From contig NZ_BAKI01000012.1 of assembly GCF_000583655.1 (NCBI RefSeq), forward strand, positions 1-59,648: a DNA stretch of 59,648 bases, read 5' to 3'. Each line of letters begins with the position of its first letter. Positions within the stretch are counted from its first letter, which is position 1. This document shows, piece after piece, positions 1 to 59,648 of this stretch. Source of the stretch: Lentilactobacillus farraginis DSM 18382 = JCM 14108. GTDB lineage: Bacteria > Bacillota > Bacilli > Lactobacillales > Lactobacillaceae. The position numbers were made by a program, and so were the translations under genes. The notes beneath the pieces were generated by a model. The model was not told the origin of the DNA, made no database searches, and saw only the letters and a program-made list of their open reading frames with translations.

Positions 1-55
1 CATCACCTCGTAAGGGAAAAGACAGCCACCGCCCTTAAAACTTCTTGCATGGTTT

Positions 56-84
56 ATTATACAGAAACGTCTAAGTGTAGCCAA
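56..84 (-). promoter_or_regulatory. promoter of a gene left of the window
   Basis: On the minus strand a -35 TTGGCT (79-84) and a -10 TATAAT (56-61) are separated by 17 bases. The transcript would leave the window at its left edge. The leader contains a short AAGGG/CCCTT pairing and GAGGTG next to an ATG at position 1, but the gene itself is outside, so its identity is unknown. Confidence 0.4.
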
Positions 85-264
85 ACTCAAAAATAAATTA
101 AAAGTGCAGGATAATATGCAAGCAAAAAGGGTGTTGTTAGCTTTTTGTGGGGAAGTGCTACAGCTACTAAAACTACTATTGAATTTTATAAGACAGACCT
201 TAGCATAACCTTTAATGGACACTAAACCACGGTTCGATCGTTTTAATAGTTTTGTGTATAAAGT

Positions 265-889
265 CAACTCGACAATTCCCGTTTCTCGAAGAACTTCATA
301 GCCACGATCTTCTGTATGACTAATTCGGGGAGTGCCAAGAACAGCTGATGAAAAATTAGTTCGTTCCTCATACCAAGTATGGCTGGATTTGATTTCAACA
401 CTTAAATCGTTTTTAAAAAAATTGGGTAAAATAACGCTTGTTATAGGGCAGCATCTCCGTATTCAGTTCAGCCAGGTCATTTAGAAAGTTTGGGCCATAA
501 AAACTGGTCATTCCTAAACGGTAGAACATGAGGTGGTTAATCGTGGTATCTGAGAAACCGGTAAATAATTTAGGCGATGTCTTGACGTTTTGAATGAATT
601 CCTGGTCGTCCAGCAAATAGGGCAGTAGACGGTAAGTATCATCACCGCCAATGGCACAAATAATTCCTTTGATCGAGTCATCGGCAAATGCTGCTTTTAA
701 GTCCGCTGCCCGGGCTTTTGGGTGATGTTTCAAAAAGGTTACCCCTTTTAAAGCGTTTGGCATAATAACCGGTGGGCGGTCTAATCCTAGTGCTAACTGA
801 TGTTGAGCGGTTGACTCGCCTAAAATGCCACTGGAAAGACTGACGATAGCGACCCGGTCTCCCGGGTGAAGCTGGCTTGGTTTAATCAA
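265..889 (-). pseudogene. LD-carboxypeptidase / MccF-like S66 peptidase, broken
   Basis: The first 158 residues match the N-terminal half of the S66 family (LD-carboxypeptidase/microcin-immunity MccF), which cuts amide bonds at L,D-linkages. Visible are the GD-x-VAIVS start, the AIGGDD stretch and the GFSDTT segment. The start is a TTG at 889 with AAGGAG nine bases upstream. At about 414 a run of seven T (minus strand) ends the frame. Dropping one T restores a family-like continuation (SSHTWYEE, LGTPRISH, GYEVL) until about 265. Beyond that no similarity to the expected LGGC region is visible, so the C-terminal part with its catalytic His is missing or scrambled. Unlike other broken genes here, this one has lost sequence and looks truly decayed. 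Confidence 0.7.
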
Positions 890-1093
890 TATGATTTACT
901 CCTTTGAATCAAATATTCATAAGTGGTTATTTTTACCTTTAAAATTGATTTTAGACTGATTAAAATCAATTATTTGCTATTTAACGATTTATAGTCCTAG
1001 AATTTAGTGTATATTTTAATATTTAGCTGTTTTTTAAATTATAAATCTGTATAATAACACTTAAAAGTTAATTATTGAAAGAAGCTAAAAAAT

Positions 1094-2342
1094 ATGGAGT
1101 ACCAACTACTTTCGATTTACAAATATAACGGCAGTGGCCCTTCTAAAAGTGATACTGAAGTTGAGACAGAATATCAACGACGCTTAAAGGGTTATTCGAC
1201 GATTGTAACTGATATGTATCCTGTTTTGGATAAGAAGGAATATGAACAGGTTGATAATTATCCGTTATTCTTTGTTCAGACAAACGATATCAATAAACTA
1301 ATTAATCTAGTCACCAGGAATTCACGAAGAATCGATGAAATAGCTGAAAACCTACCCGGTGTGGCAAAAATGAGTTATGCTAGAAAACTTTTAACTTCTG
1401 AAATCTATTATACAAATGAGATTGAAGGCGTTAAAACGACTAAGGAAGAGATCGGGACCGTTGTTGGCCAGTTGTCGTCCAAAAGTCAGCCGGATCGGCG
1501 ACTGGCTTCGACAGTTAGATTATATAATACAGCCCTATCTGGTAAAACCTATCAGGTTAGGAAGCTCCAAGACTTTCGTAAAATTTATGATGAATTGTTG
1601 CGTGGTGAAATCAGTGATAATAAGCAGCCAGACGGTAAGATATTTAGGAAGCGGTCTGTGTATATTGGCACATCAAGTCAAAAGGTTCACACGCCGCCGA
1701 CAAGCGAACAGCAAATTGAAGTAAAGCTACTGCCGTTGATTCAGTTTATGAATCAGCACGAGATACAGGATTTGGTAAAGGCAGTCGTGACCCATTTTAT
1801 GTTTGAAAATATTCATCCTTCAATGATGGAAATGGCAGAACGGGTAGATACCTTTTATCATCATATTTGGCCAGTAAGTTGGATCATTACACGGGACTAT
1901 CTGTCTCAAGTGCGATTCATGCCAATCAGTCAGCTTATTATAAAGCATTTAAACAAGCAGATAACTGGGAAAATCGAGCTGATGTGACAGTGTTTATTCA
2001 AAAGATAATGGAAATCATCAGCGAAGGCAGATGGATGTAATTGTTAATTTAGGGAAATTATCTGATCAGCTTGAGGAGACTTATCACAAAATATTAGCAT
2101 CGTTTAAAGATCCGGTTCAGCGGGCAATCGTATATATTCTAGCGCAGTCCAAGTTATTTAGTGAGAACGCCGAAATGGGAATCAAAGATACGGAGCTGAT
2201 TAAGGTACTTTATGACGAGGATTCCAAGAAGTATCATAAGAATAAAGTTCAGCGTGAAATTAAGATATTAACTGAAAAGGGGATTATTACTGAAATCAAG
2301 AGGCGACCATTGCAGCATTTGGTTGATGATCGGTATCTATAA
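1094..2342 (+). pseudogene. Fic/DOC family protein with C-terminal winged helix (two frameshifts)
   Basis: Fic proteins transfer AMP or other phosphate-containing groups to target proteins. The intact N-terminal part (1094 to about 1818) carries the Fic N-terminal domain with an inhibitory-helix-like TSEIYYTNEIEG segment. At about 1820 one T is missing. Restoring it gives the full catalytic motif HPFNDGNGRTGR and about 65 more Fic-like residues. A second single-base loss near 2028 separates this from a 103-residue C-terminal winged-helix part (2031-2342). Both shifts are one base and restore family sequence, so a sequencing error is more likely than decay. The ribosome site is weak (GAAAG about 11 bases upstream). 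No toxin or antitoxin partner is visible beside it. Confidence 0.8.
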
Positions 2343-2405
2343 CTTAGAAAGGAACCTTTTTTAGTTGATTACTTATTAAATCACCAATAAAATTTAATCG
2401 GCTAT

Positions 2406-2453
2406 AAAAGCCGGAAGTCATGTTAAGGAACTAACGTGATTTCCGGCTTTTTT
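2406..2453. terminator. bidirectional terminator between fic and the ABC permease
   Basis: Arms AAAAGCCGGAA (2406-2416) and TTCCGGCTTTT (2441-2451) pair, with further imperfect pairing toward the loop and T-runs on both strands. It separates two convergent genes. Confidence 0.85.
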
Positions 2454-2470
2454 AAAACTATTTAACTGTC

Positions 2471-3250
2471 TTAGACATTCCGTCGCCGAAAGAATAAGAA
2501 CCCAATACCAAGAAAGAGTGCTGTATAGCTCAGGCTGCCAACCAGTAGTTGGGTGTCGGATAATTTGGTCAGGGCATCTCGCGTTGAATCCTGGACCTGA
2601 TTAGCGTAGTTCATAAAGTTAAACGGATTCCATTTAAGCCAGTTGAATTTGGCAATTAATTGAAACATCAGCGTGCTGACAACGTTGAAAGCAAAGAAGG
2701 TTACGATTCCAACCGTGACGGCTGTTGTCGACGTTTTGAAAAGGGTGGCGAATAGAAAGACCAGGCTTAAAACGAACCATAACGTCACGAAATTGCTGCC
2801 CATATTAGTAAACCACTGCTGTAAAACGGTTTGATGGTGCGTGTAGACACCGATATCGGTTAATGAGAACTTGCTGTTAACAAAGAGTAGCTTTCCCAGC
2901 AGCGCGGCAATGCCGGTCATCAGATAGAGATAAAGTGAATAAACCAGCATTATCAGCCATTTACTAATTAAAATTGTGCTGCGGGAATATTGTTGGTAGA
3001 TGATTTCTTTGATTGTGCCGTATTGAAATTCCATTGATAAAGATGTCGCACAGGCAGCGATCATCACAAAGACAACCCATGTTGTGGCACCAAAACTGGA
3101 TGTAAAGAACATTTTGGCCGGAAAAACTTTTGGATATAGTCTACTGAGCAGCGCGAACCCAAGTACAATGCCGGCCAACATAATTGAAACCCAATACGTA
3201 CTCTTCTTTTTTAGCAGTTTAAAACTTTCCTGCCACAATAATGTATTCAT
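2471..3250 (-). CDS. ABC-2 type transporter permease
   Basis: This 259-residue protein has about six hydrophobic segments and an N-terminal cytoplasmic stretch (LLWQESFKLLKKKSTYW) typical of ABC-2 permeases of the bacitracin/lantibiotic-export type. It overlaps the upstream ATPase gene by four bases (ATGA), so the two are translationally coupled and form one exporter. The substrate cannot be told from sequence. Confidence 0.85.
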   Translation of the reverse strand: MNTLLWQESFKLLKKKSTYWVSIMLAGIVLGFALLSRLYPKVFPAKMFFTSSFGATTWVVFVMIAACATSLSMEFQYGTIKEIIYQQYSRSTILISKWLIMLVYSLYLYLMTGIAALLGKLLFVNSKFSLTDIGVYTHHQTVLQQWFTNMGSNFVTLWFVLSLVFLFATLFKTSTTAVTVGIVTFFAFNVVSTLMFQLIAKFNWLKWNPFNFMNYANQVQDSTRDALTKLSDTQLLVGSLSYTALFLGIGFLFFRRRNV

Positions 3251-4164
3251 TTTTGACCCTCCACTTCAAGTTGATCCTTATTTAATAATTTCAAAACCGA
3301 ATCTTCCAGGTTTTCATCACGATGTTGAATGTCCAAAACCGTAATGTCATGTTGTTCGAAAACTTTAAGAATTGGTTCCAAATTAGCTTTGGCACCAACG
3401 TGGACTTTGAGTTCAGTGTTATCGGTTAACTGATAGCCGGCATTAGTCAGGACTTTTCTGGCCAAAACATCATCACTGGTTGAAAGGACCAGATAGTGAT
3501 TGCTTGCCGCTAAAAGGGCCTTCATGGTAGTTTCTTGAATAATACGACCGTGATCAAGGATCAGCAGTTCATCGGCTACTTTTTGCAGTTCACTTAAAAT
3601 ATGACTGGAAATCAAAAAAGTAGTTCCTGCCTGGCTTTTGGCTTTGATTAATAGCCGTAATTCCTTATTAGCTTGAGGATCCAGCCCATTCATCGGCTCA
3701 TCAAGAATTACCAGCTCGGGATTGTTTAGGATCGCCATGGCAATTCCCAATTTTTGTTTCATGCCGAGTGAATATTTTTTGGCGGCTCGATCGATGTACT
3801 TTGTCAGGTGCATGTCATGAATAACTGATTGAATCTTTTGACTTTGATTGGCGCCCTTGGCAAATAATTTCAGATGATCCCGGCCAGTCATAAACGGATA
3901 GATGCTCGGGTATTCGATTAACGCACCGACTTTTTTCAAAATTTCATGGTGGTCAAATGAGCTGGGATGCCCGTCAATGGTAATGATCCCCTGTGCTGAG
4001 GTTAGCCCCAAAATAGCTTTCATCAAGGTTGTTTTACCGGCACCGTTTGCACCAACCAGGCCGATAATGTGTCCTTTTTGCGCCGTGAATGAAATATCGT
4101 GAAGCACCTGCTTTGATCCAAACGACTTGTTTAATTGCTGAACTTGTAAAATTGGTTGCTTCAA
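3247..4164 (-). CDS. ABC transporter ATP-binding protein
   Basis: This 305-residue ATPase powers the permease encoded just downstream. Walker A GANGAGKTT (about residues 38-46), the signature YSLGMKQKLGIA (about 131-142), Walker B LVILDEP and the switch His in LISSH are all present. The C-terminal 90 residues form the extra domain typical of BcrA-like/CcmA-type ATPases. Such pairs often export antimicrobials or peptides. That role here is inference. Confidence 0.9.
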   Translation of the reverse strand: MKQPILQVQQLNKSFGSKQVLHDISFTAQKGHIIGLVGANGAGKTTLMKAILGLTSAQGIITIDGHPSSFDHHEILKKVGALIEYPSIYPFMTGRDHLKLFAKGANQSQKIQSVIHDMHLTKYIDRAAKKYSLGMKQKLGIAMAILNNPELVILDEPMNGLDPQANKELRLLIKAKSQAGTTFLISSHILSELQKVADELLILDHGRIIQETTMKALLAASNHYLVLSTSDDVLARKVLTNAGYQLTDNTELKVHVGAKANLEPILKVFEQHDITVLDIQHRDENLEDSVLKLLNKDQLEVEGQK

Positions 4165-4237
4165 AAGAAAGACCTCATTTCTATTAATTGCTGATTAGTT
4201 TTTTAAAAACCGAATGACTGAAGTTCCTGAGGGCCAC

Positions 4238-4744
4238 CTAAGGCGTTACTTTCACCGCCTTTAAATATTTAAATGGGTGATTCAGCTTTTGATAACTGGT
4301 TGGTGACAGTTTGTAGTGAACCGCGTGGATAATCGGCAGATTGGTGACTTGAACGTGTTGGGTATCTGAATAGGTGGTCATGTGAATGGCTACTTTGGAT
4401 TCAGCATCATAAAAAGTATAGTGGTAGTGAGGGTGAGCATGGCTGAGATACTTTTTTCCCAAGCCCACCTGGTCAACATTGGCAGCGTCTCCGACAATAT
4501 CGGAAACATAGACAACGTCTGGTCGATTCGTGATTTGTGCGACTTCTTCGCCCTGAGCGTTTGAAACTTTCACCCAGTCATATTTTCTAAAGGATGAAGC
4601 TGCTTGTGCCTTCTTGGTACTTGCCATGAGCGTTTTGAGTGATTTTGCCTGGCTGCTGTCGCCTTGGCATCCGGACAGAATCGGCATTAGTGCCAAAACA
4701 GCTAATAAAGCAGCTGGTTTAATAACCCTTGATTTAACAATCAT
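4238..4744 (-). CDS. predicted lipoprotein of unknown function
   Basis: The start at 4744 is chosen because GGAGGAGG lies just upstream; a longer reading frame begins at 4819 without such a site. The 168-residue product begins with a charged segment, a hydrophobic core and the lipobox LSGC, so it should be lipidated and anchored outside the membrane. The remainder (about 140 residues) has no motif I recognise. A 73-base gap separates its start from nothing co-directional upstream; downstream, on the same strand, lies the ABC exporter. Confidence 0.7.
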   Translation of the reverse strand: MIVKSRVIKPAALLAVLALMPILSGCQGDSSQAKSLKTLMASTKKAQAASSFRKYDWVKVSNAQGEEVAQITNRPDVVYVSDIVGDAANVDQVGLGKKYLSHAHPHYHYTFYDAESKVAIHMTTYSDTQHVQVTNLPIIHAVHYKLSPTSYQKLNHPFKYLKAVKVTP

Positions 4745-4953
4745 TTTAATGACCTCCTCCAATTTAACGATAATCATTTGAATGGCTGAATTTTTAATTT
4801 GTATTATTGTACTATTCAACTAATACAGTATAACGAAATTAACGAAGATGCAAGCAAAACTGATTATTTTTTATTAATCAGTAAGTTAAAAACACTACTG
4901 GACAAAATACGACAAGGCGCTGATAATGAGAGAAACTAAGAGGCGTATTCTCA

Positions 4954-5622
4954 ATGCAAAAGTATAAACAATGGTCGTTCAAAACATTTTATGGCAACTA
5001 TCTGATTTTTTGGCTGGTTTGGTTGGTTGCCCAGGAATATTTAAAGAATATTCAGACACAATATGTCACCGGAATGATTAATGATTTAGCCAATGTCGGC
5101 ATTAAAACGGTTGTCTGGTTGGCATTTGGGTTTGTTTGGTTGCATCGGACACGAGGACAGCTTTGGCTGTCGAAACAACAACTGTACAATCGTCGCTTTC
5201 CCTTTGAATTTTGGTTACTTTTCGTTATTCTCGGGGGATATTTATTCTTGTCAATGTGGTTTCGACATCATGGGTTGTACGTCACACCACATCCGTTCAC
5301 TAAAGCAGGCGGCAACTTTTTAACAGTTACTTTGGCAGCCGGTTTGATCGAAGAATTCGTTTTTCGGGGATTTTTCTGTAATTTCTTATTGACGAGGCTC
5401 AGGCCGATAAAGGCACTTGTTATTCAAACGTTACTGTTTCAAGCAATTCATTTCCCAATTTATTGGGCGGAAGGATTGTCTTTGATGGGATGGGCGGCTA
5501 ATGTTTCAACGGTGTTACCGCTGGGATTTGTGTTCGGCTGGCTTTTCTATCGTTCCCGCAACTTATGGCCGGGGACGATCCTGCACTGTGGCTGGGATAC
5601 GGCCGTCTTTTTATTTATTTAA
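4954..5622 (+). CDS. CPBP family intramembrane metalloprotease
   Basis: A 222-residue membrane protein with the CPBP (CAAX protease and bacteriocin-processing/Abi) motifs: EEFVFR (about residues 136-141), His in FQAIHF, and His in ILHCGWD. The family includes prenyl-protein proteases and bacteriocin self-immunity proteins. Its stop abuts the reading frame of the next gene, an Rgg/PlcR-like regulator, so the two are probably co-transcribed. Substrate unknown. Confidence 0.85.
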   Translation: MQKYKQWSFKTFYGNYLIFWLVWLVAQEYLKNIQTQYVTGMINDLANVGIKTVVWLAFGFVWLHRTRGQLWLSKQQLYNRRFPFEFWLLFVILGGYLFLSMWFRHHGLYVTPHPFTKAGGNFLTVTLAAGLIEEFVFRGFFCNFLLTRLRPIKALVIQTLLFQAIHFPIYWAEGLSLMGWAANVSTVLPLGFVFGWLFYRSRNLWPGTILHCGWDTAVFLFI

Positions 5623-5652
5623 ATGTCACATCATAACTGGAGGTGCGTTTCA

Positions 5653-6477
5653 ATGGCAGTTGAACTTGGCAGCATGATTAAGCAGACTCGAAAGGCTGGT
5701 CATTTGACTCAAAAACAATTGGCAGCGGGGATTTGTTCTCAACCGATGCTTTCGGCCATCGAGCAGGGGCAGTACACGCCGAATGCCAAATTATTGCTGG
5801 CCCTATGTAAAAGACTGGGTATTAGTTTGGACGAAATCAGCTTGTCGGCCAACTTTGATATCAGTGCAACAACTAATTTAAATCAAAAATTGGATCGGCT
5901 GTGTAACGCGCACCGGTACCAAGAACTGCTCGATTTTCTACAAGCTGATGACGTGTTGGATCATATTGAAACGGACGCACAAATGCAGGCTTATTACTAT
6001 TACTTAGGTGTATCGAAATGGCACCTGCAAGATGATATTCAAACCGTTGAAACAGATTTTCAATTGTCATTGGCAAACGCGCATCCCAATCAGTTATCAG
6101 CATTAACCAGGCTGGGGTTGGCTTCGACCGGGATTATCAAAGCACAATTAGGCTACGTTCGGGCGGTTGAAAAATTATTTGACCAAGCATTTTTGGGAAT
6201 TGAAAAAGCCGCCTATGAGGAAAACCTGAATGTTATTTTTTATTTGGCCGGCATGAGTTACTTTGAATTAAAACAGTACCCCCAAGTCGTCAATTGGCTT
6301 GTAAAGGGAATTGATTTTGCGACAGCGCATGATTCTCACTATATGTTGGCAAATATTTATTATCTTTTGGCTAAAACGGCAGACATTGAAGAACAGAAAG
6401 ACTTATCCGATGATGCTCATCGACGATCCGAGATTTTCTCGGAATTATTCAATGAGAAGCCCTACGAAAAATTTTAA
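5653..6477 (+). CDS. XRE-family regulator with TPR-like C-terminus (Rgg/PlcR type)
   Basis: The ATG at 5653 follows CTGGAGGTG at good spacing; the frame is open from 5623 but without a ribosome site. Residues 1-60 are an XRE helix-turn-helix (LTQKQLAAGICSQPMLSAIE). The remaining about 210 residues are helical repeats rich in aromatic pairs (MQAYYYYLG, MLANIYYLL), as in peptide-sensing regulators of the RRNPP group. No obvious signal-peptide gene is nearby. Position after a CPBP protease suggests, but does not prove, a signalling pair. Confidence 0.8.
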   Translation: MAVELGSMIKQTRKAGHLTQKQLAAGICSQPMLSAIEQGQYTPNAKLLLALCKRLGISLDEISLSANFDISATTNLNQKLDRLCNAHRYQELLDFLQADDVLDHIETDAQMQAYYYYLGVSKWHLQDDIQTVETDFQLSLANAHPNQLSALTRLGLASTGIIKAQLGYVRAVEKLFDQAFLGIEKAAYEENLNVIFYLAGMSYFELKQYPQVVNWLVKGIDFATAHDSHYMLANIYYLLAKTADIEEQKDLSDDAHRRSEIFSELFNEKPYEKF

Positions 6478-6554
6478 ATATCAGAATACTGATTTTTATC
6501 TTGAATTGAAAATTGATAAAGTGAAGCCATTAAATACAAGGAGGCTTCATCAAT

Positions 6555-6971
6555 ATGAATACACAATTATTTACCAATGTTATTAAAGTTAATGCCAAGG
6601 CAGATCAGGCTCGGCAAATTCTGGTAAATCCGACACGGTTACTGAAATGGGTTCCGGAAATCAATGCGGTTGATCAAAAGGACGGTGCCTTTTCCATCAC
6701 TCGTTCCAAGGAGGCTTTGAACCAGTTCGAAGTAATGGCCGTTGAAGCTACCGACGCAAAGATCACCTACCACAGTCGTCAGGGACGCTTAGCTTATGAT
6801 CTGATTTTTGAATTAACTGAAAGTAATGGGCAGTTACAGATTCGAGAAACCTTATTTACCGATCCAACTCAAACCAAATTGCCGCTTAAATTATTAGCGC
6901 CAATTGGAAAACAGGCGCTAAAGGTAAATTTGGTAAATCTGGGACGGGTCATTGAAACTTTGACAGTGTAG
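6555..6971 (+). CDS. SRPBCC-family protein
   Basis: A 138-residue soluble protein with the overall pattern of START/SRPBCC ligand-binding folds (N-terminal FTNVIKVNAKADQARQILVNP, central strands, C-terminal helix). AAGGAGG lies eight bases before the ATG. The ligand is unknown. It follows the regulator gene by 77 bases and is closed by a strong terminator. Confidence 0.65.
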   Translation: MNTQLFTNVIKVNAKADQARQILVNPTRLLKWVPEINAVDQKDGAFSITRSKEALNQFEVMAVEATDAKITYHSRQGRLAYDLIFELTESNGQLQIRETLFTDPTQTKLPLKLLAPIGKQALKVNLVNLGRVIETLTV

Positions 6972-7000
6972 TGTGGTAATTTAATACGACTGGATTAATA

Positions 7001-7036
7001 AAAAGACTTGCAACGAATGGCTGCAAGTCTTTTTTT
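7001..7036. terminator. terminator after the SRPBCC gene
   Basis: AAAAGACTTGCA and TGCAAGTCTTTT pair over 12 bases around a 10-base loop and run into T7. It can also serve the converging regulator gene. Confidence 0.85.
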
Positions 7037-7040
7037 GGTA

Positions 7041-7652
7041 TTATTCAGCGTCTTTGTCAGTGTCTTGTACCCACTTTTCGACGAGCAGGTGGACATTATG
7101 AGTCTGTTGGCCTTGGCTTTCCTTTTCGGTATTGTTAATAAGCTTGATAATTTTTTGCCAAAGCTTTTGTTCCTCTGCCCAGCTTAATTTCCAAGTACTA
7201 TGAATAGCGCCCGAATGGATACCTTTAATATCGGGATTTTGAGTATACTTTTCCATGTCCGACTGCATAGCACCAAGAAATTGTTGTGTTTGATATAAAA
7301 TCATTTGAGCAACTTCCTGGCTGTGCTTTTGAACCCAGTCAGCCGAAATATTGACGCCTTTTTTAGTTAACTCAGGATCTTCAGGGCCCAGGCGAGGATC
7401 ATGGTGGGTCATTTGGTAACTGGAATAATAAAATTCCTGAAAATTTTTGATGTTTTTCTTTTGAGTCACTTCTAATAACCCTTCGTCAGTCATTTTCTTA
7501 ACGGTGTAATAAAGTTGGTTAGTTGGAATGTGAACTTTTTTGGAAATTTCTTTAGATGTGAGCCCCTGTTTATCTTTAGTAGCTCTTAAAATAGCGATAA
7601 CTTTTTCGTCTGCCATGAGTTTCGCTAATTTAGAAACTGTGTTTTTTGCCAT
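7041..7652 (-). CDS. winged-helix (ArsR-like) transcriptional regulator
   Basis: The start at 7652 has GAGGTG seven bases upstream; an upstream in-frame start at 7688 lacks one. The 203-residue product has an N-terminal winged helix (LTSKEISKKVHIPTNQLYYTVKKMTDEGLLEV) resembling ArsR/HTH_20 domains, then a helical domain of about 130 residues. It is divergent from an MFS exporter gene, and a near-perfect 30-bp palindrome lies between them, so it probably represses that gene and itself. The inducer is unknown. Confidence 0.8.
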   Translation of the reverse strand: MAKNTVSKLAKLMADEKVIAILRATKDKQGLTSKEISKKVHIPTNQLYYTVKKMTDEGLLEVTQKKNIKNFQEFYYSSYQMTHHDPRLGPEDPELTKKGVNISADWVQKHSQEVAQMILYQTQQFLGAMQSDMEKYTQNPDIKGIHSGAIHSTWKLSWAEEQKLWQKIIKLINNTEKESQGQQTHNVHLLVEKWVQDTDKDAE

Positions 7653-7713
7653 TTTTTTCACCTCGTTTCTATCATAAACGTTTGACAAAGTTTACTCAAT
7701 TGACTATATTTAA

Positions 7714-7743
7714 TTTATCAACTAAATTTATTTAGTAGATAAA
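7714..7743. promoter_or_regulatory. palindromic operator between regulator and MFS gene
   Basis: Arms TTTATCaACTAAA (7714-7726) and TTTAGTaGATAAA (7731-7743) match at 12 of 13 positions around TTTA. The site lies 61 bases from the regulator start and 45 from the transporter start, as expected for a shared operator. Confidence 0.7.
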
Positions 7744-7788
7744 ATAAATTTAAAAAACGCTTGGAACTTTAGGATCGAGGTTTTGATG

Positions 7789-9114
7789 ATGATTGAAGAT
7801 AAAATGGCCATGTCAGCCAAAATGCATCATCGGGTTGCTTTAATTACAAATCGACAATCCAATTATCAAATTTTAAAAGATGTTGTCAGCAATTTTGTTG
7901 GTTCCCTTAGTGGTGGCATGTTCTCACTTGCCATGGGATTGATGTTACTTCACGACACTCATTCACCGTTAAGCTTTGGCTTGGAAACTGCGATTGTACC
8001 GCTTGTGGGCATAGTGATTCTGATACCGGTCGGCAATCTTGTGGATCAATGCCGGCATAAAACAATTTTAGTAACCAGTTTGGTAACCCGACTAATCAGT
8101 TTAGTGATTTTTGCGCTTCTTTTACCTTTATTTAAAGGGGTCAGTGAGTTTATCCCGGTGGTCTGTTATGTTACAGTCAATGCTATTTCAACCAATGTCA
8201 ATACGACTGCTTATGCAGCATCTGTTCACGAATTGGTAAACGATCAAAAGATTCCATTATTAAGTTCATTGACACAGGCTGCTTCAGCCCTTTCGGCTAT
8301 TTTGGCACCTGCGATCGGAGTTGCTCTATACGCACTGATCGGCTTTGAAACGTTTATTATTGTTGAAATTGTGGCGACAATGGTAGCGTTGGTGCTGCTA
8401 ATCCTGATGCAGTTTCACTATCAGGAGAATAACGATAACGTAATGCGTCATCGTCGTGGAATATCCTCACAGCTTTCAGGATTTAAAACGGGGTTGATTT
8501 ACATTCGGCAACGCCCGTTAATTCGTGATTTAATCTTAATGGCGGTAGTGATTAACTTTCTTTTTACAGCAGTAACGATTGGGATGCCTTTTGTCATCAC
8601 GAATCAACTGCATGCTGGGAATCTACCAATTGGCTATATCGAAGCCGGTTTTTCAGCTGGCATCTTTGTTGGCAGCTTGTTGACATCCGTAATCCCTAAC
8701 GATTATCATTTCGCGGTTAAAATTTTGCTGCCAGTTATTCTTATGGGATCGGGGATGGCGATGCTTGGGCTGTTATTTATTTTAGTTACGCAGCCAATTC
8801 AGTTGGCAATAATTGGTGGCATAATTTTGTTTATGATCGGGTTAATGAATGCGGTGATGAATATCTCACTAAACATACGGTTGCAAACCACTGTTCCAAC
8901 CCATCTTTTGGGGCGGGTCAGTTCAACGTTGACAACTTCGGTTACGGCAATTATGCCAATTGGAACACTTGTGTATACGTTTTTATTTCAAAGTAGATTC
9001 AATGGCGCCGTGATAATTATGATAAGTGGTTTGACGATATTAGGTTATGTATTGAGTCTTCTAGTCTTGTTGCTAAAGGATATTCGTGAGGATACGGCAG
9101 TGGCAGCGAAATAA
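7789..9114 (+). CDS. MFS transporter
   Basis: About 441 residues with twelve predicted membrane segments and a central basic loop (YQENNDNVMRHRRG), fitting the MFS_3/enterobactin-exporter-like group of drug and metabolite exporters. Three starts are possible (TTG 7783, ATG 7786, ATG 7789); 7789 gives the best distance to GGATCGAGG. Likely controlled by the divergent winged-helix regulator through the palindrome at 7714. The substrate is unknown. Confidence 0.85.
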   Translation: MIEDKMAMSAKMHHRVALITNRQSNYQILKDVVSNFVGSLSGGMFSLAMGLMLLHDTHSPLSFGLETAIVPLVGIVILIPVGNLVDQCRHKTILVTSLVTRLISLVIFALLLPLFKGVSEFIPVVCYVTVNAISTNVNTTAYAASVHELVNDQKIPLLSSLTQAASALSAILAPAIGVALYALIGFETFIIVEIVATMVALVLLILMQFHYQENNDNVMRHRRGISSQLSGFKTGLIYIRQRPLIRDLILMAVVINFLFTAVTIGMPFVITNQLHAGNLPIGYIEAGFSAGIFVGSLLTSVIPNDYHFAVKILLPVILMGSGMAMLGLLFILVTQPIQLAIIGGIILFMIGLMNAVMNISLNIRLQTTVPTHLLGRVSSTLTTSVTAIMPIGTLVYTFLFQSRFNGAVIIMISGLTILGYVLSLLVLLLKDIREDTAVAAK

Positions 9115-9123
9115 ATATGAGTT

Positions 9124-9160
9124 AAAAGTGACGTTCAGGGATTGGCTGAACGTCACTTTT
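9124..9160. terminator. terminator between MFS and NlpC/P60 genes
   Basis: AAAAGTGACGTTCAG pairs perfectly with CTGAACGTCACTTTT around a 7-base loop; T/A tracts on both sides make it usable in both directions. Confidence 0.88.
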
Positions 9161-9208
9161 AATGATGATCGTCTTATTTAATTTCTCGTGTAATGATCAC
9201 AGCCGAGT

Positions 9209-10038
9209 TTAGTTCACAATCCGACGTACCGTACCATTACTTTCTTTTCGCCAGCTGGGCGCGTTCAGAGAGGTAATCCCAACACCACCGGTATCTGATT
9301 GACCATGGTCATGCAAAAATAAATGATCGCCCAGGTAAATAGCAACATGTGAGTTGACCTGTCCCTTAGCATTTGTGAAGAAGAATAAATCTCCCCGTTT
9401 CATTTGATTAAAACTGACAGGCTTACCCATTGTAACCAGTGTAAAAGTAGTGACACTATCCAGCTTCCTAATGTGATGCCGGCCTTACCGTAACAGTATC
9501 TGACAAATGATGAGCAGTCAAAACGGTGATGCCGGATATCAGTTAGATTTCGACCACCGCCATAATCGTATTTGGAATGGCCAACAAGTTTTAAACCGGC
9601 AGAAATAGCCGTCTCAATTTGCTTATTGGGGCCCTTTAAAGCGTTTAAATCACGAAATCTGGTTTGCTGGGCGCTAACCCAATAATGATGGTTATTTTGA
9701 TTGAACTTAATGTAGCCGGCTCGCTGATTATGATTTAAATCGTCTCGAGTCTGGCCGGTAATTTTAGTGTTTAAGTGATTCGAAGCGGCGGTTCCCAAAT
9801 ATTTAGACCCCTTTGTTCCAGCCGGTGCCGAATACAGTTTGGCACTTTTATCCACAATAGTTAGTTTATATGGAAAGCGATATGTTTGATAAATGTGGTT
9901 TGGCGCGACTGTCTGCTTAATTGCCGTTACAGAAGTCGGTACTTCGTTTGGATCCCAAGTGGCCTTTGCAAATGCCAAGCCGATCCCGACAACGACAATA
10001 ATTCCTGTACCCCATAAAATAAGTTTGCGATGTTTCAT
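9209..10038 (-). pseudogene. membrane-anchored NlpC/P60 cell-wall hydrolase (frameshifted)
   Basis: The start at 10038 has GGGGGAT just upstream. The protein has an N-terminal membrane anchor (residues about 5-25), an SH3-like domain (about 60-125) and a C-terminal NlpC/P60 peptidase cutting D-gamma-Glu-diaminopimelate or similar bonds in peptidoglycan. The catalytic Cys is in FDCSSFVRYCYG and the His in NSHVAIYLG, but they lie in different frames. The shift is near 9458, where one missing base joins ITLGSW to SVTTFTLVTMGKP. A single-base event in an otherwise conserved gene points to a sequencing error. Confidence 0.8.
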
Positions 10039-10285
10039 TAAATGATCCCCCAAATGGCTTTATTGGTGTTAGTTGTAACATGTTAAAAGGGGTTAAAAGA
10101 TTGATTTAGATGGATCTTATTTGTTTTTTTAGGAAAGCATGGTTAATGCACTTTTTAAGTACGTCCAGTCAGTTGGCCATAGTAGCTAAATGCTCTAGTA
10201 CCTGTTCAAATAACTTTCCTAAGGATATAATGTGAATAACTTTAATAAGGTGTGAAATGGTATAAGTTAGGAAAGGTTGGTTGCG

Positions 10286-11071
10286 GTGATAATCGAAAAT
10301 CGTTGGTCATGGGGTCGCCAGATAACGTTGGCAATTGGGTTGTTTCTGGTTTTTAATGCTTTATCAATGTATTTGTATAATGCGGCGCTTCTGGATTATA
10401 CAATTGCAGAATTTGGCTTTGCGTTACTATCGTTTGCGATTACGTTTTGGGCGTTAAAGTCGACCAAAGTATTTACACGTCGACTTTCTATGACTAGGCC
10501 GTTAATTATTTGGGGCCTAATTGCTTTAGTGATGCTAGTGATCGTATTTATATTTGCGCAGGTGCCGCAACATATTGTGATGGTGTTTCAGGCAAAGCAT
10601 TTTCTGGTTAATACGCTTATTGCACTGTCAGCTGCCATCTTTGAAGAAAGTATTTGTCGTGGGTTGTTTCTTTCAGCTTTTCTGGTACATGCTGAGTATA
10701 ACAGCCGTACTTATAAGATGACCCGGTCCGCGGTTTACTCGTCATTTCTTTTTGGCGTCTTTCACTTGGTGAATTTAATGGGGAATAATCCGGCTGCCGT
10801 CTTTGAACAAATCTTTTGGGCGTTTGTACTGGGCGTCTTTTTCTCCGCGCTTCGTTTCACGACTAATTCACTTTGGTGGGGCATTCTGTTACATTTCCTG
10901 CTGGATTGGTTCCCCAGCGCCGGCTTAAAATCCGGCATTACTGCCACCAGTTGGGGCATAATTCTGGCTGTGTTTGCGCCGTTGCTTGTCGCCAGTATCA
11001 TTTACCTGGTAAAAGCGGACCAGGCTTATGAATCGAGGGTGGCTCACGGTGCTGTTCAAGTTGATAGTTAA
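10286..11071 (+). CDS. CPBP family intramembrane metalloprotease
   Basis: A GTG at 10286, nine bases after AGGAAAGG, is the most plausible start; the frame is open from a TTG at 10277 that touches the ribosome site. The 261-residue product has about seven membrane segments and the CPBP motifs FEESICRG, FHLVNLMG and LLHFLLDW. Single gene with its own terminator. Substrate unknown; a relative with the same LVN/FVN-x-x-GNN segment is encoded at 58825-59604. Confidence 0.85.
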   Translation: MIIENRWSWGRQITLAIGLFLVFNALSMYLYNAALLDYTIAEFGFALLSFAITFWALKSTKVFTRRLSMTRPLIIWGLIALVMLVIVFIFAQVPQHIVMVFQAKHFLVNTLIALSAAIFEESICRGLFLSAFLVHAEYNSRTYKMTRSAVYSSFLFGVFHLVNLMGNNPAAVFEQIFWAFVLGVFFSALRFTTNSLWWGILLHFLLDWFPSAGLKSGITATSWGIILAVFAPLLVASIIYLVKADQAYESRVAHGAVQVDS

Positions 11072-11074
11072 CAA

Positions 11075-11110
11075 AAAAAGCCCGGCAAACTCCAGCCTGC
11101 CGGGCTTCTT
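11075..11110. terminator. bidirectional terminator, CPBP gene / malolactic enzyme gene
   Basis: AAAAGCCCGGCA pairs with TGCCGGGCTTCTT around a 10-base loop, placed between two convergent genes. Confidence 0.88.
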
Positions 11111-11125
11111 GACAAATTTCTAAGC

Positions 11126-12748
11126 TTAATATTTTGGTTCCCACTTGGTTTCTTTAATCGCGTCTACAACTGATTCAATTGGCCGTTGATTGAGCCGTTG
11201 GTCAACCGCACTCTTAGCAACGGCTTCCGCAACAGTTTCTGAAAATTCGTACAGTTTTGATACCGGTGGTAGAACGGCCGCACCGGGCTTTTTAACATCG
11301 ATAATCCCACCAAGTGAATGAGCAGCGGCTGAAATCATCTTATCGTTGAGAACGCGGGCGGTGCTGGCAATCGCACCCAAACCAAGCCCGGGATAAATCA
11401 AGGCATTGTTGGCTTGCCCAATTTCATATGAAACGCCGTTATAGTCAACGTTTTTAGATGGAATGCCGGTCGCAACCAAAGCTTTTCCATCGGTCCATTT
11501 AATCAGATCGTCCGCGTGCGCTTCAATTAATTTAGTCGGATTTGAAATTGGAAAGATAATTGGTCGTTCAGTATGAGCCGCCATTTCTTTTACAACCCTT
11601 TCCGTAAACGCCCCGGCTTGAGTGGACGTGCCAACCATGATTGTTGGCTGAACTGCTTTCACGGTGCTAAGCAGATCGGTTAAATCGTCAGCATTGTCGA
11701 ACTCGCTTCGTGAACGGGCGAATGGTTTTTGTTCCGGCGTCAGGTTGGACATATCGTCAAACAGTAGTCCTTGCTTGTCAACCATATAGAAATGTTTCCG
11801 AGCTTCCTGCGGACTCAATCCGAGATTAACCATTTCTTCAAAGATTCGTTGCGTAATTCCGACTCCGGCTGTTCCGGCGCCAAAGCACAGGTAGCGTTGA
11901 TCAGTCAGCTTTTGTTTGGAAATGTTTAAGGCACCAAGGATGCCGGCTAAAACGATGATGCCGGTTCCCTGAATGTCATCGTTGAAGACCAGGTTGTTGC
12001 CCTTAAAGCGGTTGAGAATATTAGCGGCATTATCGCGACCGAAGTCTTCAAAGTGCAAATAAACATTGGGAAATAATGTTTCCACTGCTTTTACAAATTG
12101 GTTAATAAAGGCATCATATTTAGCGCCCTGCACGCGAGGATGTTGGTTGCCCAGGTACAGTGGGTCATGGAGAAGCTGCTGATTATTTGTGCCAACATCC
12201 AAGACGACTGGTAGGACCTGACGCGGGTTGATGCCGGCGGCCGCTGTATAAACCATTAGTTTACCCACGGTAATGTCGACACCTTGGGTTCCCCAATCAC
12301 CGATCCCAAGGATTCCTTCGCCGTCGGTAACGACCAGTAGTCGAATATCACGATCGCCAGCCGCGTCTTTTAAGCTTTCCTTGATAGTTTCCGGATTATC
12401 GATGGAAAGAAAAGCCGCGTCTTGTGGCTGGACGAATAATTGGCTGTAATTTTCCACCGTTGTCGCAATAGTCGGATCGTAAACAATCGGCATGAATTCA
12501 GCGACGTGCTGGCTAAAGACTTTGTAGAAAAGAACCCGATTTTCATTAAAAATGGTCATTAGAAATAGTCGTTTTTCTAAGTTACTGGATTTTTTCGAGT
12601 ATTGCGCGTAGACTTGTTCGGCTTGTTGATCAAGTGTCTGAACTTTGGGTGGCAGTGTGCCGGTTAATCCCAATTGTTGGCGCTCCGTTAACGTAAAAGC
12701 GGTTCCCTTGTTTTTAAATGGATCGTTTAAAATATTTCTTGTAGGCAT
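11126..12748 (-). CDS. mleS: malolactic enzyme / NAD-dependent malic enzyme family
   Basis: At 540 residues this has the length of malolactic enzymes, which decarboxylate L-malate to L-lactate with bound NAD and Mn. Visible are the malic N-terminal domain ([13 protein letters not shown]), [13 protein letters not shown], the metal-binding [11 protein letters not shown] and FNDDIQGTG, and the NAD-binding GAGTAGVG. Malolactic and malic enzymes are close relatives; a divergent LysR gene favours mleS, but an NAD-malic enzyme making pyruvate cannot be excluded. It is monocistronic, without an adjacent malate permease. Confidence 0.78.
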
Positions 12749-12881
12749 TTAATCACTGACTTTCTGTTTAGAATCATTGTCGTCAGTGTAATCGCCGTTT
12801 TCTATTATAGTCAAATAGGGTTAATTCGATTATGATTGGTAATAGTAATGTCTATTCGGGCTTTGAAACGAGGGATCTATC

Positions 12882-13754
12882 ATGAATATTAAAGAAGTTG
12901 AATATTATGTATCGCTATCAGAAGAAAAAAGTTTTTCAAACGTTGCCAAGAAATATCATGTGAGCCAACCAACCGTTTCGGCGGCAATTAAGCGACTGGA
13001 GACGGAGTTTGGCAGTCAATTATTGGTGCGGGGCAATCCACATCGGGCAATTACGTTGACGCACACTGGAAGACAGCTTTTAAGTCACGCGCGAGAAATC
13101 CGCTATCATTATCGATTGGCAAAAACGGAAATTGATAACAGTGAACGGCAACGTTTGGTAGTTGGTATGCCACCAATTATTGAGACCAATTATTTCCCCA
13201 AAATTGCCAAGCAGTTATCAACGAAAGCATTGATGAGTATCCAAACAATCGAAGAAGGGTCGATTGCGGCACTTAATGATTTAAAGACCGGAGCTCTGGA
13301 TATTTCTTTTCTGGGATATATTGGCCAAGTTACGGACCAACTGATTGAAGTGAAACAAATTGACCAACAACCATTCACCATTTTAACCGCCGCTGACAGT
13401 CGATTAGCCAGACAGAAAAAAGTCGGATTTGCCGACTTGAAAAATCAAAACTTTATTTTATTTAAAGATAGTTTTGTTCACGACCGGGTCTTTCGCCAGC
13501 TGGCAACGGTTAACCAGATTCGTCCCACGGTGGTTTTTCGAACCAATGCCGCCCAAAGTATTGTGAACATGGTTGCTCAGGGCATCGGACTCGGCTTTTT
13601 GACCAACGCGATTAAAATCACTGATCCGCGAATTGTTCGGGTACCACTGGCAGATTCTCCTCAGCCGTTATTTAAAATTGGTTTGGCATGGCGTCACGGA
13701 ATGGTTTTTAGTGAACCCCAGGAAAAAATCATGAATGTTTTAAAAATGTTTTGA
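12882..13754 (+). CDS. LysR-family transcriptional regulator (MleR-like)
   Basis: A 290-residue LysR protein: N-terminal winged helix (FSNVAKKYHVSQPTVSAAIKRLE, residues about 17-39) and a periplasmic-binding-like sensing domain from about residue 88. It is transcribed divergently from the malolactic/malic enzyme gene with 133 bases between, the usual arrangement for an activator of that gene, so the likely co-inducer is malate. That is inference from position. Confidence 0.85.
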   Translation: MNIKEVEYYVSLSEEKSFSNVAKKYHVSQPTVSAAIKRLETEFGSQLLVRGNPHRAITLTHTGRQLLSHAREIRYHYRLAKTEIDNSERQRLVVGMPPIIETNYFPKIAKQLSTKALMSIQTIEEGSIAALNDLKTGALDISFLGYIGQVTDQLIEVKQIDQQPFTILTAADSRLARQKKVGFADLKNQNFILFKDSFVHDRVFRQLATVNQIRPTVVFRTNAAQSIVNMVAQGIGLGFLTNAIKITDPRIVRVPLADSPQPLFKIGLAWRHGMVFSEPQEKIMNVLKMF

Positions 13755-13760
13755 AAATAA

Positions 13761-13789
13761 AAAAAGTAATGCCGGTTGGAACTACTTTT
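13761..13789. terminator. weak bidirectional terminator between two LysR genes
   Basis: AAAAAGTA and TACTTTT pair over about eight bases around a GC-rich loop between convergent LysR genes. Confidence 0.5.
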
Positions 13790-14681
13790 AATGGTTGATG
13801 ATGGACTGGAGCTTGAACAGATCACTGATGAAGGCTTGTTCATGGGCATCGGCCAAGTAGTCTTTTCGGGTGGCAATTGAAATGTTGAATCGTTCGGGCA
13901 GCGGATTCCTCAAAGTGGTGGTGGCTAATTGATCGGCCGGACTAATCGCGTCTTTTACTAAAACACCAATGCCGGCATTTTTTTCAACCAACCGTTTCAT
14001 TGTTTCGATGCTTTGGGTTTCAAAGATAATGTGGGGATGAAATTTAGCCTGATCGGAATAGACTTTTAAAACTTCTGAGTGAATAAACCGGCCATTTAGG
14101 CTGATAAATGGCTCATCTTTTAATTCAGAAAAAGAGATTGACTGACGATTATTTAACCAATGATCTCTTGAAGAAATAATAACGAATTGGCGACTGGTTA
14201 AAAAAGTTGTGTTGATGGCATCGTTTTGGATTGGCAGTGGGCTGCCTAATAAAGCGATATCGACCTTGCCGCCCAACAGGTCCAATAAGAGCTGCTGAGA
14301 GCCGGTTTCATCAACTTCCAAATCGTCTAACAAATGGTCTTGAATAATCCCGTCGATAACCAGGGGAAAATAAAGCGAGCCGATGATTGGCGGTAAGCCA
14401 AAGCGAATTTTCTTACTGTTGTAATGGTTGATTTCCAGGTCGGCCAGCTTGGCATCTCGAAGCATGTTGCTGGCATGACGGTACAGAATTTCACCGGCCG
14501 GTGTAATTTGAATAAGGCCTTTGGAGCGGTCACGAAAAGCCAATTTGGTTTTAAGGGCATCTTCCAGCCGTTTAATAGCCAATGTAACGGTGGGCTGTTC
14601 CACCTTAAAATGTTTGGCAACGCCGGTGAACGTGCCGACTTTATATAAGTAGCAAAAGTATTCCAAGTCACGTAATTTCAT
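13788..14681 (-). CDS. LysR-family transcriptional regulator
   Basis: A 297-residue LysR protein with helix-turn-helix FTGVAKHFKVEQPTVTLAIKRLE near the N-terminus and a sensing domain with GLPPIIGSLYFP. It is clearly related to the convergent LysR protein at 12882-13754, which shares the GMPPIIETNYFP segment, so the two probably arose by duplication. GAGG precedes the ATG at 14681 by eight bases. The target is unknown; the gene upstream (14952) is divergent. Confidence 0.82.
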   Translation of the reverse strand: MKLRDLEYFCYLYKVGTFTGVAKHFKVEQPTVTLAIKRLEDALKTKLAFRDRSKGLIQITPAGEILYRHASNMLRDAKLADLEINHYNSKKIRFGLPPIIGSLYFPLVIDGIIQDHLLDDLEVDETGSQQLLLDLLGGKVDIALLGSPLPIQNDAINTTFLTSRQFVIISSRDHWLNNRQSISFSELKDEPFISLNGRFIHSEVLKVYSDQAKFHPHIIFETQSIETMKRLVEKNAGIGVLVKDAISPADQLATTTLRNPLPERFNISIATRKDYLADAHEQAFISDLFKLQSIINH

Positions 14682-14951
14682 TTTCTAAACCTCGGCTTAT
14701 TTGGCAATAGTAAAACTTCTTCAAGTATAGGCAAATTTAGTGCAAAAATAAATAGGTACTTTAAATATCAACCTGCCAGCCGGCTTCTTGAAATCCGAAA
14801 GGGGGGTGTATAATAACCACCAAGAAAAAACTTATGTTAATATACATAAAAATATGATGTTGTGTTATCTAATAATTCGTTGATTATGATAATTTCAAAA
14901 CATCCTTTTTAATCACTATTTCTGTAAGTTTAATGAAGGAGGCAGCGTATT

Positions 14952-15329
14952 ATGTTGAATCGATTGGTTAAAGTTATTGCTAGGCATCCTGCTGTGACCG
15001 TTTGGCTGGTATTCTTATCGGGTATTGGGGTGAATTTGTTAATTCAATTTGCGACCCACCAGTCAAAGATGGAAATGATCAATGGATCTATTTTTCAAGT
15101 GGCAATTGTGAGTGTAGCCATTTATCTAATTTGGATCTGGCGTTATCGAAAAGCGATTACTGGTAATCGACCTGTCATCTCATTGCTAATGCTAGTTGCA
15201 GGTGGTCTGTTAGTAACGTTTTCGCTTCATGCCATCCCGGAAAACTTGTCACTGTTTACTTTTCTGATTGTTGATATTTGTATAATCAGTGCGTTTTGGT
15301 TGCAGGCCAAGGCGCTAAGGGATAACTAA
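14952..15329 (+). CDS. small integral membrane protein, unknown
   Basis: A 125-residue protein with four likely membrane segments (about 15-33, 45-65, 75-92, 98-118). GAAGGAGG precedes the ATG by eight bases, so it is probably translated. No family recognised. The 270 bases upstream toward the LysR gene are AT-rich and hold no other gene. Confidence 0.6.
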   Translation: MLNRLVKVIARHPAVTVWLVFLSGIGVNLLIQFATHQSKMEMINGSIFQVAIVSVAIYLIWIWRYRKAITGNRPVISLLMLVAGGLLVTFSLHAIPENLSLFTFLIVDICIISAFWLQAKALRDN

Positions 15330-16162
15330 TTATTCACTTAGCCACTTAATCGAAACCGGCAGCGAGTTAATCCGCGGTAAGTGCTGAAATGCTGTTCGGT
15401 TAAGATAGATAACAGCTGATGACTGACTAGTTTCAGGTTGATGAACCTGAACGGTCAGTCTTTGTTTTTGCTTTGAAATGGTCACGTCACAGAGATAGCC
15501 GCCAGTTTTGGGGAGTTGCTGTAAGCGGCTTGACGGATTCACGATGGATAGGCCGTCGATTTTGGCCCGGATAAGCTTACCGGTGGTTTCGTAGGGGTGT
15601 CCCAGTAGTTGATTAGCTTCTGTGATTTTTCCCTGACCAATTAGTTTTCTAATCCGAGTTGAACTGATTTTCAAGTGTTGGCTATCCAATTCCTTAACTG
15701 TAACCGTTTTGATTCGATGATTACTGATGGCCGCCATATCATCAATGGTTGTGGTGCCCCCGCGGCCAAAGGTGTAGTCAAAGCCGGCAACGACAATTTT
15801 GGCGTTTAGCCCAATAACGTAGTTTTCGATGAAGCTTTTGGAGAGAGGCCGGCAAATTGGCGGTTAAAGTCGACGACGTATAAGATATCGGCCGCCAACT
15901 TTTCAATCAGTTCGGCTTTTTGCTTCAAGGTTGTCAAATAGCGAAAGGTTGCCAATGGACCGTGATTAAAGATCCGTGACGCGTGACGGTTGAAGGTCAT
16001 CACAGCTAGTGTCAGGCCATTTTGCGTGGCAATTTTTCGAGCGGTACGGATGACAAATTGGTGCCCTTTGTGAACACCGTCAAAAAAGCCGAGCGCCAAG
16101 ACAATCGGTTGATTTGACGAAGGAAATGATTGTTGCTGTGAATTGAGATAAATAACTTGCAT
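15330..16162 (-). pseudogene. FAD synthetase family protein, RibF paralogue (frameshifted)
   Basis: The N-terminal half is a RibF-type FMN adenylyltransferase making FAD from FMN and ATP, with GFFDGVHKGHQ near residue 26 and ISSTRIRKLI later. One A is missing near 15840; with it, the sequence reads LSPKSFIENYVIGLNAKI and joins the two frames into about 277 residues. The C-terminal region aligns in position with riboflavin kinase but lacks the GFPTAN substrate motif, so it may only adenylate. The gene is not next to truB, unlike the housekeeping ribF. The shift is in an A-run, probably a sequencing error. Confidence 0.75.
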
Positions 16163-16283
16163 AATCGGCTGCTCCCCAAAATGGTTTTAAAAAACGAAGA
16201 TTGACACTTAGGTTCCATCATAAAAGATTCAAAGCAATCACTCAACCATAATTTAATTTATCCAACCACGAAAAGAGTGGGAC

Positions 16284-16383
16284 AAAAGGCGGTTAACTTC
16301 CGGAGCGTAACCGAACTATTCGAATATGCCGGGCTTGAATATTTGGATAGTTCGGTTACGAGGCAGGAAGTTAACCGCCTTTT
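16284..16383. repeat. large two-stem hairpin element (copy F, divergent)
   Basis: Outer arms AAAAGGCGGTTAACTTCC (16284-16301) and their exact complement (16366-16383) enclose inner arms starting CGTAACCGAACTAT (16306-16327; 16339-16360) that match at 20 of 22 positions. The tip contains GCCGGGCTTGA. Layout and tip resemble the 122-bp elements at 20257 and 30551-30973, though stem sequences differ. It sits in the 362-base space between ribF and pyruvate oxidase; on the minus strand it could act as a transcript end. Confidence 0.8.
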
Positions 16384-16424
16384 GGCGCACGTTTCTGCTC
16401 GGTAATAATTGTGATTATGTAAAT

Positions 16425-16462
16425 AAGAGGCTGGACAAAATTACTTTTGTCTCAGCCCCTTA
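16425..16462. terminator. GGCTGG/CAGCC hairpin, likely terminator of pyruvate oxidase
   Basis: AAGAGGCTG-CAAAA pairs with TTTTG-CAGCCCCTT. A similar hairpin occurs at 23428-23467, so this is a dispersed terminator-like repeat. On the minus strand it follows pyruvate oxidase by about 60 bases. Confidence 0.65.
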
Positions 16463-16524
16463 AAAATAACATTTAAATCATGATTGTCTGGTCGAAATAT
16501 GAGAGAAGTGATAACTGCCAGCTA

Positions 16525-18284
16525 CTAGTTGGTTTGCAGTTGACCTTCCTGAGCTTCTTTTAAGAAGTAGCTGAACGGCTTCAAATCTTGAGCTTGATAC
16601 TTCTTAACGAATTCGTCAATCTTCTTTTGATCCTGCCATGCCGGGTCGATAAACATGTGTTGGGTGGTCAACGGCATCTTATGAGTCAACTTAACATCAA
16701 TGACAACCGGTTTATCAGTCTTATCAGCTTCGGCCATTGCCTGCTTCATGTCATCTTTGGTTCGAACAGTGTAGCTGACGGCTCCCATACCTTCGGCAAC
16801 TTTTTGCCAATCGGTGTCCGGCAAATCAACTCCGGATAATGGCTGATGTGTATCGTCAGTTTGTTCGGCTTGAATATAGCCGAGTGTCTCGTTGCTGAAG
16901 ATGACGTTGACAACGTGCAATCCATACTTGACTTGGGTCATAACCTCTTCCATCAGCATGGCAAAGCCACCATCACCACTTAAGCTGTAAACGTCACGGT
17001 CAGGTACTCAAGCTTTGCGGCAATTGAGGTTGGCAATGCAAAGCCCATCGTTGCGTAAATCCCGGAAGTAGCCCACTTTTGATCACCATGCATATCGATT
17101 AAGCGTTCAAAATTGATGTTGACGTTACCAACATCAACGGCAAAGATTGCTTTATCGCTGGCTGTCTGATTGATAACATCAAAGATTGGTTCTGGACGAA
17201 CCGGTTTTTCGGTCGAATCCTTAAAGCTGTTCTGCCAGTCAAGCCAGTTGGTTTTGTCGGCTAATGCAGCTTGATAGAAGGCAGACGGCTTTCTTTCTTC
17301 GCCGGCATCCAAGATTGCCTGAAGAGCTTTCTTGGAATCAGCTAACATAGAAACATCGTTGTGACGACGTTTACCTAATTTTTCACTTTCAATATCAATT
17401 TGAATAACTTTAGCTTTCTTGTTAAAGAGGAAGATACTAAATGGCACGTCATTACCTACCCAAAGAATCAGGTCGGTACTAAAGCCGATTTCAGCGCCTG
17501 GTTTTGGTGCAACCCGGCCGGTTGACCCCAGGTATGCCGGATAATTGTCGTCAATAATTCCCTTGGCCAAAACTGATGATACCAGCGGCATCTTGAATTT
17601 CTCGGAAGCGGCCTTTAATTCATCGGCGGCGTCTTTGGCACCCAGTCCGAAGTAAATCATTGGCGATTTGGCTTCCTTGATCAGCTTGACAGCTTCGGTA
17701 ACGTCTTCGGGACGCGGATCCGGATATGCCGGTTCGGTATGTGAGTTAACGTTTGGTTCGTAGGTATCGTTAATTTGAGCCCAGCCAAGATCTTTCGGGA
17801 TGGTTAAGACGGCAACGCCATGCTTCATGTAAGCCTGACGAATGGCTTCATCCGTCATTCTCGGTAAAGCTTCGGCTGTCATTGCGGTTCGGTTCCAAAC
17901 GGCAACGTCATCAAAGATTGGTTCTTCATCCATTGCTTGGAAGAAGTCCATGTTCATGTTGCTGGTTGGCACCTGAGCGACCAAAGCGACAACTGGAACA
18001 CCATCACTCTTGGCATCATAAAGACCGTTAAGTAAATGGACGGCGCCGGGACCGGCAGAACCGAAGCAAACACCGACTTTACCGGTTAATTTTGCGGAAG
18101 CTGATGCGGCGATCGCACCGGCCTCTTCATGTCGTACCTGAATGAAATTAATTTTGTTCTTTTGATTGTGAATCGCGTTCATGGTCGAGTCAAATGAACC
18201 ACCTGGCAGGCCATAGATGTTGGTAACACCCCACTGTTCCAGCACCTTTAATACAGCATCAGAGCCACTAATCTTTTCAACCAT
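16525..18284 (-). pseudogene. pox: pyruvate oxidase (frameshifted)
   Basis: Pyruvate oxidase turns pyruvate, phosphate and O2 into acetyl-phosphate, CO2 and H2O2 using thiamine diphosphate and FAD. The frames 16980-18284 and 16525-16959 together give about 587 residues. The glutamate region RHEEAGAIAAS is near residue 52. One C is missing at about 17009; restoring it reads KLEYPDRDVYSLSGDGGFAM, which contains the thiamine-diphosphate GDG motif. The loss is in a C-run, so the gene is probably intact. The promoter and a cre site lie just upstream. Ribosome site: GGAGG eight bases before the ATG. Confidence 0.85.
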
Positions 18285-18334
18285 AAATGAAGCCTCCTAT
18301 AAAATTCTATTGGATAATATCCTTCACTTACTCA

Positions 18335-18371
18335 AGTATAGTTTTATGATTGTGAAATGTAAACGCTTTAC
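18335..18371 (-). promoter_or_regulatory. pox promoter with overlapping cre site
   Basis: On the minus strand TTTACA (-35, 18358-18363) and TATACT (-10, 18335-18340) are 17 bases apart. The -35 lies inside GTAAAGCGTTTACA (18358-18371), close to the catabolite-responsive element consensus. CcpA binding there would block RNA polymerase, matching known glucose repression of lactobacillus pox genes. Confidence 0.7.
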
Positions 18372-18752
18372 TCGGAAAAAATTACTTTTTTTGATCGTGA
18401 ATTAGGTAAAAAATCGATCTGATTTACGAAATGCCTTTTGATAGACCAGCGGATTAGCCGATTTTATTAAAAATGAGTTTGTGAAATGAAAATTAGTTGA
18501 AAGAAACGAAGATTGTGAAAATCAATGCAAATTTAATCTAAAAAATGTAATCGAGAAGTTGAAAACATAAATATTTTTTATTGTACTTTCAAATAAGCAA
18601 TTGAATCGGCTGGTTGGAATATGGACGAGCTAAATGTTGCTATTAAAGAGGTTCTCTTTTAAAAGCCAGTTCGACATATTAATTAAATTAATGATCTCTT
18701 AGGGATTTGACTATAACTTACCCGGGATAGTATTATCACACTGAAGGCTAAC

Positions 18753-18766
18753 TGAAAGCGTTTTAG
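18753..18766. promoter_or_regulatory. cre-like site upstream of fumarase
   Basis: TGAAAGCGTTTTAG matches the cre core at 12 of 14 positions and lies about 110 bases before the fumarase start. The rest of the 490-base space from 18385 to 18873 is AT-rich with no gene I can support. Confidence 0.4.
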
Positions 18767-18873
18767 ACCGACTGATTATTTTTTTGGTTGTTCTTGTGAT
18801 GTTCATAACAATTGAGTGCCTTAATAATGTTAATTGTTTATCTTGAATTTTATTTATAGCGGAGGTAATCACT

Positions 18874-20270
18874 ATGTCAAACAAAGATGTACGCGTTGAA
18901 GAAGATACGTTGGGTCCAGTTGAAATTCCCGCAAAAGCACTATGGGGGCCACAAACCGAGAGAAGTCGAAATAACTTCCCAACCGGCCAATTCATGCCGT
19001 TGCCGATCATCAAAGCGCTGCTTCAAATTAAGAAAGCCGCTGCCCAGGCTAATGCCGAGGAAGGTGCGCTAAGCAGGATAAAAGTGATTTGATTGTCAAA
19101 GCAATTGATTCATTATTGGCATTATCTGATGAAGACCTTCGCAAGGACTTCCCGCTGAAAGTTTATCAAACTGGATCGGGAACTCAAACCAACATGAACG
19201 TTAACGAAGTTGTGGCTCACAAAGCTGCCCAAATTGATGACAGTATTGAAATCCTGCCCAATGATGATGTTAACCATGGCCAAAGCTCCAACGATATTTT
19301 TCCAACTGCAATGAACATTACGGCAAGTGAAGCCGTTCAAAAATTGGAGAAGGCAGCACAACACCTTATTGATGAATTGAAAGTTAAGCAGGAGAAGTAT
19401 TGGCGAACCGTTAAAATCGGTCGGACTCATTTACAAGACGCAACACCATTGACGTTTGGTCAAGAAGTCAGCGGTTGGGTCAGCATGGTTGAACATGATC
19501 TGGCTTACTTAAAGAGTTTGGACGCAACCCTGCTTGAATTAGCAATGGGTGGTACCGCTGTTGGAACCGGCTTGAATGCCGCACCGCATTTCGCTGATGA
19601 TATTGCGGAACGTATGAGTCAGGTATACGGTCTTAAATTTACAGCGGACACTAATAAATTTGATGGTTTGGCAGCTCATTCCGGCTTGAACGTTGTCCAC
19701 GGTGCCATGAAGACCCTGGCTGCTGATTTAATGAAGATTGCCAATGACGTTCGCTTCTTGGCAAGTGGTCCGCGTGCCGGCTACGATGAATTGAATATTC
19801 CGGCCAACGAACCGGGTTCATCAATTATGCCGGGTAAAGTTAACCCGACACAGGCAGAGGCTGTTACGATGGCCGCCGTTCGGGTAATGGGAAATGATGT
19901 GGTTGTTGATTTGGCAGCCTCGCAAGGCAACTTTGAAATGAATGTTTACAAACCGGTGCTGATTGATGCCTTCTTGGAATCAGCTGATTTGTTGGCAGGA
20001 ACCATGACCGGGTTTGCAGATAAGATGATTCACGGCTTAACGGTGAATGCCGATCGAATGACTGAATTGGTTGATAATTCATTAATGACGGTAACGGCTT
20101 TGTCACCACATATCGGCTACCATGACAGTGCCAAAATTGCCCAGGCAGCGGATAAGGCAGGCAGCACGTTGCGTGAAGCAGCTATTAAGTCAGGAAAAGT
20201 AACAGCGGAACAATTCGACGAGTGGGTGGACCCGCTGAAGATGACAAATATTGATAGTGTGCAGAGCTAA
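18874..20270 (+). pseudogene. fumC: class II fumarate hydratase (frameshifted)
   Basis: Fumarase interconverts malate and fumarate. GGAGG lies before the ATG at 18874. One C is missing near 19074; restoring it reads ALSQDKSDLIVK and gives about 465 residues. Seen are TGSGTQTNMNVNEV, HGQSSNDIFPTAMN, the catalytic-loop signature GSSIMPGKVNP and RTHLQDATP. The last four residues (SVQS) and the stop codon are encoded by the start of a repeat element (copy A). With the fumarate reductase and DASS genes that follow, it forms a malate-to-succinate branch. Confidence 0.88.
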
Positions 20271-20377
20271 CCGGGATAAACCGGAGTGTAAGGCATCGAT
20301 TTCGGAAATCCCGGGTTTGGATTTTTGAAATGGATCCCTTATATGTAGAACGTTGCTTTGAGTAGCAGTCCTAGAGT
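20257..20377 (+). repeat. 122-bp structured repeat, copy A
   Basis: Begins GTGTGCAGAGCTAACCGGG inside the fumarase 3' end and ends CAGTCCTAGAG. Inner hairpin about 20286-20344: arms differ from other copies but still pair (ATTTC with GAAAT; AAATCC with GGATTT) around CGGGTTT. The 5' flank is like copy D while the 3' flank is like copy C, so the outer stem does not pair; the copy may be a recombinant. Confidence 0.75.
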
Positions 20378-20378
20378 A

Positions 20379-20432
20379 GTGTGCGAAGCAAAGCGGTTAA
20401 TGCCCGGATTATAAGGCATTTTCAAACCGCTC
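20379..20432 (+). repeat. truncated structured repeat, copy A'
   Basis: Starts GTGTGCGAAGCAAAGCGG like the 5' flank of copies B, C and E, but lacks the inner hairpin. Instead AGCGGTT-AATGCC pairs with GGCATT and AACCGCT to make a shorter stem. It lies 46 bases before the fumarate-reductase start. Confidence 0.65.
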
Positions 20433-20477
20433 CCTCACATTAAAACAAGCAAAAAACAGAGAGGAAAGAAACGCAAA

Positions 20478-21872
20478 ATGGCAAAATACGTCTTTCAACC
20501 AACTGATATTAAAGAATTAAAAGACCAATATGATTTAGTTGTCATTGGATCAGGGGCAACGGGGATGACCGCCGCTCTTCAAGCTCATGAATTGGGATTA
20601 AATCCAGTGATCTTTGAAAAGATGGATAAATTTGGTGGCAACACCAACCGGGCCTCGTCCGGAATGAATGCTGCCGAAACCAATGTTCAGTTGAAGCACC
20701 ATATTGTGGATAGTTATGAGGAATTTTATGAAGATACCTACCGTGGCGGCGGTGAGTTAAATGATAAAGAAATGCTGCAGTATTTTACTACCCACGGGGC
20801 ATTGGCAATCGACTGGCTGGCTGATCACGGCATTCATCTAGATGACGTGACCATCACCGGTGGGATGAAAATTAAGCGAACTCACCGGCCAAGCAGCATG
20901 GCCCCGATTGGCAACTTTCTGGTAACGGAATTGCTTAAATTGGTTGAAAAGGAAAAGATTCCGGTATTTAACGATGTTCACGTTGATAAGTTATTGCAAA
21001 CTGATGGTGTGATTAGTGGTGTCACTGCAACATTAGGTGATGGCACGCAAAAGCAGATCAATGCCAAAGCAGTTGTTCTGGCAGCCGGTGGCTTTGGTGC
21101 CAGCAAAGATATCATTAAGGAGTACCGACCTGATTTGGTTGATTACAACACAACCAATCAGCCGGGCGCTACCGGCGACGGAATTAAATTGGCCCGACAA
21201 GTCGGTGCCGGATTGGTTGATATGGATCAGATTCAGGTTCATCCGACTGTCCAACAGGATACCGACCACGCCTTTTTAATCGGTGAAGCTACCCGTGGCG
21301 AAGGGGCTATTTTGGTTAACGGTAAAGGTCAACGGTTCGTTAATGAACTGGATACCAGAAAGAACGTTACTAACGCGATTAACCAATTACCGGAAAAGAG
21401 TGCTTATTTGATTTTGGATACCGGCATTCGTTCCCATGTTAAAGCAATTGAGTTTTACGATCATATCGGGTTAGTGGTCCACGGTGAAACCATTGCTGAA
21501 TTGGCTAAAAATATCAAAGTGGATCCTGCCAATTTGGAAAAAACGGTTTCTGATTGGAATGGTTTTGTGGCTGATAAAAAGGATGCCGACTTTGGCCGTT
21601 CAACAGGCATGGATCGGGATATCTCTCAGGCACCGTTCTTCGCGATTCATATTGCGCCGGCCGTTCACTACACGATGGGCGGTGTCAAAATCAACCGGAA
21701 GGCCCAAGTGCTGACAGCTGATGGCGAGCCAATCAAAGGTTTGTTTGCCGGTGGTGAAGTTGCCGGCGGCCTTCATGGCAATAACCGAATTGGCGGTAAC
21801 TCAATCGCCGAGACGGTCATCTTTGGCCGTCAAGCCGGTGAGCAATCGTATAAGTATGTTGTTAATAAGTAA
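20478..21872 (+). CDS. soluble fumarate reductase flavoprotein
   Basis: A 464-residue FAD_binding_2 protein: dinucleotide-binding VVIGSGATGMTAA (about 22-34), catalytic region with THRPSS, GGFGASKDII, MGGVKIN and the C-terminal GLFAGGEVAGGLHGNNRIGGNS. It lacks a signal peptide and the FMN or heme domains of respiratory flavocytochromes, so it is a cytoplasmic enzyme using fumarate as electron sink and producing succinate. The electron donor cannot be seen. GAGGAAAG precedes the ATG. It lies between fumarase and a dicarboxylate transporter. Confidence 0.85.
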   Translation: MAKYVFQPTDIKELKDQYDLVVIGSGATGMTAALQAHELGLNPVIFEKMDKFGGNTNRASSGMNAAETNVQLKHHIVDSYEEFYEDTYRGGGELNDKEMLQYFTTHGALAIDWLADHGIHLDDVTITGGMKIKRTHRPSSMAPIGNFLVTELLKLVEKEKIPVFNDVHVDKLLQTDGVISGVTATLGDGTQKQINAKAVVLAAGGFGASKDIIKEYRPDLVDYNTTNQPGATGDGIKLARQVGAGLVDMDQIQVHPTVQQDTDHAFLIGEATRGEGAILVNGKGQRFVNELDTRKNVTNAINQLPEKSAYLILDTGIRSHVKAIEFYDHIGLVVHGETIAELAKNIKVDPANLEKTVSDWNGFVADKKDADFGRSTGMDRDISQAPFFAIHIAPAVHYTMGGVKINRKAQVLTADGEPIKGLFAGGEVAGGLHGNNRIGGNSIAETVIFGRQAGEQSYKYVVNK

Positions 21873-21940
21873 TTTAAATAGACTGGTTTTGAGCAAAGTT
21901 AACCCTTTGCCTTTGCTTTTTAAAAAGGGAGAAATGTTTT

Positions 21941-23361
21941 ATGCAGCACTTAAGTAAAGTAAAATACTCAAAATTTATCTGGCCAATCGTAATTGGGCTG
22001 ATTATCTGGCTGCTGACGCCGTTTAAGCCGGCTGGTATTCCGGTTAACGGCTGGCATATGCTGGCAATTTTTGTCGCAACGATCATCGGCTGTATTACTC
22101 AGCCATTACCAATCGGTGCGACGGCCCTTTTGGGAATGACCGTGACGGTTCTTTTGGGCATTGTTGATATTGATACAGCAACAGCCGGATTTGGTAATAG
22201 TACGGTTTGGATGATTGGGATGGCCTATTTCCTTTCGCGCGGGTTTATTAAAACCGGCTTTGGCCGACGGGTTGCCCTGGTGTTTATTCGGCTGTTTGGT
22301 AAGCGAACGCTGGGATTAGCCTATTCATTAATCGGAGTTGATCTGGTAACCGCACCGGCAACGCCAAGTAATACGGCCCGATCTGGTGGAATCGTTTATC
22401 CAATCATTGATTCGCTGGCCCACACATATGGGTCCAAGCCTGATGACGCAACCCGGCGGAAAATTGGTTCGTTTCTGGTATTTTCCGAATTTCATGGTGA
22501 TATTATTACGTCGGGGATGTTTATGACAGCGATGGCGCCTAACCTGGTTGCGGCAACACTTGCCAAATCACTGGGTGTGCACATTTCGTGGATGACCTGG
22601 TTTATGGCGGGGGTTGTTCCCGGGCTCATCAGTTTGATTGTTGTACCGTGCTGATTTATAAAATGTATCCGCCCGAGATTAAGGAAACCCCGAATGCCAA
22701 AGAATGGGCTGATTCGGAGTTGGAAAAAATGGGCAAAACATCCACCCCTGAAAAAATGATGGCCAGTGTCTTTGCGATTGCATTGGTACTGTGGATCATT
22801 TCAAGCTTTATCGGGCTGGACGCGGCAACCGTTGCTTTTCTGGCGGTTACCCTTCTGTTATTGACGGGCGTTTTGACGATGGATGACATCCTGCACGAAA
22901 CAGGTGCCTGGAATACAATTCTCTGGTTCTCAATTCTGATTTTTATGGCTACTGAATTAAACACACTTGGTGTTATTCCGTGGTTATCCAAATCAATTGG
23001 AACCGCCCTTCACGGTGTGAGCTGGATATTGGTTCTATTAGTGCTGGTACTGGTTTACTTCTATTCACATTACCTGTTTGCAAGTGGCACGGCCCATGTA
23101 TCGGCAATGTATTCCGCATTGCTGGGTGTTGCGATTTCTGCCGGTGCGCCGGCGGTCATGGCTGCCATTATTTTGGGCTTCACGGGCGCAATCTTTGGTT
23201 CAACCACCCACTTTGCCAACGGTCCGGCAACCGTCTTGTTTGGTTCTGGTTACGTTAAGCAATCGGATTGGTGGCGATTGAATGCCATTTTAGCCTTGCT
23301 GTATTTGGTAATTTGGATCGGTATTGGCGGCCTTTGGATGAAAGTGATCGGCATTTGGTAA
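21941..23361 (+). pseudogene. DASS-family di/tricarboxylate transporter (frameshifted)
   Basis: About 473 residues with eleven to twelve membrane segments, in the CitT/SodiT family (divalent anion:sodium symporters and antiporters). Substrate-binding hairpins are visible as ATPSNTARSGG (about 142-152) and GSTTHFANGPATVLF. One C is missing near 22651; restoring it reads IVVPLLIYKMYPPE and joins the frames. Position after fumarase and fumarate reductase and before the cit cluster suggests uptake of citrate or malate in exchange for succinate. It is the only carboxylate transporter in the region. Confidence 0.85.
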
Positions 23362-23427
23362 AAATGTTCGGAAATATATTGGTTGAATCGAAAATAGTAG
23401 ATTAAAAATCAGAATTTTGATTATATG

Positions 23428-23467
23428 AAAGGGGCTGGAACAAAATTAAACTTTTGCGCCGGCCCCT
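23428..23467. terminator. GGGGCTGG hairpin terminator after the DASS gene
   Basis: AAAGGGGCTGG-ACAAAA pairs with TTTTG-CCGGCCCCTT. It is the same class of hairpin as at 16425-16462 and ends the fumarase-frd-DASS unit. Confidence 0.75.
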
Positions 23468-23518
23468 TATTCTTTAATGATTACTATAGAAGTAACGGTA
23501 ATACGGAAGGATTCATTT

Positions 23519-24304
23519 ATGGAATTTATAACAAGTGACAAGGTCAAACTTCAATATACAGACCAGGGTTCGGGAACTGCCGTGTTGCTGTTATCCGGAG
23601 TCGGTGGTTATAAGGAAGTTTTCCAGCCGATTATATCACCACTGCTGGAAAGGGGGTTTCGGGTAGTCAACCTGGATGCCCGTAATCAGGGTGCCTCGCA
23701 ACGGACTGTCAAAGGGCGCCGAATTAGCCGGCACGCGCTCGATGTTAAGGAATTACTGGATGAGCTGCAGCTTAAGCACGTCATCGGCATCGGCAATTCA
23801 ATGGGTGCCGCTACGCTGTTTGCCTATCTGTCCTTATTTGATGATCGGCGGTTTTTAAAAATAGTTGATATTGATCAAAGCCCCAAAATGATTACGGATA
23901 AAACGTGGCGGTTTGGCTTTAAGGGGTTGACCTGGGAAAACTTTCCTGATTATTTGAAGTTTCCGATGGGCAGGGCGACCGTGCATAAAATCAATGCTGA
24001 AACGTTTAGTACAATGAAGCAGCAAGCCAAACAGAATCCTTATGATGCTGATCTTAACTACCCATTTTTGGTGGATCATGCCTTTCAGGATTGGCGCGAT
24101 GTTATTGTCCAAATGACAATGCCATTGTTGGTTGTTGCTGGTGAGCAGTCGCCGTATTTTGATCCGGCCTTTGCTACAACGACCGCTCAACTTGCCAAAA
24201 AAGGTGATGCTAAAGTCATTGCCGGTGCCGGTCATTTGGTGATGGCCGAACAACCAGACAAGTTTTTGAAATCACTATGGCCATTTTTAAAAGTAAAAAG
24301 TTAA
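23519..24304 (+). CDS. alpha/beta hydrolase
   Basis: The ATG at 23519 follows GGAAGGA; an earlier in-frame start at 23477 has no ribosome site. The 261-residue protein has the alpha/beta hydrolase fold: oxyanion region LSGVGG, nucleophile elbow GNSMGA (Ser about 92), and catalytic His in GAGHLVMAEQP. Natural substrate unknown. It converges on citI with a four-base overlap of the ends. Confidence 0.8.
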   Translation: MEFITSDKVKLQYTDQGSGTAVLLLSGVGGYKEVFQPIISPLLERGFRVVNLDARNQGASQRTVKGRRISRHALDVKELLDELQLKHVIGIGNSMGAATLFAYLSLFDDRRFLKIVDIDQSPKMITDKTWRFGFKGLTWENFPDYLKFPMGRATVHKINAETFSTMKQQAKQNPYDADLNYPFLVDHAFQDWRDVIVQMTMPLLVVAGEQSPYFDPAFATTTAQLAKKGDAKVIAGAGHLVMAEQPDKFLKSLWPFLKVKS

Positions 24305-25263
24305 TCGCCTGGTTTGGGTGTTTCATTCATTTCCTGCAGGATTCGATTGGCAACCCCCTCATTTGTGACGAATTCAGTTAACAGCTGCCCCCGAAGCGCG
24401 CCTAATAATGCCCGGGCCTTAAACTTACTTTTAACGATGCCGATCCTGTGGATTGTTGTCATGATGTTGTCCATTGAGATACCAAAAGTTTTGTCTTTGC
24501 CAGCGTTTAAGATATTGCCGTCAATATCGTACGGACGGCCGTAAAGCATACCGGCTACCTGATTCAAATCAACGCCTTCAAAGATCTCCGTTCGGTGCTG
24601 TTTCCATACTGGAATCGTATCCACCGAAGACAGCGTTCCGACGCCAGTGAAGAGCAGGTCCATTCTTGAGGCGGTGTTAAAGGCGGGAAACAGTGCCGGT
24701 TCCCTTTTCAGTGACGACCGGGCAGAATCATTAATAATGTAAAGTGGCCCTGGCATTGTTAAATATGGGGAGCCAAATCTGGCGGCAGCTTTTTCAACGA
24801 TTGGCGTTGCCCCGGATAATGAATTATATTTCATATTATCACCGACGAATTGGGTGAAAACAGTATCTTCTTTAAGCTGCGTCTGGAAGTGGGAGATGAT
24901 GCTTAGAACTGTATCCCCCCATGTTAGGCCGACAACTCTGCTTTGGCGGATTAAATTTTGAATTTCTTCGGCAGCATATTCGATGATATTTTCGTTATTG
25001 TCGTTTGGCGTATCAGAATCTTTTATAATGAAAGCATTTCGAATATTGAAAGCTTTTTTGAAAAGGACTTCCAGTTCGAAGTTTCTGGTAATCGGTGTAT
25101 TGACGGTAATTTTAACCAAGCCGGATGAAAGGGCTTCGTCTAAAGATTTCGTAACCAGGTATCGACTGAGATTATATTTATCGGACAACTCCGTAATGGT
25201 TAACTTGGAAAGATAATAATCTTGGGCGATATTGGCTAACAGTTCCTGATGTTTAACATCCAT
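24301..25263 (-). CDS. citI: SorC-family regulator of citrate metabolism, CitI-like
   Basis: A 320-residue SorC/DeoR-type regulator: N-terminal helix-turn-helix (LTITELSDKYNLSRYLVTKSLDEAL) and a sugar-binding-like effector domain. It is divergent from the citM-citCDEFXG cluster, the same layout as CitI in Weissella and other lactic acid bacteria, where citrate turns it into an activator. That function is transferred by family and position. GAGGAGG precedes the ATG. Confidence 0.82.
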   Translation of the reverse strand: MDVKHQELLANIAQDYYLSKLTITELSDKYNLSRYLVTKSLDEALSSGLVKITVNTPITRNFELEVLFKKAFNIRNAFIIKDSDTPNDNNENIIEYAAEEIQNLIRQSRVVGLTWGDTVLSIISHFQTQLKEDTVFTQFVGDNMKYNSLSGATPIVEKAAARFGSPYLTMPGPLYIINDSARSSLKREPALFPAFNTASRMDLLFTGVGTLSSVDTIPVWKQHRTEIFEGVDLNQVAGMLYGRPYDIDGNILNAGKDKTFGISMDNIMTTIHRIGIVKSKFKARALLGALRGQLLTEFVTNEGVANRILQEMNETPKPGD

Positions 25264-25486
25264 GATGGCGTTCCTCCTCGCTGTATTGTCAATATTATAG
25301 CATATTTTTTAATAATGAAATTTTATTTTCAAATATCAAATTATCATAAAAACATTTTTTAAAAATTTCAAAAAATAGCTATAAATTTGATAAATTAGAA
25401 AAAATGCAGTAAGCTATTTAAGTGAAAATGAATAACTTAAATGCGCGGCCTAGTGTCGGCATGTCAAATTAAGAGGAGATCGCGTT
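25264..25486. promoter_or_regulatory. citI-citM divergent control region
   Basis: A very AT-rich 223-base spacer. Two oppositely oriented copies of ATCAAAT/ATTTGAT (25335-25341 and 25385-25391) are 50 bases apart centre to centre, candidates for CitI half-sites. A possible citM -35 is TTGATA at 25388, with a poor -10. The assignment is tentative. Confidence 0.4.
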
Positions 25487-26662
25487 ATGAGTGAGAGAAT
25501 GGATATTTTAAAACTTCATGAACTGCATACCGGTGTGCTGGACATTCATTCCGATTTAGCTGTTCAAAATCGAAAAGATCTGGGGAAAGCTTACACCCCA
25601 GGCGTTGCGGTACTATCAAAATTGATTGCTGACAACCCGGAACTTAAAAACCGGTACACCATGAGTGGTAAATTAGTTGCCTTAATTAGTGATGGTTCAG
25701 CGGTGCTGGGATTGGGCAATATCGGCCCGGCCGGTGGATTGCCGGTAATTGAAGGAAAAGCTTTATTGTATAAGGATTTGGCCGGTATCAACGCTATTCC
25801 ACTTTCAGTTGACCAAGTGCCGGTAGACGAGTTTGTTTCGACCGTTAAGAATCTTTCGGGTTCGTTCGCGGGGATTCACTTGGAAGACATTGCCGCACCA
25901 AGGTGTTTTGAAATTGAACAAAAGTTAGCTCAGGAATTAGACATTCCGGTTTACCATGATGATCAGGAGGGAACGGCAATCGTTGTTTTGGCCGCCTTAA
26001 TGAACGCTGCCAAAGTCACCGGTAAGTCGTTGAAATCCTTAAACGTGGTTGTTAACGGTGTTGGGGCTTCAGGATTGGCAACTGCCAAGCTTTTATACCA
26101 CGCTGGTATTAAAAAACTGACCCTGGTTGATAAGTATGGGGTTGTGACGCCACGTGACAGTCGTTACAATGCCTATCAACTTGAAATGGCTGCCAAGTTG
26201 GGAACCAATCCAGCGTTAAAGGATGGCCAACTATCAGATATTATTAGCGGTCAGGATGCTTTTATTGGGTTATCCGATGCCGATGTACTGACTAAAGCAG
26301 ATGTTCGCCAAATGAATCAAGCGCCAATTATTTTTGCCTTGGCCAATCCAAAGCCGGAAATTAATCCCGACATTGCTAAAGAAGCCGGTGCTGCGGTAAT
26401 TGCAACAGGCTCCAGCCAATACCCCAACCAGGTAAATAATATTTTGGTCTTTCCTGGTCTTTTCCGGGGCTTATTGGCTGCCGGCATCAATCACGTGGAT
26501 GATGACCTTCAAATCGTTGTTGCCAAAGCATTAGCTGAAATGGTTAAAACGCCAACGGCTGAAAAAATTATCCCCGGTGTCTTTGATAAGGGTGTTGTTG
26601 AAACGGTCAGTTCATCATTGATCACGGATGCTGACCGCCGAAAAGACAAACAGTTGGTTTAA
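25487..26662 (+). CDS. citM: CitM: malic-enzyme-family oxaloacetate decarboxylase
   Basis: A 391-residue short malic-enzyme-family protein with GKAYTPGVA, LVALISDGSAVLGLGNIGP, HLEDIAAPRCFEIE, YHDDQEGTA and NAD-binding GVGASGLA. In citrate-fermenting lactic acid bacteria the homologue beside citI works as a soluble oxaloacetate decarboxylase; the same fold can also act as malic enzyme. First gene of the cit operon, with AGAGGAG before the ATG. Malate-to-pyruvate activity cannot be excluded from sequence. Confidence 0.8.
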   Translation: MSERMDILKLHELHTGVLDIHSDLAVQNRKDLGKAYTPGVAVLSKLIADNPELKNRYTMSGKLVALISDGSAVLGLGNIGPAGGLPVIEGKALLYKDLAGINAIPLSVDQVPVDEFVSTVKNLSGSFAGIHLEDIAAPRCFEIEQKLAQELDIPVYHDDQEGTAIVVLAALMNAAKVTGKSLKSLNVVVNGVGASGLATAKLLYHAGIKKLTLVDKYGVVTPRDSRYNAYQLEMAAKLGTNPALKDGQLSDIISGQDAFIGLSDADVLTKADVRQMNQAPIIFALANPKPEINPDIAKEAGAAVIATGSSQYPNQVNNILVFPGLFRGLLAAGINHVDDDLQIVVAKALAEMVKTPTAEKIIPGVFDKGVVETVSSSLITDADRRKDKQLV

Positions 26663-26681
26663 GTTTGGAGGACGTTGATTT

Positions 26682-27740
26682 ATGTACGAGTCGATTGAGC
26701 AGCTCAATTTAAATGATCCTCGAAAGCGACAGCAGTGGGAAAACTTTCTGAAGTCGCTGGGGATTTCAAATTTTAGCGATAAAGAAATTAATGGTATCGA
26801 TTTAACGCTGGGGATGTATGATGGTAATGAGCTGGTTGGAACAGGGTCGGCTGCCGGAAACGTTTTGAAGTTTATCGGTGTCTGTAACAAAGGTGTGACC
26901 CAGGGTGCCCGGTTTAATCGGATCATCAGTGAATTAACCAGTCGACTGTACCAAAATCAGATTTTCCACATTCTGGTTTTTACCAAAAAGAAGTACTCGC
27001 AAAGCTTCCAGCATTTGGGCTTTACAGAGTTGGCCAGTACGGATTCAGCGGCCTTTTTGGAAACCGGTAGTCCAAACATTACAGATTACTTGGACGAACT
27101 TCCCAAGGTTGTCGATCAAGAGCACCAATCAATTGCCGGAATTGTGATGAATGCCAACCCGTTTACTTTGGGGCATCGTTACTTGATTGAGCGGGCAGCT
27201 TCGGAAAATGATTGGGTGTACGTTTTCGTTGTGAATACGGATGCATCGTTATTTTCTACCGATGAACGGGTTGCCCTGGTCAAGCAGGGGACTGCCGATT
27301 TAAAGAATGTGATGGTCGTTAGCGGTGGTGATTATATGGTGAGCTACGCGACTTTTCCGGCATATTTTCTACCGGATAGCGTCACCAACATTGCCTATCA
27401 GACAACCATGGATGCCAGGATTTTTCGAGACAGAATTGCCCCGGCACTTCATATTGGCACCCGCTACATCGGAACGGAACCTTATTCCAACACAACCAGT
27501 CAATATAATAAAGCCCTTTTGCGGGAGTTACCGCCCAAAGTTAAGGTAAGAGAAATTAAACGACTAAAAACGGCTGCCGGTCAATATATAACGGCAACCC
27601 AAGTTAGAAAAATCATTCAAGAAGGTGATGTTACCCGAATAAAGGAATTGCTGCCAAAGACAACTTATCAATTTATCGAGGACCATCTCGACATGCTTGA
27701 GTTAAGGATTAAGAAAGGAATGAACATTGATGGAAATTAA
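26682..27740 (+). CDS. citC: [citrate (pro-3S)-lyase] ligase
   Basis: CitC acetylates the prosthetic-group thiol of citrate lyase using acetate and ATP, switching the enzyme on. The 352-residue product has an N-terminal GNAT-like domain (residues about 1-130) and a nucleotidyltransferase domain with NPFTLGHRYLIE and ITATQVRK. GGAGG lies before the ATG. Its end overlaps citD by 11 bases. Confidence 0.92.
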   Translation: MYESIEQLNLNDPRKRQQWENFLKSLGISNFSDKEINGIDLTLGMYDGNELVGTGSAAGNVLKFIGVCNKGVTQGARFNRIISELTSRLYQNQIFHILVFTKKKYSQSFQHLGFTELASTDSAAFLETGSPNITDYLDELPKVVDQEHQSIAGIVMNANPFTLGHRYLIERAASENDWVYVFVVNTDASLFSTDERVALVKQGTADLKNVMVVSGGDYMVSYATFPAYFLPDSVTNIAYQTTMDARIFRDRIAPALHIGTRYIGTEPYSNTTSQYNKALLRELPPKVKVREIKRLKTAAGQYITATQVRKIIQEGDVTRIKELLPKTTYQFIEDHLDMLELRIKKGMNIDGN

Positions 27741-28023
27741 GCAAACTGCCGTAGCCGGTACGTTGGAATCGTCTGATATTCAAATCATGCTTTCCAAGGG
27801 CAATCACGGCATTGAAATTGATTTGGAGTCGGATGTTAAGAAACAATTCGGCGACCAAATCATTTCGGTTATCACAACAACGTTAAAAAAATTCGGCATT
27901 GAAAATGCAAAGGTAAAAGCAGTTGACAAGGGTGCTTTGGATTGTGTGATCAAAGCCCGGACAATTGCGGTTGCCCAGCGTGCCTTAAAAACAACGGATC
28001 AACCGGCATGGGAGGTATTGTAA
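27730..28023 (+). CDS. citD: citrate lyase acyl carrier (gamma) subunit
   Basis: A 97-residue acyl carrier protein. The Ser in AGTLESSDIQI near residue 13-14 is where the phosphoribosyl-dephospho-CoA group attaches. ATG at 27730 is preferred to the TTG at 27727. It overlaps the end of citC, so translation is coupled. Confidence 0.92.
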   Translation: MEIKQTAVAGTLESSDIQIMLSKGNHGIEIDLESDVKKQFGDQIISVITTTLKKFGIENAKVKAVDKGALDCVIKARTIAVAQRALKTTDQPAWEVL

Positions 28024-28024
28024 A

Positions 28025-28939
28025 ATGGCAAACAATGACGAACGGTTACGACGAACAATGATGTTCGTTCCGGGAAACAATCCGGCAATGGTCAAGGATG
28101 CCGGCATTTACGGCGCCGACTCAATTATGTTCGACTTGGAAGACGCTGTTTCCATGGCTGAAAAAGACGCTGCCAGAGACTTGGTTTATGAAGCACTGCA
28201 AAGTCAAGACTACGGCGACGCGGAATTAGTTGTTCGAATTAACGGTGCCGATACGCCTTATTATGCAAATGACGTCAAAGCAATGGTTAAGGCCGGCGTT
28301 GACGTTATTCGGCTGCCAAAAACCGAAAGTGCGGGGATGATTCACGACCTTGAAAAGGATGTCTTGGCAGCAGAAAAACAGTTTGGCCGAGAGGAAGGTT
28401 CAACCCACTTGATGGCGGCCATCGAAAGTGCCAAGGGTGTTTTGAATGCACCTGAGATTGCGGCGGCTTCAGATCGGATGATTGGGATTGCATTATCTGC
28501 TGAAGACTACACAACCGACATGAAGACCCACCATTATCCGGATGGCGCGGAGTTGTCATTTGCCCGTAATATGGTGCTGCACGCGGCCAGAGCTGCCGGG
28601 ATTGCGGCGTTTGATACCGTCTTTACCAATATGGATGATACCGAAGGCTTCTATCGTGAGACCAGATACATCCACCAGCTTGGCTTTGATGGCAAGTCAT
28701 TGGTTAACCCACGACAAATTGCGATGGTTAACAAAGTTTACGAACCAACGCAAAAAGAAATTGAGAATGCCAAGAACGTAATTAACGCTATCGAGGAAGC
28801 TAAGATGAAGGGTTCCGGCGTTATCTCAATGAACGGTCAAATGGTTGATCGACCGGTTGTGATGCGGGCACAACGTGTTATGAAACTTGCCAAAGCTTCC
28901 AACCTGCTTGATGAGGAGGGTAACTACATTGAAAAATAG
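28025..28939 (+). CDS. citE: citrate lyase beta subunit (citryl-ACP lyase)
   Basis: CitE splits citryl-ACP into acetyl-ACP and oxaloacetate. The 304-residue TIM-barrel protein shows [28 protein letters not shown] (metal and substrate contacts), VRIN and [17 protein letters not shown] lies ten bases before the ATG, inside the citD end. It overlaps citF by 11 bases. Confidence 0.93.
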
Positions 28940-30467
28940 TGTAAATCGTGATTTACCAGATGATTTAATGAACAAGTTAAATTATGAAGGCTTCAAAACA
29001 ACCGATATTGGTCAGCCAACTGTTCAGCGAGTGGCACCAAAAGTCCGAGTTACAACGGGTGATGATAAAGTCGTTGATTCAATCGAAACGGTAGTTAAAA
29101 AAACGGTTCGTGACGGCATGACGATTTCATTTCATCACCACTTCCGAAACGGAGACTTTGTCTTTAACAAGGTAATGCGAATTATTATTGATGCCGGTAT
29201 CAAGAATTTAACACTGGCACCGTCTTCGCTGACCGGAGTGATGAATGATATTGTTATTGAAGCCATTAAAAAGGGCACCATTACCAATATCACCAGTTCC
29301 GGTATGCGTGGCTCGCTTGGAGACTTTGTTTCACACGGCGGCTTGAAGAATCCGGTTATTTTCCGTTCACACGGAAACCGAGCTCGAGCAATCGAACATG
29401 GTGATATTAAAATCGACGTTGCTTTTCTTGGCGTGCCAAATGCCGATAAATTGGGTAACGCCAACGGTATGGAAGGTGACGCGGTTTTTGGTTCACTGGG
29501 ATACGCCTTAATGGATGCCCAATATGCCAACAACGTGGTTTTACTGACCGATAATATTATGCCTTATCCGAATACGCCGGCTTCTATCAAACAAACGCAG
29601 GTTGACTACGTTGTTAAAGTTGATAAAGTTGGCGATCCGGATAAGATCGGTTCCGGTGCTACCCGGTTTACGAAGGATCCCAAGGAATTAAAAATCGCTT
29701 CGATGGTTAATGACGTGATTGTCAACTCGCCTTACTTCAAAGATGGCTTTTCATTCCAAACCGGTTCCGGTGGTGCAGCGCTCGCGGTTACGAGATACTT
29801 ACGTCAGGCAATGATTGACAATCAGATTAAGGCTTCCTTTGCCTTGGGCGGTATTACCAAGCCAACCACTGATTTACTGGAAGAAGGTCTGGTCCGTCGG
29901 GTAATGGACGTCCAAGACTTTGATAAAGGTGCGGCCGAGTCTATGCATCATAATCCCAACCAACAGGAAATTGACGCGTCCTGGTACGCGGATCCTGATA
30001 ATAAAGGGGCCATGGTTGATCAGTTGGACGTTGTTATCCTGAGTGCCCTTGAAATTGATACCGGCTTTAACGTTAACGTTATGACCGGTTCCGATGGGGT
30101 TATTCGGGGCGCTGTCGGTGGTCACCAAGACGCGGCAACGGCGAAGCTGACGATTATTTCGGCGCCGTTGGTTCGTGGGCGAATCGCAACGGTAGTGCCA
30201 AAGGTAACGACCAATGTCACACCGGGTGATTCTGTAGATGTTTTGGTTACTGAATATGGTATTGCCATTAATCCAAAGCGCCAGGATCTGGTCAAAGCCT
30301 TTGCGCATTTGCCGGGTGTTCCGGTTTACTCGATTGAGGAGCTGCAACAAATGGCTGAAGCAAAGGTTGGCAAGCCAAAGCCACTCGAATTTACTGACCG
30401 GACAGTTGCCCTGGTTGAGTATCGGGATGGCACCATTATCGATGCCATTCATGAAGTGAAGGATTAA
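28929..30467 (+). CDS. citF: citrate lyase alpha subunit (citrate:acetyl-ACP transferase)
   Basis: CitF exchanges acetyl for citryl on the acyl carrier subunit. A TTG start at 28929, eight bases after GAGGAGGG, gives 512 residues; the open frame reaches back to 28887 inside citE without a ribosome site. Family segments include [24 protein letters not shown] and [15 protein letters not shown]. Directly after the gene comes an array of structured repeats. Confidence 0.92.
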
Positions 30468-30550
30468 CGTTTTAATATGATTAAACATATGCAGTAGTTA
30501 AAAAAGTGCAGCAAAGCCGATACAAGCTGGTGGCGCTGTGCTAATACATA

Positions 30551-30672
30551 GTGTGCGGAGCAAAGCGGTTAGCACCCGGAGTATAAGACGTCGATCCGAG
30601 AAATCCCGGGTTTGGATTTTGCGGATCGATCTCTTATATGGAGCGGTGCTGCTTTGAGCAGCAGTCCTAGAT
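30551..30672 (+). repeat. 122-bp structured repeat, copy B
   Basis: Outer stem: CAAAGC and AGCACC pair with GGTGCT and GCTTTG. Inner hairpin 30582-30638: TATAAG, GATCCG and AAATCC pair with GGATTT, CGGATC and CTTATA around CGGGTTT. Ends CAGCAGTCCTAGA. Starts 123 bases before copy C. Confidence 0.85.
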
Positions 30673-30673
30673 A

Positions 30674-30795
30674 GTGTGCGGAACAAAGCGGTTAATGCCC
30701 AGAATATAAGGCGTGAATCTTAGAAATCCCGGGTTTGGATTTTTAAGATTTATCCCTTATATGGCGTGGCATTGCTTTGAGCAGCAGTCTTAAAA
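30674..30795 (+). repeat. 122-bp structured repeat, copy C
   Basis: Outer stem CAAAGC and AATGCC pair with GGCATT and GCTTTG; the second helix differs from copy B on both sides. Inner hairpin has AATCTTA pairing with TAAGATT where copy B has GATCCG/CGGATC. Tip identical (CCCGGGTTTGG). Confidence 0.85.
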
Positions 30796-30796
30796 A

Positions 30797-30917
30797 GTGT
30801 GCGGAGCTAACCGGGATAAACCGGAGTGTAAGGTAAGCGGCAGTGAATTCCCGGTTTTGGAATTTGGTGGCGATTGCCTTACATGCAGGTTTGTGGTTAG
30901 TGCAGCAGTCCTAGAAA
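30797..30917 (+). repeat. 122-bp structured repeat, copy D
   Basis: Outer stem CTAACC and AAACC pair with GGTTT and GGTTAG. Inner hairpin TGTAAGG pairs with CCTTACA and GAATTCC with GGAATTT, with tip CCCGGTTTTGG. Both stems differ from copies B and C yet still pair. Confidence 0.82.
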
Positions 30918-30973
30918 GTGTGCGGAGCAAAGCGGTTAGCACCCGGAATATAAGGCGTCGAATTGGAGGAATT
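30918..30973 (+). repeat. truncated structured repeat, copy E, touching citX
   Basis: 5' half only: GTGTGCGGAGCAAAGCGG through TATAAGGCGTCG, then CGAATT-GGAGG-AATTTG, a short hairpin whose loop is the citX ribosome site. No 3' half is present; citX starts at 30977. Confidence 0.7.
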
Positions 30974-30976
30974 TGT

Positions 30977-31507
30977 GTGAGTGAGATATTTAAAGTTGGT
31001 TCCGAGCAGGGAATTATGGCCATTTTGCAGTCAAAAGACGAACGAGTGGCCTACCAGCATCAACTGTTAAACGAGTATCCAACTAAAAGTATATTAGCCA
31101 TCAAATTAAATATCCCAGGGCCGATTAAAAACAATCAGTATCTAACTCGGCTGTTTAATGCCGGACTAAAGCGTTTCTTGACCCAAATCAAATCGGTGAG
31201 AATAGTTGAACAATGGCATAAGCCAACCGGCAATGAAGCCTTTGCGACTTCTGATCGTTCAGCTGACCAGATTAAAGCGGCGGCTATCCAGTTTGAAGAT
31301 GAAGACCAACTGGGCAGGCTGTTTGACATTGATGTATTCGGTCATGACAGTGCCAAGGCAATCTCGCGGAAAGAATTGGGATTTCAAGCCCGTAAGTGTT
31401 TTATTTGTGGGCGTCCGGCAAAAGAGTGTGCTCGATCCAGGCGTCATTCGGTTTCGGAGTTGCAGCGGGTTATCCAGCAAAAATATAATCAGGAATTTGG
31501 AGAATGA
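30977..31507 (+). CDS. citX: holo-citrate lyase synthase (apo-CitD phosphoribosyl-dephospho-CoA transferase)
   Basis: CitX moves the 2'-(5''-triphosphoribosyl)-3'-dephospho-CoA group to the citD serine. GTG at 30977, six bases after GGAGGA, gives 176 residues; the frame is open upstream to 30797 but that part is repeat DNA. The C-terminal GFQARKCFICGRPAKECAR is typical of the family. It is expressed after the repeat array, so possibly at a lower level than citCDEF. Confidence 0.88.
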   Translation: MSEIFKVGSEQGIMAILQSKDERVAYQHQLLNEYPTKSILAIKLNIPGPIKNNQYLTRLFNAGLKRFLTQIKSVRIVEQWHKPTGNEAFATSDRSADQIKAAAIQFEDEDQLGRLFDIDVFGHDSAKAISRKELGFQARKCFICGRPAKECARSRRHSVSELQRVIQQKYNQEFGE

Positions 31508-32388
31508 GTATGACAAATCGTAAAAAACCAGCTGAAGTAACTCAACTGGCTTCGATGGCGTTGGAATCGCTATTGTATGAAGTTGTGGTAAATCCCAAGC
31601 CAGGATTGGTTGATCCGGTAGATGTCGGGCCCCACCCGGATATGAACGTCTTTATGTTCATTGACAGTGCTGTCAGCCTACGGGGATATCTGGAAGCCTG
31701 CGTTTCAGCCGGCTATGAGTTTGACGGAGATGACCTGACCGAGTTGTTTCAAACAATTCGCGGTATGGGCATCAAAGCCGAAGAAACGATGTTTGAGGCA
31801 ACGCACCATGTCAATACGCATAAGGGCGCTGTCTTTTCGTTGGGTATTCTGGCAACCGCCGCTGCTTATCAAGCGCGTATTGGGGACCGAGGCCTGAAAC
31901 AACTGCAGCAGATTATCAGGGAAATGTTGCAAAATCTGATTACAGATGACTTGGCGACACCGCATTTTGAAACTACCAAAAATCTCACGGCAGGTGAGCG
32001 GCAATACCTTAAATACGGTTTACTGGGGGTTAGAGGTGAGGCTGCAGCGGGCTTTCCGGTGGTGTTTGATTATGCCGTTCCGTTCTTGGAAAAGCGGACT
32101 GGTCCGCTAAATGCTCGGCTGCTGGATACCTTATTATTAATCGTATTGCATGCTGACGACTCAAACTTAATCAAGCGTTCGGGGGATCCTCATATTTTGA
32201 AAAAAGTTCGCCAGAAAATCCGAACCTATTTTGAACTCGGCGGTTATCAAACCGAGGCGGGTTATCGATTGTTACAGGACTTGAACACAAGTTTTAAAAA
32301 CCAAAACTTAAGTCTGGGCGGGTCAGCAGATTTGTTGATTTTAACGATTTTTGTGGGACTGAAAACGGGGATTGTGGTTGCTAAATAG
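31504..32388 (+). CDS. citG: triphosphoribosyl-dephospho-CoA synthase
   Basis: CitG makes the citrate-lyase prosthetic-group precursor from ATP and dephospho-CoA. The 294-residue protein has EVVVNPKPGLVDP, the motif region THHVNTHKGAVFSLG and LLGVRGEAAAGFP. It overlaps citX by four bases; ATG 31510 is an alternative start at better distance from GGAG. Last gene of the cit cluster. Confidence 0.9.
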   Translation: MSMTNRKKPAEVTQLASMALESLLYEVVVNPKPGLVDPVDVGPHPDMNVFMFIDSAVSLRGYLEACVSAGYEFDGDDLTELFQTIRGMGIKAEETMFEATHHVNTHKGAVFSLGILATAAAYQARIGDRGLKQLQQIIREMLQNLITDDLATPHFETTKNLTAGERQYLKYGLLGVRGEAAAGFPVVFDYAVPFLEKRTGPLNARLLDTLLLIVLHADDSNLIKRSGDPHILKKVRQKIRTYFELGGYQTEAGYRLLQDLNTSFKNQNLSLGGSADLLILTIFVGLKTGIVVAK

Positions 32389-32667
32389 TGTTTAAGCTCA
32401 TTTTACAGTTTGTGGTTTCTGGTTTGCGCTTTTAAAGCCTGGCATACTTAAGCAACTCCGACCTATCAGTTAAGCAGTTTGAAAAAGTCATTTTCTGAAT
32501 AGGTGTTTTAGGCCCGCCAGATTTATAAAAGATTTTGATAAAGCAGATATAGTTTCGTGTTGTTGACAAAGTCACATGGAAATAATTGTATGAAACAGAT
32601 TAAAGCGTGTCTTAACTACTGATTAACAAGCAATCAAGCCGATTTACCAATAGTATGTTTTAAGAAA

Positions 32668-32718
32668 ATAAACGGAGGAACTAGCGCGATAAGATAAATG
32701 CGTTTTAGTTCCTCCTTT
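32668..32718. terminator. hairpin in the citG downstream spacer
   Basis: AAACGGAGGAACTA and TTAGTTCCTCCTTT pair across a 23-base loop. The 360 bases from 32389 to 32750 otherwise hold no gene I can support. It may end the decayed gene at 32751-32984 or the cit operon. Confidence 0.55.
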
Positions 32719-32750
32719 ATCGTGTTATTTTGAAAGTTACAATGGTTTAG

Positions 32751-32984
32751 CTAAATTAATACTCCAAGCTTTCGATCCGTTTTAACATAATTGATAAATG
32801 TTGGTTCTGTTTTAAAATCTGCAGGTGACTTAGCAAGTAAACGAGTAAGATAGCCACTCCAGATCCAACTTTTAATTTTGAAATCAGCACTGGCACCAAC
32901 GTAATAGTAAACCGCTTGCTTGTTATTATATTTTTGACTTTTATGTAAAAATCCGCCAAAATTAATTCCGTAGTGTTTAACCAT
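32751..32984 (-). pseudogene. fragment of the island's secreted-protein family
   Basis: A 77-residue frame with QAVYYYVGASADFKIKSW and IWSGYL, matching the second conserved block (YYYV...VWxGYL) of the intact relatives at 33050 and 35706. It has no signal peptide and no ribosome site, so it is a remnant. Confidence 0.55.
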
Positions 32985-33049
32985 CTAAATTCAAAGATTA
33001 AATACTTGCGAGATTATGAGAGTGAGCGTTTGAAAGGAAAGTTTAACCA

Positions 33050-33823
33050 ATGAAACGATATTTATTGTTTTTAATTATTTCAATAGGTTTAGGAGTTTTA
33101 GGAAGCACTTCGATCACTACTCGCGCTGCCGGAGTGTACCATCCTATTAAATCGAAAAGTTTCAATAACATTCCCTACCACTGGAATGGAAACAGTAGCA
33201 ATGCCTATCTATGGAATTACAACCTTACCAAGCACCAGCATCGTCTGGCTCACTATCCGGTAACGACTTGGTACGTTTCTAAGTCATTAAAAATGACCAA
33301 TGGCCGTAAAACAGGTATTTTTTATAAAGTTTCTAATGCTCGAGGGTTCGCTAAGGGATACGTTTGGAAAGGCTACTTGTCTAAGGGTCCAATTACCAAA
33401 GGAAATTATCCCGCCGGTTTAATTGATAAAAAACTAAATCAAAAGCTAATCAGCTTATTTCCGGGGACTATTCCAAATAAGCAATTACAAAAACTGACTG
33501 AATATTACATCTATGCGATTCAGACTACGGAATCAGGTGACTCATATTATGATCACGAAATGTCGATTCTCGGCGCTAAAAAAGTTAATGCTTCTTTTGG
33601 ATTAATAAACGACACAGCAGCTAAAAATGCATACAAACCACTTAGAACTAATCGAATTAGCTTTTTGCCTTTTGAAAAATCTTGGATACAAAAAGCTTTA
33701 GCCTCTGAGAAAAAGAAATTTACTGATTTTTCAGGATGGTCAATTGGCGCCTATGCCTTTCCTAAAAATAGTCTGTACTACGGTGTAATTGTTATTAAAC
33801 TATTACCACCAACACAGAAATGA
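33050..33823 (+). CDS. secreted protein of unknown family, island paralogue 1
   Basis: 257 residues with a signal peptide ending at about TTRAA-G (residue 25-28). Two blocks are shared with the protein at 35706: SSNAYLWNYNLTK with LAHYPVTTWY, and GIFYKVSN...GYVWKGYLSKG; the C-terminal part also aligns loosely (LFPGTIPNKQL with LFPNTQLSIQL). I do not recognise the family. GGAAAG precedes the ATG. It lies next to a helveticin-J-type gene, convergent with it; a role in attachment, immunity or signalling is conjecture. Confidence 0.6.
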   Translation: MKRYLLFLIISIGLGVLGSTSITTRAAGVYHPIKSKSFNNIPYHWNGNSSNAYLWNYNLTKHQHRLAHYPVTTWYVSKSLKMTNGRKTGIFYKVSNARGFAKGYVWKGYLSKGPITKGNYPAGLIDKKLNQKLISLFPGTIPNKQLQKLTEYYIYAIQTTESGDSYYDHEMSILGAKKVNASFGLINDTAAKNAYKPLRTNRISFLPFEKSWIQKALASEKKKFTDFSGWSIGAYAFPKNSLYYGVIVIKLLPPTQK

Positions 33824-33828
33824 ATCCC

Positions 33829-33882
33829 AAAAAATGAGATTGGGCTTCTCCGTGTAAGCGAAAGAAGCTTAATCTCATTTTT
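33829..33882. terminator. bidirectional terminator, secreted protein / helveticin gene
   Basis: AAAAAATGAGATT with CTTCT pairs with AGAAG and AATCTCATTTTT, between two convergent genes. Confidence 0.8.
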
Positions 33883-33905
33883 GTTTCCCTTAAACTTGTT
33901 CTTCA

Positions 33906-34781
33906 TTAATTAAGAGCATGTTTATCAAATTCATAAACTCGATTTTGTTGTGTAACTTTTTCCTTATCATGGTAGGCAATATTAATATACATTTTGCTTC
34001 CCAATTGTAAGCCCTCAGTTTCAATTAAATAGGGTTCCCAATGACTGTTTCTAAGCGTGACTGTTTTAGCTGTTGTGTGTCCCCAGAGGATTTTAGCAAC
34101 TTTAGTTGGATCTCCAGGAGCGCCACTAGAAATGTAGATTGCCTTGCCATCAGAGACTTCAAAGCCTTGAATTGAATTTTGACCAATTACACTACCAATA
34201 TTAGGAACTTCAAAAGAATCAATTTTACTGATTGTTGTTACATCCACAAAGCCATGACTACTTTCAACACCGTCTAAGGCACTATTAATATCAGCTAAAT
34301 TGTATAAGGCAAAATGAGCATTCCCACTGTTATCAATTGCCGCAATTAAGAAGTACTTCCGTGTAGTGGAAACCGCTGCCTCGACCCGTTTAAGACTGAA
34401 AGTACCGTCAATACTGTCCAAGTTAGCCAATCGTGGTACTTGCGTATGGGAAGTCAAAGTGGTGGTATCAAAAGCGATCCGACCAATCTGCTTATCCCAG
34501 ATGCCATCCTTACCTGGATTTACCGCGATAAACCATTTATTGTTGCCGGCATAATCCAATGTTTGACCGTGATGAAACCCCTTCATTAATTTTGAAGGAG
34601 CATCTTTAAAACTCACGTTTTGTTTTTTCGACTTTTTGGGTGTTCGGGTGAGTAATGCATCAGTTTGATCATTAATTAACTGTAATGCGTAAATATAAGA
34701 TGTTCCAATATACGCTTTTTGAACAACCGTGTGTCCATACTTTAAGTTTTGTAACCGATATGTTAAATCTGCTTCTGTCAT
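33906..34781 (-). CDS. helveticin J family class III bacteriocin
   Basis: A 291-residue protein resembling helveticin J, a large heat-labile bacteriocin of lactobacilli: VVQKAYIGTSYIYALQL, WFIAVNPGK, RVEAAVSTTRKYFLIA, SIQGFEVSDGKAIYISS and MYINIAYHDKEK follow the family order. No signal peptide is visible, as in other members. The leader contains a 28-bp palindrome (34811-34838). A GAAAGCGGG ribosome site lies eight bases upstream. Whether it kills, and how producers are protected, cannot be read from sequence. Confidence 0.82.
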   Translation of the reverse strand: MTEADLTYRLQNLKYGHTVVQKAYIGTSYIYALQLINDQTDALLTRTPKKSKKQNVSFKDAPSKLMKGFHHGQTLDYAGNNKWFIAVNPGKDGIWDKQIGRIAFDTTTLTSHTQVPRLANLDSIDGTFSLKRVEAAVSTTRKYFLIAAIDNSGNAHFALYNLADINSALDGVESSHGFVDVTTISKIDSFEVPNIGSVIGQNSIQGFEVSDGKAIYISSGAPGDPTKVAKILWGHTTAKTVTLRNSHWEPYLIETEGLQLGSKMYINIAYHDKEKVTQQNRVYEFDKHALN

Positions 34782-34810
34782 GATAAAAACCCGCTTTCAT
34801 TAATTTTTTT

Positions 34811-34838
34811 GCTAATCCAATTCCGGAGTTGAATTAGC
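34811..34838. promoter_or_regulatory. 28-bp palindrome in the helveticin leader
   Basis: GCTAATCCAATTCC (34811-34824) and GGAGTTGAATTAGC (34825-34838) are inverted copies at 12 of 14 positions with no spacer, 30 bases before the gene. It could be a dimeric operator or an RNA hairpin. Nothing else is recognised between 34782 and 34945. Confidence 0.5.
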
Positions 34839-34945
34839 AGTTTGCATCAAATCGATTTGACGCTTATAGCATATCGTCATTTCAGCTAAATAGTGCGCCA
34901 TCCTTACGACCACTTAACGCCAGGGTACCGCCAATTTAGATAGCC

Positions 34946-34986
34946 AAAAGCTCCCGCATCAGGAAATTCTTGATGCGGGAGCTTTT
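34946..34986. terminator. terminator of the S24 regulator
   Basis: AAAAGCTCCCGCATCA pairs perfectly with TGATGCGGGAGCTTTT around a 9-base loop. Confidence 0.9.
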
Positions 34987-34997
34987 AAATAACCGGT

Positions 34998-35594
34998 TTA
35001 ATTACTAAGGGTGCCGACGACAATCCCTTTAATTTGAAAACTAGGATTATCTTGAACCTCAATGGGAGCATATTTACGATTTAAGCTAATTAGTCGACAG
35101 GTTCGTTCTGTCTGCTCGAATTGTTTAATATAACTGCAGCCATCGACATAAGCAATCACAATTTGGCCATTTTCAGCTTCAAAGGCTTTCTTAACCAAGG
35201 CGACCTGTTGATCATGAAACCGCGGTTCCATGGAATCACCATTAATCTTAATGGCAAAGTCAAGTTTAGGTAGTTGGCCGCGGTAATTAATTTGATCGCG
35301 TTCGTCAACTAATTCTTCACCAGTACCAGCAGAAGCAACTCCTGCTATATTTAATATTTCTAGAGGTAATTCGACTGCCTTGGCAGCGTCTCGTTGCTGT
35401 TGCAGTTCTTGAGCAACCACTTCATAGACATGCTGTTGACGCTCTGGAACCAGTTGTGTATACATGGGTAAAATATCGCGGCTTTTATCTAAGCGACTTA
35501 AATCATACTGTAATAGATCATTGGCTTGAACCTTAAACAGAGCTGCGATCTTTTCCAAGATTGGCAATTTGGGGGTATACTTCATTACCGTCAC
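34998..35594 (-). CDS. LexA/CI-like S24 repressor, N-terminally shortened
   Basis: A 198-residue protein with the S24 autoprotease domain: cleavage region GVASAGTGEE, catalytic Ser in INGDSMEPRF, and downstream VALVKKAF. The first 30 residues (KYTPKLPILEKIAALFKVQANDLL) are only the end of an XRE helix-turn-helix; the recognition helix is missing and none is found in any frame just upstream. It starts with GTG (35594) or ATG (35585), neither with a good ribosome site. It is probably a remnant of an SOS-type regulator; whether it still has a function is unclear. Confidence 0.65.
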   Translation of the reverse strand: MTVMKYTPKLPILEKIAALFKVQANDLLQYDLSRLDKSRDILPMYTQLVPERQQHVYEVVAQELQQQRDAAKAVELPLEILNIAGVASAGTGEELVDERDQINYRGQLPKLDFAIKINGDSMEPRFHDQQVALVKKAFEAENGQIVIAYVDGCSYIKQFEQTERTCRLISLNRKYAPIEVQDNPSFQIKGIVVGTLSN

Positions 35595-35705
35595 AATCTT
35601 GATACCTCTTACTTTAGGATGTTTGACAAAGAGCCGAATTTTGCCGGCGCCTGATTTTGGGGTGATAAAAATAAGCTAGCTGATACTGTGCCACTAGTCC
35701 ACTAT

Positions 35706-36548
35706 TTATTCTGGAACTGCGATAGTAAATCCAGGGGCTTCATCGGTGATTAGCCGATGTGGATTATTGTAGTAATAAATGCCAATTTGATATTGACCCA
35801 ACGCAACCCGTTTGGTTTGATTGTAGCCACTTTTGTCCAAAGCGGACTTGATTAATTTAAACCTCTTATTGTCAGAAATATTCTGCTTATAAAAGCGCTT
35901 ATTAAAGTATCTTTGTACCGTTGGAAATTCAAGAACATCTTTATATCCTTTAACAGTCGGATCGTTAAAGTCCCAAGCACTGGCACCCCCAGCGGCTTTA
36001 GTAAGTTGAATGGATAGCTGGGTGTTGGGAAATAGTTTTAGAACTTCGCGGGTTAATTTTTGTGAGGGTGATTTTTGAATATAACTTAAATATTCCTTGT
36101 CATTATTGAAATAACGAAAGTTAATATTATTAAGTTGCTGATAGTTGGGATTAACACCCGGAGCTAGATACCCATGCCAAACAATTCCCTGCAGTTTACT
36201 GCCCTCATTACCATTAGGCGTAATTCCTTGAACATAGTAATAAACTGATTTTTTAGAATTATGCGATAGAATGACACTTTGATCATAATAACGCCAACTG
36301 TAATTCTTAAAATGTTTTAAATTAGCTTTAACTTTTGTATGATTACTGTTCCATAAGTAAGTATTTTTAGACCTGTTAGTTAGATGATAAGCACTGTTAG
36401 GGTGATTACCAACAATTTTTTTGACAATGGTATATCCCGAATCAGCACTAGTACAAATCATCGTTGTAGCCAATCCAATGATCAGGCTCAAAGTTAGCAG
36501 CGTTAAGAATTTTATTTGCCTTTTTATGGTGACCACCTTCTGATTCAT
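35706..36548 (-). CDS. secreted protein of unknown family, island paralogue 2
   Basis: The ATG at 36548 follows AAAGGGG; the frame opens earlier at 36566. The 280-residue product has a long signal peptide or anchor (residues about 15-35) and the blocks KNTYLWNSNHTK, SVYYYVQG, VWHGYLAPG and LFPNTQL shared with the 33050 protein. No known domain recognised. AT-rich like its neighbours, which fits horizontal gain of this island. Confidence 0.6.
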   Translation of the reverse strand: MNQKVVTIKRQIKFLTLLTLSLIIGLATTMICTSADSGYTIVKKIVGNHPNSAYHLTNRSKNTYLWNSNHTKVKANLKHFKNYSWRYYDQSVILSHNSKKSVYYYVQGITPNGNEGSKLQGIVWHGYLAPGVNPNYQQLNNINFRYFNNDKEYLSYIQKSPSQKLTREVLKLFPNTQLSIQLTKAAGGASAWDFNDPTVKGYKDVLEFPTVQRYFNKRFYKQNISDNKRFKLIKSALDKSGYNQTKRVALGQYQIGIYYYNNPHRLITDEAPGFTIAVPE

Positions 36549-36797
36549 TATTAAATCCCCTTTCAATAACCAAATTATCTAATAGTCAGGGGACATTTGC
36601 AAAGTTATTAACTGTTATTGGGTTAGGTTAATATAAAAATCTAACGAAAAATAATATAAGCATCTAATAGGTTCTTTCAAATGTTTTAGAGCCATTTTAA
36701 ACAAAACAGGGTCAATGGAACATCCAAACGAAAGAGGAGAACGGATCCTAAAATACTTTTTATTTCTTTTTTTAAAGTGCAGGTGAAAAACATTCTT

Positions 36798-37070
36798 TTA
36801 GCCGTTATAAAAACTGTAAGCGTACCAGTCAGTATTTTTATAATTGTTTAAATTATGCAGGCGTTTTGTATGTGTGGGATTCCAAATACAAGTTTTATGT
36901 GGGCCCACCGTTTTTTGTTATAAAAATAGTGTATCCATGCTGTTGAATCATTAAGACAAGCTGAATCACCAGAAGGATCAGCTGCTGCATGTGCATCAAA
37001 CTGATTCAATGAAAAGCCACCCCATAGCAATCCAAAAACCAATGGAACTAAAACCCCATTTCTTTTTCAT
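36798..37070 (-). pseudogene. short secreted paralogue, frameshifted
   Basis: GGAGG precedes an ATG at 37070. Allowing two single-base shifts gives a signal peptide (LVPLVFGLLWGGFSLNQ, cut near AHAAA) and then CIWNPTHTKRLHNLNNY, matching the YLWN-N-TK block of the relatives, ending at 36798 after about 90 residues. Both shifts lie in runs of G/T or A. It could be a genuine short peptide gene with sequencing errors, or a decayed copy. Confidence 0.5.
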
Positions 37071-37446
37071 CAATATTTCCTCCAGTTACTTTGAATTGCA
37101 CCGGTTATCGTTATAATTGCCAATAGTACAGCAGTAATCTAAATTGTTTGGGTAGTTATCACATAGTCCCTTTGCTAATCAAATTGTGTAGCTGAATAAA
37201 TTTCTGAAATGTAATTATCGAGTATCTTTCAAAAATTGAAATTTGAAATTTCTTATTAATTTCAAAGGAAATGGCTAATCAAAATAGGGCTTATGACCGG
37301 ATAGTTGAGAATAATTAACCTTAATTTATAAGTTGCCAAGACTAGTGGCTAAACGTTTATAATTATAAAAATTAACGCTTATCAAAGTATTTTTATTAAA
37401 AAAGACTGTCTGATAAAAATAAGGATGATTCTAAGGATATTTGAAT

Positions 37447-37464
37447 TAGTGATTAACATCACAA
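37447..37464. promoter_or_regulatory. Rex-like site upstream of ldhL
   Basis: TAGTGA-N6-TCACAA is close to the Rex redox-repressor consensus TTGTGA-N6-TCACAA (one mismatch in the arms). It lies 128 bases before the ldhL -35, further than usual. The remainder of 37071-37590 is AT-rich without a gene. Confidence 0.35.
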
Positions 37465-37591
37465 CTGTTTCAAAATTAACCATTATTTTCAGTTTGATTT
37501 TCAATCATTTGCATAATTATTGCTGAAAAAAGGCTTATTTTGATGATTATTTAATAAGTAATTTTAACTTTTATAAAAAATAGCTTTTATT

Positions 37592-37620
37592 TTGACATTT
37601 TTTAAAAAGCATTGTACAAT
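37592..37620 (+). promoter_or_regulatory. strong ldhL promoter
   Basis: TTGACA (37592-37597), 17 bases, TACAAT (37615-37620): near-consensus sigma-A promoter. The leader of about 110 bases holds a small hairpin AGATTAA-gtctgg-TTAATCT (37691-37710) and an ATGAG/CTCAT pairing followed by T5. Confidence 0.8.
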
Positions 37621-37707
37621 GTATGAGAATTCACAAGTAGGAAACTTATCCTCATTTTTGTATGGCACAATCAAGTAGCGTTTAATAAAAAGATTAAGTC
37701 TGGTTAA

Positions 37708-38688
<981 letters not shown>

Positions 38689-38709
38689 TAATTATTATCA
38701 AATCATATT

Positions 38710-38742
38710 TAAAAGATCATCTGTGAAAGGATGGTCTTTTTT
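38710..38742 (+). terminator. terminator of ldhL
   Basis: AAAAGATCATC pairs with GATGGTCTTTT, followed by T-run. Confidence 0.75.
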
Positions 38743-38872
38743 CTGTCCGTAGATAGTTAATGTGCGTTCATGACAAAAATTTATGATGATATTGCCGGAA
38801 TTTAATGGTAATCTGGAAGCAAACAATTATGTGATTTAATTATTAAAGCCAAAAAGAAAGGGTGCCTGTCGC

Positions 38873-40144
38873 ATGGAAGTAACTGTACCGTATGGTGAAA
38901 AGGATGCTTTTGACATTGACGTTCCATCTGATCAGCTGGTTGGTGTATATAATCCCAACCCGGTTACGAAGCCGGACGCTACCGAGGTAATTGATTCGGC
39001 GTTAAATCATCCAATTGATTCGGTGTCGTTTGATGATTTTATCAATACGGATAAGAAGATCGTTTTTATTGTTAATGATGGTACTCGGCCGACGCCGACA
39101 GCTAAAATTTTAAAGCTGATTTATCCAAAAATAAAAGGTAAAAATATTTCCTTTATCGTTGCGACTGGCGTTCACCGGGCACCGACCGAGAAGGAATATC
39201 GATTTATTTTTGGTGACAAAATCTATGAAGAGCTGCATGCCCGTGGTTTGATTCATAGCCATGACAGTAAGAACGATCCAATGGATTATCTGGGCAAGTC
39301 CAAGAATGGCACCGAAATGTACATTAATAAGATTGTTGCCGAAGCTGACCGGGTGATACCAATCAGTTCGATTGAACCGCATTACTTTGCCGGTTACACA
39401 GGTGGTCGAAAGTCCTTTTTACCAGGGGTGGCATCATATAAAACGATTTCGGAAAATCATCATTTGGCATTAATGGATTCAGCCCGAGCGATGAATTTAA
39501 AAGGCAATCCGGTCCATGAGGATATGATGGATGCGATGCATGTTTTGAAGAACCTCAATATTTTTGCGATCGAAACGGTGCTGGACAGTGATCATGATAT
39601 ATATGCCGTTACGACGGGGGATTTGAACGGCTCCTTTTATGCCGGCATTGACAAAGCCAAAGAAGTTTTCGGCGTCCAAATTCCGCATAAGGCTGATATT
39701 GTGATTTCAGCGGCACCTTATCCAATGGACGTTGACCTGTATCAATCCCAAAAGGCGTTGGATAATGGTAAATTAGCGTTGAATAAAAACGGCATTTTAA
39801 TCTTGGTCGCGACCTGTCGAACCGGCATTGGTCCCAAGCCGTTTTATAACCTGCTGAGTTCGGAAAAAACGGCTGAGGGGGTACTCAAGAAGATTGACCA
39901 AAGTTGGCATCTCGGCTACCACAAAGCGGCTAAGATGGCTCAAATTGACACTTGGGCCTCGACTTGGGCGGTTACGGAATTAACTGATGAAGAAATGCGA
40001 AACGTTCATTTTAAGCCGTTTCATGATTTAAAAACCGCTTTTTCAAAAGCATTGGCCGAAAAGGGCCCGAATGCGTCGGTTATCGTATTGCCGGCCGGTT
40101 CACTAACGGTGCCGGAAATTTCAACTGCCGCTTCGAATCACTAA
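38873..40144 (+). CDS. larA: lactate racemase LarA
   Basis: LarA interconverts L- and D-lactate with a nickel-pincer nucleotide bound to a lysine. Lys180 in GGRKSFLPG, His170 in EPHYFAG and His196 in SENHH correspond, with a constant offset of four, to Lys184, His174 and His200 of the L. plantarum enzyme. 423 residues. First gene of the larABCE run; four bases before the larB open frame. Confidence 0.93.
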
Positions 40145-40175
40145 TTTATTGAAACTATTTAAAGGAAGTGAGCGC

Positions 40176-40937
40176 GTGGCAGAGTCACTTAAAGACGTTT
40201 TGAAACAATTGGCCCAACATCAAATCAGCGTTGATGACGCGGCTGACCGGTTAGCCGGGCTGACGATTTCGGACTTGGCTTTTTCCAAGGTCGATTTGGA
40301 ACGGGAACGGCGAACCGGTTATCCGGAAGTGATTTACGGTGAGGGCAAGACTGTTTCACAAATTATTAATATTATGACGGCGTTAAAGGGGAATGGTCAG
40401 AACATTTTGGCAACCCGAATTTCAAAAGAGCAGTCTGCCGGTATTTTAAAGCAATTTCCTGAAGCGACGTATCACGCTGCCGGCAGGTGTCTTACCGTAA
40501 TGCTAAATCAACCAGTGCCGACCGATTCTTATATTGCGATCGTGACGGCAGGGACTACCGATATTCCGGTTGCCGAAGAAGCTGCCGTAACGGCTGAATT
40601 GTACGGTAACCGGATAAAGCGGATTTACGACGTTGGGGTTGCCGGCCTGCAGCGGCTGCTGGCTAACATTGAAACCATTCGAAAGGCCAAAGTCGTGATT
40701 GTAATTGCCGGAATGGAAGGTGCTTTAGTTAGCGTGGTGGGCGGCCTGGTAGCCAAACCGGTGATTGCCGTGCCCACCAGCGTTGGTTATGGTGCGAGTT
40801 TTCAAGGTGTCACGGCATTATTGGCGATGCTGAACAGCTGTGCGTCCGGCGTGACGGTGGTCAATATTGATAACGGTTTTGGTGCGGCTTATTCAGCCAG
40901 TATGATTAATCATTTGGGAGGTAAAAATGGCGACTAG
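40176..40937 (+). CDS. larB: LarB, nicotinate-adenine dinucleotide carboxylase/hydrolase
   Basis: LarB carboxylates NaAD to start nickel-pincer cofactor synthesis. GTG at 40176 is chosen because AAAGGAAG lies upstream; the frame opens at a TTG at 40149. The 253-residue product has the PurE-like domain with [28 protein letters not shown] and the conserved Cys in [16 protein letters not shown]. It overlaps larC by 11 bases. Confidence 0.9.
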
Positions 40938-42163
40938 TTTATATTTGGATGCATTTTCAGGGATTAGCGGGGATATGTTTATTGGCGCGCTGTTGGATTT
41001 GGGGCTTGATTTTAACGAATTTAAACGACGATTGGCGCTTTTAAACGTTCCCGGATATGAAATCAACGCGAAACGGGTTGCCCACAGCAGTATTTATGGG
41101 ACCAACTTTGATACAGTTTTAAGTGTGGCGGGTAAAGATGACGCGGTGGTGACGGCAGAAGAAGCCCAAGCCCATCACCACCACGAACCACACCGGCATT
41201 TAAGCGATATTAAGCAATTGATTAACCAAAGTAAGCTGAGTGATTTGGTTAAAGCTCATGCCATTGCCGTTTTTACCGATATAGCCCAAGCGGAAGCCAA
41301 GGTTCATGATCGGCCCTTGGAAGCGGTTCATTTTCATGAGGTAGGCGCATTGGATTCCATTGTTGATATTGTGGGGGCGTTTGTAGATCTGGAAATGTTG
41401 GACGTAACCGACGTTTACTGCTCAGAGATCGCTGATGGCTCAGGCTTTATTAAGGTTGCCCATGGGATAATGCCGGTCCCAGTGCCCGCGGTAATGCAGA
41501 TGCGGTCGGTACAACCATTCCTATTCGTCAAGAAACCAACATTCGCACGGAATTAGTCACGCCAACGGGAATGGGGATTATCAAAGAAATCGTGACCGGC
41601 TTTGGCCCCTTGCCGAAGGACTGGGAAATTACGGGCGTTGGTTACGGCTTCGGTAATCGGCAGATTCCACAATTCAATGCATTACGGGTCTTAAAATGTA
41701 AAAAAAAACGCTAAGTAACCAGGTTGTCGATGCACACCGCGATCAGGTTATTTCGATGGCTGCCAATATCGATGATCAATCTCCCGAAACATTGGGACCG
41801 ATGATTGATCTGTTAATGGAAAAAGGGGCGTTGGATGCATATTTTACGCCGATTCAAATGAAGAAAAACCGGCCAGCCATCGAACTGACAGTTCTAATGG
41901 CACCGCAAGACCTCGATAGACTAACCGCTTTGATTTTTAAAATGACGACAACCATCGGGGTTTGGTTTCAATTTCTTGACCGGTTTGTGATGGCCCGCAG
42001 TTTTAGACGAGTGATGACAAAATACGGGGTCATCAAAGTCAAAACAGCCAAATTTCACGGCATTGAAAAGACCAGCCCGGAATTCGAGGATTGCTTAAAG
42101 GCTGCCAGGAAGTACCAGGTATCACTGCAGGACGTTTATCAGGCAGTTTATCAAAGTTTATAA
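40927..42163 (+). pseudogene. larC: LarC nickel insertase, two frames (programmed frameshift plus one shift)
   Basis: LarC inserts nickel to complete the cofactor, using CTP. The first frame (40927-41556) carries LYLDAFSGISGDMF and a His-rich QAHHHHEPHRH nickel-binding stretch. Near 41497 one G is missing; restoring it reads MRVGTTIPIRQETNIRTELVTPTGMG and continues to a stop after A9 (41700-41708). A -1 slip on the A9 tract continues as CKKKTLSNQVVDAHRDQ into the LarC2 part (to 42163). L. plantarum larC is known to be split as larC1/larC2 and joined by frameshifting, so the A9 event is probably natural and the first shift a sequencing error. Confidence 0.82.
41700..41708 (+). promoter_or_regulatory. 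A9 slippery site for larC1-larC2 frameshift
   Basis: Nine A in a row just before the larC1 stop codon; a -1 slip fuses larC1 to larC2, as described for L. plantarum. Confidence 0.6.
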
Positions 42164-42192
42164 ATGGATTAATGGAAAGGATGAATACGGAT

Positions 42193-43035
42193 ATGACTAG
42201 ATTAAGTGACAAGCAACAACGGTTGGAATCATTAATCAAGCCTTTTGGGAAGGTGGTTGTCGGCTTTTCCGGTGGTATTGACAGTACACTGGTTCTTGAA
42301 GAAGCGCTGCGGGTGCTGGGAAAGGACCACGTATTGGCGGTAGTCGCCAACTCGGTTCTTTTTAGTGACGAGGAATACCAAAAGGCATTGTCACTGGCAA
42401 AGGAACTGGGTGCCAATGTCAGGGGGATTACGATTGATTACCTTTCAAATCGACACATTGCTGCCAATGAACCGGAGACTTGGTATTATAGTAAGAAGTT
42501 ATTTTACGAACACTTAACGGCGATTGCCAAAGAAGGCGGTTATCAGGCAGTTTTTGACGGGATGATTATGGACGATTTGAACGACTTTCGGCCGGGACTG
42601 GTTGCCCGAAACGAAGCGGGCGCCATCAGTATCCTGCAAAAAGCTGATTTTTATAAAACCGATGTCCGTCGACTGGCTAAGGAACTTGGCCTTCATAACT
42701 GGAATAAAGTGGCCAGCTGCTCGATTTCGTCTCGTTTCCCGTATTACACGCCGTTAACGCCTGCTAAGATCAATCAGGTAATGCGTTCGGAAAAATACTT
42801 ACGGGAGCTTGGCTTTCCAATAGTCCGGGTTCGTTATCATAATGAGATTGCCAGAATTGAAGTGCCAACAACTGATTTGCCGGCGTTAATTGCCAAGCAT
42901 GACCAAATTCAGGCAGCGTTAACAACATTTGGTTTTAAATACATCACGGTGGACATGGCCGGCTTTAAGAGTGGCCGGATGAATGATGATTTATCAGCCA
43001 CGACCAAACAAAAATTAACGGTTGATAAAAAATAA
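42193..43035 (+). CDS. larE: LarE, sulfur transferase of cofactor synthesis
   Basis: LarE adenylates the carboxylated nucleotide and donates sulfur from its own cysteine. With the start at 42193 the protein has 280 residues and the Cys of ASCSISSRF is residue 176, exactly the sacrificial Cys176 of L. plantarum LarE, which supports this start over 42091. The ATP-pyrophosphatase loop SGGIDS is at 26-31. GGAAAGG lies 12 bases upstream. No larD or larR gene follows. Confidence 0.92.
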   Translation: MTRLSDKQQRLESLIKPFGKVVVGFSGGIDSTLVLEEALRVLGKDHVLAVVANSVLFSDEEYQKALSLAKELGANVRGITIDYLSNRHIAANEPETWYYSKKLFYEHLTAIAKEGGYQAVFDGMIMDDLNDFRPGLVARNEAGAISILQKADFYKTDVRRLAKELGLHNWNKVASCSISSRFPYYTPLTPAKINQVMRSEKYLRELGFPIVRVRYHNEIARIEVPTTDLPALIAKHDQIQAALTTFGFKYITVDMAGFKSGRMNDDLSATTKQKLTVDKK

Positions 43036-43046
43036 TCAAAATCATG

Positions 43047-43088
43047 AAAAGACTGAAATGGCAGATTTACGCTGTTTTCAGTCTTTTT
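43047..43088 (+). terminator. terminator of the lar operon
   Basis: AAAAGACTGAAA-GGC pairs with GCT-TTTCAGTCTTTTT. Confidence 0.85.
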
Positions 43089-43197
43089 AGTTCACGTAAG
43101 ATAACCCAAATAGCTGTTAATCTTTGAAAGAAAGCGGATACAGAACTATAATTAAAGACAGAGAATCGATTGCTGAATAATTTTGGGAGATGGCATA

Positions 43198-43602
43198 ATG
43201 GATGCAATTAGATTTTATTCAAGAACGGGAAATACTGAAAAATTGGCTAACTTATTAGGCGAACAGTTACATGTTAAAGCTGAGTCAATTGATTCGCCCA
43301 TTGATGAACCTGTTGACCGACTATTCTTGGGCGGTGGTGTTTATAACATGAGCGCCGATAAGCATCTGAAAGCCTACGCGGCTGATTTGGATCCTACAAA
43401 GGTTAAGGAAGTTATTTTGTTTGGAACTTCTGGAAGCGTATTCACTATTGAGCGGCAATTAACCAAAGTCTTGAAAAAGCGTAAAATTCCGGTTGCCGAT
43501 GAGCATTTGTTCCTGCATGGCTTGATGCCAAAGATGGGCAACATTAATGGTCATCAAAAGCAGGAAATTATCGATTTTGCCAAGGGCGCCGTTACGCAAT
43601 AA
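43198..43602 (+). CDS. flavodoxin-like protein
   Basis: A 134-residue flavodoxin fold with FMN-phosphate loop SRTGNTEKLA (about residues 8-17) and LFGTSGSVF. GGGAG precedes ATG 43198; the frame opens at 43183. Partner unknown; monocistronic, ended by a large hairpin. Confidence 0.8.
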   Translation: MDAIRFYSRTGNTEKLANLLGEQLHVKAESIDSPIDEPVDRLFLGGGVYNMSADKHLKAYAADLDPTKVKEVILFGTSGSVFTIERQLTKVLKKRKIPVADEHLFLHGLMPKMGNINGHQKQEIIDFAKGAVTQ

Positions 43603-43615
43603 AGCTGATTAAATA

Positions 43616-43676
43616 AAAAACGTTCGATTAACTGCCTTATTCTATGATTAAATAAGGCAAATAATCGAACGTTTTT
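43616..43676. terminator. two-part hairpin terminator after flavodoxin
   Basis: Outer AAAAACGTTCGATTA pairs with TAATCGAACGTTTTT; inner GCCTTATT pairs with AATAAGGC. Usable in both directions. Confidence 0.85.
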
Positions 43677-43716
43677 AGGCAGTCGCTGTTAAATCCGGAG
43701 TTGGTTTTTTAGAAAG

Positions 43717-43942
43717 TCAACGGCGATTGCGAGTCGTCAGGATTTCGATCATTTCAAACGCAAACATAATAATGCCAACGCCAACCAATTCCGGTGACAA
43801 AGTAAGTGGTGTATTGCCCCCAGGCATACGTGCCGGTATAGGACAAATCAACGATTCCTTTCACGATAAATAGAATGGTTCCCAAAGAGATCGCTGATAG
43901 TAACAGGGAATTAACCAGACGAGAAATAAGTTCTTTTAACAT
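43717..43942 (-). pseudogene. small two-helix membrane protein (frameshifted)
   Basis: GGAGG precedes ATG 43942. Two membrane segments are seen: LLLSAISLGTILFIVKGIVDL and, after a one-base excess (or two-base loss) near 43783, GVGIIMFAFEMIEILTTRNRR. About 75 residues. No family assigned. The longer open frame from 44038 has no ribosome site. Confidence 0.55.
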
Positions 43943-44180
43943 GGTTACCACCTCCGGCAATGGTTGTGTGCGTTTCGATATTTTGTGCTTCTTATCATTA
44001 ATTAATGTTACTATAATTGATTTTAGGCGGTAAAACAAGCAACAATTAGTTTACATTTCAAATTAATTTGTAACATTCTACGTAATATTTTGCCTAACCA
44101 CGATTTGAAATGTTTGCGCTTGGCTTTATCTGAGGGACTTGCTACTATAAATAATAGCAGGCACATTGATTTTTATTTAG

Positions 44181-44226
44181 AACAATTCTAAATTAGGTTG
44201 AATTCCTAGTTTAGAATTGTTACAAT
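44181..44226 (+). promoter_or_regulatory. nox promoter within a 41-bp inverted repeat
   Basis: Arms AACAATTCTAAAtTAGG (44181-44197) and CCTAgTTTAGAATTGTT (44205-44221) match at 16 of 17 positions. A -35 TTGAAT (44198-44203) lies in its centre and a -10 TACAAT (44221-44226) follows after 17 bases, so a regulator binding the repeat would control nox directly. Confidence 0.6.
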
Positions 44227-44259
44227 GTAGATGTAGTTAAAAAACAGGAGGGATTTATC

Positions 44260-45617
44260 GTGAAAGTTATTGTTGTTGGTTCATCACATGGTGGTTACGA
44301 AGCTGTTCGCGAATTATTGGCAACACAACCGGATGCGAGATTCAATGGTATGAGAAGGGCGACTTTGTTTCATTTCTTTCTTGCGGCATGCAGCTGTACC
44401 TTGAAGGCGTTGTGAAAGATGTTAACAGCGTTCGTTACGCAACGGCAGAAGGGATGCGGTCAAAGGGCGTGCACGTCTTTGTACGTCAAGAAGTTGCTTC
44501 GATTTCACCGGATAAGCATGAAGTTCACGTTAAGAATCTGGCAGACGGTTCTGAACGTGATGAGAGCTATGACAAGTTAATCCTGAGTGTTGGTGCAGTA
44601 CCGGTCGCATTGCCAATTCCGGGCAACGATCTGCAAAACGTTTACTACATGCGTGGTCGTGACTGGGCAATGAAATTAAAGCGGGCAACTGTTGAACCAA
44701 CCATTAAAAACGTGGTGGTAATTGGTTCCGGCTACATTGGCATTGAAGCAGCCGAGGTTTTTGCCAAAGCCGGCAAAAACGTCACGGTTGTGGATATTTT
44801 GCCACGCCTGTTGAGTGTTTACCTGGATAAAGAATTTACGAGCGTCTTAACTAAAGAAATGGAAGCTAATGGCATTCACGCCGCTACGGGTGAAACGGTT
44901 AAGGAAATTGTCGGCAAGGACGGTAAAGTTGCCAAAGTTGTGACCGATCAAGCTGAGTATCCCGCTGAACTAGTCGTTGAAGCTGTTGGGGTTAAACCAA
45001 ATACCAAGTGGCTTGCCGATACATTGGACTTGAACAGTAACGGTACGATCAAGACCGATGAGTACCAGCGGACAAGCCAGCCGGATATCTTTGCGGTTGG
45101 GGATGCAACCAAAGTTAAGTTTGCACCAACCGATAAACCGGCTCAAATTGCTTTGGCAACTAATGGCCGTCGTCAGGGGCGTTATGCCGTGAAGAATTTA
45201 ACGGATGCCAAATACCCAACTCCGGCAGTTTCCGGTTCGTCGGCTTTAAGTGTCTTTGACTACCACTTTGCTTCGACTGGAATTAAAGAGGGGACTGCCG
45301 ATAAATTCGGCGTTCAAACCCAATCCGTTTACGTTGAAGATACCTATCGACCACCGTTTGTACCTAAGGACCAAAATCCAAAGGTTCAGTTCAAATTAAC
45401 GTTTGATCCAAAAGACGGCCGGATTTTAGGTGCCCAAATCATGTCAAAGGCTGATGTTACTGCCAACATGAATGTTATTTCGTTGGCCATTCAACAGAAG
45501 CTCACGGTTGATGATTTGGCATACGCTGACTTCTTCTTCCAACCAGGATTTGATCGGCCATGGAACATTATTAACGTGGCTGCTCAAAAAGCCCAGCGTG
45601 AATTAAATCAAAAGTAA
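44260..45617 (+). pseudogene. nox: NADH oxidase / CoA-disulfide reductase family (frameshifted)
   Basis: Water-forming NADH oxidases reduce O2 with NADH through FAD and one redox Cys. GTG at 44260 follows CAGGAGGG. One G is missing near 44336; restoring it reads [21 protein letters not shown], which holds the redox-active Cys. The rest (44388-45617) has NADH-binding [13 protein letters not shown] and FAD-binding FAVGDATK. About 452 residues, family length. Probably intact in the cell. The long promoter palindrome lies upstream. Confidence 0.88.
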
Positions 45618-45649
45618 TGACCATCTTTTACAAATTAATTTGCTAAATG

Positions 45650-45685
45650 AAACAGGCGTTGACGCTAATTGTCGACGCCTGTTTT
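45650..45685. terminator. bidirectional terminator, nox / MerR gene
   Basis: AAACAGGCGT-GAC pairs with GTC-ACGCCTGTTTT. Confidence 0.82.
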
Positions 45686-45688
45686 GAG

Positions 45689-46408
45689 TTATGAGACTTG
45701 GCTGATCTCAACACAATACCCCCGATAGCCGCAATGCGGACAAGTTAGTTTGCGCATTTTGGCGTTATGCTTTGAAAATGAAAATTGGCGCCAGGACGGT
45801 TGAAACGTTGTGTGACAATGGGGACAAACGTATCTGACCTGCTGGTAGTAATGGTTAAGAAGCCAGGCGGCCATTATAATCACGAATCCAAAGCCGATCA
45901 ATACCGGATACCAAATTCCGGTCATCAGCCAAAATACCAGCGTTGCAATTTCAATGACGTCCATCAGTAGACCCAATAACAGCATGGTTGCATGCAGCTT
46001 TCTCAAATGCTTTTGACTTTCCATAATCTTTTCAATGCCGATCAGATTATTTGAAGAAACCAGTCTTAGATCCGTAATGCTTCGTTGAACCTGGTGGATT
46101 GTTCGGAGTTGTTGCTCAATTTCCTGCTTTTGCTGTGTCAAAGTGGCTGCCTGTTCTGTTAATAAAGAATTAAGCACGTTGGTTGTATCAGGACTAGCCA
46201 ATAATGAACGGATATCGTTAAGTGACAGGCCCAACGATTTAAGCAGACGAATTAACTTTAAGCGTTCAAGTTCTCGATCGGTGTATTGTCGTTTGCCGCC
46301 TTCAGAAATAGCTGCCGGTTTTAACAACCCTTTACGATCGTAATATTGAACGGTTCTTATTGAAACCTGTGCCTGTTTAGCGATTTCTCCAGTAGTGTAG
46401 TTTGGCAT
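45689..46408 (-). CDS. membrane-bound MerR-family regulator with zinc ribbon
   Basis: 239 residues: MerR helix-turn-helix (TTGEIAKQAQVSIRTVQYYDRKGLL), a coiled coil (about 85-120), two membrane segments (about 140-185) and a C-terminal zinc ribbon with two CPHC pairs (YVCPHCHTTF and LTCPHCGYRG). The DNA-binding part and the metal ribbon are on the same side if two segments cross the membrane. The ligand is unknown. The promoter has the 19-base spacer typical of MerR-controlled genes, so it likely regulates itself. AGGTGATC ribosome site. Confidence 0.78.
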   Translation of the reverse strand: MPNYTTGEIAKQAQVSIRTVQYYDRKGLLKPAAISEGGKRQYTDRELERLKLIRLLKSLGLSLNDIRSLLASPDTTNVLNSLLTEQAATLTQQKQEIEQQLRTIHQVQRSITDLRLVSSNNLIGIEKIMESQKHLRKLHATMLLLGLLMDVIEIATLVFWLMTGIWYPVLIGFGFVIIMAAWLLNHYYQQVRYVCPHCHTTFQPSWRQFSFSKHNAKMRKLTCPHCGYRGYCVEISQVS

Positions 46409-46422
46409 TGAAGATCACCTCC

Positions 46423-46465
46423 GACTCTTTTTATACCGCATGACGTAACGTCATCAGCAAGTGAT
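46423..46465 (-). promoter_or_regulatory. MerR-type autoregulated promoter
   Basis: Minus strand: -35 TTGCTG, 19 bases, -10 TATAAA, with the perfect palindrome ATGACGT-t-ACGTCAT (46440-46454) inside the spacer. The long spacer plus central palindrome is the hallmark of MerR-activated promoters. Confidence 0.68.
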
Positions 46466-46527
46466 TTTACGAAAAAGATTATTAAAAATAGCTAACTTCT
46501 ATTATGCTGCCTGATAAGTCGAAATGC

Positions 46528-46555
46528 TTGCTAAAAATACAATCCGGCATATACT
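46528..46555 (+). promoter_or_regulatory. candidate gap promoter
   Basis: TTGCTA (46528-46533), 16 bases, TATACT (46550-46555), 68 bases before the gap start. The leader has a short GCACA/TGTGC hairpin. Confidence 0.45.
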
Positions 46556-46622
46556 TTTACTTGTTAAAAGTTAGGGCACAGTTTAATTGTGCTTGTTTTG
46601 ATAGTCTAGGAGGGAAATGAAT

Positions 46623-47633
46623 ATGGTTAAAATTGGGATTAATGGTTTTGGACGAATCGGTCGGTTAGCACTTCGTCGGATTTTGGAAGTAAACGATCCT
46701 GAAATTGAAGTAACAGCTATTAATGATTTAACAACACCTTCAATGCTCGCTTACCTGTTCAAATATGACTCAACCCATGGTACTTTGCCATATGATGTTA
46801 GTTCAACCGACGACTCAATCATTGTCAACGGTCATGAATTTCACGTCTATGCTGAGCGTGACGCCTCAAAGATTCCTTGGGTGAAAAATGATGGTGTTGA
46901 ATTGGTACTTGAATGTACCGGTTTCTACACTTCCGAGGAAAAGTCCCAGGCGCACTTGGATGCCGGCGCTAAGAAAGTTTTGATTTCTGCACCGGCCGGC
47001 CCGATCAAGACAATTGTTTATAACGTTAATGATGATACGCTAAACACCAACGATCAGATTGTTTCTGCCGGCTCATGCACGACAAATGCATTGGCACCAA
47101 TGGCTTATGCCCTGAATAAAGAATTTGGAATTGAAGTCGGAACGATGACTGTTGTTCACGCGTTTACGAGTTCTCAAATGATTCTTGATGGTCCCAAGGG
47201 AAAGAAAGCACGGCCAAACCGAACCGCTTCGGCCAATACAATTCCGCATTCAACCGGTGCCGCAAAAGCAATCGGTTTGGTTATCCCGGAATTAAATGGT
47301 CATTTAAATGGTCACGCACAACGGGTAGCGGTTGTTGATGGCTCAGTTTGCGAATTGGTTTCCGTCTTTAATAAGAAAGGCGTTACTGCTGAACAGGTCA
47401 ATGATGCGGTTAAACCTTACACGAAGGATAATCCGGCATTTGGCTGGAATGCAGACGAAATTGTTTCGTCTGATATCATTGGCGATACCCACGGGGCTGT
47501 TTATGATCCAACCCAAACCGAAGTAACCAGTAATGGTGACTTCCAAGTTGTCAAAACAGCCACTTGGTTTGATAATGAATATGGTTTTGTATCAAACATG
47601 ATTCGAACGGCCAAGGCATTTGGCGAAAAGTAA
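46623..47633 (+). CDS. gap: glyceraldehyde-3-phosphate dehydrogenase
   Basis: NAD-dependent glycolytic enzyme making 1,3-bisphosphoglycerate. ATG 46623 gives good spacing to AGGAGGG; 46617 is too close. 336 residues: [15 protein letters not shown], catalytic Cys in [10 protein letters not shown], and [12 protein letters not shown]. The [15 protein letters not shown] loop differs from the DLRRARA loop of the usual gapA operon type. It stands alone, not with pgk and tpi. Confidence 0.9.
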
Positions 47634-47668
47634 ATTAATAAGAATGTGACTCGAACCATCACATGTTT

Positions 47669-47699
47669 AAAACCGGAACGGTTATGTTCCGGTTTTTTG
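47669..47699 (+). terminator. terminator of gap
   Basis: AAAACCGGAAC pairs with GTTCCGGTTTT, then T-run. Confidence 0.88.
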
Positions 47700-47783
47700 T
47701 GTCAAGAATGAGATGTTGTGTAATTTAAACTTGGTTTTGGATGAAATAGCTCGCTTTTATCGTTTGGAACTTTCGAGATTAAA

Positions 47784-47832
47784 AAAGTCGGCACTAGTAG
47801 TGATATTCCATGCTAATGCCGGACTTCTTTAA
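47784..47832 (-). terminator. terminator of the MFS operon
   Basis: AAAGTCGGCA pairs with TGCCGGACTT across a 25-base loop, just after the MFS gene on the minus strand. Confidence 0.55.
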
Positions 47833-47835
47833 TTA

Positions 47836-49023
47836 TCAATAAACAAATCGGTTCTTCCGAACAACCCGAATCAAAAGAAAACCAACTGCAATGTTAACGA
47901 CAGCAATCGCGATAAGCACGATTAAAGTTTGCGGCCAGTTGCCAAGTGTGGTTTTGATAACACCAAACATAGTGGGGCCGATACTGGCGATTAGGTAACC
48001 GATTGATTGGACAATTCCACCGACGGAACCGGCTTCTTGTGGGGTTGTTGAAATAGTTGTGATCATGGTTAGCGACAGCGTGAAGACGGATGCGGTTGTA
48101 ATCCCAACAATCATGCAGGCAATAATTAGCAGCCATGTCGCGTTAAAGGCGATCAGGATTCCGATTCCTGCCAAGTAACCGGCTAGTAGCGCGATCATCA
48201 GCGATTTTAAGTGAGCAGCACTTGTGGTTGCCCGTGGAACCAGATAGGCGAACGGTGCGCCGATAATCTGAAAGATGGAAAATAACCAACCGGCAGTAGT
48301 CGCGGATAGGCCGTGAGAGGTTAGAACACTTGGCAGCCAAGCGACAACGGTATAAAAGGTTAGGGATTGAAGCCCCATGAAGATGGCCAGCAGCCAGACG
48401 TGCCCCCGCTTCCAAATTGGCGTGAGTGATTTGCCGGCAGCGGTTTTGGTTGATTGCTTAGACTGCTTGGTACGTTGATGTGGCAATAACATAGTTCCCA
48501 GAAAGGCTAAAATTGCCGGAATTGAGAACAATTGAACTGTGAACTGCCAGCCGATGGCATTGGCAACCGGTACGGCAATCCCGCCAACAATCGCGGAAAT
48601 CAAATTAATTGAGGCAGTGTAGACGCCATTTAATTTAGCGGACTGCTCGGGATGTCGTTCAACGATTAATGCCGGCAGTGAAACATTCAGCATCGTAATG
48701 CCGGCACCGACAAAGATAGTACCAACAAACATTCCCCAGGCAACGTATGTACGAAGCAGATTGGCAATTGCCAGCATTAAAAGGGCGTAGGAAATGGTTT
48801 GCTTAGTTCCCAGCTTACGAATAACGGGTGCTGTTGCCACGGATAAGAAACCGAAGCAAAGTAACGGAATTGTCGTTAAGACACCGGTTTGTGCGGTCGT
48901 TAGTTGAAAATATGATTGCACTTTGGTGACGATTGGCGGAATGCCGATAATTGCCAGCCGTAAGTTAGCGGCCAGCAGAAAGACCTCGAATGTAAAATTA
49001 ATGCCCCCATGTTTTGTATTCAA
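47836..49023 (-). CDS. MFS transporter, CynX/NimT type
   Basis: 395 residues with twelve membrane segments and the CynX-like N-terminus (ANLRLAIIGIPPIV) of anion or nitroimidazole transporters. TTG start at 49023, nine bases after GGAGG. Last gene of a probable operon small protein-PduO-GntR-MFS. Substrate unknown. Confidence 0.8.
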   Translation of the reverse strand: MNTKHGGINFTFEVFLLAANLRLAIIGIPPIVTKVQSYFQLTTAQTGVLTTIPLLCFGFLSVATAPVIRKLGTKQTISYALLMLAIANLLRTYVAWGMFVGTIFVGAGITMLNVSLPALIVERHPEQSAKLNGVYTASINLISAIVGGIAVPVANAIGWQFTVQLFSIPAILAFLGTMLLPHQRTKQSKQSTKTAAGKSLTPIWKRGHVWLLAIFMGLQSLTFYTVVAWLPSVLTSHGLSATTAGWLFSIFQIIGAPFAYLVPRATTSAAHLKSLMIALLAGYLAGIGILIAFNATWLLIIACMIVGITTASVFTLSLTMITTISTTPQEAGSVGGIVQSIGYLIASIGPTMFGVIKTTLGNWPQTLIVLIAIAVVNIAVGFLLIRVVRKNRFVY

Positions 49024-49080
49024 TTATTTTTACCTCCAGTATTTATTTTGAATATCCCGATTATCAGGATATTTTGGCAG

Positions 49081-49770
49081 TTAGTTATTGACTGTTTGTT
49101 CCAACAGGTTAATGTTTTGTTCGATCCAATAAACAGCCTGTTGCGCATTTCGCTGTTCAATAGCTGTTAAAATGTTTTTGTGAATCGGAGTCTGTTCCTG
49201 AGACAGCTCGGCCTTTGCGAACTGCTCGCCAAAGCGAAGTTTAAACGAATGCCAAAAATCAGCATAAAGATTGGTCATTACCAGGTTGTGCGTTGCTTTT
49301 GCGATTGCCTCATGAAATTGTTCATCGGCATGCTGATAGGAATCCAAAGATCGAAGCTTTGCGGCCGCAACCCGAATTTCCAGATAGTAGGTCATTGCTT
49401 TTAAATCTGTTGCGTTACGGTTATGGCAGGTGAGATAGACGATCCCTGTCTCGATAGCCTTACGGGCTTCACAAACTTCAATTACCGACGCCTTTTTTAG
49501 CGTGGTTGACATCGTTTGATCGGGCAGTGAGTCGTTAATAACAGTTGTCCCCCGTCCTTGTTTGACCTCGATTAAGCCCAAATTTACCAATACTTTGACG
49601 GCTTCTCGAACGGTAGATCGACCAACGTTAAACCGGGCCATCAATTTGGGCTCTGTTGGCAGGCGTTCACCAATACTGAGACGGTGATTTAAAATGTCGG
49701 ATTGTAACTGTTGGGAAACCTGGTCGGCAAGGCTGAGCGGCTTGAAGTTTTGATTATCTTTGACTGGCAC
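49081..49770 (-). CDS. GntR/FadR-family regulator
   Basis: 229 residues: N-terminal winged helix (RLPTEPKLMARFNVGRSTVREAVKVLVNLGLI) and a C-terminal helical FCD domain with metal-ligand-like His residues (HADEQFHEAI). GTG start after GGGGTG. It lies 14 bases after the adenosyltransferase gene and 57 before the MFS gene, so it may regulate the transporter. Confidence 0.85.
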   Translation of the reverse strand: MPVKDNQNFKPLSLADQVSQQLQSDILNHRLSIGERLPTEPKLMARFNVGRSTVREAVKVLVNLGLIEVKQGRGTTVINDSLPDQTMSTTLKKASVIEVCEARKAIETGIVYLTCHNRNATDLKAMTYYLEIRVAAAKLRSLDSYQHADEQFHEAIAKATHNLVMTNLYADFWHSFKLRFGEQFAKAELSQEQTPIHKNILTAIEQRNAQQAVYWIEQNINLLEQTVNN

Positions 49771-49784
49771 TGTTTCACACCCCG

Positions 49785-50321
49785 TTACAGTTTACTTTTT
49801 TCCTCGTCATAGCCTTCCAAAAGGTTGGCGTAACGAGCTAACGCAAATAAATAATCGGAAAGCCGGTTTAAATACTCCAGGATTTCGGCATTTAACGGCT
49901 GCTGTTTATCGTTTAATTCAACAACCAACCGTTCGGCTTTTCGAGCCAGCGCTCGGGCATATTGAAGTGAAGCACCCGAAGGATGGCCGCCCGGTAGAAT
50001 AAATGCCTTGATGACTGGAAGTTGGGCCATTATCTCGTCAATTTCGGTTTCAAGCTGCTGGGTATCCGCGGTTGAAATTTTGTGATGCCGTTTAACGGTA
50101 ATATCAGCCTGAAGTTCATAAAGGTTTCGCTGAACGGTCTTCAGCTTGGGGGCTAATGATTGGGCCTTGGGTGAAAGAATTGAAATAACGTAACCGATCC
50201 AAGAGTCCAGTTCGTCAATAGCACCCAACGATTCAATCTGCAGATCATATTTGGGGACCATTTTACCGGTTACTTGTTTGGTTTTACCGTGGTCGCCAAC
50301 CTTAGTGTAAATTTTAACCAT
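49785..50321 (-). CDS. PduO-type cob(I)alamin adenosyltransferase
   Basis: Makes adenosylcobalamin from cob(I)alamin and ATP. The 178-residue protein shows the family start VKIYTKVGDHGKT, SLGAIDELDSWIG and YLNRLSDYLFALAR. The nearby nrdJ encodes an adenosylcobalamin-dependent enzyme, so it may supply this cofactor. AGGAGCC ribosome site. Confidence 0.9.
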   Translation of the reverse strand: MVKIYTKVGDHGKTKQVTGKMVPKYDLQIESLGAIDELDSWIGYVISILSPKAQSLAPKLKTVQRNLYELQADITVKRHHKISTADTQQLETEIDEIMAQLPVIKAFILPGGHPSGASLQYARALARKAERLVVELNDKQQPLNAEILEYLNRLSDYLFALARYANLLEGYDEEKSKL

Positions 50322-50406
50322 TGTTGTTCAAGGCTCCTTTTATAAAAAGTAAGTAGTTTAATCATAAGTGAATTTTGAAAAATTTGCGATAGTTAATTGC
50401 AAAAAT

Positions 50407-50682
50407 TTAGGAGATGTTTCGCCCGGTAATCATGTGACGGATAAATCTTATCAGGCTCTCGCGGCCCAGCAAAAAAAGTTTAAAATGAATAATTCTTAAT
50501 TCAGCTTTTTCCCGTCTGATTTCGTGGCGGTATTCCCGGTGTACGCGTTTGATTCGAATCAGTTCTGTCTGTGAATCATTGCTGGCATCCGGTTTGAATT
50601 GCTGGAAATCGCGTGGATCGATAAAGCGGAGACTCTTTAGGAAATTTTCCGGTTCTTTTCCTGGCTTTTTAAAGGGTTGCAA
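50407..50682 (-). CDS. small basic protein, unknown
   Basis: 91 residues rich in Arg and Lys, predicted mostly helical, with no signal or membrane part. TTG start at 50682, seven bases after GGAGG, which supports translation. No family recognised. It lies 85 bases before the PduO gene on the same strand. Confidence 0.55.
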   Translation of the reverse strand: MQPFKKPGKEPENFLKSLRFIDPRDFQQFKPDASNDSQTELIRIKRVHREYRHEIRREKAELRIIHFKLFLLGRESLIRFIRHMITGRNIS

Positions 50683-50789
50683 TCTGAATCCTCCTGGTTA
50701 CTAAAAGTTGTTATACTATATAATACGATAACACCAAGGTAATTTTTTAACAAAGCCATCCGGTTGTTTAAAAGTCGATAGTAGTATGT

Positions 50790-50823
50790 AAAAACGGAAA
50801 CCTTGAAGCGGGTTTCCGTTTTG
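50790..50823 (-). terminator. terminator of nrdJ
   Basis: AAAACGGAAACC pairs with GGTTTCCGTTTT around a 7-base loop, about 75 bases after nrdJ on its strand. Confidence 0.8.
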
Positions 50824-50898
50824 GCTGATCAAAAAGGAATTGATCATTTGAATTCGGGTTTAATTGTGCGGGAAATAAACATGATTCATGCCGGCCAA

Positions 50899-53147
50899 TT
50901 ACTTAATTGGGCAAGCGCCACCCTCACAGTCGGTTTGGCCGATGATTTCGGCACCCTTTTGATCGTGATTATTGTTTAACTGATTGAAGACACGTTGAAC
51001 GTCACCATGAATCTGCATAACTTTCTTTTCATAGGTCTTACTATCAATCGGCTCTTTTGGTGCTTGTTTAAATTCATTACCAACGTATGGCAACAGCGAT
51101 GTTGACTTGGTTGTGTAACGATACTGTTTCATTAATGGTGCGATTTGTTCGCCTTCATCCGGTTGGAAGGTAACGGTACAACTAACCGCATTATCGGACC
51201 AGTAAGTCTGCAGGAATGCCTGAGTAGCGAACTGTTCCGCAATCGAAACGTTACCAGCCGAAGCGAATTTCTTGCTGTCGGCGTGAGCTGCCCGGATTGG
51301 GAATTCAGCAACCATTGTATTCTTGGAATAAATGTCTGCTTCAACATGGTAACCGCAAGCCTTTAGTGCTGGTAGTAACGGGTCAGAATCTTGGAAACGA
51401 ATTCGTTGAATCAAGTATGGGGCGTAGTGGAAATGCATGCCTTCAGAAACGCCGGCTAACTTGGCTACAGTACCGGACGGCTTAACAGTTGTGTGCTTGA
51501 TAGAAGGCTGGCAGCCGAGTTCATCGGAGTAGTCTTTATCAGCTTTAACCACTGCATGATACAAATCATTAACTTTATCGATGGCACGTTGATCATAAAT
51601 CGGTTTCTTATATGAATCGCCGGTTTCAGGATCAGTAACGTCTTCATAGCCTGTAACGACCCGGTTGCCAAGTTCACTTAGAATCCAATCTTGAATACCG
51701 GACATTGAAATCCCGATTCGCCGATTCTTTTGGATTGCTTTTCGGGAGACTTCCCAGTCATAGGGCTGAACGTTACGCGTTTAGAAAAACGAGTGCCCAA
51801 CGTAAAGGCTTCATCGAGATCCCAATTTTGTTGAGATGCCACGTAAGGGAAGACTTCAAACAGGTTGCACGGCTCACCATTTGAAAGGGAAATTTCGCCA
51901 CAAGGGTTGGTCCCTTCAACGTTTGGATCGATATCCTTTTGCAGCCCATCGATCTTACGACCGTAGTTTTTGGAAAGCTCCAAGTTAACGATTCCGGGTT
52001 CACCGTTGTGGCGAATAGAATCGGCAATTGGACCATAATTATCAAACTTGGAATCAACCGCCACGCTGTTATTGGAAGCCCAGCGGTGATGGTACAGCTT
52101 TTCCTTATCCTGTTTCATGGTAATAAAGGCTTCATCGTCGGCTGAACCCAGAGCTAATTCTGCGGAACGGCGGACATTGCCGGCAACCACGGTTTTACCA
52201 ATCATATTGCCGATATCGGTCATATCAACGGATGAAAGGTGGCGACGGGATCGATTGTTGAGAACGTCATTAATATCAAAAAGCATTTCAATTAACGGCA
52301 TTGGACCTGAAGCAGTCCCACCGAAACCTTTGATTTTAGCGCCTTTTGGTCGAATATCACTAACATCCAGAACCAGATTTTCCTGTCCCTTGGGGTTGGT
52401 TGACTTAAAGTGTAAGTCAATTAAGTGCGCGTTGGCCAATACCCAACCTTCACGGGTATCAGGCAATCGATAGTAAGCGGCATCCGTTACAGCGTGTTCT
52501 TTGAAGTAGGCGTCCTTATCAACGGCACCCATTTTTAAAGAGGCATCGTATGAAGCGCTATTCTTATCGATAACAACGGTTAAGTTGACCTTGTTGTTAA
52601 CCAGTGGAATCTTGTGGACGTTTTCTTTAGTAACGGAAAAGCCAACGCCACCGCCCTTCATCAATTGGTCAAACATAAATGAATAAGGCATGGAAACGGC
52701 CGGCTGGTTGGCCTTAAGATATTCCGGCACAATATGGCTGTCGCCGTACGGTTGTGGGCGAACGGCAATAAACCAGCAATTGTTCAAGGCGTCACCGTTT
52801 CGAGCCTCGTAAGGTGTCCCGGAAATCCAGAGGTTCCGTCCTGAAGGAGTTGCGGCCAAACCGTAAATTAACTTATAAAGTTTCTTTGCTTCAGCTGTTA
52901 GTTCGCTAATCACTTGTGGATCAACGTTATCCTGATGGAGCCGTGGATCGAGGTTGATATTACCCTCAACCACTCGTTTAACGGTTTCATCCCAATTTTC
53001 CGTCCGTTGCTTTTCCGGGATCCAACGGGCATAAGTTCTTTTATATGTAACCCAGCCCAATTCTCCCCAGTGCGGTGTAATTTCGTTTTTAATTTGATTG
53101 ATAAACTCATCAGAGAGTGAGACTGATGACAATTTCATTGCTTGCAT
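50899..53147 (-). pseudogene. nrdJ: adenosylcobalamin-dependent ribonucleoside-triphosphate reductase (frameshifted)
   Basis: Class II reductase making deoxynucleotides without oxygen. ATG 53147 follows GGGAGG; the frame opens earlier at 53207. One C is missing near 51764; restoring it reads FSPYDWEVSRKAIQKNRRIGISMSGIQDW. Seen are GGGVGFSVTKENV, the active-site NPCGEISLSNGEPCNLFE and the C-terminal redox pair DCEGGACPIK, as in the L. leichmannii enzyme. About 748 residues. An essential-type enzyme, so the shift is very likely a sequencing error. Twin NrdR boxes lie upstream. Confidence 0.9.
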
Positions 53148-53203
53148 AACGATTCCTCCCGTCGATTGATGCTGATATTGATTCTCGTAATTCGTTCGAG
53201 TTA

Positions 53204-53251
53204 ACACTATATATAGTATCTCGACGGGAGCTGATAATCAATATATTGTGC
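53204..53251. promoter_or_regulatory. twin NrdR boxes upstream of nrdJ
   Basis: ACACTATATATAGTAT (53204-53219) and AATCAATATATTGTGC (53236-53251) resemble the 16-bp NrdR box and start 32 bases apart, about three helical turns, the usual NrdR spacing. Confidence 0.75.
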
Positions 53252-53492
53252 CCGGCAAAATTCAGCAGATGATCGAGTCAGCCCTATAGTGACAAGGGAT
53301 CGTTAGGCCTCAAAAAAATTTAACGCTCCGTTGTCTTAAAACAACTATCCGTTAGTTTTATGAGTTTCCATAATTATTTGGTTTTTAACGGGTTGCCCGC
53401 AACCTGATTTGCTATGGAAGTGGACCTCCAAATTAAAAGCGGCCGACAATTTCTATCATACTGACTTTTGAAACGGGACACAAGACCGGAAT
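53252..53492. other. spacer between nrdJ and the MalY/PatB gene
   Basis: About 240 bases with no supported gene; short frames here are not conserved in composition or preceded by ribosome sites. Confidence 0.5.
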
Positions 53493-54666
53493 TTATTTTT
53501 GGGACTTGACGTAGGTTTGAATGCCGCGTTTGAAACGTTTTAAACGTCCTGGAGCATGAGTTGCGGGCAGGCAATGTTCACTCTTAGGAATTGATTGCCA
53601 TTGCCACCATAGACGGTCCCGGCGGATACATAGAGGCCGGTTTCCTGCCGGATGAATGCCTCAAGCTGACTGGAATCGTCGGTTATTTCGCTGCAATCGA
53701 TCCAAACCAGATAGGTTGCGTTTGAGGCAACGACTTTAACCTGGGGAATAAACGACTCGCAATAATTCGTGAAGGTTTCACGGTTCCGACTAATTTGCTG
53801 TTTGAGTTCAGCCAGCACTGGTGGCCCTTGGTATAGGCCGCAATCGTACCGGGAATCGCCAAGAGGTTGGGTTCACCAAGTTCATCATTATTGATTCCCC
53901 GGTTAACAATGTTTCGCAGACCTTCGTTGGGAACAATCACCGTTGCGGCGTGAAGGGCGGCTACATTAAATGTTTTACTGGGGGAAACACTGATGATCGC
54001 GTTTTGAAGTAGTGATTCCGGCAGCGAAAAAAGTGGGGTGTAGGCAGGTTCGCCAACAACCAAATCACCATGAATTTCGTCACTGAACAACGTAACGTGG
54101 TGGGTTGCGCAAAGCTTGCTGATGCGGATAAGTTCATCACGCGACCAAACTTTGCCAACGGGGTTGTGCGGATTACATAGAATCATCATCGTGCTTAACG
54201 GGTCTGCTAATTTAGCTTCCAGATCGGCCCAGTCGACACTGTATGTGTGTTGACGCCGATTATAAAGTAAATCGTTTGAGAGGACATGGCGGCCGTTATT
54301 GACGATTGAATGGTAGAAAATATTGTAAACGGGTGCTTGAACGACTATATTATCGCCGACGTTTGTGACTCGGCGAACCGCGGAAGAAATTGACGGCACA
54401 ACGCCGGTGCAAAAAAGCATCCAATCAACGTTTGGGCGGGCGTGATGTTCGGCCTCGTACCAATCGGCTACGGCATTGAAATAGTCGGCATGGGGTTCTT
54501 CGTAGCCAAAGATACCAAAAGCCACCTTTTTTTGCATGGCTTCAATAATCTCGGGAGCGGCCTTAAAGTCCATATCGGCTACCCACATCGGTAATTCATT
54601 AGGTTTAACATCCCATTTAACAGAGTTGGTATTGCGACGGGGAATAATCGATTTGAAATCGTACAT
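53493..54666 (-). pseudogene. MalY/PatB-type PLP-dependent C-S lyase (two frameshifts)
   Basis: Cleaves cystathionine or related thioethers to a thiol, pyruvate and ammonia. Conserved segments include PMWVADMDF, FGIFGYEEP, CNPHNPVGKVW, SDEIHGDL and the PLP lysine in SVSPSKTFN. One G is missing near 53820 (restores TKGHQWLAELKQQ) and one T near 53543 (restores LQDVLKRFKRGIQTYVKS), giving about 390 residues. Both are single losses next to identical bases. The start overlaps the stop of the DUF3737 gene (TAATG), so the two are coupled. Confidence 0.85.
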
Positions 54667-55532
54667 TAAGCTGACTTCCTTTTTGTGATTTTGGTGTCGG
54701 TTGTAATCGTGGTTTTGCTTGGATCAATTTTGGCAGGATCCAAGATGATTTCACCGATTGCGTGGGCGTGAATTCGACCGCTGATGGGATTTTTGACACT
54801 GACAATGGTTGATTTAATATCTGCATCAATATTTGAGCAGTATTCAAAGGCCAGGTCGGTTTTCAACAACCGGCAATTGCGCATTGTCAGGTGATCGATA
54901 TAGCACAATCCCTGATCGCTTTCAATAGTACAGTTAATCAAAGTCAGATTTTTAGTGTTCCAGCCCAGGTACTCACCATTAATAACCGAATCGTAAACGG
55001 TAACGTTTTTACAGTTCCAAAACGCATCTTTGGAAACCAATGTTGAATGATGAACTTCAACATTTCGAGCCCCGTCAAAACAGTAGTTGCCGATCAGGTC
55101 AAGATGGTCGATGTAAATATCGCTGCTGTTCATGCCAAAATAGTTACCATTGGCTTGAACGTGGTCGATATTGATGTGTTCGCAGTTCCAAAGCGTTTCG
55201 GCGGCGTTTGAAAAGTGATCATCAACCAACTTGATATGACTGCTGCGACGGAAAGTTTTGGTTGCCTGAATCGAGCAATTGGTCATCTCAATATCGTGAG
55301 TGTACCAAATGCCGGCATGGGCGACTTTTTCCAGAATGGTGCGATCAACTTTTGCATGGTTGGTGTACCAAAGCGGGTATTTCCACTTAAAAATAGAATC
55401 TTTTAGGGTGATATTGCGGCTTTCTTTTAATGGTGATTCACCTTTGCCAAAGGTCGTGTTGACAATTGTGGCGTCCTGCTCGCCAAAGAGTGGGCGTTCC
55501 CCTTCGAAATACTGATCTCGATATTCTTTCAT
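54666..55532 (-). CDS. DUF3737 right-handed beta-helix protein
   Basis: 288 residues made of regular strands with repeated N/D-x-T/S-I turns (NITLKDSIF, IEMTNCSI, VTVYDSVINGEYLGWN), typical of the DUF3737 family, predicted to be a parallel beta-helix. Biochemical role unknown. Its coupling to the MalY/PatB gene suggests they act together. Confidence 0.8.
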   Translation of the reverse strand: MKEYRDQYFEGERPLFGEQDATIVNTTFGKGESPLKESRNITLKDSIFKWKYPLWYTNHAKVDRTILEKVAHAGIWYTHDIEMTNCSIQATKTFRRSSHIKLVDDHFSNAAETLWNCEHINIDHVQANGNYFGMNSSDIYIDHLDLIGNYCFDGARNVEVHHSTLVSKDAFWNCKNVTVYDSVINGEYLGWNTKNLTLINCTIESDQGLCYIDHLTMRNCRLLKTDLAFEYCSNIDADIKSTIVSVKNPISGRIHAHAIGEIILDPAKIDPSKTTITTDTKITKRKSA

Positions 55533-55718
55533 ATAGTTTGTCGCTTCCTTAGATGGTTGACTGATAAATTCACATATAGCTTAATCTTAACCCTAATTGA
55601 GGGATCTTGCCACAGTAGTAAATAATGGTAACAGTTAAGCGGGGGCTAACTTACAAACTATCAAATGATTTAGCGATTATGGGCATCATTGTTCCTCTTT
55701 AAGCCAAAAATAAATGGC

Positions 55719-55746
55719 TTGTTACCGTTAAATGCGTTATTATAAT
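55719..55746 (+). promoter_or_regulatory. promoter of the purine permease gene
   Basis: TTGTTA (55719-55724), 16 bases, TATAAT (55741-55746). Confidence 0.55.
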
Positions 55747-55750
55747 AGAT

Positions 55751-55794
55751 ATTAACGAACTATATAGTGGTTTATAATTGTAGTGTTCGGATAT
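55751..55794. promoter_or_regulatory. PurBox-like operator pair
   Basis: ATTAACGAACTAT (55751-55763) and, inverted, AGTGTTCGGATAT (55782-55794) each match the PurBox AWWWCCGAACWWT at all but one position, 18 bases apart. They sit at and after the expected start of transcription, fitting PurR control of purine uptake. Confidence 0.6.
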
Positions 55795-55808
55795 GGAGGA
55801 TTAATTAA

Positions 55809-56883
55809 ATGCATTGGTTGGCAGACTTTCTTGCGGCAGTCGGGGTGGTCTTAAACGGGATTCCTCAGGGCATTATGGCAATGACCTTGGGGTTTGCGGT
55901 ATTTCCAACAACGTTTTCGTTTGCGTTTGCATCAGCTGTTAATGGCGTATTCGGATCGGTGGCGCCAATTTCGTTTCAAGCCGAATCTTTAGCTTTGACG
56001 GGAAATCTGGGGGAAACGCCCCGGGAGCGGACATCGATTATTTTTGGTGGTTCGCTGGTTATGGCAGTTATTGGTGTAACCGGGACGTTGACTAAAATTG
56101 TGGCAATCCTTGGAAACGGGATTATGGCTGGCATGATGGCCGGGGTTGGCATTATGTTAGCGAAAATTGCGGTTGATATGGCCCGAAAAGAACGGATTTC
56201 GGGGTTATCGTCAATCGGGATTGCTGTTTTAAGTTATTTGGTGACTAAAGACCTGGTTTGGACGATTGTTCTTTCAGTTATTGGCTCAAGCTTAATAGCT
56301 GTGTTTGGGACCCATTACCGAGCTGACTTACCTGAACATGTCGTCGAACGCCGGCTTCGATTTTTAAACCGGTTTTAGTTTGAAAGTTGTCCGCGGCGCG
56401 TTAAGTTTAGCCTGCCTAAACGTTGGGGCTAATATTTCCTATGGGCTGATTACAGGTCAAATGACGGGAATTAAGCCGAATCCGGTTAATTTGAATTTAT
56501 TAACCGGAACGCAAGCGTTTGCCGATATGGGAACCAGTCTGTTGGGTGGCGCACCAGTAGAAACCATCATTTCCGCGACTGCCAGCGCGCCCGAACCGGT
56601 AATTGCCGGCATTATGATGATGTTAATGATGGCAGTTATTCTGTTACTTGGTTGGCTGCCAAAAATCGGCAGGTATGTGCCAGCGTCCTCAATTGCTGGT
56701 TTCCTATTGATTTTAGGAGCAGTTGTTATTTTCCCGGAAAACGCAGCGACTGCAATGCAGGGAAATGATAATGTAATTGCGGCTTTAACGTTGGTCATCA
56801 CAGCAATTATTGATCCGTTCGCCGGCTTAATGACCGGCGCAATTTTAAAATTTGGTTTACCATTAATTGGCTTGGGGGTTTAA
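55809..56883 (+). pseudogene. NCS2-family purine/xanthine-type permease (frameshifted)
   Basis: Two frames (55809-56378; 56380-56883) join when one A is restored near 56367 (RFLKTGFSLKVVRG), giving about 358 residues with ten or more membrane segments. NCS2-type features are GNGIMAGMMAGVGIML and NVGANISYGLITGQMTG. The phosphoribosyltransferase gene three bases downstream and the PurBox-like sites favour a purine base as substrate; uracil cannot be excluded. It is shorter than typical NCS2 permeases (about 430). Confidence 0.75.
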
Positions 56884-56885
56884 TC

Positions 56886-57431
56886 ATGCAAAAAACTTAT
56901 GAATTGACTGTTGGAAAATTAAAACGAACGTTACCGATTATTCCGGTTAATCAAACGACAGCCATTGCGTCGTTTGTACTGCTTGGCGATTCCGAATTGG
57001 CACACTATGCGGCGGGTAAATTGGCAGCTAGGATTTCAAAGCCGTTCGACTGTATCGTTACACTAGAGAGCAAGGGAATCCCGTTGGCAGAAGAGTTGAG
57101 CCGAATCACTCGTCATCCGAAATTTATTGTGTTACGGAAAAGTGCGAAAGCTTATATGAAAGACCCGATTAAAGTTTCCGTAAAGTCAATTACGACGACT
57201 ACCCAACAAAAGCTGGTTTTGGACGGATATGATGCTGATTACCTGCGTGGTAAACGGGTGATATTAGTAGACGATGTTATCTCCACCGGCGGCTCACTTG
57301 AAGCTGCCGAACAGCTTTTAAAAAAGGCTGGTGCAGAAGTATTGGTTAAATGCGCGATTTTAGCGGAAGGCGACGCTGCCAAACGTAACGATATTCTTTT
57401 TTTGGAACAGTTGCCGTTGTTTAAACTTTAA
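56886..57431 (+). CDS. purine phosphoribosyltransferase (APRT-like)
   Basis: Adds ribose-phosphate from PRPP to a purine base. 181 residues with the PRPP-binding motif VILVDDVISTGGSLEAA (about residues 124-140) and CIVTLESKGIPLAEEL. It is more like adenine than xanthine phosphoribosyltransferases, but the base is not certain. It follows the permease by three bases, forming a salvage unit. Confidence 0.82.
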   Translation: MQKTYELTVGKLKRTLPIIPVNQTTAIASFVLLGDSELAHYAAGKLAARISKPFDCIVTLESKGIPLAEELSRITRHPKFIVLRKSAKAYMKDPIKVSVKSITTTTQQKLVLDGYDADYLRGKRVILVDDVISTGGSLEAAEQLLKKAGAEVLVKCAILAEGDAAKRNDILFLEQLPLFKL

Positions 57432-57442
57432 ATGAAAGTAAA

Positions 57443-57484
57443 ACAAAGCCCACCAACATCTTGATTTGACGTTGGTGGGCTTTG
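57443..57484 (+). terminator. terminator of the purine-salvage unit
   Basis: CAAAGCCCACCAAC pairs with GTTGGTGGGCTTTG around a 14-base loop. Confidence 0.88.
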
Positions 57485-57523
57485 CTACATAAACCGATTC
57501 TCGATACCGGTTGGTTGAATCCC

Positions 57524-57910
57524 TTATTTTTCAACCGCTAATTTTTTAACGGACAATGAATCGCGAATCAAGCTGATTAGGGCAAAGCTGCCCAGTAGAA
57601 TTGCAGGACTCGCAATTGTTGAGTCATGAAATTTAAGTAGTACGATAAAGGCAACCATTACAACTAAGAAGGTCATAATCCAGCCAAGACCGGAAATCAG
57701 GTGACTTCCCGGTCTCTGTTCAGGGTGGCGGCGGAAGTATGACCGTTCAAAGAATAGGTAATAAATCAGCCAAAACGCACCAAGGATAACCAACGGAACC
57801 GAGAATCGGCTCCACCCCCTTGGGCTTAAACCGTTGAATGCTAAGAAACTAATCCATAACGCAATGAGTGGCAGGTTATTGATAAGACTGTAACGCCATT
57901 CGATTTTCAT
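57524..57910 (-). CDS. small membrane protein, tandem paralogue A
   Basis: 128 residues with four membrane segments. The start MKIEWRYSLINNLP, the LIYYL and RPxxxxHPxx segments and the end are shared with the next gene upstream (57943), so the pair arose by duplication. Family unknown. Confidence 0.6.
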   Translation of the reverse strand: MKIEWRYSLINNLPLIALWISFLAFNGLSPRGWSRFSVPLVILGAFWLIYYLFFERSYFRRHPEQRPGSHLISGLGWIMTFLVVMVAFIVLLKFHDSTIASPAILLGSFALISLIRDSLSVKKLAVEK

Positions 57911-57942
57911 AAAAATTATTCGACTTCTTTCTATACTTATAG

Positions 57943-58332
57943 TTATTTAGCTGTTTTGGGAAATGCAAAAAGATCTCGGATGATCTGGGTAACAAACATT
58001 AACCATAACATTAATCGGAGCAGATTGTCTGGGGAATCAGATGCTTTCATAAAGGAAAGTAAAATTGAAATATTTATGATTATCATAAATGTGGTCACAG
58101 CCATTCCCCAACCATTTAGATGTCGGTTGCTTTCTTTATCTTGAGGGTGCTGGGTTAAATAGGGCCGTTGAAAGGTTAAGTAGTAAATTAACCACAGGAG
58201 ACTGATTATAATAACGAGAAATGGAAACATCAAATGCAGGTCATGATCGAATGGGAGATCGATAGTAACGGTCATTGCCATAATCAACCACGGAACATTA
58301 TTTTGCAAGCTGTAGCGCCATTGAAATTTCAT
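57943..58332 (-). CDS. small membrane protein, tandem paralogue B
   Basis: 129 residues, start MKFQWRYSLQNNVP, with LLWLIYYLTFQRPYLTQHPQ; clearly related to the 57524 protein. AAAGGAG precedes the ATG. It is 32 bases before paralogue A, so the two are probably co-transcribed. No function recognised. Confidence 0.6.
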   Translation of the reverse strand: MKFQWRYSLQNNVPWLIMAMTVTIDLPFDHDLHLMFPFLVIIISLLWLIYYLTFQRPYLTQHPQDKESNRHLNGWGMAVTTFMIIINISILLSFMKASDSPDNLLRLMLWLMFVTQIIRDLFAFPKTAK

Positions 58333-58473
58333 AAGAGCACTCCTTTTATTGGGCCCCCCTATTATCCCCTATCAGAATATATGTAATTATAAACAGGATA
58401 ACACTAACTATTTCAGCAACGCAAATTTGTTATGAGTAATCATTTAAAGGGTTTTCATTCGGATTTTGACAGA

Positions 58474-58791
58474 TTACCATGCCATTAGAGCAATTATAAA
58501 AATTGCAACGTGAAGTGCCAGTCGAATTAAATGGTGTGACCAGTGGGGCCTGCCATATAAATAGTAACCGTTGGCGAAGGTAAAAATAGAAATGCCGACT
58601 AAGCCCAGTAAAAGCGTGTCCAAAGAAAGAATCCTGGAAACAATCATCAGACTGGTTAAAGTGATGAAGGCAGACAGGAACAACGCGACTACCAACAAGA
58701 GTGAAATGTCTTTGCTGAAAAGATGCATAACAGTCGCTGCCATGGTTAGTAACGCGTAAATAGTGATGAAAATATCGATGGCAAGGGCCAT
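58474..58791 (-). CDS. small membrane protein, unknown
   Basis: 105 residues, three to four membrane segments. ATG 58791 is better placed relative to GGAG than 58803, which touches it. No family recognised. Confidence 0.5.
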   Translation of the reverse strand: MALAIDIFITIYALLTMAATVMHLFSKDISLLLVVALFLSAFITLTSLMIVSRILSLDTLLLGLVGISIFTFANGYYLYGRPHWSHHLIRLALHVAIFIIALMAW

Positions 58792-58824
58792 ATTGAAGCA
58801 CATCTCCTTTATTAATAATAATGT

Positions 58825-59604
58825 TTATAGATCCCGACTAACTGAAACGTAGGCGCTTTTCAGGTGTTTGTCAACTACCAGCAGATACATGATTGTGCTG
58901 ATAATGATTAAAAGGAAAGTTAGTGAGCCGGTTAGCCAATTTATAGATGTGGAGACAGCGTTTAGGGTAGTCACTTGGAAATCAAGATAGATGTGTAAGG
59001 CGATTGGTATGACAAGTGTATTAAAAGCTATTCTGGTAAAACAAAAAAACAAGCCAAATGAAAATGCATAACTTACTTGAGCTACAACTGGCAAGAAATT
59101 ATTGCCAGTAAAGTTTACAAAATGATAAAACCCGAAAAGTAGTGATGAAAAGACGGTTGCGTATGTAAACATCGTCTGGCTGTGTCTTCTTTGAAGGATT
59201 TTTAAAAAAATCGAAAATAACAATCCACGAAATAGGGCTTCTTCGGAGAATCCGGCTGTAATAGCAGTAGCAGCTATTAATAGGATATGTTTGGAATGTA
59301 ATGCATACCAAAAAGAAAGAGGTGTCCCACAAATCAGCATGACAAAGAAGAACGACAAACAAGCAGCTATTTTCAAGAAATTGATGGGTTTGCTTGAAAA
59401 TGGATAGTTAAAGAGTTTTGATCCGCCAATGGCCTTAAGAACGATTGAAATTGAAAATATTGAAAAGATTCCATATTGAAAGAGATATGTTGTCATGGGG
59501 GTATGTGCAAAAAAAATAAGGCAAAAAATAATTGATAGTGTGATGGTTAAGCCAATTTGTTTGGAGAGAGGCCATTGATTGTTTGCTTTTGTGATGGAAA
59601 TCAT
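58825..59604 (-). CDS. CPBP family intramembrane metalloprotease
   Basis: 259 residues with seven to eight membrane segments and the CPBP motifs FSEEALFRGLLF, FGFYHFVNFTGNN and IALHIYLDF. Most similar in these segments to the 10286 protein (FHLVNLMGNN). CAGGAG directly abuts the ATG, so the exact start is uncertain. Possible roles: peptide processing or bacteriocin immunity. Confidence 0.8.
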   Translation of the reverse strand: MISITKANNQWPLSKQIGLTITLSIIFCLIFFAHTPMTTYLFQYGIFSIFSISIVLKAIGGSKLFNYPFSSKPINFLKIAACLSFFFVMLICGTPLSFWYALHSKHILLIAATAITAGFSEEALFRGLLFSIFLKILQRRHSQTMFTYATVFSSLLFGFYHFVNFTGNNFLPVVAQVSYAFSFGLFFCFTRIAFNTLVIPIALHIYLDFQVTTLNAVSTSINWLTGSLTFLLIIISTIMYLLVVDKHLKSAYVSVSRDL

Positions 59605-59648
59605 CTCCTGCTTTCTTATGAACTAATAAAAATATTAGTATATTTTAT

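Follow-up and report, generated by a model that had tools for sequence, protein, structure and literature searches.

The window analyzed here, a 59,648-nucleotide stretch of Lentilactobacillus farraginis DSM 18382 = JCM 14108 (contig NZ_BAKI01000012.1), carries on its plus strand the citrate lyase alpha subunit gene citF (28887..30467; TIGR01584, 818.1 bits; start codon uncertain) and, downstream of it, citX (30977..31507; TIGR03124, 178.8 bits). Between these two host genes lies a tandem array of plus-strand hairpin units. Three full units, copies B (30551..30669), C (30674..30792), and D (30797..30913), are followed by copy E, which is cut after about 49 nt (30918..30966) and whose end adjoins a putative citX ribosome-binding site. 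The plus-strand linkers between them are 4 nt long, gata (30670..30673), aaaa (30793..30796), and gaaa (30914..30917), and the first shares three bases with the end of the upstream flank (cata). Full units measure 117 to 119 nt, and the starts at 30551, 30674, 30797, and 30918 are spaced by 123, 123, and 121 bp, in agreement with a first-pass annotation of the sequence that had described three full copies and one truncated copy 121 to 123 bases apart. That annotation had the array run from 30551 to 30973; its start stands, but its end does not, as copy E stops at 30966.

The fixed motifs that had been read at the start, tip, and end of the unit are all present in the window copies. So are the variable helices: AGCACC/GGTGCT and GATCCG/CGGATC in copy B; AATGCC/GGCATT and AATCTTA/TAAGATT in copy C, whose stems are unlike those of B; and AAACC/GGTTT, CTAACC/GGTTAG, and GAATTCC/GGAATTT in copy D, which has the lowest profile score of the three and three broken inner pairs of the consensus structure. 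Folded as plus-strand RNA, copies B, C, and D have z-scores of -4.4, -5.9, and -4.9 (200 shuffles each). Their RNA-parameter energies are -53.9, -48.2, and -51.1 kcal/mol on the plus strand versus -46.8, -38.7, and -29.5 kcal/mol on the minus strand, and with DNA parameters the plus strand again folds better in all three full copies. Seven other genomes have citX; in the four of them that were compared, no copy of the window subtype is seen by eye between citF and citX, so a regulator specific to the citrate operon is not supported. Two of these four have other long hairpins there (by eye).

The window holds further plus-strand copies. Copy A (20257..20373) is full, with outer arms of different stem types that remain unpaired (five outer pairs broken), and is followed by copy F, cut after about 43 nt (20379..20421). 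The gene upstream of this array seems to take the stop codon of its reading frame from the element (distance -14). Copies with arms from different stem types were also seen at L035:6709-6825 and L009:1501-1619; these three are perhaps deletion products between adjacent units. A related hairpin of a GAGTG/GCACGTTTC subtype lies at about 16275..16395 (ends placed by eye; profile match 16287-16359, E 3.6e-4). This second subtype (GAGTG.../GTGTGG..., tail GCACGTTTC or GGAACACATTTCAGCTTA) coexists with the main type in the window genome, where another example lies at G000:C127:103599-103689 (in L008), and copies resembling it are common among those read from other genera. In Lentilactobacillus hilgardii, a near-perfect GAGTGC-subtype hairpin (L094:5452-5606) occupies the site of array C109:7975 of the window genome; by eye, its apical loop matches the usual loop in reverse complement, as though the inner stem had been turned around.

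Used as a blastn query, copy B matched 77 places in its own 2.84 Mb genome. A sequence profile run over stretches fetched around these places, with opposite-strand shadows removed, gave 92 copies in 45 arrays of 1 to 5 copies each, cut copies counted. Sixty-seven of the 92, chosen by the sequence profile, were full enough for alignment, and RNAalifold assigned them 42 pairs, 26 of which change on both sides. Pairing was found in 97.3% of cells, versus 83.4% with partners shuffled (0/500 shuffles reached the observed value) and at most 45.4% with partners slid by 1 to 3 columns. Forty-seven copies drawn from a wide range of genomes and genera, aligned by sequence, showed two-sided change at 37 of the 42 pairs and 90.8% of cells paired versus 62.7% shuffled (0/500) and at most 45.0% slid, values to be read knowing that these copies are high scorers of a pairing-rewarding model; likewise, the copies behind model R2 were high scorers of model R1, a choice that favors paired arms. 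The compensatory change noticed in three window copies extends through the genome and between genera, and a chance repeat or a plain terminator is rejected by the 77 blastn places together with this covariation.

The repeat is one long hairpin whose stems are largely replaced between species and genera while its loops persist. The persistent parts are mostly unpaired: a CG..TTA bulge on the 5' side and a T-rich apical loop, CGGGTTT or similar; a CGGA/GCAG internal loop is kept in many copies. Units are about 118 to 124 nt long and begin with GTG, GAG, or AAA. The ends of the hairpin differ by lineage and covary at its base, as in GTGTGC/GCAGTCC, GTGAGC/GCTGTCC, GAGTGC/GCACGTTTC, and AAAAGC/GCTAGAT.

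No family of Rfam 15 matched the window at gathering thresholds, and with E values up to 5 the sole match was a chance microRNA. Over 34 loci from relatives, 32 of them with copies, Rfam reported only T-box, lysine, and TPP elements, all away from the repeats. These riboswitches lie in array-bearing loci, at L045:1366-1456 and L192:2101-2191 (TPP, the same site, between two arrays), L076:190-436 (T-box), and L106:2092-2274 (lysine). In literature that mostly excluded subscription papers, we recognized no description of this repeat family, and the relevant text of the L. hilgardii genome paper concerns CRISPR rather than these repeats (PMC8038741). Together, the lack of an Rfam match and the two-sided changes support the proposal of the first-pass annotation that the array is a new structured RNA or hairpin-DNA element.

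We found the family to be widespread in the order. Within the genus, covariance model R1 matched 18 of 24 genomes, with 1 to at least 150 matches each (opposite-strand shadows included). A covariance-model search of relatives, as the first-pass annotation had advised, recovered the repeat in 80/301 genomes and 19/40 genera of the family. At order level, R1 matched 25/395 genomes, and the broader model R2 matched 114/390 Lactobacillales genomes in 34/80 genera and seven family labels. One genome of the family labeled f3 has 49 matches, some in tandem. A draw of 249 genomes across Bacillota gave a match in the window's own genome only; among the genomes listed for that draw are one other member of Lactobacillales and seven others of the class. 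Filters are stricter in the large draws, which may therefore overlook weak copies. An exact tandem-junction pattern occurred in 59 stretches, 24 of which belong to Lentilactobacillus (L. hilgardii, raoultii, rapi, dabitei, fungorum, and parabuchneri); the other 35 were taken as chance.

A single divergent copy is carried on plasmids. It occurs on 77 plasmid records, 74 of which cover at least 80% of the copy, including 14 from Pediococcus, 11 from Lactiplantibacillus, and 16 from Listeria; a search that included flanking DNA reached 90 records. The copy lies antisense in a copper-resistance operon (L136-L143) shared by many Lactobacillales genera and Listeria, with genes that are presumably copY-like and copB-like, and among the matches listed no annotated feature lies beneath it. 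Eight single high-scoring copies in other genomes are accordingly not independent insertions: they are this one plasmid-borne copper-operon copy, which is hitch-hiking. Searches of phages and plasmids with the window array, and of plasmids with an f3-family copy and its flanks, gave no match.

Covariation alone does not prove selection, because palindrome-templated repair could also match the two arms of a hairpin. We therefore considered which strand is kept. Were the double-stranded palindrome all that counted, the plus strand should show as many A-C as G-U oppositions. Outside four mostly fixed G-U pairs, the window genome has 73 G-U versus 16 A-C (59 versus 16 by distinct local context); L. 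raoultii has 60:12 and L. fungorum 142:63 outside their own fixed pairs, and the cross-genus set, all pairs counted, has 120 versus 35. The strand count for genome G005 takes in loosely aligned columns. The excess in three species indicates that the folded plus strand is favored, and it holds in L. fungorum even though 19 of 21 arrays there face an opposite-strand gene at their 5' end. Selection for the fold, as the first-pass annotation had argued from compensatory change, thus gains an argument beyond covariation, one that also picks the plus strand. Because G-T is the better mismatch in DNA as well, the bias does not separate RNA from single-stranded DNA.

These counts also bear on the idea that the fold is under no selection at all and that old repeats have been homogenized by gene conversion and palindrome-templated repair. 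In its favor, the same stem types turn up in varying combinations, some copies have arms that do not match (window 20257, L035:6709, L009:1501), and the outer helices of the cross-genus set are nearly all Watson-Crick (635/658 cells over 14 pairs of columns 10-27). Repair offers no reason, however, for a one-strand excess of G-U over A-C or for retaining unpaired bulges and fixed G-U pairs (two to four), and it leaves the exact junction and the species-specific positions described below unexplained. We regard it as improbable.

We examined the upstream junction in those arrays whose first unit is clear and that have one linker or more: 32/45 in the window genome, 22/22 in L. raoultii, and 20/21 in L. 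fungorum. An A immediately precedes the first unit in 31/32, 22/22, and 20/20 of these, respectively, and the sequence ahead of this A is A/T-rich. The end of the flank is also partly echoed in the first linker. The mean suffix match between the two was 2.12 at the same locus versus 1.33 between loci in the window genome (p<0.0002), 2.09 versus 1.38 in L. raoultii (p=0.0004), and 2.80 versus 1.69 in L. fungorum (p=0.0008), and flank/linker identity over 7 bases gave p values of 0.007, 0.008, and 0.09. With the last linker, the suffix effect is kept in the window genome (p 0.001) and lost in L. raoultii (0.23) and L. fungorum (0.12). The echo is partial, with at least 4 bases matching in 7/32, 4/22, and 5/20 arrays, respectively; matches of at least 6 bases occur in 4/32 arrays of the window genome versus 0.22 expected, in 1/22 of L. 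raoultii versus 0.10 (p 0.09), and in 1/20 of L. fungorum versus 0.34 (p 0.30). Identical linker pairs within an array make up 32%, 27%, and 27%, versus 7%, 5%, and 5% at random. To judge from the sequences, the linker echo looks like a short, decaying target-site duplication, clearest in the window genome.

Sites in relatives, compared by eye with those of the window genome, are empty or contain no more than part of a copy, or else they carry different units. At one of them (C86:14346 versus L133), a partial copy apparently ends at the same base in L. hilgardii and the window genome, and full units are present in L. hilgardii only. With the fixed A|G junction at their 5' end, the partial linker echo, and the species-specific positions described below, the arrays look inserted. 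An ordinary route would be that of a MITE, moved in trans by the transposase of a DDE insertion sequence, and the 4- to 7-nt echo at some loci, reminiscent of target duplication, and the many copies, largely between genes, would fit such an element. The ends of the unit, however, do not form a terminal inverted repeat (GTG-TGC versus TAGGAC-TGC), and the 25 largest gene groups beside arrays include no transposase. We give this reading a very low probability.

The arrays are largely intergenic, and where they start depends on the species. Downstream of a same-strand gene, the array starts no more than 5 nt from the stop codon, or before it, in 18/26 cases in the window genome (1.6 expected), 9/10 in L. 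raoultii (0.3 expected), and 2/2 in L. fungorum, counts that would also include gene-end insertions, since some reading frames run into the element. In six arrays at distance -1, the stop codon is TA plus the first G of the element. Where an L. fungorum array faces a gene on the opposite strand, it starts 18 to 25 nt from the start codon of that gene in 16 of 19 cases (1.2 expected), just outside the Shine-Dalgarno sequence; this distance is not favored in the window genome (1/14) or in L. raoultii (1/12). Expected counts assume uniform placement within the same gap, with genes called by a simple script of our own. The L. fungorum flank that ends at the junction is often like CCTCCTAAAATAA, which is near the unit's own tail, GTCCTAAAATAA.

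Could the hairpins instead be functional RNAs, transcribed from the plus strand to serve the cell as a binding platform or as an mRNA end or spacer, with mobility secondary? The bias of G-U over A-C on the plus strand, folding far better than that of shuffled sequences, loops kept across genera, and stems that are unlike between neighbors in two of three species, as if each hairpin had to fold on itself, all speak for such a role. The surroundings of the arrays argue otherwise. Orientation to the flanking genes is mixed: the 45 arrays of the window genome comprise 19 ++, 9 --, 7 +-, 5 -+, and 5 with one side unknown. In L. fungorum, the plus-strand bias remains although 19/21 arrays face an opposite-strand gene. 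The citF-citX gap is without the window subtype in the four genomes compared by eye, and the number of matches ranges from 0 to at least 150 within one genus (opposite-strand shadows included). As for the conserved gene context of a structured cis-regulatory RNA, none was found in the loci compared, where sites differ between species. We consider a primary role as a functional RNA unlikely, if the least improbable of the rival explanations weighed here.

Comparison of units within and between arrays revealed likeness at the ends and unlikeness in the stems. Units of one array resemble each other in columns 1-9 more than units of different arrays do (0, 1, and 13 of 2,000 permutations reached the observed value in the three species); at the 3' end this holds in the window genome only (1 of 2,000). 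The outer helix is less alike within arrays in the window genome (0.527 versus 0.613; 1,996 and 1,997 of 2,000 permutations reached the observed value for its two arms), as is the inner helix in L. fungorum (2,000 and 1,999 of 2,000); in L. raoultii the dissimilarity fails, the loop excepted. The likeness of array ends speaks against insertion in one respect, as it is not what one would predict if a foreign unit were simply inserted. By a simple pattern, a further unit start follows the array in 19/22 cases in L. raoultii and in 4/21 in L. fungorum. No opposite-strand neighbor within 60 nt was seen in the window-genome copy list, and the single orientation within arrays is partly by construction, since grouping required the same strand.

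Several of these features would follow from retroposition, in which the 3' tail of a minus-strand RNA pairs with an A-rich target and primes cDNA synthesis, and template jumps yield tandem units that differ from one another, with a cut last unit. The fixed 5' junction, the 3'-cut last copy in the window and L. raoultii arrays, the differing stems within one array, the L. fungorum target resembling the unit tail, and the short flank echo are all in keeping with it. Against it, however, 17/21 L. fungorum arrays have no further unit start after the last full unit (simple pattern), the selected strand is the plus strand and not the presumed template strand, and the reverse transcriptase domain RVT_1, present in 8 of 24 genomes of the genus, is missing from the window's genome and from the repeat-rich G001, G004, G005, and G008. 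We hold retroposition to be a poor prospect, and a resident reverse transcriptase is not needed given its lack in the window's genome.

Other candidate enzymes fared similarly. The first-pass annotation had suggested looking for linkage to RAYT/IS200-type transposases. None emerged: just 7 of the 24 genus genomes carry Y1_Tnp, which is missing from all five of the repeat-rich genomes G001, G005, G006, G008, and G016 (62 to at least 150 repeat matches each), so such a mover is not supported. No integron integrase (TIGR02249) scored over the cut-off in the 24 genomes, and on this ground integron attC sites are rejected; weaker TIGR02249 matches occur in 23/24 of them and likewise in 14/14 control genomes. 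When open frames from the fetched loci were compared all against all, with the array loci and those from the tandem-junction pattern scan pooled, the largest gene group was an ABC ATPase family (20 loci), followed by small groups; the top 25 contained no transposase. The repeat thus does not require its host genome to encode a Y1 transposase (IS200/RAYT type), a reverse transcriptase, or an integron integrase. Since none of the candidates matches, including array-adjacent transposases, the mover may have been lost, be carried elsewhere, or be a common host enzyme. In one complete genome, 33 of 51 arrays run with the presumed leading strand versus 66% of long open frames (by length), which makes replication strand uninformative about single-stranded DNA transposition; GC skew was the sole basis for placing the origin, and the first 12 kb gave no match to the DnaA pattern.

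On balance, we favor, by slightly better than an even chance, the explanation that the array belongs to a Lactobacillales-wide, non-autonomous mobile repeat copied as a folded plus strand by an enzyme acting in trans. We lean toward this strand being single-stranded DNA rather than RNA. The enzyme would read the loops and the base of the hairpin and not the stem sequence. It would join the unit 3' of an A/T-rich site, which in one species resembles the unit tail TCCTAAAATAA. As every unit has a target-like site of this kind at its end, we propose that the next unit lands alongside and that arrays grow in this way. Neighbors with like stems may be lost by recombination or be disfavored through pairing with each other. 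More tentatively, and with a probability clearly short of even, the repeat could represent a distinct, order-wide class of mobile element. Elements of this class would move as a folded single strand recognized only by its loops and hairpin base. They would be guided to tail-like sites, which in one species lie next to Shine-Dalgarno sequences and in others next to stop codons, and would stack in tandem. The enzyme serving them would belong to none of three kinds: Y1 transposases, integron integrases, or resident reverse transcriptases.

This structured repeat, with dozens of copies in many genomes under seven Lactobacillales family labels, is uncatalogued in Rfam. It raises testable questions about which enzyme handles the hairpins, how a mobile unit can retain its fold as its sequence is discarded, and why the repeat sits before ribosome-binding sites in one species and at stop codons in another. 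Arrays between co-directional genes, such as citF and citX, may bear on gene expression, and the repeat may bear on genome assembly and annotation.

How does the repeat compare with known systems? In the accounts available to us, integron attC sites are folded single-strand recombination sites recognized by structure, as we propose for the lactobacillar repeat. VCR (attC) arrays are of similar length to the lactobacillar units, and the attC stem-loop plan differs from theirs. Unlike attC arrays, the lactobacillar units have no cassettes between them, and their genomes have no integrase over the cut-off in the 24 searched. The BOX, RUP, and Efa-1 repeats of lactic cocci are likewise described as intergenic, structured, and present in many copies in Lactobacillales. 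Efa-1 of Enterococcus faecalis, given as size 163 with 65 (18) copies, is a pair of adjacent stem-loops (PMC2267715), whereas the lactobacillar repeat is a single long hairpin, a contrast drawn from descriptions alone and compatible with a distant relationship. REP elements are described as 20- to 40-bp palindromes with a GTAG or CGTC tag; they are often clustered, and RAYTs are proposed to move GTAG REPs by acting on them as single-stranded hairpins (PMC3733652). The lactobacillar repeat is similarly palindromic, clustered, and present in many copies; unlike REPs as described there, its unit is about 120 nt long with GTG, GAG, or AAA ends, and Y1_Tnp is missing from 17 of 24 genus genomes. 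The repeat thus fails the tested defining features of both REP/RAYT systems and attC sites. The bcr1 group of Bacillus cereus (bcr1-bcr3) is reported to be intergenic and MITE-like, with tens of copies per genome, often in UTRs or gaps within operons, and with a TTTAT motif and a proposed mechanism like site-specific recombination; according to the reports, the first bcr element is confined to the B. cereus group (PMC6542083, PMC3446304). The lactobacillar repeat shares the intergenic location, the tens of copies per genome, and the features of a mobile element, and is set apart, by descriptions rather than by sequences, in being order-wide and tandem and in keeping its loops while changing its stems. 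Within the literature at hand, its closest known kinds are the bcr1-type repeats and the REP/RAYT systems.
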